A DNA stretch of 31,514 nt from Candidatus Raymondbacteria bacterium RIFOXYA2_FULL_49_16 (GTDB lineage Bacteria; Fibrobacterota; OXYB2-FULL-49-7; XYB2-FULL-49-35), in assembly GCA_001789205.1 (NCBI GenBank), contig MFYT01000072.1:9116-40629 (forward strand). Reading direction: 5' to 3'. Shown one piece after another: positions 1-31,514 of this stretch (position 1 is its first letter; every line of letters begins with the position of its first letter). A program made the translations under genes and the position numbers. The notes beneath the pieces were generated by a model, which searched no databases, was not told where the DNA came from, and saw only the letters and a list, made by a program, of their open reading frames with translations.

Positions 1-19
1 TTATTTTCCAGTAATAACT

Positions 20-1093
20 ATGCTACGCTATGTTGAAATATACCGTACCCTGAAAAGGGAGATCAAAGAAGGCAGATACAAGCCCGACGACAAGCTGCCT
101 TCGGTTTTGGAACTAATGGCAGCCTTCAAAGCAGGCTGCTGCACGGTCCAGCATGCGCTGAATATGCTGGAAAAGGAAGGGGTCATTCAGGGCGTCCCTT
201 CGCAGGGTCTGTTCGTAAGAGACCCGGGGGAGCCACCGCTTTATGGGGGTAAAACAAGAAAAAAACAAATGCTGAGGATCGGCGTGTTACTACGGCGGCC
301 AGTGCTGCTCGTCATTGCTGAGACGCATTATATACAAAAAATGGTCCATGGCATGGGAACCGTCTTATACGAAGCGGGCATGCACGGGTTTCCCATCGAT
401 GTTTTCCATAAAACAAATCATGAGGTCATCAGGGAGATCAACGCGCTCGCGATCGATGGACTTATCTGCGTTGAAATGGAAGACGAAGGGCTTGTACGCG
501 GCATCAAGCAGATGAAGCTTCCCCTGGTGCATTGCGAACTCGTGGATTTCAAAAGCAAGGATCCCATGGTTCTTGCCGACCATTTCCACGGCGGAGAACT
601 CAGCGTCAGACAGCTCGCAAAGTTTTGCCATACCAACGTTCTCTTTCTGCATGGCCATAAAAAAAGCGAACGGAAAACCGACGAGACCAACAGACTCACA
701 TGGCAGGGTATTCAGGCAGGAGCGCGGGCATGCGGCGTTTCCGCGCACCAGGCGTTCATTTCCATGGATACTGAAAACATATGCGCACTTGTGGTACAAG
801 CCCTGAGAAAACATCAGAAATGCATGGGGTTCATCGCGTGCAACCAAAGCATTCTCGAGGGGCTGCGACAAGCCTTTGAAACAGGGGCCTTGCCGGGATC
901 CGCGGAAACCGACATTGTCGTTTTCGATCTGAACGATGAATCCTTGATGGTTCGCGGCAGACCGGTTTGGTTTTGTACGTGGGACGCGGAAAAGATGGGA
1001 AAAATGGCCGCGCACGCGCTTGTAGGAAAAGTAAAGCCCGAACCGCGCGTGCAATTCATCCCCATGACGCTTGTAACAAATGCTCAACAATAA
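20..1093 (+). CDS. GntR-type transcriptional regulator with periplasmic-binding-like sensor domain
   Basis: Predicted cytoplasmic DNA-binding regulator of 357 residues. Residues 1-70 form a GntR-type winged helix: the segment around 'REIKEGRYKPDDKLPS' is the classic start, and 'ALNMLEKEGVI...GLFVRDP' is the recognition helix plus wing. Residues ~80-350 resemble the LacI/AraR periplasmic-binding-like fold used to sense sugars. There is no signal peptide, which fits a cytoplasmic regulator. It is a paralogue of the convergent gene at 1124-2173; the two share the C-terminal pattern VW[FY]C.WD..MG..A and 'PRVQ[FY][IL]PM'. The start is the first ATG in the window and no Shine-Dalgarno is visible in the 19 bases before it, so an upstream start outside the window cannot be excluded. 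The likely target is the adjacent polysaccharide locus and the ligand a sugar or uronate; both are inferred from position. Fold assignment is secure, ligand unknown. Confidence 0.8.
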   Translation: MLRYVEIYRTLKREIKEGRYKPDDKLPSVLELMAAFKAGCCTVQHALNMLEKEGVIQGVPSQGLFVRDPGEPPLYGGKTRKKQMLRIGVLLRRPVLLVIAETHYIQKMVHGMGTVLYEAGMHGFPIDVFHKTNHEVIREINALAIDGLICVEMEDEGLVRGIKQMKLPLVHCELVDFKSKDPMVLADHFHGGELSVRQLAKFCHTNVLFLHGHKKSERKTDETNRLTWQGIQAGARACGVSAHQAFISMDTENICALVVQALRKHQKCMGFIACNQSILEGLRQAFETGALPGSAETDIVVFDLNDESLMVRGRPVWFCTWDAEKMGKMAAHALVGKVKPEPRVQFIPMTLVTNAQQ

Positions 1094-1123
1094 ACGAAAT
1101 CTTACGTAACCAGCGGCCAGATG

Positions 1124-2173
1124 CTAAACCCGCGTGGTCAGATACATGGGCAAATACTGAACGCGCGGCGCCTCTTCAGCCTTTCCCAGCGCCATTTCAG
1201 CTGCTTGGCGGCCCATGTATTCAGTGTCCCATGCGCAGTACCAGACCGGTTTCTGATGTATGTGCATGGGCCGCTCGTTCAGTGAAAACGCCACGACATC
1301 GTATGCAGCGGCCTCGGTCGGCGCCTTTTCAAGAAGCGATTCCCGGACAGCCTCGAGAAGGTCGGAATCCGGGACAATAATGCCTTTGCAGTTGGAATAT
1401 TTCTCGATAATACGGCCCGCGGAAACCACGGGCTCTTCGTTTCTCCTCAGGACCACTTTTTTCCACAGGCAGACGCTGTTCAGTTTCCTTGCCGCTTCTG
1501 CCGCGCCCTTCCATCGCATGATATTCGCCCTATTGGACCTCTGGGAATAGGCATAATAAGCGTGAAGGAAAAGGAAACGTTTATGCCCTTTTTCAAATAG
1601 CTTTTTTACCGCAAGCTCGCCGCCCTGTATATTATTTGGCAGCACCATGCGCCTTTTACTGTACACGTCGAACAGATCAGCGTGCACAATAGGGATACGC
1701 AAGCGTTCAATCTCTCTGCGGAGCGGCCGGTCATCAAATTCCACGGTAATGAGGGCCGTTATACCCAACGCGTGGATCTCCCGGTACAACTCCTGAATGG
1801 TCTTGTTCCACGCTCTAATGATATACAGGTGGCAGTTGGCCCTTTTTAACACGTGTTCTATGCCCTTGAAAATGTTCTGGTAATAGGAACCAGCGAGCGA
1901 TGAGAATACCGTGAGAACAAGGACACCCAACCTGTTCTTCCGCGGCTCAGGTGCGCGCAATAGCGCGGCATTGTCGCGGACAAACGTACCTTTGGACCGA
2001 ATGCCCACCACAAGCCCTTCCTGTTGCAGCAAACGCATGGCGCTCTTTATCGTGCCCGGCGAGCAATTGAGTATCTGCGCCAGCTGAATAAGGTGCGGCA
2101 TCTGGGTAGAAGGGGGGTATATGTTCCCAAGAATGTCTTTACGGAGTTTCTTATATATGGAAAGATATTTCAT
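1124..2173 (-). CDS. GntR-type transcriptional regulator, paralogue of the first gene
   Basis: A 349-residue regulator with the same architecture as its convergent neighbour: an N-terminal GntR winged helix (residues ~1-68, 'MKYLSIYKKLRKDI' through 'GTFVRDN') and a LacI-like ligand-binding domain ending in 'VWYCAWDTEYMG'. The ATG at 2173 is preferred because the winged helix begins immediately after it; only a weak purine stretch (TAGAG) precedes it. The gene is divergent from the first beta-helix gene, with 107 bases between the start codons. This is the usual geometry for a local regulator controlling itself and the neighbouring operon. A TATAAG box lies on this strand at 2188-2193. The stop lies 30 bases from the stop of the first regulator, so the pair is tail to tail. 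Effector unknown. Confidence 0.8.
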   Translation of the reverse strand: MKYLSIYKKLRKDILGNIYPPSTQMPHLIQLAQILNCSPGTIKSAMRLLQQEGLVVGIRSKGTFVRDNAALLRAPEPRKNRLGVLVLTVFSSLAGSYYQNIFKGIEHVLKRANCHLYIIRAWNKTIQELYREIHALGITALITVEFDDRPLRREIERLRIPIVHADLFDVYSKRRMVLPNNIQGGELAVKKLFEKGHKRFLFLHAYYAYSQRSNRANIMRWKGAAEAARKLNSVCLWKKVVLRRNEEPVVSAGRIIEKYSNCKGIIVPDSDLLEAVRESLLEKAPTEAAAYDVVAFSLNERPMHIHQKPVWYCAWDTEYMGRQAAEMALGKAEEAPRVQYLPMYLTTRV

Positions 2174-2280
2174 CTCTATAAAATAACCTTATAGTGTCCT
2201 TATCAATTTTCGCTGAATTAATATACATTTTTTCCAAATATTCGATATATATTATATCTTATATCCAAAAGGAGCTTAAA
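2174..2280. promoter_or_regulatory. Divergent AT-rich promoter region between regulator and first beta-helix gene
   Basis: This 107-base, very AT-rich gap lies between divergent genes and must hold promoters for both. On the minus strand a TATAAG box (2188-2193) can serve the regulator. On the plus strand several TATATT/TATATC boxes lie at 2246-2266. A 15-base inverted repeat with 6-base arms around TAT (2244-2258, GATATA/TATATC) could be an operator, but its AT composition makes chance likely. The strong ribosome-binding site AAAAGGAG at 2267-2274 fixes the start of the plus-strand gene at 2281. Confidence 0.35.
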
Positions 2281-3861
2281 ATGAAAACACTCATCTGTAT
2301 TTCTATCTTGTTGGCGGCTTCCCTGTATTCCGAGGCATATGTCACCTACGACGGCAAACAAGTGCCGCCTTTTCCCATTCCCGCCGGAAGCACCGTGTAC
2401 CGCTGTTCCACATTCGTGAGCTTTTATCTGAACCTGCGCAACCATATGCAACCCAACACTGTTTTTCTCCTTGCCGACGCAACGTACGATTTTGGCACAA
2501 TATCAATAAATATTACGGCCGATAATGTAGCGCTGATCGGCGAGTCCGGGGACCCTTCGAAAGTGATACTGGTCAGCAATGGTTTTGAGAATAACAACAG
2601 TGTCGACCAGGAGAGTATCAAATTATCCGGCGTCCACCGTCCGGTTTTCGCCAATATCACCATTTCCGAATGCCGCTGCAACGCGGTCAAATACTCAAGC
2701 GGCCCTAATAGCGACGTGCTTTTTCACAACGTCCGGTTCATCAATAATGGCGAGCGCAGCATAAAAGGCCCGCGGACCGTCGTGGAACTTGCCCCCGGCT
2801 GCACCATCCGGTACTGCCACTTCGAGAACACGAAAATCCCGTCATCTGACCGGTGCACCGGCCAGCTTTGTGACGGGGAGGACGATGGCGGCAATTACAT
2901 CGCCGGTATGGACATCATGGGATACGACCAGATAGCCATACACGACAATGTGTTTTTAAACATCAAAGGGGCCTCGGGCGGCGGCCGCGCAGGCGTGTTC
3001 CTGTGGACCGGCGGCAAAAATAGCTGGACAATGAGAAACACTTTTATCGGATGCGACCGCAGCATCGCCCATGGTAACTACAGCAGTTCGTCCACATCCG
3101 ACTCCAACGCGTATATAATGAATAACTTCATCGTTCCGGGCGCTGGAAACGCCATTGAACTGTATTGGACCCGGAACGTGCGCATCTTCAATAATACGCT
3201 GTGCGGTCCGAATACCGGTTCTATCATATATCAGAACGCCAGCCTCGGCGGGTCCAACCTCGGCTGTGAGATAAAAAACAACCTGATTTATGGAAGCATA
3301 GCCAACCTGAACGCCACACCGCCCGATACATTGAACAATCTTATTGTGACAAGATCACAAAGCGCGTTATTATCGCGTTGGTTGGTTGACAACGCAAATG
3401 GCGACCTGCATATTAAATCCGACACATGCAGACCGGTTAACCGAGGGATATCACTTCCCGAAGTGACTGTAGACTGGGACAATGCCCCGCGCACTGGTAC
3501 GCTCGATATTGGCGCGGATGAATTCGGCAACGGCAGCCTCATCCAATCATTTGATCCCCGGCTTACGAATCTGGATGATGTGTACCTTTCGCCAGCGCAG
3601 CCGAATCCTTTCAACCCCCATACCCTGGTGCAATATGGGATAACAAACGCCGGGAGCGGAAAACCGTTTGAATGCGCGGTCTTTTCGACCAGCGGCAAGC
3701 TGATTCGAATGCTGAAGCGCGGCGCTGCCATTGCGGGCAACTACGCTCTGCAATGGGACGCAAAGGATGATAACGGCGTGCAAGTAGCAAGCGGCGCCTA
3801 TGTCATCAAGCTTGTAGCAGGGGGAAAAAGCGTAACCACAAATGTTGTTTTCATGAAATAA
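2281..3861 (+). CDS. Secreted right-handed beta-helix protein (putative polysaccharide lyase) with PNPFN C-terminal sorting domain
   Basis: Predicted exported protein of 526 residues. The start at ATG 2281 is preferred over an upstream in-frame start at 2194 because AAAAGGAG lies just before it and it opens a clean signal peptide (MKTLICISILLAASLYSEA, cleavage near residue 19). Residues ~60-400 are short beta-strand repeats rich in 'NN', as in parallel beta-helix pectate-lyase-like proteins. Blocks shared with the two paralogues are GER.IK, CHFENTK.PS, NYIAG.DIM, HDN.FLNIKG..G.GR (Lys229, Arg236) and GCDRSI. A 'DIGADE' block precedes a CTD beginning PNPFNP at residue 441, of the type IX cargo/FlgD-Ig-like kind. 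Lys and Arg in the conserved helix block could be lyase catalytic residues, but this is inference. No CAZy family can be assigned by eye. It is first of a + strand cluster with a glucuronidase and an esterase. Confidence 0.75.
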   Translation: MKTLICISILLAASLYSEAYVTYDGKQVPPFPIPAGSTVYRCSTFVSFYLNLRNHMQPNTVFLLADATYDFGTISINITADNVALIGESGDPSKVILVSNGFENNNSVDQESIKLSGVHRPVFANITISECRCNAVKYSSGPNSDVLFHNVRFINNGERSIKGPRTVVELAPGCTIRYCHFENTKIPSSDRCTGQLCDGEDDGGNYIAGMDIMGYDQIAIHDNVFLNIKGASGGGRAGVFLWTGGKNSWTMRNTFIGCDRSIAHGNYSSSSTSDSNAYIMNNFIVPGAGNAIELYWTRNVRIFNNTLCGPNTGSIIYQNASLGGSNLGCEIKNNLIYGSIANLNATPPDTLNNLIVTRSQSALLSRWLVDNANGDLHIKSDTCRPVNRGISLPEVTVDWDNAPRTGTLDIGADEFGNGSLIQSFDPRLTNLDDVYLSPAQPNPFNPHTLVQYGITNAGSGKPFECAVFSTSGKLIRMLKRGAAIAGNYALQWDAKDDNGVQVASGAYVIKLVAGGKSVTTNVVFMK

Positions 3862-3964
3862 TGCATAGGTGATGTACGGCAATAACAATTTGTCACAGCG
3901 CGTTTCGCGGAAACAACCATGTCAAAAATGTTCGCGATAATCCGCTAAAAACCTTTGGAGGACC
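3862..3964 (+). other. Short intergenic region with ribosome-binding site of the GH2 gene
   Basis: These 103 bases separate the first beta-helix gene from the GH2 gene. They carry GGAGG at 3957-3961, only three bases before the ATG at 3965, which is a tight spacing. No hairpin followed by a T-run and no clear promoter is seen, so cotranscription is plausible. Confidence 0.4.
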
Positions 3965-5953
3965 ATGAATGGTTATTGTATTCTGCTGGCGGTGCTTATG
4001 ATAAGCAGTCAGACGCTGAATGCCGCCGATAATATGGCCACCGACGCCCCTGTCACAGTAGAGGACGAGAGCGTTGCGGCGTCCGCAAAACACGAAAATC
4101 CAATCCCGCAGGGACTTGATTTGAAATCTCTCCAAACCATGGATCCGGCAAACGCCCAAACGGACATGAACCGGTTTTTTAACACAAAACGAATCGAACA
4201 GATACATAACCGGCCGGCAAGTCTTTTTAACGGGTTTTTACCCGGAAGAAGGACAGGAATATCGCTTGCGGGACCCTGGAAAATGGTCCAGGACGTCATG
4301 GGCGCGGGGTTCCGGCGAAAATTCTACATGGTCCAGCCATGGGATCCGCATTCTAACAACCCTATGTCAACAGAGGTCGACTGGGACCACTGGCCCGAGA
4401 TCCAAGTACCGGGAAGTTTTACCACCCAGAGAGAAAACCTGAAATACTATTCGGGATATGCGTGGTATAAACGCTCGTTCGATTTTACGCAAAAAAACGG
4501 TAATGCGGCATATCTGGTTCTCGAAGGGGTGAATTACGCTGCAAAAATCTGGCTGAACGGTTCACTGGCCGGTGAATCAGTGGGAGGATATCTTCCCATT
4601 GTCATGGACATAACAAAGACAGTAAAACCGCAAGACAACCAGTTGGTTGTAATGGTCGACAACCGCATCCTTGATACGCGCGTACCGCCAGCCGAATACG
4701 GTTGGAACAATTGGGGCGGCATAATCCGCGATGTCATATTGTACACGGTCCCAGAAAAGCACATTCAGGATTATCATTACCAGTTCGCCTTGAAAGGGAA
4801 AAATGAGGGCGTCCTCGATATTATTGTACAGGCGTCTTCTGGAGACGGGATGGTTCGGCTGGGTATTCCGGGATTGGTCAAAGCCAGGGACATCCAATTG
4901 GACAAAACCGGACAGGGCCGCGTTTCTATTCCAGTAAAAAAAGTCAGGTTATGGTCGCCTCAAGACCCGTTCCTGCACACACTCACATTATCCTATGGCA
5001 CTGATGTCTATGAAGATAAAATCGGACTCAGGACATTGTCCATTAAAGGGCGTGATTTGTTTTTAAACGGCGCAGCGCTTTTCCTGAAAGGTATCAGCCT
5101 GCACGACGAACCCATTGGCAGGGAAGGGAGGGTCGTTTCCAGGGCAGAGGCTGATGCGCTATTGAAACAGGTCAAAGATTTAAACGGGAACTTTGCACGA
5201 CTGGCCCATTATCCTCATTCACAACACACGGTGTATGCGGCCGATTCCCTGGGAATAATCCTTTGGGAGGAAATTCCAGTATACTGGCAGGTCCGGTTCG
5301 ACCTTCCTGAAACATTTGAAGACGCCCGTAACCAGCTTATACGTTTGATTCAGAGGGACAAAAACCGCGTTTCCTGCGCTTTATGGTCCGTAACCAACGA
5401 AACATGGGACGATTTTGAGTTTGAGAAAGACAGACATTGTTTTACCATGCATTTGGCGGAATTGGCCCGCTCCCTCGATCCCTCGCGATGGGTGACCGCG
5501 GCTGGTTCAGCCAAAAAGAAAGGGCATACACTGACGCTCAAAGACCATCTTTTTGAATTTCTTGATGTCATTGGATTAAACGAATATTACGGCTGGTACG
5601 ATGAAAACGATTATACTATCATAGATTCATTGGAATGGGAGCCGGGCCGGTTTAAAGACAAGCCGGTAATAATTTCTGAAGTGGGCGCTGAAGGGATATA
5701 TGGTTTGCGGGGAAGCATTACCCAGAAATGGACCGAAGACTACCAGGCTGAATTTTACAAGCACCACCTGAATAAACTGAAAACAATCCCCTTTGTTCAG
5801 GGAATAAGCCCATGGATATTAAAAGACTTCAATGAACCCCGGCGATTGAGCCGTCTCCAGAACGGGTATAATCGCAAGGGGATTATTGATGAATATGGAA
5901 AGAAAAAAATGGCGTTTGATGTTTTAAAAGGTTTTTACCAAACCATTCAGTAA
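3965..5953 (+). CDS. Family 2 glycoside hydrolase, beta-glucuronidase-like, exported
   Basis: Predicted retaining exo-glycosidase of 662 residues that removes a terminal beta-linked sugar, probably glucuronic or another uronic acid. A signal peptide (MNGYCILLAVLMISSQTLNA) opens the protein and no lipobox cysteine follows. Jelly-roll and Ig-like domains occupy about residues 85-390 and the TIM barrel follows. The acid/base pair is Asn478-Glu479 in 'SVTNETW'. The nucleophile is Glu572 in 'ISEVGAEG'. Asn636-Arg-Lys638 ('YNRKGI') matches the N-x-K motif that reads the sugar carboxylate in E. coli beta-glucuronidase (Asn566/Lys568). The spacings, 93 residues between glutamates and 64 to the Asn, are close to that enzyme. 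Unlike its neighbours it lacks the PNPFN CTD, so a periplasmic location is inferred. Galacturonidase activity is an alternative. Confidence 0.88.
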   Translation: MNGYCILLAVLMISSQTLNAADNMATDAPVTVEDESVAASAKHENPIPQGLDLKSLQTMDPANAQTDMNRFFNTKRIEQIHNRPASLFNGFLPGRRTGISLAGPWKMVQDVMGAGFRRKFYMVQPWDPHSNNPMSTEVDWDHWPEIQVPGSFTTQRENLKYYSGYAWYKRSFDFTQKNGNAAYLVLEGVNYAAKIWLNGSLAGESVGGYLPIVMDITKTVKPQDNQLVVMVDNRILDTRVPPAEYGWNNWGGIIRDVILYTVPEKHIQDYHYQFALKGKNEGVLDIIVQASSGDGMVRLGIPGLVKARDIQLDKTGQGRVSIPVKKVRLWSPQDPFLHTLTLSYGTDVYEDKIGLRTLSIKGRDLFLNGAALFLKGISLHDEPIGREGRVVSRAEADALLKQVKDLNGNFARLAHYPHSQHTVYAADSLGIILWEEIPVYWQVRFDLPETFEDARNQLIRLIQRDKNRVSCALWSVTNETWDDFEFEKDRHCFTMHLAELARSLDPSRWVTAAGSAKKKGHTLTLKDHLFEFLDVIGLNEYYGWYDENDYTIIDSLEWEPGRFKDKPVIISEVGAEGIYGLRGSITQKWTEDYQAEFYKHHLNKLKTIPFVQGISPWILKDFNEPRRLSRLQNGYNRKGIIDEYGKKKMAFDVLKGFYQTIQ

Positions 5954-5994
5954 ATATTGATCAAGATAATACAACATAGAAGGGGGTATATATA

Positions 5995-8022
5995 ATGACC
6001 GCTTTCAAAACCGCTTCATGCATTACTATAGTAATTCTGTGCGCATTCTATGGTTCTGTATTCGCTGTTCCGTCCAATGTGACCGCATTTTTCCGTGATG
6101 GCCAGACCTTTATCACTTGGACCGAGGACGGGTCCGCCACCTACGATATCTACCGCCATACAGAGGCAATAACCGCTGGCAACATTGCGCAGGCTGTTGC
6201 AATCGCCACAGTGGACAGCCAGTCGTCCAATACAAAATACTATGTAGGCGGCAACATCGGGCAAACCCATTGGATCATCGAACCAAAAACCGCAGATACT
6301 GGCCTGGGCGCACAACTGACAGATTCCCAGGGCCTGTTCGTTCATACGATAAAAGAGGCTTCCGGAAACTTTTATTACGCGGTCTGTTCAGGCGGCTCTT
6401 CCGCTATTTCAGGTAATATAACCGGACCAATCGCTGAACAGAAAATGGTGACACAGCCCATTCCCATATGGCGCAAATATGACAGCGCCAACAACAACAG
6501 GCTCAACATTCACTATGCGCAATTCATGGATTACAGCATCTGGAACGCGGCCCACGAAGGGTATATCTTCAATTTTTCAGTTTCCTTCCCGCCCGCATGG
6601 GACACCGCGACCGCACCCCTTGGGGTCTTTCTGTATATGTACGGAAGGTCATTCGACGGCATTGGCTGGCGGCTTCCGGCCCTTCACGCCTACCCCCTCT
6701 CCACAAACAATATCCGCATGCAGGTGGAAGCGGTCGGGATTCCCACGAGCGGCAATCCAAGCGACTTGCAGGATTGGTATTACGGGTATCGCAACAAGGA
6801 CAGCAGCGCTGTGTACAACTATACTGAGTACCGCGTTATAAAAGCCGTCCTTTTTGTCTGCGCAGAGCTCAAAGGTGATCAGAACAGGGTCTTTGCCTGC
6901 GGCCATTCCATGGGCGCCAGCGGCGTGCTGTCACTTTCAGAGCGCTATCCTTCGGTCTTTTCCGCGGTATACTGTTCCCAGCCCGCCACGGACTGGTCAA
7001 ACCTTGATTTCGCGTTCAACGGCGATGCACGGAAGAATTACGGTTCCCTGGCGGAGAATCTTCCCATATACAATATCCCATTTGACGATTTGGCCCATCC
7101 CGAGCTTGATGCGCTTCTCCAGCAATACAATGGAACGCCGGTGTACGAATGGCAAAACATTCGCCAACAGCTTATGACGCGCGCCGGTGATGACATGCCG
7201 TTGATTTGCACGACCCACGGCCGAAGCGATATAGCGATCAACTGGTCGTCACAGGGGGCCCCGTTCGGCCCAGTGCTGCGCGATTCACGGCGGCCATTCA
7301 AATACATTGTCAATGATGACGTCCATAATGACCAAAAATTCAACTCAGTCAATTTTCTCCAGCTCTTTGGCGACAATGTCACGAAATCCAGCGCCCCGTA
7401 TATTTTCAGGAGAAACGTGTCCATGCCCGGATTCAGCGGCATAAACGAAAGCAACACCCTTGTCAACGCAACATGGACAATGGTCGCGGATTCCCCTTCA
7501 GTGTGGTCCATGACCATAGCGGGGGTCGGCCAGACATGCAACATCACACCGCGGCGCTGCCAGATGTTTTACGCCAATCCCGGCGATAGTTTTGACGTAT
7601 ATGTAGCCGGGACAAAACAACCAACCGGCGTTGCGGCTGATTCGGCGCGGCTGGTGACGGCGATGGATGTTGATCTCACAACCACGAAAACCATCCGCAT
7701 CGTGAACACCTACCGGAATCCGGTGACGATCGTGAAAAAAAACCAGGCTTTGCCGCGCACCGCAGCCATTGAGGCATATCCCAATCCGTTCAATTCTGCT
7801 GTCAAAATAGCAATTATCCAGCAGCAGGCGGCAGGCAGCCAAAAAATGGAGATTGCTATTTATAATGTCCAAGGGGGGCTGGTGAAAAACCTGCCGGCCG
7901 CCAGCCGCCCGTTGTCTACTGGCATTACCTGGGACGCTTCAGACCAGCCGACTGGCGTATATGTGGTACGGGCACGGGTAAACAACGTCCAACTGTCTAA
8001 AAAAATAGCGTTTGTCAAATAA
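5995..8022 (+). CDS. Secreted alpha/beta-hydrolase esterase with PNPFN C-terminal sorting domain
   Basis: Predicted secreted esterase of 675 residues. Signal peptide at residues 1-24 (cleavage ..SVFA|VPS), then a fibronectin-like N-terminal region to ~residue 140. The alpha/beta-hydrolase domain spans ~155-460 and has the nucleophile elbow GHSMG (Ser305), a plausible acid Asp412 in 'HGRSD' and a plausible base His444 in 'DDVHND'. A beta-rich linker follows, then a CTD starting PNPFNS at residue 596 and ending 'SKKIAFVK'. The elbow and overall form resemble PHB-depolymerase/feruloyl-esterase-like hydrolases (CE1-type). The GCSRxG signature of CE15 glucuronoyl esterases is not present. In this locus it would remove ester substituents from a polysaccharide so that the beta-helix proteins and glucuronidase can act; that role is inferred. 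A strong AGGGGG ribosome-binding site at 5975-5980 supports the start. The gene ends 27 bases before a strong terminator. Confidence 0.78.
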   Translation: MTAFKTASCITIVILCAFYGSVFAVPSNVTAFFRDGQTFITWTEDGSATYDIYRHTEAITAGNIAQAVAIATVDSQSSNTKYYVGGNIGQTHWIIEPKTADTGLGAQLTDSQGLFVHTIKEASGNFYYAVCSGGSSAISGNITGPIAEQKMVTQPIPIWRKYDSANNNRLNIHYAQFMDYSIWNAAHEGYIFNFSVSFPPAWDTATAPLGVFLYMYGRSFDGIGWRLPALHAYPLSTNNIRMQVEAVGIPTSGNPSDLQDWYYGYRNKDSSAVYNYTEYRVIKAVLFVCAELKGDQNRVFACGHSMGASGVLSLSERYPSVFSAVYCSQPATDWSNLDFAFNGDARKNYGSLAENLPIYNIPFDDLAHPELDALLQQYNGTPVYEWQNIRQQLMTRAGDDMPLICTTHGRSDIAINWSSQGAPFGPVLRDSRRPFKYIVNDDVHNDQKFNSVNFLQLFGDNVTKSSAPYIFRRNVSMPGFSGINESNTLVNATWTMVADSPSVWSMTIAGVGQTCNITPRRCQMFYANPGDSFDVYVAGTKQPTGVAADSARLVTAMDVDLTTTKTIRIVNTYRNPVTIVKKNQALPRTAAIEAYPNPFNSAVKIAIIQQQAAGSQKMEIAIYNVQGGLVKNLPAASRPLSTGITWDASDQPTGVYVVRARVNNVQLSKKIAFVK

Positions 8023-8048
8023 GAAAATAAAAATGCGTCCGTCATCTG

Positions 8049-8105
8049 GCAGTGTCCGGCCCTCCCCCCCCTCCTCATCATATGGCCGGGCGCTGCTTTT
8101 TTTTT
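8049..8105 (+). terminator. Rho-independent terminator after the esterase gene
   Basis: A 13-base left arm (8049-8061) pairs with 8084-8096 over its whole length, with two G-U pairs. The loop is 22 bases and contains a run of eight C (8064-8071). Nine T follow directly (8097-8105). It should end most transcripts from the upstream genes, so the next beta-helix gene probably needs its own promoter or read-through. Only about 20 bases separate the T-run from the next ATG. Confidence 0.85.
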
Positions 8106-8125
8106 AATTTCAAGGAGGTTATGCC

Positions 8126-9664
8126 ATGCCATTATTCATAATGCTCGTTTGCATGCTTTGGATCGCCCCTTCCGGATATGTCACATTCGACGGTAAAACA
8201 GTGCCCGATCTTCCCCTGTCAGGGACCGTGGTCAATGTGAGCAATGTGTCGCAGTTATATATGGCGCTCCGCAATCAACAGGCCGGACAGACCATTGTGC
8301 TTGCGGCGGGCCAATATAGCGTGGGATCCATAGAATTCCTGGACCTGACAGTGAACAACATCACGGTCAGGGGCGCCACGGGCAATCCCGCGGACGTCGT
8401 GCTGATTGGCAAGGGATTTGAGAACTGCATTGATGTTGAGGAGGAGATGTTCAGGGTGTTCGCGCAGGACATCACGTTCGCTGCCATGACACTCTCCGAA
8501 GTTCGGTGCAATTGCGTAAAATTCCAAGGGGGGGTCAACAACCACACGATTTTTCATAATATGCGATTTTTAAACGTGGGCGAGCGCATGATCAAAGCCC
8601 CTGGCACGCTTGTCGCGGCACAGTGCACTCTGCGATATTGTCATTTTGAGAACACAAAGCTTCCATCAGCCATACGATGCGGCAGCAGCGGCGCTGATTC
8701 CATTGACCGGGACGGTAATTATATCGCGGGCATGGATATTATGAAAGGGGACGGCTGGGTCATTCACGACAACATGTTCCTCAACATCAAAGGCGCCACA
8801 GGCATGGGCAGGGCAGCTACGTTTTTATGGGGCCAGAGCCAGAACATGATTGTGGAACGGAACACGTACATCGGATGCGACCGCAGTATTGCCTTTGGTA
8901 ATTTCGGCGGCAGCGGCACCATTGGCTGCACAGCGCGGAACAACTTCATTGTGCCGGGCACCACCAATGCCATTGAAATCGCCAACAGCACCGGTCCATT
9001 TATATTCAACAACACCTCCTTCAGCGCGCTTTCAACGAATTCCGGCACCATATGGCTCTACAATACACAAAACGCGGAGATAAAAAACAACATCATCTGC
9101 AATGGAATCTCGTCAGACGCTTCAACAGCCGACACAGCGCACAATATTTCCCTTGGCCGGTCGCAGCGGTCCCTTGCGGCGCGCTGGTTTGGCGATGAGG
9201 CCCAGGCTGACCTGCATATTAAGTCCGACACCTGCGCGCCGGTCGACGCAGGGACAACACTCTCGTCCGTGACCGATGATTGGGACGGTACTATGCGCAC
9301 AGGAACGTATGATATAGGCGCTGACGAATCTCCGTTCACCCATAACGCGATACAGGGATATGGAATCACCGAAACGGATGGCCTGGCGCTTGCCGGACCA
9401 GAACCCAATCCTTTCAATCCGGTCACAATCCTTCGATACAAAGTCCCGCACACAATGGCGGGCAACGACCTTTGTATTTCCGTGCATGACATGGCAGGCC
9501 GGGCCATACGCACGGTGCACCGGGCAGCGGCGACACCAGGCTGTCACGCTGCGCTCTGGGACGGGCTTGACGACAACGGAAAGCCGATTCCATCGGGCGC
9601 CTATGTCATCAGCTTGCGCTGCGGGACAAATGTGAAAAGCGTCATGGGGCTATTCAGGCAGTAA
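8126..9664 (+). CDS. Second secreted beta-helix protein with PNPFN C-terminal sorting domain
   Basis: A 512-residue paralogue of the protein at 2281-3861. The start follows AAGGAGG (8112-8118) by seven bases; an out-of-frame ATG at 8121 is ignored. The signal peptide is short and lacks the usual positive charge (MPLFIMLVCMLWIAPSG), so export should be checked. All family blocks are present: GER.IK, CHFENTK.PS, NYIAG.DIM, HDN.FLNIKG..G.GR (Lys222, Arg229), GCDRSI and DIGADE. The CTD begins PNPFNP at residue 427 and contains the typical 'GKPIPSGAYVISL' tail. A run of seven G lies inside the gene at 8528-8534. Beta-helix fold is well supported; the activity, probably polysaccharide lyase or hydrolase, is inferred from family resemblance and neighbours. 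Confidence 0.75.
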   Translation: MPLFIMLVCMLWIAPSGYVTFDGKTVPDLPLSGTVVNVSNVSQLYMALRNQQAGQTIVLAAGQYSVGSIEFLDLTVNNITVRGATGNPADVVLIGKGFENCIDVEEEMFRVFAQDITFAAMTLSEVRCNCVKFQGGVNNHTIFHNMRFLNVGERMIKAPGTLVAAQCTLRYCHFENTKLPSAIRCGSSGADSIDRDGNYIAGMDIMKGDGWVIHDNMFLNIKGATGMGRAATFLWGQSQNMIVERNTYIGCDRSIAFGNFGGSGTIGCTARNNFIVPGTTNAIEIANSTGPFIFNNTSFSALSTNSGTIWLYNTQNAEIKNNIICNGISSDASTADTAHNISLGRSQRSLAARWFGDEAQADLHIKSDTCAPVDAGTTLSSVTDDWDGTMRTGTYDIGADESPFTHNAIQGYGITETDGLALAGPEPNPFNPVTILRYKVPHTMAGNDLCISVHDMAGRAIRTVHRAAATPGCHAALWDGLDDNGKPIPSGAYVISLRCGTNVKSVMGLFRQ

Positions 9665-9690
9665 CTGTTCGAAGTATATGGCATAAACTC

Positions 9691-9703
9691 TAGGGGGGGG
9701 GCT
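9691..9703 (+). promoter_or_regulatory. Unusual poly-G ribosome-binding site of the third beta-helix gene
   Basis: A run of nine G (9693-9701) lies two bases before the ATG at 9704 and is the only Shine-Dalgarno-like element there. A homopolymer this long can slip during replication. Gain or loss of a G would change the length of the anti-Shine-Dalgarno match and thus expression. This effect is inferred. Confidence 0.5.
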
Positions 9704-11248
9704 ATGAGGATTTTTCTTTCGATTCTCGTTGGTTTCATGTTTACAACCCATATCATTGCATGGACAACATGGGACAACAAAAGCGTACCAGTGCTGGCCG
9801 CTCCGGCTAACCCGGTCATTTGTTCAACCTCGACGCAATTGTATATGGCGTTACGCACGCAGCAGCCAGGAAGGGCTGTTGTACTTAAAGATGGGACATA
9901 CAACATCGCGTCGATTGAGCCGCTCAGGATCGATTCGCCGCGCGTTTCCATCCGCGGAATGTCGGGAAATCCCACGGCAATCGTCCTTGTCGGCAAGGGG
10001 TTTGAAAACTGCGATGATGTTGAAGAAGAAATGTTGCAGTTATACGGTACCGATGTCCTGCTGGCCGATTTTACCATATCTGAATGCCGGTGCAATTGCG
10101 TTAAATTCCAAAGCGGTGCAAACAATAACACAGTGTTCCACAATGTTCATTTCCTGAACGTGGGCGAGCGCATGATCAAACATCCCAATGTTCCTTTCTC
10201 AGAAAGTTGCACGCTCCGACACTGTCATTTTGAAAACACCAAGATACCATCAGCATCAAGGTGCGGCAGCAATTCCCTGGACCAGGACGGCAATTATATC
10301 GCTGGCATCGATATCATGTATGGCCGGAACTGGGTCATTCATGACAATGTATTTCTCAACATCAAGGGATCGAGCGGCGGCGGACGCGGGGCCATATTCC
10401 TATGGGGAATGTCCGAAAACATGGTCTCTGAACGGAACACGATTGCGGGCTGCGACAGGAGCATATGCTACGGCAATCCAGGCGGCAGCTATGTTATTGG
10501 CGGGATCATCAGGAACAACTTCATCAACCGCGGGGCAGGCCAGGCCATGGAAATATGCCAATCTTCAAACATTCAAACATTCAACAACACCGTATATAGC
10601 ACTGTCCCAACCTATTCTTTGGCGATCAGCTACTACCAGCCCGGCGGCGGAAATGAGTTTAAAAACAACATTGTTTTCGGGAACCTGTACCGTAATGGCG
10701 GCGCGGTGGTCGACACTGCGCGGAACCTGATCAGGACCACAATGCAAAACTGGTTTATCAGCCCTGCAACCAACGATCTTCATCTGAACGCCTTTGCGAC
10801 AGCGGCTGTCAACAGCGGCCTTGCGAATCTGGTGACCGATGACTGGAACGGCCATTGCCGGGCAGCGACAGACGCCTTAACGGATATTGGCGCTGACGAA
10901 TATAATTCAGTGGTTGTCCAGTGCCCTGGTCCGGCCATAGAAACAAACAGTGATATGTCTGCCGGAAACATAAAAATCACGGCCATGCCGAATCCGTTTA
11001 ATTCCGCCGTCACTATTACAGTAGAGGATGTCAACGGGCAGCAGGCAGTGAAAAGAGAGAACGCAAGAATAGATATTTTTACTATCCATGGAAAACATGT
11101 TCAATCACTGCCAGTTGCACGTCCGGCCTTGGGCGGACTGTCCGCTAGTTTCATATGGGACGCATCAGCCCAGCCTTCAGGCGCATATATAATAAGGGTA
11201 ATTATAGAAGAAAAAATCCTGGTAAAACAGATTATATTTATGAAATAA
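9704..11248 (+). CDS. Third secreted beta-helix protein with PNPFN C-terminal sorting domain
   Basis: A 514-residue paralogue of the two other beta-helix proteins and closest in order to the second, 39 bases upstream. Signal peptide MRIFLSILVGFMFTTHIIA. Family blocks are intact: GER.IK, CHFENTK.PS, NYIAG.DIM, HDN.FLNIKG..G.GR (Lys221, Arg228), GCDRSI and DIGADE. The CTD starts PNPFNS at residue 429 and ends 'VKQIIFMK'. A 24-base stretch (10157-10180) is identical in DNA to 8573-8596 of the second gene, which suggests duplication or gene conversion. It is the last gene of the carbohydrate locus; its stop is six bases from the convergent oxidoreductase stop and no terminator fits between them. 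Function as for the paralogues: polysaccharide-active by inference. Confidence 0.75.
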   Translation: MRIFLSILVGFMFTTHIIAWTTWDNKSVPVLAAPANPVICSTSTQLYMALRTQQPGRAVVLKDGTYNIASIEPLRIDSPRVSIRGMSGNPTAIVLVGKGFENCDDVEEEMLQLYGTDVLLADFTISECRCNCVKFQSGANNNTVFHNVHFLNVGERMIKHPNVPFSESCTLRHCHFENTKIPSASRCGSNSLDQDGNYIAGIDIMYGRNWVIHDNVFLNIKGSSGGGRGAIFLWGMSENMVSERNTIAGCDRSICYGNPGGSYVIGGIIRNNFINRGAGQAMEICQSSNIQTFNNTVYSTVPTYSLAISYYQPGGGNEFKNNIVFGNLYRNGGAVVDTARNLIRTTMQNWFISPATNDLHLNAFATAAVNSGLANLVTDDWNGHCRAATDALTDIGADEYNSVVVQCPGPAIETNSDMSAGNIKITAMPNPFNSAVTITVEDVNGQQAVKRENARIDIFTIHGKHVQSLPVARPALGGLSASFIWDASAQPSGAYIIRVIIEEKILVKQIIFMK

Positions 11249-11254
11249 GCTTCT

Positions 11255-12343
11255 TCATCTCCAGCACTTTGTCGGTCCATCCTGTTGCAGGAGACACCGG
11301 TTGCACGAAATGCAGTCGCTCCGCAATGATGGGTTATGCCGCAGGCGATCGGGCAATGCCGGGTCCCTGATCAGCGGTCTGCAAAAAGATACAAGGTCCG
11401 CAATGCCCGAGCTGATGATTTCCCCGGCTTTTTGCGCTGACCTGAAACCACCCGCAAGAATGACCGGGATACCAAGGCCATCCTGCTTGAGGCGCTTAGC
11501 AAACCCGGCATAATACGCCTCGTCCTCAGGTTTTTTTATATGCCGTCTGCAAATCTTTGCCGAACTTTCAAAGATGCCACCGCTTATTTCAATGCCATCA
11601 AGGCCGGTCTCCTGAAGCGCAAAAACCATTGCCAGGCTTTGGTCCTGCGAAAGGCCCTGTGGAACAAAATCCTCGGAATTCCATTTGATTAAAACCGGAA
11701 ATGAGTCTCCCAGGGATCGTTTTATCCGGGTTATGATCTCTGTAACAAATCTGAGCCTGTTTTTAATTGACCCGCCAAAATCATCTGTTCGTCTGTTGGT
11801 GTAGGGCGACACAAACTGGCTGATAAGATAGCCGTGTGCGCCATGAAGCTGGACCCCGTCAAACCCCGCTGCTTTCACACGTTCAGCTGCCTGCACATAT
11901 CTATCAATGGTATCCGCTATCTCCCTGTCAGACATTTCGCTGGGAACAAGGCACTTTGGCGCAGGGACCACTGACGGCGCAATGGCATGCAGCCCTTCGG
12001 GAACATAGGGCGTTTGCCTGCCCGCGTGGTTGATCTGCATGATAATCTTTACTCCAGGATAGGTATGGACCGTATCAGTTGTTTGCTTGAGGCGGGGAAT
12101 CACCGTATTGTTATGAATGCCTGTCATAGAGGGCGTTGTGGCGCCCTCTGGGGAAACATACGCATGCCCGGTTATAATGAGGCCCACACCGCCCTGCGCA
12201 AGCATCTGGTGCATAGAGACATATTCCGGACCAACGCTGCCCTGCGCATCAGCGCACCGCTCAGCGGTTGCGGAACGGGCCAGGCGGTTGTTGAAGGACA
12301 AGCCAAAGAATGAGCAGGGGGAAAAGAGGCCGCGGGTGTCCAT
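11255..12343 (-). CDS. Old Yellow Enzyme-type NADH:flavin oxidoreductase with C-terminal cysteine cluster
   Basis: Predicted FMN-dependent TIM-barrel oxidoreductase of 362 residues. The start at ATG 12343 is chosen over 12376 because it lies three bases after the stop of the upstream gene and gives the usual family N-terminus ('GLFSP...NNRLARSATAE'). Family motifs seen are 'QINHAGRQT' (flavin/substrate region), 'GFDGVQLHGAHGYL' (active-site His pair), 'SPYTNRRTDDFGGS' and 'ILAGGF...ADLVSFCRPLI' (phosphate-binding end of the barrel). The protein ends with four cysteines (344, 347, 350, 360). This recalls the 4Fe-4S ligands of the 2,4-dienoyl-CoA reductase branch but with shorter spacing. The FAD/NADH domains of that branch are absent. 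It is translationally coupled to the URO-D-family gene. Substrate unknown. Confidence 0.85.
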   Translation of the reverse strand: MDTRGLFSPCSFFGLSFNNRLARSATAERCADAQGSVGPEYVSMHQMLAQGGVGLIITGHAYVSPEGATTPSMTGIHNNTVIPRLKQTTDTVHTYPGVKIIMQINHAGRQTPYVPEGLHAIAPSVVPAPKCLVPSEMSDREIADTIDRYVQAAERVKAAGFDGVQLHGAHGYLISQFVSPYTNRRTDDFGGSIKNRLRFVTEIITRIKRSLGDSFPVLIKWNSEDFVPQGLSQDQSLAMVFALQETGLDGIEISGGIFESSAKICRRHIKKPEDEAYYAGFAKRLKQDGLGIPVILAGGFRSAQKAGEIISSGIADLVSFCRPLIRDPALPDRLRHNPSLRSDCISCNRCLLQQDGPTKCWR

Positions 12344-12345
12344 GC

Positions 12346-13431
12346 CTACGGGTTTAAAATCCCGTATTCTTTGCATGCATCCACGAACGCCTCGATATTC
12401 TCTATGGGCACTTCAGGTTCGAGAGTGTGCGTTGGGGACAGTATGAGCGCGCCATCCTGCCCCAGGGCCTCAGCCATGTCCCTGACATTCTTCTTCACGT
12501 CAGCAGGCGTGCCAAAAGGCATGACCGTCTGGGTGCCGATAGTGCCGTCGAGCACCAGCTTGTCGCCCCATTTCCTTTTAACCATGACCGGATCAATGCA
12601 CTCGGGTTGCACTGGGTTGAGAATGGTAACGCCGATTTCGATGAGGTGGGGGATAATTGTCTCAATATTTCCATCGCTGTGGTACCATATCTGGATATCA
12701 GGTTTTATTGCCCGCACCGCTGCATAGACCTTTGCCCAGCGGCCTTTCATGAAATGCTTCCATTGGTCAAGTGAAAACATGAGCGTGTTCTGGTTTGCCA
12801 CATCATCGCCCGTGACAATAACGTCAACACCGGCCCTGGCCATGGCGGTTGCAACCGCGATGTTCTTTTCCATAAGCTTGTCGAGAATAAATTCGCACCA
12901 TTCAGGCTGGCTGATCATGTCCATGAGAAACGGTTCATATCCCCTGATCTGCCAGGAATCCTCGTACATGTGGCCAATCCATGCTGAGGCAACATGGCCG
13001 CGGCCGTGGATGGCCTCAACTTCGGCCCTGAGATGGGTGTCTGAAAAATCTTTGACACTCGGGTATGGGAATGATTCTATCTCCTCGAAGCGCTCCGCGT
13101 TGTGCAAGGGACTCACAAATTGAGTAAAATGATACATACTGCCGGGAATTTCAAGAACCCCAATCTCGTTGATAAAGGCACGGGGCGGTTTAGCAGTGCC
13201 TGCATGGTAGGTTGAAAAATCAGGAGCTGTGAACCCTTCGGGCTGCCGCAGGGCAAGGCCTTCGGGCGTATACATTCCCTGGCGCATGTGCAAAGCGCGG
13301 GTATCTGCAACTGCGTAGCGTTCGAGCATGCGCTTGCGGAGATCTTGGGTATAATCGGCATAGAACAGAAAGGCCTCGTGCTTCTTATGCGCCATAGTGG
13401 CTTGAAAACAGGTTAACTGGTCAATGGCCAT
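12346..13431 (-). CDS. URO-D-superfamily protein (uroporphyrinogen decarboxylase/corrinoid methyltransferase fold)
   Basis: A 361-residue member of the uroporphyrinogen-decarboxylase-like superfamily, which also includes MtaA/MtbA methyltransferases acting with corrinoid proteins. Recognisable blocks are 'GVDVIVTGDDVANQ', 'IWYHSDGNIETIIPHLIEIG' and 'ILNPVQPE'. The His-x-Cys zinc pair of MtaA is replaced by His-Ser-Asp here. True HemE is unlikely because its N-terminal arginine-rich substrate motif is not evident and no haem genes are near. The start at ATG 13431 has GGAG six bases upstream. The gene is first of a two-gene operon with the flavin oxidoreductase and is divergent from glmS. A demethylase or methyltransferase role is possible, but no substrate can be read from the sequence. 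Confidence 0.8.
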   Translation of the reverse strand: MAIDQLTCFQATMAHKKHEAFLFYADYTQDLRKRMLERYAVADTRALHMRQGMYTPEGLALRQPEGFTAPDFSTYHAGTAKPPRAFINEIGVLEIPGSMYHFTQFVSPLHNAERFEEIESFPYPSVKDFSDTHLRAEVEAIHGRGHVASAWIGHMYEDSWQIRGYEPFLMDMISQPEWCEFILDKLMEKNIAVATAMARAGVDVIVTGDDVANQNTLMFSLDQWKHFMKGRWAKVYAAVRAIKPDIQIWYHSDGNIETIIPHLIEIGVTILNPVQPECIDPVMVKRKWGDKLVLDGTIGTQTVMPFGTPADVKKNVRDMAEALGQDGALILSPTHTLEPEVPIENIEAFVDACKEYGILNP

Positions 13432-13466
13432 GATAACTCCGGGATATAATGTTAAGACTCCTGCGA

Positions 13467-13481
13467 CTGGAAATGTTCCAG
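13467..13481. promoter_or_regulatory. Perfect inverted repeat, candidate operator
   Basis: CTGGAA-ATG-TTCCAG has six-base perfect arms with a three-base centre, typical of a dimeric repressor site. It lies 36 bases upstream of the URO-D start, just downstream of TATTTT/TATTCT boxes on the minus strand, where a bound protein would block transcription. The binding protein is not identifiable from the window. Confidence 0.4.
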
Positions 13482-13495
13482 GATAGAATAAAATA

Positions 13496-13511
13496 CATGC
13501 TTTGGTGCATG
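13496..13511. promoter_or_regulatory. Second inverted repeat in the divergent region
   Basis: CATGC-TTTGGT-GCATG has five-base perfect arms around a six-base spacer. It lies 14 bases from the first palindrome, on the side toward glmS, at about the -35 position for the minus-strand promoter. Short arms make chance occurrence possible. Confidence 0.25.
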
Positions 13512-13628
13512 GAAAAAAAGACCCGCGTTGGGGGTACTGGCCTCACCGCGACAGTATCTATGCTTGTTACCCCATGCAACCGAGCAATTATATATATTAT
13601 TAATACCTTTTAATCACTAAGGAACGTT

Positions 13629-15458
13629 ATGTGCGGCATAGTCGGCTATATTGGTAAACGTCCTGCTGTTCCTATTATCGTTAACGGCATTGCCAAACTC
13701 GATTACCGAGGATACGACAGCGCCGGGTTTGCCATTAGCGAAAATAACCGGTTCGTCTCTTTTAAAACCAAAGGCAAGCTCGAGAATCTGCGCAAAAGGA
13801 TCCACGGTCTCTCCTTTTCCGGCACGCGGGGCATTGCGCATACCCGTTGGGCGACCCACGGCAAGCCATCGGAAAAAAACGCCCACCCCCATTTCAGTCA
13901 TAAGAAAGACATTGTTGTTGTACACAACGGCATCATTGAAAACCACACCGCCTTGCGCAAGTACCTTGAAAGCAAAGGCCACCACTTTTCATCAGAGACC
14001 GACACTGAGACCATTCCCCATCTTATCGGCATGTTTTACCAGGGAAACCTTGAAAACGCCGTTGTGGCTGCGCTTAAAGACCTGCAGGGCACCTATGGCC
14101 TGGCAATCATGGCTGAAAAGGAGAACAAGATCGTGGTGGCGCGCAAGGGCAGCCCCATCATCATCGGCATCATCCGAACGGGCGAATATATCGTTGCCTC
14201 GGATGTCACCGCGATCGGCGAATACACTAAAAAGATCGTCTATCTCTCGGACGGCGACATAGCGGTGCTCACGCCCAAGGGATACCAAATCTTCAATCTC
14301 GAGAAAAAAGAGGTTAACCGGAAAATCGAGAACATCACCTGGTCGCTCGACGCCATTGAGAAAAAGGGCTTTGCCCACTTCATGCTCAAAGAGATTTACG
14401 AACAGCCCGAAACCCTGGCCAACGCGCTCAGGGGCAAATGGGACGCACGGCGAATGATGCCAAAATTCGGCGGTCTCAATATCCCTGAATATGATATTAA
14501 CAACCTCCAGCGCGTCATCATACTTGCCTGCGGCACATCGTGGCACGCGGGTCTTGTGGCCGAATATTACCTTGAAAAATTCGCCGGGTTCCAGGTCGAG
14601 GTCGAATACGCCTCGGAATTCCTGTGTAAAATGGACGATCTGGGGTCACGCGACCTGGTCATCCCCATTTCACAGTCAGGTGAGACCATTGATACGCTCA
14701 TGGCCCTGCGTAAGGCGAATAAATTCGGCGTCTACAGTCTTGGCATTGTCAATTCCGTGGGCAGCACCATTGCCCGCGAGGTGACCGGCGGCAGTTATAT
14801 CCACGTGGGCCTCGAAATCGGCGTTGCCAGTACCAAGGCCTTTACCGGACAGATCATGGCGCTCTATCTTCTTGCCATATATCTTGGCCGCGTACGCGGC
14901 ATCCTCAAGGGCGCCCAGGCCGACATCCTATTTAAAAAGGCGCGCGCACTACCCGGTCTGGTGACTGAAATCTTTAAAAATGAACGCACCATCATATCAA
15001 TAGCCAGAAAATTCAAGCGGGCGGCGAACTTTATTTACCTGGGCAGGGGCCTCAACTATCCCACAGCACTCGAAGGGGCGCTCAAACTCAAGGAGATATC
15101 GTATATACACGCCGAAGCCTTTCCAGCCGCGGAGATGAAGCACGGCCCCATTGCCCTGGTCGACCGTAAAATGCCCGTGGTCTTCACTGTGCAGAAAGAC
15201 GACGGCTACGAGAAAATACTGAGCAACATCGAGGAGATCAGGGCGCGGAAAGGCATCATCATCGCCGTGGTGGAAAAAGGCGATTCACTGGTGCGAAAAA
15301 AAGCCGACTACATTATCGAGGTGCCCGGGACCTCCATGTTCCTCTCCCCTATGCTTAATATTGTACCCCTGCAACTGCTCGCCTACCATATCGCCCGCCT
15401 GCGCGGATGTGAAATCGATAAACCGCGGAACCTGGCCAAATCGGTCACGGTCGAATAA
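13629..15458 (+). CDS. glmS: Glutamine--fructose-6-phosphate aminotransferase (isomerizing)
   Basis: Makes glucosamine-6-phosphate from fructose-6-phosphate and glutamine, the first step toward UDP-GlcNAc for peptidoglycan and lipopolysaccharide; cytoplasmic. The 609-residue length is normal. The N-terminal class II glutaminase domain begins MCGIVGYIG with Cys2 as nucleophile, followed by 'LDYRGYDSAG' and 'HTRWATHG'. Two SIS domains follow: 'CGTSWHAG' and 'SQSGETIDTL', then 'GRGLNYPTALEGALKLKE' and 'EMKHGPIAL'. The C-terminus 'DKPRNLAKSVTVE' is typical. AAGGA lies five bases before the ATG. greA follows after 23 bases, so the two are probably cotranscribed. Confidence 0.97.
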   Translation: MCGIVGYIGKRPAVPIIVNGIAKLDYRGYDSAGFAISENNRFVSFKTKGKLENLRKRIHGLSFSGTRGIAHTRWATHGKPSEKNAHPHFSHKKDIVVVHNGIIENHTALRKYLESKGHHFSSETDTETIPHLIGMFYQGNLENAVVAALKDLQGTYGLAIMAEKENKIVVARKGSPIIIGIIRTGEYIVASDVTAIGEYTKKIVYLSDGDIAVLTPKGYQIFNLEKKEVNRKIENITWSLDAIEKKGFAHFMLKEIYEQPETLANALRGKWDARRMMPKFGGLNIPEYDINNLQRVIILACGTSWHAGLVAEYYLEKFAGFQVEVEYASEFLCKMDDLGSRDLVIPISQSGETIDTLMALRKANKFGVYSLGIVNSVGSTIAREVTGGSYIHVGLEIGVASTKAFTGQIMALYLLAIYLGRVRGILKGAQADILFKKARALPGLVTEIFKNERTIISIARKFKRAANFIYLGRGLNYPTALEGALKLKEISYIHAEAFPAAEMKHGPIALVDRKMPVVFTVQKDDGYEKILSNIEEIRARKGIIIAVVEKGDSLVRKKADYIIEVPGTSMFLSPMLNIVPLQLLAYHIARLRGCEIDKPRNLAKSVTVE

Positions 15459-15481
15459 CTCTTAAACCAAGGAAAATCGCG

Positions 15482-15958
15482 ATGAGTGTCTCTTATTTGT
15501 CAAAAGAGGGCTATGAAGAGCTGGAACAAAAGCTTAACAACCTGGTAAAGGTGCGTCGCCGCGAGATCGCGCAACAAATAGAGACCGCACGCGCCCACGG
15601 CGACCTCAAGGAAAACGCCGAATACAAGGCAGCTAAAGAGGCCCAGGCCTTTAACGAAATCCAGATCAGTGAATTGTCGGGCAAGCTTTCGTCCGCGCGC
15701 ATCCTCGATTATTCGACCGTGACCACGGACAGGGGATGCATTGGCACCAAGGTCACCTTTCTCGACCTCGAATACAACGAGGAGGAAACCTATGCCCTTG
15801 TTGCCGAGGAAGAGGCTGATTTTTCTAAAAACAAGGTTTCAGTGTCATCACCTGTTGGCAAAGGCCTGGTGGGCAAAGCTGTTGGCGATATCACGGAAAT
15901 AACCGTGCCAGCAGGCACTCTTAAATACAAAATCCTGAAGATCGAGAAAGCGATTTAA
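15482..15958 (+). CDS. greA: Transcription elongation factor GreA
   Basis: A 158-residue protein that enters the secondary channel of RNA polymerase and stimulates cleavage of backtracked transcripts. The N-terminal coiled coil (residues ~1-75) contains 'GDLKENAEYKAAKE', with the acidic tip residues Asp and Glu that coordinate the second metal. The C-terminal FKBP-like domain ends 'SSPVGKGLVGKAVGDI'. The length is the family norm. AAGGA precedes the ATG. It lies 23 bases after glmS, an unusual but simple two-gene arrangement. Confidence 0.96.
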   Translation: MSVSYLSKEGYEELEQKLNNLVKVRRREIAQQIETARAHGDLKENAEYKAAKEAQAFNEIQISELSGKLSSARILDYSTVTTDRGCIGTKVTFLDLEYNEEETYALVAEEEADFSKNKVSVSSPVGKGLVGKAVGDITEITVPAGTLKYKILKIEKAI

Positions 15959-16041
15959 ACACTTGCATAGGACCCTTTGTTTTATTAGTTTTACGTTACT
16001 CTATATCTATTATATTGATTATTTCACCCAAGGGAGGCTGT

Positions 16042-18078
16042 ATGAAGAAGCGTTTTTTCCTGTTACCCATCATTTCAGCGGTTTTCATTACATTATGTAT
16101 GTGGAGTTGTACGGTAAACAACCCTGAGGACGTTGGCAAAGAGACTGATAAGACAATCCTCGATTCCCTGATCACTGTTGCCAACGCGCAGCACAACGCT
16201 GCGATCGAAGGCACTGATCTGGGCGAATATGCCGCTGGTTCAAAAGCGACCTTTCTCCTGGCAATAAAGGCTGCGGAAGCGGTTTCTGCGGATGCTGACG
16301 CAACACAGGGCGCCATTGACCAAGCAATCACTGACCTCGCTGCTGCTATGGCTGAATTCAAGGACCAGCAGGTCCAGGCTGTTGGCAAGGAAGTACTGGA
16401 TTCACTCATCGCCTACGCCACTACGATCCACAACAGCGCAGTCGAAGGCTCTGTCACCGGTCAATATGAAACAGGGTCAAAGGCAGCGCTTATGGCTGCC
16501 ATTGATTCGGCTGAAACAGTTTCTGCAAACGCGCTTGCCACCGAAGGACTGGTGACCCAGGCCATCTCCGACCTTGCGGGTGCTCTGGCGGTCTTTGAAA
16601 CAAAAAAAGTTGTTTCACAGCAAACCGTTGATTCGTCAAAAACACTCTCGGATGCGGCAAAACAGGATCTTGTCGATCTCTTTTGCGGTCTCGAAGGCGG
16701 CTCAGATTTCAAAAACGCCGATTTCTCGGCAATCAGCGCTGATTTTAAGGCTGCGCTCGCCAAAAACGCCAATAATCTTGAGGCCCAATTCGGCGCTGCC
16801 ATCACTGAACTGCTCATGCTCAACCAGTCGACCATTATGGCGCAGTTCGATTCGCTCTTCACCATAGGGTCAAACGGATCTGAAAGCCCCTCGCTCTTCA
16901 AGGCCGCGCGCCTTGTTCCAGATGTCAGGATCGCGGAAAACACGGGCCTGGTACTCGCCAGGATGGCCGCAACCACGGAGAACATTCCGCGCCTCAGCGA
17001 AATCCAGGACTCCCTTACCTCAATTGTTGTCCCGGCCATAGACTACGCGCTTGCCAGGCTGCAGGTGCTTGCTGACGCTGATTCCTTCGAATTCCTGGTC
17101 ACCCCCCAGCTGCTGGGCCAGGGTTGCGCTGGTTCAAACCAGGACTCCGTGGAAATTGACATGGGCGAAATCTACCTCTTTGACGCGGCCCTCAGGATAC
17201 TCAGGAGCAGCGTACGCTCCATTACCGCGTACAATTTCGATTTTGACGACAACGGAAGCTACAGCTGGATCAATGACATTGATTCGCTCATGAACGCGGA
17301 CGATTCCACGGGCACGGCTGATTCTCAGGCTATCATGGATCTTGTACACCGCGTGCAGTACATGCTCGAGGACGACCCCGACTTCCTCACCCTTCGTTCA
17401 AACGGTGCGGCGCAGCTGGGCAGCGCTCTGCAAGATCTTAAATCAGCCATCACCTCGGCAAAATTGAGCATAGCCTCAATCCGCGCTGAAACCGACGACC
17501 AGTACAACGACGGTCTGAAAATAACTGACATCCAGGAAGGAGACCTCGACATCAGCTCCGGGGATGACAAGCCAAACTTTTTAAGCGGAGTCACTACCAT
17601 CGAAGGTCTTCTCAACAAGGTCACTGAGATCATCAGCGGGCCCTTTACCTTTATCGAAGATTTTGACGGGGACGCGTCAACGGCCGATGCCAGCCTCACG
17701 GTCAATCTCTCAGCGCTGTACAACAATCCGATCCAGGACCTCCGTTCTCTGTTGCCGCTCCATGCGTGGCGTCCTGATTCCGAATGGATCGAAACCACAA
17801 AGGATACCATCTGGCAGGATACTGTCCTTGAGGTGATCAAGGAAAAAACCTCCTTCATGCCCATTGACCTTATCGATGGCGCGGGAGAACCCATTTCCAT
17901 TGACGATGACAGCCTGGTCTACAAAATCCAGATGCCTGACTGGACCTTTGGCGGCCTCTTTCCCAACATGGACAGCATTCAGGATTTTGAAGCGCTCTTT
18001 GGTCCCATAATGGGGAACTCAGAAGAGCCAAGTCCGTCTGCTCCGCTCAAGGCGCTGTCTGCAAGGAAGTTGTTCTAA
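16042..18078 (+). CDS. Lipoprotein with two FIVAR repeats
   Basis: Predicted lipoprotein of 678 residues. The ATG at 16042 is chosen over an upstream in-frame start at 16015 because AGGGAGG (16031-16037) precedes it and it opens a lipoprotein signal, MKKRFFLLPIISAVFITLCM, followed by Trp-Ser-Cys23; the lipobox is non-canonical. Two FIVAR-type helical repeats lie at about residues 37-112 and 113-191, each with 'LDSLI..A...HN.A.EG...G.Y..GSKA' and '...A..AI.DL..A...F'. FIVAR modules are common in surface proteins that bind glycans or the wall. The remaining ~490 residues look helical then mixed, rich in Asp and Ser; I do not recognise them. A predicted outer-membrane barrel starts 18 bases downstream, so the two may work together at the cell surface. 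Confidence 0.75.
   Translation: MKKRFFLLPIISAVFITLCMWSCTVNNPEDVGKETDKTILDSLITVANAQHNAAIEGTDLGEYAAGSKATFLLAIKAAEAVSADADATQGAIDQAITDLAAAMAEFKDQQVQAVGKEVLDSLIAYATTIHNSAVEGSVTGQYETGSKAALMAAIDSAETVSANALATEGLVTQAISDLAGALAVFETKKVVSQQTVDSSKTLSDAAKQDLVDLFCGLEGGSDFKNADFSAISADFKAALAKNANNLEAQFGAAITELLMLNQSTIMAQFDSLFTIGSNGSESPSLFKAARLVPDVRIAENTGLVLARMAATTENIPRLSEIQDSLTSIVVPAIDYALARLQVLADADSFEFLVTPQLLGQGCAGSNQDSVEIDMGEIYLFDAALRILRSSVRSITAYNFDFDDNGSYSWINDIDSLMNADDSTGTADSQAIMDLVHRVQYMLEDDPDFLTLRSNGAAQLGSALQDLKSAITSAKLSIASIRAETDDQYNDGLKITDIQEGDLDISSGDDKPNFLSGVTTIEGLLNKVTEIISGPFTFIEDFDGDASTADASLTVNLSALYNNPIQDLRSLLPLHAWRPDSEWIETTKDTIWQDTVLEVIKEKTSFMPIDLIDGAGEPISIDDDSLVYKIQMPDWTFGGLFPNMDSIQDFEALFGPIMGNSEEPSPSAPLKALSARKLF
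16150..16614 (+). repeat. Tandem FIVAR repeat pair inside the lipoprotein gene
   Basis: Two imperfect repeats of about 76-79 codons follow each other within the lipoprotein gene. Shared positions include 'LDSLI', 'HN.A.EG', 'GSKA', 'VSA.A.AT' and 'AI.DLA.A'. The DNA has diverged, so the duplication is old. Confidence 0.65.
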
Positions 18079-18096
18079 GGCCAAACGCGCGCTTCA

Positions 18097-19584
18097 ATGT
18101 TCGCACGCATTTTAAGGACAGCTGCATGTGCAGCTGTCCTTTTTATTCTACTCTGTCCACCAGGCCAAACCAGCGCCTTTTCACTTATCGAAAACATTGT
18201 TCAATCTCACCCGTTTTATTCACTCCAGCAAAAGGCCGCTACAGGGTCGTGTATTGAAACCAGACTGGGCCTGAATGAATGGGCGCGTAATATCGATTCA
18301 CCCGAAAAACTGCTCATCGAAGACCGGTCAGGGGAACTACGGGCCGCATACCGGTTAAACCCCAATTTCCTCATTGAGGCCGCCCTGTTCGATCATTATC
18401 GTTTGCGAAACTGCTCAAAATCCATCACCTTTCCGGACGACTATCCGGTGCGCCTGGACATGGCAAACGCGAATAACGAAGCAGGGGCCTCCCTGGGTTT
18501 TCTGGCACACAAGGGAACAGACCACTCCATTTCCGCTGTTGTTCATGGCGTCAACAGCCCTGTCAGCGGCCAGGTCAATGCCACGTTTGCGGGCATAACG
18601 CGCTTGCTTTTTGCCGCGCCGTTTCTCAGCTTTCGTTGGGATTTTCCTGACCTCTATAGTGTCTACACAGTGCGTACTCAGATTTCGTCAAACCCGTTTC
18701 AATACCGAACGATTTTCAACCGGCAAACATGGCTGTTTGGCACGGGGTTGTACACCCCCTGGCAACAGCGGCCCATTGTGCTCACGCGGGCAGTGCAACA
18801 CATTGACCCAAAGTATATTTACGCTGACGATGATAGTCTGGCGCTGCGAGCTGACCTGCGCGCTGACCTCATCCAATTGCCCTGCGATATTGGCAGGGCA
18901 ACCACAACCGGTTCCCTGGGTTTTTTTACGTACAACGGCCTTTTAGATCTTTATTATTTGAATGTAAGCAGCATAGGGTATTCAACCGTTGTCTCGAATA
19001 TGCCAGCCCAGGGAACCGGGTTTGGCGCACTCCTGCAATCGCGCATGGAACTTTTTTCTTGGCTGGACCTTGAAGCAACCGTGGGCCATGCCTCAATCGG
19101 ACTGGATTCAGTATCCGGAAAAAAATTCAATCTGGCAAAATACGAGGTAATAAGTGAAGGAAATTATCTTTGCAGCGGCTCAGCCTCGCTTACGGCATGG
19201 ATGTGCGCCCTGGGGGCGAATATAAAATTCATGCATTGGAACACGATAAAACAGTCACTCGGCCTGCTCAGGATCTATCCCGGCTATGCGCTGGATTGGG
19301 AAAAGAGGCCGCTTTTCACATCTTCCACCAACGGCACACTTGAATCAGAAATAATTTTCGCTGATTTTCTCGTCTATCGCGGCGCCTGGGAGTTTCGCAG
19401 AGGCGCATGGGCGGCACGCCTTTGCTTTGACCAGGGAATTCCCCTGCGAACGAGATACACGCATGAAACGTCCGCGCCAACCAACAGCGGACAGGGGGGA
19501 AAAAAGGCTGACAGTATAATAGGATTAGAACAAGCAATGCTGAAAATAACGTATTGGCTGCCGGACAGAAACACCGCGCAATAA
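18097..19584 (+). CDS. Predicted outer-membrane beta-barrel protein
   Basis: A 495-residue exported protein of unknown family. The signal peptide at residues 1-27 (MFARILRTAACAAVLFILL..., cleavage ..TSA|FS) supports the ATG at 18097, although only AAGG (18077-18080) lies upstream at poor spacing. The mature part alternates polar and aromatic residues ('GELRAAYRLNPNFLIEAALFDHYRL', shown only in part: 'AAYRLNPNFLIEAALF'; 'FLSFRWDFPDLYSVY'; 'DFLVYRGAWEFRRGAWAARL'), as in transmembrane beta-strands. It ends without a classical terminal Phe ('KITYWLPDRNTAQ'). It follows the FIVAR lipoprotein after 18 bases. A perfect terminator-like hairpin overlaps its signal-peptide codons. A barrel is the best guess; a soluble beta-rich periplasmic protein is the alternative. 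Confidence 0.6.
   Translation: MFARILRTAACAAVLFILLCPPGQTSAFSLIENIVQSHPFYSLQQKAATGSCIETRLGLNEWARNIDSPEKLLIEDRSGELRAAYRLNPNFLIEAALFDHYRLRNCSKSITFPDDYPVRLDMANANNEAGASLGFLAHKGTDHSISAVVHGVNSPVSGQVNATFAGITRLLFAAPFLSFRWDFPDLYSVYTVRTQISSNPFQYRTIFNRQTWLFGTGLYTPWQQRPIVLTRAVQHIDPKYIYADDDSLALRADLRADLIQLPCDIGRATTTGSLGFFTYNGLLDLYYLNVSSIGYSTVVSNMPAQGTGFGALLQSRMELFSWLDLEATVGHASIGLDSVSGKKFNLAKYEVISEGNYLCSGSASLTAWMCALGANIKFMHWNTIKQSLGLLRIYPGYALDWEKRPLFTSSTNGTLESEIIFADFLVYRGAWEFRRGAWAARLCFDQGIPLRTRYTHETSAPTNSGQGGKKADSIIGLEQAMLKITYWLPDRNTAQ
18114..18147 (+). terminator. Perfect hairpin plus T-tract inside the barrel gene's signal-peptide codons
   Basis: AAGGACAGCTGCA (18114-18126) and its exact complement (18129-18141) form a 13-bp stem around TG, realistically 12 bp with a four-base loop. 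T18140-T18144 followed by ATT completes an intrinsic-terminator shape. It lies 36 bases after the lipoprotein stop, where a terminator of that gene would be expected, yet also codons 6-16 of the next reading frame. It may be a partial terminator or attenuator. Confidence 0.65.
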
Positions 19585-19588
19585 GCGG

Positions 19589-20059
19589 TCACAACTCCGT
19601 ATACACGACTTCGCCTGTTTTTTTACTCAAAATCGATCCGCGTATGCTATACCGGCCCTGGGGAACAGGCATGCTGCTAAAATCAATCCTCTCCCACACA
19701 TCAGTATACCTGTGCGTGCTGTCGGCTGGGAGGGTGACGCTCTGTACGGTCGAGTCGCCTGACCATGAACGGGGCGATATCCAAACAAGCGTACTGTTTT
19801 CATCGTAAATCTCGATATATGTGCCTTTCTGGGTCGAATCAATAGACAATGTGCGACCGGAAATATTTTTGAGTTCCGCGGAAATGGCCACAACGCTCCA
19901 ACCCGTGGAATCGAGTTCATCCCTATAGCTGATGGTCGCGCATACAGTGTCGCCGTAGCACCGTTCCTCCGATGCCGCGGGCCCGGCAGGAACATGGTCC
20001 TGGCAGCACACAAAAAATAAGGCTGCGATATACGCGCCTATAAGCGATCTGGTGCTCAT
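19589..20059 (-). CDS. BsuPI-like (intracellular proteinase inhibitor domain) putative lipoprotein
   Basis: A 156-residue exported protein. The start at ATG 20059 is chosen because it overlaps the upstream radical-SAM stop as ATGA and opens a signal sequence ([19 protein letters not shown]); a longer frame to 20185 would lie inside that gene. Cys18/Cys19 may be lipidated, although the lipobox is imperfect. Residues ~45-155 are a beta-sandwich with '[15 protein letters not shown]', '[13 protein letters not shown]' and '[11 protein letters not shown]', a pattern of the BsuPI domain, whose partner is generally unknown. It is the last gene of the long minus-strand operon. A short, weak hairpin (19573-19589) follows. 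Export fits poorly with the 'intracellular inhibitor' family name, so no protease target is assumed. Confidence 0.65.
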
Positions 20060-22491
20060 TTGAGCGCAAACCGCTTTCTGCATATGGGAAGACAGAGAAC
20101 AGCCGCGCGATCCATTGCAAACACCGAGGCCACAAGGTCCGTGATGCGCACAGCGCCCTTCTGACCCAGGGCAAGAGTAGCACAATACATTTCTCCGTCG
20201 AATCCGGAGGAAAGTACACCTGGCTTGAAGTCGGTCTGAATAGTGCTGCCTTTTTTTTCAACAACTACGGGCCAGGAAGAGGCTACGGCAAACGCAGCGG
20301 CTTTATCGCGCATGGACTGGCCCACTACCTCGAATTGCACGGTGTACTCAGCGGCAAAAATTCTTTCTTCAAGGGCAGCGCGCACTTCTGAAATCTCCCT
20401 GCTTTTTATCTCCAATCCCACGGGTAAATTGGCGTTGATGCGGTCGATAACAGACTGGTCGATCTCAGTATAAAAAAGGCCGGTGAAAAGTTCAGCCTCG
20501 CCGCAACAGCCAAGCGGCAGCGGATAGGTGAAGCTGAATTCCGGATGGGGCGAAAAACCCGCGGAATACGCCGGATAGACCTGCGCGCACCTGCAGGCGC
20601 GCTCAAAAAGACGCATGATATCGCGGTGGGCGATAAACCGGGCCTCATCCCCTTTTTTATAGGAAAAAAGATAGCGGAAGCCCTGTTCTTTGCCTGTGCG
20701 CGGCCCAGCGGTCGCACTGACAGGCGCAACCAGGGGCGCGGTTTTCAAGTGCGACAGTCCATGCGCGCACCTGCCGCACATTCCCGGACACACGTCCCTG
20801 CAATCAGGCGTTATTTCTCCCGCAAGCGCGCGCGTATGCTCCTTCCGCAGAAAACGGGCGAATTCCGGTTCCTTGAGAAAATCCCAGGGAAGCGCGTTGT
20901 GTTCGGGGAGCGCTTGCGTGCACGCGTGTACATCGATGCCGGCCTGCGAAAAAAGTTCGTTCCATTTCGCGCTGTTGAACCGCTCCTCCCAGCTTTGCAG
21001 GACCAACCCTTCCTGCGCCGCCCGCGCAATGACCGGGGAGAGTTCGCCGCCGCCTCGCGCAAGAATGGTCTCGACCACAGCGGTTTCAGCGTCGCGCCAT
21101 GAGATCGCCACGCCTCGTCCCTTGCACGCCTGCTTGATTTTCTGTCCTTTGCGCTTCATCTCTTCAATCGACATGAGCGGTTCGCGTTCAAAAGGGGTCT
21201 GGGGTTTGGGGCAGAAGGGCGCGACTGACACGTGCAGTTCTCTCCGGTCATTGTAGCGGCGTACCATGCCCGCCACGGTCCGGATAAGGGCGATGGCCGC
21301 GTCAATGTCTTCCTCTGTCTCAGTGGGAAGCCCCACCATGAAATAGAGCTTGACGACCTTGAACCCGCTCCGCAGCGCACAATCAATGTTCGTGATCATA
21401 TCGCCATCGGTAATGTCCTTGTTGATGACGCGCCTGAGCCGTTCGCTCCCCGCCTCCGGCGCAAAGGTGATGCCTTGGCGCCGCGAAAGGTCCATGGAGC
21501 AAAAGAGTTCCGCTGTAACGCTGTCAAGCCGTGTTGAAGGAAGGGAGAATTTGACTGAAGTATCAGGCGCCTGCGCCATGCACTGCCGCATGACAGGCCC
21601 CAGTTCGGAATAATCAGCGGTTGAGAGAGAAAGCAGGGAAATGTCGCGCCACCCTTCCTGGCCTGTTCCCGCTGCCGCGGCGCGCACGCATTCATTGGCG
21701 TCACGCTCACGCACGGGCCGGTAAAAATAGCCCGCTGAGCAGAACCTGCATCCGTGCGAACACCCGCGCATCACTTCGACCGCGTAGCGCTGATGGACTA
21801 CTTCCACAAGGGGCACCAGCTGTTTTTCAGGGGTCCATTCCTTTTTGAGGCCCGGTATTTTCACCGGCGCAAAGCGTGCGGCTGGTCGCGAAGGCGCAAA
21901 AACGCCGGGAATGCGGGCAAGCGCCGCAAGCTGCTCCTCCCGCGCGCCTGCCGAGGCAATGGCTTCGAGACATTGGACCACCGCCTCTTCGCCGTCGCCA
22001 ATGACAAAAGCGTCAACTATGCCCGAGAGAGGCATGGGATTTACTGTGCAGGGACCGCCGGCAAGCACCACTGGATGGCTGTCATTGCGGTCACGCGCCA
22101 TGACCGGTACCCTGCCCAGAAAAAGCATGTCCGCAACCGTGGAATAGGACATTTCGTAGTGGAGGGAAAAGCCCACGGCATCGAACTGGTCCAAAGGGGT
22201 AAAGGTCTCCAGCGAATAGAGGGGAAGATTGCGCGATACAAGCTGGTGTCGCATGTCGGTATCGACCATAAAGACCCGCTCGGCCGAAAAGCGCGCGTCA
22301 CTATTTACACAATGATATAATATCGACAAGCCCGTATTGCTCATGCCAATGTCGTAAAGATCGGGAAAGCAGAGCGCAATGGAGGCCGCGAGGCCGCCGC
22401 GGTCCTTGACTATGGCGTTGATCTCCCCGCCCCGGTAGCGCTGGGGCTTCTGGACAAGGGGAAGAATAGCGCGGGAAATAAATTCTTTCAA
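20056..22491 (-). CDS. TIGR03960/TIGR03936 fused B12-binding-type radical SAM protein
   Basis: An 811-residue cytoplasmic radical-SAM protein. I place the start at TTG 22491, seven bases after the trkA stop, because the family's N-terminus ('[19 protein letters not shown]') begins there; upstream ATGs would run deep into trkA. Order: a B12-binding-like Rossmann region (~residues 20-170, '[14 protein letters not shown]'), then the radical-SAM barrel with Cys244-x3-Cys248-x2-Cys251 ('CSHGCRFC'). A second cysteine group follows at 564, 568, 572 and 575 ('[13 protein letters not shown]'). From ~605 comes the TIGR03936/DUF2344 domain ('[24 protein letters not shown]'). The two families are often adjacent or fused; their reaction is not established. 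It overlaps the next gene by four bases. Confidence 0.88.
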
Positions 22492-22498
22492 GCAGGGC

Positions 22499-23833
22499 CT
22501 AAAAAAGTTTTCCGATTTGTTTGACAGTGGCGCTGAGGGTGAAGACAAAAATACGGTCATCGGGCAACACGACGGTCTCGCCCGTGGGAATGACCGGTTC
22601 GTTGTCGCGGATGATGGCGCCGATGACCGCGGACCCCGGAAACCGGGAATCCTTGAGCGCCTTGCCGGCAATGACCGACTCCTTGCTTACCCGGTATTCG
22701 AGCACCTCGGCCTTGTCCTCGGCAAGGGTGTTCATGGAGACCACTTTTTTTCCCCGCACATATTTCAGGATTCTTTCAACCGTGATTTCGCGCGGGCTTA
22801 TGGCCTGGAGGCGCATGGACGCGGTAAGTGGGACATAGTCGGTGCGCTGTACCAGGGGAATGGTGTATGGCACCCCATGCTGGCGCGCCAGAAGGCACGA
22901 GAGGATGTTCACCTCGTCCTCGCTGGTAACTGCGATGAAAGCGTCGCTATCGGCAAAGCCTTCGCGTATGAGCAGTTCGACATTGGTGCCATCGCCTTCG
23001 AGCACCAGGGTCTTGGGAAGCATTTCCGAAAGCCGCAGCGCCCGCTCCCTCTTCGTCTCCACAATTTTGGTCTTGAAGCGCCGTTTTTCCTCAAAGGTAT
23101 GGGCGATGCTTGCGCCAATGACCCCGCCGCCGATGATGAATATGGATGAGATTTCACGCCACGCGACTTTGAGATCGCGGATGATATTCTCGACCGATCC
23201 GCTTAAGGCGATGAAAAAAATACGGTCCCCTGTCGCAATCACGGTCTCTCCGCCGGGAATGAGCGGTTCATCGTTCCGGACAATGAGCGAAATCCTGAAA
23301 TCGCGTGAGATGAGGGTCCCCACCTGCTTCAGGGGCTTGCCCACCAGGGGGCACTCCTCGCTGATGATAAGACTGATGAGTTCGAGCTTCCCCTCGCAGA
23401 AAAGCTTGCGTTCCGTGGCATAGGGCCGTTCGATGAGGTTAATGATCTCCTGCGCCGCCTCCTCCTCGGGATTGATCAGAAGGTCGATGCCCAGGTCAAT
23501 GGGCTGGATAATGGCGGATCCCTTGAAGTATTCCTTGCTCCGGACGCGCGCCACCCGCGTCTCAACACCTAGGGTCGAGGCGATCATTGAGGCGATGATG
23601 TTGGTTTCATCAGACTCTGTGACCGCGAGCAATAGGTCGGCCTTGTCGACCCCCGCTTTGATAAGGTTGTCGGTGCTGCCGCCGTTTCCATGGATGACCA
23701 TGACATCGAGATCAGCGAGCCGTTCAGCGCATCCGGGGTCGGAATCGATGATCACAACATTGTGACTCTCTTCGGAAAGCTGTTTGGCAAGATGCGCCCC
23801 GACCGTGCCCGCGCCGACAATGATGATGTTCAT
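22499..23833 (-). CDS. trkA: TrkA-type potassium-uptake regulatory subunit
   Basis: A 444-residue cytoplasmic ring-forming regulator that binds NAD(H)/nucleotides and gates a Trk/Ktr K+ channel. It contains two RCK units: each starts with a Rossmann GxGxxG ('[14 protein letters not shown]' at residue ~3 and '[14 protein letters not shown]' at ~230) and is followed by a TrkA_C domain ('[10 protein letters not shown]...DRIFFIAL', '[13 protein letters not shown]...DRIFVFTL'). The length is close to E. coli TrkA. AAGGAG seven bases upstream supports ATG 23833. No trkH/trkG channel gene is in the window; TrkA needs such a partner. It lies 29 bases after uvrB in the operon. Confidence 0.9.
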
Positions 23834-23862
23834 ACAAGGGCTCCTTGTGGAGGAAAAGATAA

Positions 23863-25827
23863 TTAATTCAATATCTCCCGCACATCGGTGACAAGTCCCT
23901 TGAGCCTGTCACGGATTTTCGCCGCGGTCTCAAAATCCAGGTCAGCGGCCGCCGCATGCATGAGATCAGCCAGATACTGGGCATCGGTCTCTGTTTCCCA
24001 GGCAGCCACGGTCTTCGCGGGCGCCCGCTCCTCTACTGTGACCAGTAGTTCCTCTATCTTACGAACCACAGTGCGCGGGACTATATTATGCGCCTTGTTG
24101 TACGTTTCCTGGTGGGCGCGCCTGCGGCTGGTTTCAGCCATTGCGCGTGAAATCGAATCAGTGATCGTGTCGGCATAGAGGACCACAGTTCCATTACTAT
24201 TACGCGACGCCCTGCCCATGGTCTGGATGAGAGACCGCTCTGACCTGAGAAAGCCCTCCTTGTCCGCGTCGAGGATGGCCACAAGCGAAACCTCGGGCAG
24301 GTCCAGGCCCTCGCGCAACAGATTGATGCCCACCAGGACTTCGAATACGCCCTTTCTGAAATCACGGATAATCACGGCCCGTTCAAGGGTTTGTATGTCT
24401 GAATGCATGTAACGCACGGGCACACCCAGGTTCTTCAAATAGACGGTCAGGTCTTCGGCCATCTTCTTGGTAAGCGTGGTGACCATGACCCGTTCCTTGA
24501 GCGCCAGCCGTTCGCGGATTAGGCCCAGAAGGTGGTCGATCTGGTTCTTTGCCGGCGCAATGATGATCGCGGGATCGAGCAGACCCGTGGGTCGCAGCAG
24601 CTGCTCCACGACTATCCCCTGGGATTTTGCCAGTTCGTAGGATCCTGGCGTTGCCGAAACATAGATGAGCGGCCCGATCTTTGCCTCGAATTCTGGAAAA
24701 GTGAGTGGCCGGTTGTCGCGCGCGCAGGGAAGCCTGAAGCCATAGTCGACCAGCATGTCTTTGCGTGAACGGTCGCCCTTGTACATACCCATAAGCTGCG
24801 GGATAGTCACATGCGATTCGTCGATGAAAAGCAGGAAATCCTTGGGAAAATAGTCGAGGAGCGTGTAGGGCTGCGATCCAGCGGGCCGACCATCGAAGAT
24901 ACGCGAATAATTCTCGATGCCCGAGCAGTACCCCACTTCCCGTATCATTTCCATGTCGTACCGGGTCCGCTGTTCCAGCCGCTGCACCTCGACCAGTTTG
25001 TTCTGCCCGCGCAGTTCCTCGAGCCGCTGCGCAAGTTCGAGCTCGATCTGTGCCAGGGCGCGCTCGGTTTTCTCGCGCTGGGTCACAAAGTGCGTCGCTG
25101 GATAGATGACCGTCCGGGGCATTTCAGCAAGCACGGCATTGGTGATATGGTGGATGCGGACAATCCGTTCCACTGTGTCGCCGAAAAATTCGACCCGGAC
25201 AATCTCGTCATCGTAGGCCGGATGAATGTCGCAGGTATCGCCCCGCACACGGAAAGTGCCGCGGCCGAATTCGTAATCGTTGCGCGAATAATTGATGTCA
25301 ACCAGTTTCCGGATAAGAGGGTCGCGCCCCAGGGGCTGGTTGCGCTCGATTGCCACCACCTGTCCCGAATACTCGATGGGCGATCCCAGTCCAAAAATAC
25401 ACGATACTGAGGCTACGATAATCACATCCCGGCGTTCAAAAAGCGACGCGGTTGCCCGGAGACGCAGCTTGTCTATTTCATCGTTTCTGCTCGAATCCTT
25501 TTCAATGTAGGTGTCGGACGCTGGAATATACGCCTCAGGCTGGTAATAATCGTAGTAACTGACAAAATAGCTGACCGCATTGCCGGGAAAGAATTCCTTG
25601 AATTCGCCATAGAGTTGGGCCGCTAAAGTCTTGTTGTGTGAAATGATGAGCGTGGGCCGGTTGAGCCGCGCGATGATATTGGCCATGGTAAAGGTTTTAC
25701 CCGAGCCCGTGACGCCAAGCAGCGTCTGGCAGGGAACACCGCGCGAAACACCTTCGATAATCTGCTCAATGGCCTGCGGCTGGTCGCCCGAAGGGGAAAA
25801 GGGGGCAACGAGTTCGAATGAGTCCAA
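23863..25827 (-). CDS. uvrB: Excinuclease ABC subunit B
   Basis: Helicase-like damage-verification subunit of nucleotide excision repair, working with UvrA and UvrC. The 654 residues are near the family norm. Walker A is GVTGSGKT (38-45), the beta-hairpin region is '[12 protein letters not shown]', and helicase motifs include 'IDESHVT', 'MHSDI' and 'QTMGRASRN'. The C-terminal UVR coiled coil ends '[11 protein letters not shown]'. The start is a TTG at 25827: no in-frame ATG lies near, and the conserved N-terminus ('[11 protein letters not shown]') begins ten residues later. No Shine-Dalgarno is visible, so weak initiation is likely. It lies 15 bases after the DUF4870 gene. Confidence 0.96.
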
Positions 25828-25842
25828 AATGCTTTTTTATTT

Positions 25843-26172
25843 TTAAATTTTGTCGGCCCACGTACCAATGAAGGGGATGCAAAATGGCTTTCCGGAAAAT
25901 GCCATGACAATGCCCACGACCGCGCAGACCAGGCAGGCAAGCAAGATTGTTTTCCAGATAAAAGCGCCTATAGGCAGCAGCATGAGCAGGGCCACGATCT
26001 CGATGACAAAGATGATAAGACCCTGTTTGCCATGCTGGCGGGTATATTCCGTGCTCTGAGGGCTGAAAAGCGCCAGAAAGCAGAGAAACGGGATGTACGC
26101 AACCATGGCGTAGAGCTTATTGTCTTTATTGGAAGAAGAGGACGGGGTGGTATCGCTGGTAAAATCTTCCAT
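25843..26172 (-). CDS. DUF4870/Tic20-like small membrane protein
   Basis: A 109-residue integral inner-membrane protein. A Ser/Thr-rich N-terminus (residues 1-20) is followed by three or four hydrophobic segments: ~23-40 ('YAMVAYIPFLCFLALF'), ~52-68 and ~70-92. The pattern 'YTRQHGKQGLIIF' between the first two is the hallmark of DUF4870. The family's role is unknown. AAGAAGGAT seven bases upstream supports ATG 26172, and that site overlaps the end of the preceding TPR gene. It sits between a TPR membrane protein and uvrB. Confidence 0.8.
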   Translation of the reverse strand: MEDFTSDTTPSSSSNKDNKLYAMVAYIPFLCFLALFSPQSTEYTRQHGKQGLIIFVIEIVALLMLLPIGAFIWKTILLACLVCAVVGIVMAFSGKPFCIPFIGTWADKI

Positions 26173-26187
26173 AGGATACGATCCTTC

Positions 26188-26856
26188 TTACAATCCCGCC
26201 CGCATGAGCCGGGCCTCGTGTACATATGACGACGCAGGATAGCCGGTAATCAGACGATCAAGTGTCTCTTTTGCCTGTGATGCGTCCTTTAATTCTATTG
26301 CGCACTGGGAAAGTTTGAAGAGCAGTTCGGGCGCGGAAAAGTCTTTGGGATATTTCGCTATTGCCGTGGCAAAAGCGGTCTGGGCATTGGCATAGTCCCG
26401 GGTTTGGATATAAGCGCTTCCCATGCATTTATAGACAGCTGGCGTAAGAAAATTGGAAGATTCGTATTTTTCAATATAGCGTTTGCAAACATCAATGGCC
26501 AGGGAATAATTGCCCAGCTCGTAGTAGATGTTTCCCAGACAGTAGAGCGACCGCGAAGCTGCGGCAGACCCGCCATAGTTGTCCGCCACTTTCTTGAGAC
26601 TGGTGATTGCGTTGGAAAAACGGCCGTTCTCGTACTCAACCATGGCCTGCCCGAAATAATTGTTTGCGTCAACGTTCCGGTTTCCCCTGAGGGTAAATGC
26701 GAAAAAGACAATGAGCGCGGCGCCCGCGATGCTGGCGGCTGTTACGAGGAGCGGTTTCCGCTTTTCCTCGAACCAGAGCCTGACCCGCATAAAGTTCTCG
26801 ACGAACTTGTCTTCTTTTATCTTGTGCTTTTTACTGAATTTTATTGTAGTTGCCAT
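26188..26856 (-). CDS. TPR-repeat membrane-anchored protein
   Basis: A 222-residue protein with a basic cytoplasmic N-terminus (residues 1-33), one transmembrane helix (~34-56, 'LLVTAASIAGAALIVFFAF') and an outward-facing TPR solenoid (~66-215). Repeats show 'YFGQAMVEYENGRFSNAITSL', 'LYCLGNIYYELGNYSLAIDV' (each 20 residues or shorter here) and 'MGSAYIQTRDYANAQTAF'. The layout resembles YfgM and YbgF-like envelope TPR proteins, which assist secretion or envelope assembly, but I cannot decide between them. It is the first gene of the uvrB operon. It has no Shine-Dalgarno and a predicted leader of about ten bases. Confidence 0.72.
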   Translation of the reverse strand: MATTIKFSKKHKIKEDKFVENFMRVRLWFEEKRKPLLVTAASIAGAALIVFFAFTLRGNRNVDANNYFGQAMVEYENGRFSNAITSLKKVADNYGGSAAASRSLYCLGNIYYELGNYSLAIDVCKRYIEKYESSNFLTPAVYKCMGSAYIQTRDYANAQTAFATAIAKYPKDFSAPELLFKLSQCAIELKDASQAKETLDRLITGYPASSYVHEARLMRAGL

Positions 26857-26872
26857 AATTTTTAGAACTAAT

Positions 26873-26902
26873 AAAATATCACTTGCGCACCATAGGTGTC
26901 AA
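26873..26902 (-). promoter_or_regulatory. Sigma-70-like promoter of the TPR-uvrB-trkA operon
   Basis: On the minus strand a perfect -35 box TTGACA (26902-26897) is followed after 18 bases by TATTTT (26878-26873), preceded by an extended -10 TG. Transcription should start near 26866, only about ten bases before the ATG at 26856. No Shine-Dalgarno fits in that leader. Confidence 0.6.
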
Positions 26903-26922
26903 CAGGATAATGGCCAACGGTG

Positions 26923-27774
26923 TTATTTTAAACTATGCACATGGAAGCGTTCATCGAACATCTGGTGGTATTTGAACGGGTTATAAAGGTTGAATTCCAC
27001 GTTCCTGAAGAACTCGACAGCGCCCGTTGTTCTGATGGATTCGACCAGTGAGGCTATCTGCTTCTGTGATTCAAACATGAGCACTGCGGCGAGTTTCTTC
27101 TCAAAATAGCTGTCCGCAGACGCTACTTTGAGCCTGGGTGCCGCGGGAAAGTCGCAGTAGACGGCCATTTCGTGAATATGGGGCACCTTGGCGATAGGGT
27201 CGCCCAGCTCGGGCCAGATGGTGCCGCTTGCATGAAAGAGGCTGATCATTAATTCCTGGTAGGTGATCTTGTGGTCAGGATGCAGGTCGTTAAACGTGGG
27301 AAGGAAACACTGGGTAGGCCGTATTCTCCGGATAAAATGGGTAAAGGAATTCTGTATCCCGGTTGCTCCGGCAATGACGCACTCGGGTAAATCGGACTGG
27401 ACCGCAAACCGTCTGCCTGCATGTATGTTAAGTGACCCGTCGGGAAAATTCGCCCAGTGGATATTTTCCTTTGGTATGCCAAGACTGGTATAGCAGTTAT
27501 ACGTTTCGTTCCTCCGGGCCGCTGAGATGCTGGTCTTTTCCCCTTTGCTGCAATATCCCATGCTGCCGTTGGTGACTATGACGATATGTACGGGCACGCC
27601 TTCGGACACGGCAAGCTGCATCAGCAGGCCCGCGCCCAGGACCACGTCGTCGTCATGCGGGCTGACAAAAAGAAAACGCTCCTTATCGCCCTGCCAGTGG
27701 CGCGAAACGCTCGCGAGGGTGGTTCCTGCCCGCCGCTCTTCGCCTACCAGTCTCACCAGATCGAAATCAGCCAT
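26923..27774 (-). CDS. PIG-L/LmbE-family N-acetylglucosaminyl-type deacetylase
   Basis: Predicted zinc-dependent deacetylase of 283 residues acting on an N-acetylated amino sugar or similar molecule. The zinc-binding and catalytic block is 'SPHDDD' (His40, Asp41-43), and the second block is 'LHPDHK' (His165, His168). No signal peptide is seen, so it is cytoplasmic. AAGGAG seven bases before ATG 27774 is strong. It begins 14 bases after the secretin stop and is the last gene of the pseudopilin-secretin operon. This suggests a role linked to envelope glycans or glycosylated appendages, by position only. The substrate cannot be told. Confidence 0.85.
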   Translation of the reverse strand: MADFDLVRLVGEERRAGTTLASVSRHWQGDKERFLFVSPHDDDVVLGAGLLMQLAVSEGVPVHIVIVTNGSMGYCSKGEKTSISAARRNETYNCYTSLGIPKENIHWANFPDGSLNIHAGRRFAVQSDLPECVIAGATGIQNSFTHFIRRIRPTQCFLPTFNDLHPDHKITYQELMISLFHASGTIWPELGDPIAKVPHIHEMAVYCDFPAAPRLKVASADSYFEKKLAAVLMFESQKQIASLVESIRTTGAVEFFRNVEFNLYNPFKYHQMFDERFHVHSLK

Positions 27775-27788
27775 AGGTGTGCTCCTTG

Positions 27789-29675
27789 CTATTTTTTCTC
27801 TATCACCGTTGTGCTGTCGTTCTCTTCATTATCATCAATCATTGTCGAATCTTTCTCATCAACTTGCAGCCACTTCTTCATTTCCTCGTTCAGGTCAACA
27901 TAGTCTTTTTCAGTGATAATATGGGGAGTAAGATAGACCAGGAGCTCGCTTTTAACATTGCTCTTGATAGTATACCTGAAGAGCCAGCCAAGAAACGGAA
28001 TTTTGCCCAGGAATGGGACCATTTCCTTGGTCACCCGTTCCTCGGACTTGATGAGACCGCCTATGACAATGGTTTCCCCGTCATTCAGCCGGACAGTGGT
28101 GGACATGCTTCTGCGCGAAATATCAGGGTAATTCTCCGTGTTCAGGGCGCCCGCATTACTCACCTCAGGGCTTATTTCAGCGGTTATCTGGCCGCTTCTG
28201 GATATCCAGGGAGTAATATCGAGTTTAATGCCTGAATTTATCTCCTGGAAACGCGTAAGAGGGGTTTCAACATTACCTGTGGTAACTTTATAGTACGAGC
28301 TTGTTCCCACGTTTATAGAGGCTTTGTAGCCGTTTAAAGTGGCTATTTTTGGCCTGGCAAGGACTCGCGCCAGTTTATCAGTTTCAAGGGCACGCAGGGT
28401 TATGTTGAAATTGCGCGGTAAAATTCCAATGGACCCGAATTTGAACCCATTGTCCCTGATGTTCTTCACTGTTCTTGAAATAGCGTTTCTGTCTGTGGTT
28501 AGCGAAAGGCCTGGAACATAGGTTCCGCCAATTGAACCTGAATCGCTGTTTGTCCCCGCATGTTTTATTCCGGTCTCATACATATCGTCTGTCAGGAATT
28601 CGACAATAATGGCTTCAATGAGAATCTGAGGGGTTGGGACATCTATTTCATTAATAAAATCAACAACTTGCCGTATAATAACCTGTGTTCCCATGACCAA
28701 TATGCCGTTTTGTTCCTTAATAACCTGCACATTGCCCGCTGGAATTGATTTTGGCAAGAGCGCTGGAATACCTTCGGCTTTAATGTGCTTAAGATGGACA
28801 AGTTTCACAGCTGAGAGCGCTTCCCCCGAGGGCGTTGTGGCATTTCTCTCACCCACCAGTAAAATGCCGTTCTCTATTGTGTATGTATATGCTGTTCCCG
28901 CCAATATACGTTCAATGACTTCGTTTATGGGAATGTCCTTGAGGTTTGCGTCCACTGACCCTTTGATCTGGCCATAGGTGATGATGTTCATGTTGGTCTG
29001 GTCTGCTATTTCCTTGAGCACTTCCCCAAGGTCTGCTCCAGTCAGGCTCATATTGACCCTGCCGTTTTCAACTTCAATATCAAAACTTTTCCGTTTTGCC
29101 GTGGCCTTTGCCGTACGCTGGCCCGATTCGTCGGTCTCGTCCCCATACGATACAATAAATACTTCCCCGCGCTTTTTCAGGCTATAGCCATTGACTTCGA
29201 ACAAGGTCCGAAGCCCCTCGCGCACGGAGATATTGTTCAACGTTCCACTTACTTTGCCGCCCAGCCCTTTTTCAATAAGCAAACTGACTTTGGCTTTTTT
29301 TACAACTTCGTCGACAAAGTCCTTCAATTTCACGTTTTTCGCGGACAGGGTGCCGATAACAGTGTCCCGTTCAATGTTTATGATAAGTTCCTGCTCTTCA
29401 AATGATTTTTTAATCCGGTATATATCGCCCTCTTTTACCCATACCAGATTATAACTCTTTGTCAGAGCGTCGAGAATACCCGTTAGCGGCAGGTCTTGTA
29501 TATAAATAGTGACCTTGAGGTCTATGTCCTGGTCTACAACAAGGTTTACATTGTTGGCAATTGAAAGGGCCTTGGCAACATCGCGGATATCGGTCGAGGT
29601 AAAGCTTAAACCGCTGCCAGCGGAGAACAATAGACTTGAAAATAGCAAAAAAAATGCGGTTATTCGTTTATACAT
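27789..29675 (-). CDS. Secretin (PilQ/GspD family) outer-membrane channel
   Basis: Outer-membrane multimeric channel for a type IV pilus or type II secretion machine; 628 residues. The ATG at 29675 is preferred to the TTG at 29726 because a signal peptide begins there (MYKRITAFFLLFSSLLFSAG). Three N-terminal STN/secretin-N0-like repeats are visible ('LSIANNVNLVVDQDI', 'KAKVSLLIEKGLGG', 'IADQTNMNIITYG'), then an N1-like domain, then the secretin core. The core contains 'ARPKIATLNG', 'LNDGETIVIGGLI' and the signature 'VPFLGKIPFLGWLF'. No pilotin-binding tail is obvious; the tail after ~605 is acidic and Ser/Thr-rich. Two pseudopilin genes immediately upstream support the role. No Shine-Dalgarno is seen. 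Confidence 0.88.
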   Translation of the reverse strand: MYKRITAFFLLFSSLLFSAGSGLSFTSTDIRDVAKALSIANNVNLVVDQDIDLKVTIYIQDLPLTGILDALTKSYNLVWVKEGDIYRIKKSFEEQELIINIERDTVIGTLSAKNVKLKDFVDEVVKKAKVSLLIEKGLGGKVSGTLNNISVREGLRTLFEVNGYSLKKRGEVFIVSYGDETDESGQRTAKATAKRKSFDIEVENGRVNMSLTGADLGEVLKEIADQTNMNIITYGQIKGSVDANLKDIPINEVIERILAGTAYTYTIENGILLVGERNATTPSGEALSAVKLVHLKHIKAEGIPALLPKSIPAGNVQVIKEQNGILVMGTQVIIRQVVDFINEIDVPTPQILIEAIIVEFLTDDMYETGIKHAGTNSDSGSIGGTYVPGLSLTTDRNAISRTVKNIRDNGFKFGSIGILPRNFNITLRALETDKLARVLARPKIATLNGYKASINVGTSSYYKVTTGNVETPLTRFQEINSGIKLDITPWISRSGQITAEISPEVSNAGALNTENYPDISRRSMSTTVRLNDGETIVIGGLIKSEERVTKEMVPFLGKIPFLGWLFRYTIKSNVKSELLVYLTPHIITEKDYVDLNEEMKKWLQVDEKDSTMIDDNEENDSTTVIEKK

Positions 29676-29726
29676 ATGTTTGTATTTTATTTGATATAAA
29701 TAACTTATTGGGTCATGAAATGTCAA

Positions 29727-30287
29727 TTACAAAACAGCCTTTCCCCTGATATGCACATTGAAGGCCACTTCAACAGAATCTTTGCCGCTTTTAATGGTCA
29801 TGGCAACGGAAATAAGCCTTAGGCCGCTGAGTTCAGACTCTGCAATGACCCCATCCTGGTTTTTATCCAAGGCATTGAAAACCGCGGCATAGTCCTCTCC
29901 CATTGCCGGGTCTTCGGGCTTTCCGCTATAGGCAAAAGATACGCTGCTGATCTGTGCGGCTTTCTGGCCCAACAACGTACCATTGTACAACAGCCGTCCC
30001 TCGTCTATGGTGTATGCGCCGGTGTTTTTATTCTTTTTCTGGAACACAATTTCAGCGGGTGAAGCGGAAACAATGCCTTTGCACTCAAAAAGGTTGCTCT
30101 CCACGGCCGCTGCCAATCCCGCGGCAATCTGGTTCAGGCCGCTATATCCCACGCTTTTTTGATACATGCGGTCTGTGAAAGCGTATACGCTGAAAAGAAT
30201 GAGCATAACAGCGGATGTGACCGCAAGGGCAGCCACAAGCTCTATGACAGTGAAGCCCTTCCGGTTAGAGAGAATCCGCGGCAGCAT
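29727..30287 (-). CDS. Pseudopilin (type IV prepilin-like) with an EF-hand loop
   Basis: A 186-residue prepilin-like protein. The type IV prepilin peptidase site is Gly11|Phe12 in 'NRKGFTVIELVAALAV', with the conserved Glu at +5 (Glu16) and a ~20-residue hydrophobic helix. The start at ATG 30287 is set by GGAGG eight bases upstream and by its overlap with the preceding gene's end. Residues 141-152 (DKNQDGVIAESE) form a perfect EF-hand calcium loop with ligands at positions 1, 3, 5 and 12, Gly at 6 and Ile at 8. The size resembles GspJ/PilW minor pseudopilins. It is followed directly by the secretin gene. Confidence 0.82.
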   Translation of the reverse strand: MLPRILSNRKGFTVIELVAALAVTSAVMLILFSVYAFTDRMYQKSVGYSGLNQIAAGLAAAVESNLFECKGIVSASPAEIVFQKKNKNTGAYTIDEGRLLYNGTLLGQKAAQISSVSFAYSGKPEDPAMGEDYAAVFNALDKNQDGVIAESELSGLRLISVAMTIKSGKDSVEVAFNVHIRGKAVL

Positions 30288-30690
30288 GCGCAAGCCCTCC
30301 AAATAAGCTGGTAAAGGCGGCCAGTTTCTGGTCCTTTAATGACACCTCAATGGTCACTTCCCGCAGATTTTGGGAGTCTTCATCAAGGCTTGTCCCGAAT
30401 TCATCGAACCGTTTTTTCACCGTTTGTTTGACAGCAAATTCCCTGTTGTTCAGGGTTTGCCGGTATTCCTTGTCCGCAAGGTCAGCAACAGGCAGGTCCA
30501 ATGCCCAAAGCTTTTCCATTTCTCCTGTTGCGAGAAAATAGGCTGTTGTCCGGTCCCTGGCACCAATGGAAATCTTCCTCTCAGTGGTCAGGACACGATA
30601 CAGGGGAAAGGAAAGGATGGAAATGATCATCAGCGCAAGCAGCGCTTCGAGGATAGTGTAGCCCTTATTATTTAAGCCAGCACGAAACAT
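30265..30690 (-). CDS. Pseudopilin, GspI/PilV-like
   Basis: A 141-residue prepilin-like protein. Cleavage is expected at Gly10|Tyr11 in 'NNKGYTILEALLAL', with Glu at +5 (Glu15), followed by a hydrophobic helix to ~residue 28. The small globular part and the 'LEALLAL' start are typical of GspI or PilV minor pseudopilins. Its ATG shares one base with the stop of the small antitoxin-like gene (TGATG), and its own end overlaps the next pseudopilin by 23 bases, so translation is coupled along the operon. Confidence 0.82.
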   Translation of the reverse strand: MFRAGLNNKGYTILEALLALMIISILSFPLYRVLTTERKISIGARDRTTAYFLATGEMEKLWALDLPVADLADKEYRQTLNNREFAVKQTVKKRFDEFGTSLDEDSQNLREVTIEVSLKDQKLAAFTSLFGGLAHAAADSL

Positions 30691-30857
30691 CAGCTTCCGG
30701 TTGTCTGAAACCGCTTGGCAGGGAGGTGTACTATCTTTTTTCCGGATACACGCTCCTGTTCCTTCAGGTCAGCGCAGATTTTGGAAAGGTCATTATTGAA
30801 CCTGAGGGCATGTTCCTCTCTGGCCTTCCTGACCTCCTCAACTATTGGGTCTTTCAT
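30690..30857 (-). CDS. Small antitoxin-like protein, partner of the PIN toxin
   Basis: A 55-residue charged, helical protein (MKDPIVEEVRKAREEHALRF...). It belongs to a widespread group of small proteins found next to PIN-domain genes ('VEEVRKAREEHA' helix, then 'DLKEQERVSGKKIV' and a proline-containing basic tail 'LPAKRF'). The start at ATG 30857 lies five bases after the PIN stop; the longer frame to 30905 runs into the toxin gene. Its stop overlaps the pseudopilin start. The presumed role, blocking the PIN nuclease and repressing the operon, is from the usual behaviour of such pairs and not from a visible DNA-binding motif. Confidence 0.65.
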   Translation of the reverse strand: MKDPIVEEVRKAREEHALRFNNDLSKICADLKEQERVSGKKIVHLPAKRFQTTGS

Positions 30858-30862
30858 GATCT

Positions 30863-31336
30863 TTACCCCGTTATTAATTCTTCCGGACTGCATATAACCG
30901 GACAAGAATACCCCGCTGCCTCAACGGTCCGCCGTATCATATTCGCGGTAAAGGCATTGTTTATATGCGAGAAGTTCCAGGTAAGCAGATACTCCATGCC
31001 ATTGACCGCCGCAATGGCTATATGGAGCGCGTCTTCCGGGAACTCAGCGGGCACAGCCCGCTTGTCCAGCAGCAGTGCCGCAGCGGATTCAGCTTCAGCC
31101 GTGATACCAAGCAATGCCAGGTTTTTGACCGCATCAAGCCTCTTGGATGCGGCATTCGCGTCGCCCTTGCTGATTTCCTGCAAAACCAACGCTGAAATAA
31201 AAGGCTCAAAACGGTCCGCAATCAGAGGCCACGTTTCATGGGTGATTTCCTGCTTTCCAAGCACGATAATATCACGGCTTGGAAAAGCCGTCAGATAACT
31301 TACTACTGTGGTTTCAATATATATCTTCTCCATCAT
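30863..31336 (-). CDS. PIN-domain (VapC-like) toxin
   Basis: A 157-residue PIN-fold ribonuclease of the 'YIETT' subgroup. Acidic residues expected at the metal site are Glu8 ('YIETTVVSYL'), Glu54 ('ALVLQEIS') and Asp102 ('EDALHIAIA'). The 'LLTWNFSHI' block near residue 118 is also typical. Two ATG codons are adjacent (31336 and 31333); AAGG lies about ten bases upstream of the first. The toxin gene precedes the small partner gene, reverse of the usual vapB-vapC order but common in this subgroup. The likely target is RNA; which RNA is unknown. Confidence 0.8.
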   Translation of the reverse strand: MMEKIYIETTVVSYLTAFPSRDIIVLGKQEITHETWPLIADRFEPFISALVLQEISKGDANAASKRLDAVKNLALLGITAEAESAAALLLDKRAVPAEFPEDALHIAIAAVNGMEYLLTWNFSHINNAFTANMIRRTVEAAGYSCPVICSPEELITG

Positions 31337-31514
31337 GAAAAAGATACCTTATTGCCGCCTGCATGGCAATCAGAGTCTGACATGGGCTGTCTCTCTGTCA
31401 CTCACTCGCTGACTCGCTCACAGCTCACGTGCTCATCTCTTCTCATCCGCCCCAATGTCCCACAGGCTATCACTGGGTATACCCCTGATCTCCCCATCAA
31501 TGTCCTTCGTAAAC
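31337..31514. other. Terminal stretch without a recognised gene
   Basis: This 178-base end of the window contains a pyrimidine-rich, CTCAC/CTCG-rich patch (~31390-31450). No convincing reading frame, hairpin or RNA gene is seen. It presumably contains the promoter of the PIN gene, but no clear -35/-10 pair stands out. Confidence 0.3.

Follow-up and report, generated by a model that had tools for sequence, protein, structure and literature searches.

The window, a 31,514-nucleotide stretch from Candidatus Raymondbacteria bacterium RIFOXYA2_FULL_49_16, encodes three exported right-handed beta-helix proteins, here called P1, P2 and P3, whose family probably comprises enzymes that cleave an acylated, acidic polysaccharide. 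The reading we prefer, to which we give a probability of roughly 0.4, is that of a surface-displayed endo-hydrolase acting on such a polymer. At somewhat less than even odds, the proteins would also found a new family of carbohydrate-active enzymes, one with a catalytic set of its own (R-K-Y-D-R-D, spread over four coils) and without an apparent metal site, in 26 surface-displayed copies here and with repeated SGNH fusions elsewhere. Should the family prove active, it would be a new group of depolymerases in a fold whose structure alone tells neither family nor reaction type (lyase, hydrolase or epimerase).

P1, a GH2 uronidase, an esterase-like protein, P2 and P3 form one operon of five co-directional genes at 2281-11248, separated by gaps of 40-104 bases. 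Residues are numbered on P2 unless otherwise stated, and the features are as follows.

20..1093, + strand: GntR HTH plus LacI-type sensor regulator in the upstream flank (profile match)
1124..2173, - strand: second GntR HTH plus LacI-type sensor regulator, divergent from the operon (profile match)
2281..3861, + strand: P1, exported right-handed beta-helix protein with a C-terminal T9SS/FlgD-type tail (ORF, profile matches)
3965..5953, + strand: GH2 uronidase of the beta-glucuronidase/beta-galacturonidase type (GH2 domains, NE acid/base, NxK motif)
5995..8022, + strand: exported esterase-like alpha/beta hydrolase with a T9SS tail (PF00756, 26.2 bits, cut-off 22)
8126..9664, + strand: P2, exported beta-helix protein, the reference for residue numbering (ORF, AlphaFold model m99909fca19e9)
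8585..8596, + strand: P2 R154 to K157 of GER.IK, coil 5 (K157 in 52/53 relatives)
8720..8737, + strand: P2 Y199 (52/53) to D204 (51/53) of NYIAG.DIM, coil 6 (alignment of 53)
8789..8791, + strand: P2 K222, the Lys singled out by the earlier note, variable among relatives (K 21, R 19, Q 7 of 53)
8810..8812, + strand: P2 R229 (48/53), the Arg singled out by the earlier note, at the groove-strand start of coil 7 (alignment of 53)
8879..8881, + strand: P2 D252 of GCDRSI (49/53), coil 8 (alignment of 53)
9704..11248, + strand: P3, exported beta-helix protein with a T9SS-type tail (ORF, profile matches)

A GTG in the same frame is present farther upstream, at 2194, but P1 is read from the ATG at 2281, which opens a signal peptide. 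The two flanking regulators are among five related GntR-LacI hybrids (cluster c3) that occur at three beta-helix loci (window 20-2173, L041:3656-5689 and L049:982-2034) and may control the loci where they sit.

The earlier note had recognized three exported beta-helix paralogues, and the open reading frames, their identity, the AlphaFold models and the structure matches all bear this out. P2 and P3 are 46% and 40% identical to P1 over the whole length (range for the three, 40-46%), and in a search of their own genome P1 and P3 score 406-426 bits against P2, so the likeness is not due to chance. All of the sequence blocks quoted there (GER.IK, CHFENTK.PS, NYIAG.DIM, HDN.FLNIKG..G.GR, GCDRSI and DIGADE) are found in P1, P2 and P3. 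Models of two family members, with mean pLDDT of 78 and 80, have a right-handed, pectate-lyase-like beta-helix, with structure matches at Z up to 31 and rmsd 2.0, and an asparagine ladder (N246, N273, N296 and N322) is kept in 52-53 of 53 sequences. The C-termini of all three proteins resemble FlgD_ig/Por_Secre_tail. The tail of P1 passes the cut-offs of both TIGR04183 (24.5 bits; cut-off 23) and FlgD_ig (31.2 bits; cut-off 27), whereas the sorting-domain scores of P2 (14.6) and P3 (21.1) fall under 23. A T9SS sortase is encoded in the genome (481 bits; cut-off 420), and P1 thus joins an above-threshold C-terminal sorting domain to a genomic sortase, as expected of T9SS cargo.

As the earlier note had suspected, the shared blocks match no named family: the helix of P1-P3 stays under the cut-off of every Pfam and NCBIfam enzyme model, and PDB sequence searches place it in no named family. 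The commonest match is the generic PF13229 Beta_helix, found in 25 of 34 members. In the literature searched, which covered a minority of subscription papers, no account of the family turned up, and relative to Pfam, NCBIfam, the PDB and that literature the family is unclassified. Comparison of the models with known structures returned AlgE-type epimerases, PL9, PL31, PL6, GH141 and GH28 tied at Z 26-31, and lyase, epimerase and hydrolase therefore cannot be separated by fold, a tie that also weighs against our own reading.

The helix domain is present in 26 copies on 17 contigs of its own genome (5.43 Mb, completeness 100), whereas a relative, and a divergent one, occurs in only 4 of 166 other genomes of the same phylum. 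Among genomes of the phylum to which the Planctomycetota locus belongs, 27 of 392 carry the family, and for the phylum of the Armatimonadota locus the figure is 12 of 201. A 66-row tree gathers 22 of the own copies in one clade (99/96), indicating that most arose by duplication inside this lineage; P1-P3 lie in different parts of that clade, and own copy L051 is placed elsewhere. Such an expansion suggests that the polymer matters greatly to how this bacterium lives. A pairing of two subclades at tandem loci (6 of 7 multi-copy loci mixed) was considered and set aside as not significant (p ~0.15, a rough estimate). Searches of PHROGs gave no match for P2 and weak tailspike matches for one relative, no homologue was found among plasmid records, and a viral structure library returned generic beta-helices only.

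Conserved charged and hydroxyl residues on the groove strands were tallied over 53 sequences. Six stand out: R154 (48), K157 (52), Y199 (52), D204 (51), R229 (48) and D252 (49). Three phyla are represented among these relatives, and 48 of the 53 keep the complete set. Their equivalents in P1 are R159, K162, Y206, D211, R236 and D259, numbered from the ATG at 2281. Both AlphaFold models predict that the set lies in coils 5-8, on the last strand of each or a few residues ahead of it, a coil register deduced from secondary structure and alignment; in L015 numbering the correspondence is R167 and K170 (strand 167-170), Y205 and D210 (207-212), R235 (236-241) and D258 (261-263). The earlier note had instead proposed as catalytic a Lys and an Arg seven residues apart, within a block that it called invariant. 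Its numbering (229/236, 222/229 and 221/228 in P1, P2 and P3) is correct, and the Arg is indeed widely kept as R229, but at position 222 the 53 sequences show 21 K, 19 R, 7 Q, 2 L and 1 N. The Lys of that pair is thus not conserved, and the invariant Lys is K157 of GER.IK. The check set by the earlier note, whether conserved Lys, Arg and His cluster in one groove, turns out better in part, as the models put conserved charged residues along one groove face, with K157 rather than K222 as the Lys; the His of HDN (position 214) is H in only 22 of 53.

Two departures from the six-residue pattern were observed. In a small divergent clade (L097, L100 and L089 (6627-10295)), R154 is replaced by Q, R229 by G, D252 by E or A and M206 by H, all in concert, and its members may differ in activity. 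Separately, the own copy L043:7733-9250 has lost three of the six residues (W-K-Y-T-M-D) with its reading frame intact, and is perhaps a non-catalytic paralogue.

The main rival explanation, which we consider rather unlikely, is a polysaccharide lyase of a new family that cleaves a uronan by beta-elimination. K157 (or Y199) would then serve as proton acceptor/donor, and R154/R229 would neutralize the carboxylate instead of a metal ion. The PL31 alginate lyase PsAly is the best PDB profile match of an eight-sequence alignment (E 0.0096, collinear over 208 positions), hhalign agrees with this register up to residue 152 (prob 91) and is weak beyond it, and PsAly (6kfn) superposes with rmsd 2.1-2.2 over 263-264 residues at 18-20% identity. 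In PsAly, whose numbering is fixed by Cys42/Cys47, Tyr184 and Lys221 are catalytic and Glu181, Glu216 and Asp219 are cation ligands (PMC6796002). The weak alignment (E 0.0096) pairs Tyr184 with K157, Glu181 with R154 and Asp219 with D204, so that the same pocket may serve; but Glu216 falls on A201, leaving one of three ligands, and the catalytic Lys221 appears to fall on M206, which is Met in 47 of 53 sequences. If the alignment holds, the PL31 pocket may be shared and the chemistry would then be different. A different coil pairing, taken from the asparagine ladder (Y199 with Tyr184, R229 with Lys221), might hold but is less favored, as it lies one coil away from the register of the HMM and hhalign alignments. 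M206 would presumably be the place of AlgE His154 as well, and the His of the divergent clade probably occupies this AlgE/PL31 base position. That clade, together with AlgE-type structures among the top matches (Z 29.5-31), is what speaks for a C-5 epimerase or other non-cleaving uronan modifier, a reading that we regard as very improbable given the prevailing Met at 206 and the absence from the sequences read of the epimerase motif YG(F/I)DPH(D/E) (PMC8824271), in place of which the conserved segment is GNYIAG.DIM.

The genome itself bears on the choice between elimination and hydrolysis. Uronate lyases leave unsaturated uronic ends, which are usually handled by GH88/GH105 and, for ketouronates, by KduI, whereas a hydrolytic GH2 uronidase acts on saturated ends and would not act on the unsaturated ends made by a lyase. 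Neither a GH88/GH105 match over cut-off nor KduI was found in the genome, which is scored 100% complete. The neighboring gene that the earlier note had called a glucuronidase is well founded as a uronidase: it is a GH2 protein with NE acid/base residues at 478-479 and the NxK carboxylate motif at 636-638 (YNRKG), and it scores 417 bits against the Bacteroides glucuronidase 6d89 and 409 bits against the beta-galacturonidase AqGalA (7vqm). We therefore put hydrolysis ahead of elimination, because GH88/GH105 and KduI are absent, the GH2 enzyme needs saturated ends, and two conserved aspartates lie in the basic groove. Together with the apparent Met at the PL31/AlgE base position, this leaves the endo-lyase on a uronan, toward which the earlier note had leaned, as the less favored reading. 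Some points pull the other way: by sequence profile, lyases (PL31 and PL6) come closest among solved relatives, the aspartates may instead have a structural role or form salt bridges with the basic residues, and a missing GH88/KduI pathway is still compatible with a lyase whose products go another route.

Esterases recur around the family. The esterase that the earlier note had placed next to the helices does adjoin them as an esterase-like protein. PF00756-type esterases are modestly enriched near the beta-helix copies, 5 of 34 lying no more than 5 kb away versus 1.2 expected, which limits what association outside fusions can say for the endo-hydrolase. Counting the window protein, the genome contains 34 matches to this esterase type, a second large exported-enzyme family. 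Of the 26 GDSL genes in the own genome, 3 are no more than 1 kb from a copy versus 0.22 expected (P 0.0013), and elsewhere GDSL is the commonest enzyme among the neighbors scanned (4 of 82). An SGNH/GDSL esterase is fused N- or C-terminally to the helix in seven relatives from Planctomycetota and Armatimonadota. Six of these belong to one 12-member clade (100/100) that spans both phyla and the seventh, L097, belongs to another, giving at least two independent fusion events on the tree. If the family is active, the fusions suggest that its substrates are acidic polysaccharides bearing acyl groups.

These fusions also bear on the idea that the proteins are non-catalytic, T9SS-displayed carbohydrate-binding or adhesive beta-helices amplified as binding modules. 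Many beta-helix proteins are non-enzymatic (the PfbA adhesin matches at Z 28), the 26 copies carry C-terminal sorting tails, and some Planctomycetota relatives bear C-terminal extensions of no recognized enzyme type. A near-strict charged patch across three phyla and repeated esterase fusion would, however, be more typical of enzymes, and we consider a pure binding role improbable.

Other neighbors in the own genome include GH2, GH94 and sulfatases. An exported family of ~783 amino acids (KVY[ST]PKVLT.HVADLSG.W...) recurs beside copies at L040:9478-11826(-), L043:10429-12783(+) and L050:4152-6503(-); the one member scanned, L040:9478, has no Pfam domain except a T9SS tail. A further secreted neighbor family (cluster c4) recurs at L041:16247-17878(+), L042:7835-9385(+), L046:4156-6690(+) and L044:9925-11871(-). 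Its members at L041 and L042 carry the motif ..YKGAFRLP.. or ..YLGAFRLP.., and L041:16247, the single member scanned, has no Pfam match.

In the endo-hydrolase reading, P1-P3 would be exported and displayed on the surface by the T9SS, and the substrate would probably lie along the face of one strand per coil, the PB1 face of pectate-lyase-like folds. There the six residues would form a patch over four consecutive coils, in which the basic residues probably hold an anionic (uronic or sulfated) chain while D204 and D252, separated by some two coils, probably serve as the acid and the base. Hydrolysis would then break the chain at internal positions. Acyl groups would be stripped by esterases, either alpha/beta hydrolases or SGNH/GDSL proteins and sometimes in the same polypeptide, and the GH2 uronidase would take off saturated terminal uronic acids.

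Compared with known systems, the family resembles PL31 PsAly in its single-domain right-handed helix, similar length and conserved residues on the same face, but shares only 18-20% identity with it, and the best alignment sets Lys157/Met206 against catalytic Tyr184/Lys221, Arg154 against Glu181 and Ala201 against Glu216. With PL6 (chondroitinase B and alginate lyases) it has in common the fold, top Foldseek matches and an N-terminal cap, eL..A...A..GdtI.l.dGtY; a PL6 chain reaches E 9e-7 in the PDB profile search, largely through this common cap and the repeats. P2 scores 13.6 of the 24 bits needed for PF14592 Chondroitinas_B, for which P1 and P3 are not listed. PL6 enzymes use a catalytic Lys and Arg together with an E-x-E Ca site; the PL6 Lys motif GE.E..S.KS appears unmatched in the weak alignment with 7dmk, which has no Lys at that position. 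The AlgE/AlgG mannuronan C-5 epimerases share the fold (AlgE Z ~30) and a Tyr and Asp on the groove face, but differ in their YG(F/I)DPH motif and in the base position, here probably Met. Choice-of-anchor Q proteins (NF041518) share the C-terminal motif D.GADE, but the score is 13.3 bits against a cut-off of 25. GH28 enzymes, which also combine aspartates with basic residues, are alike in fold, as is GH141 (both at Z 26-30); P1-P3 give no match to PF00295 at cut-off, and 1 of 34 members matches this GH28 model, at E 0.0016. The GH141 enzyme BT_1002 (5mqp) matches the models at Z 29-30 with 17-20% identity over 274-292 residues, and was not retrieved when the PDB was searched by sequence profile to E 10. 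GH141 also offers a precedent, as an unassigned PF13229 beta-helix protein turned out to be a GH141 xylanase (PMC5593877).
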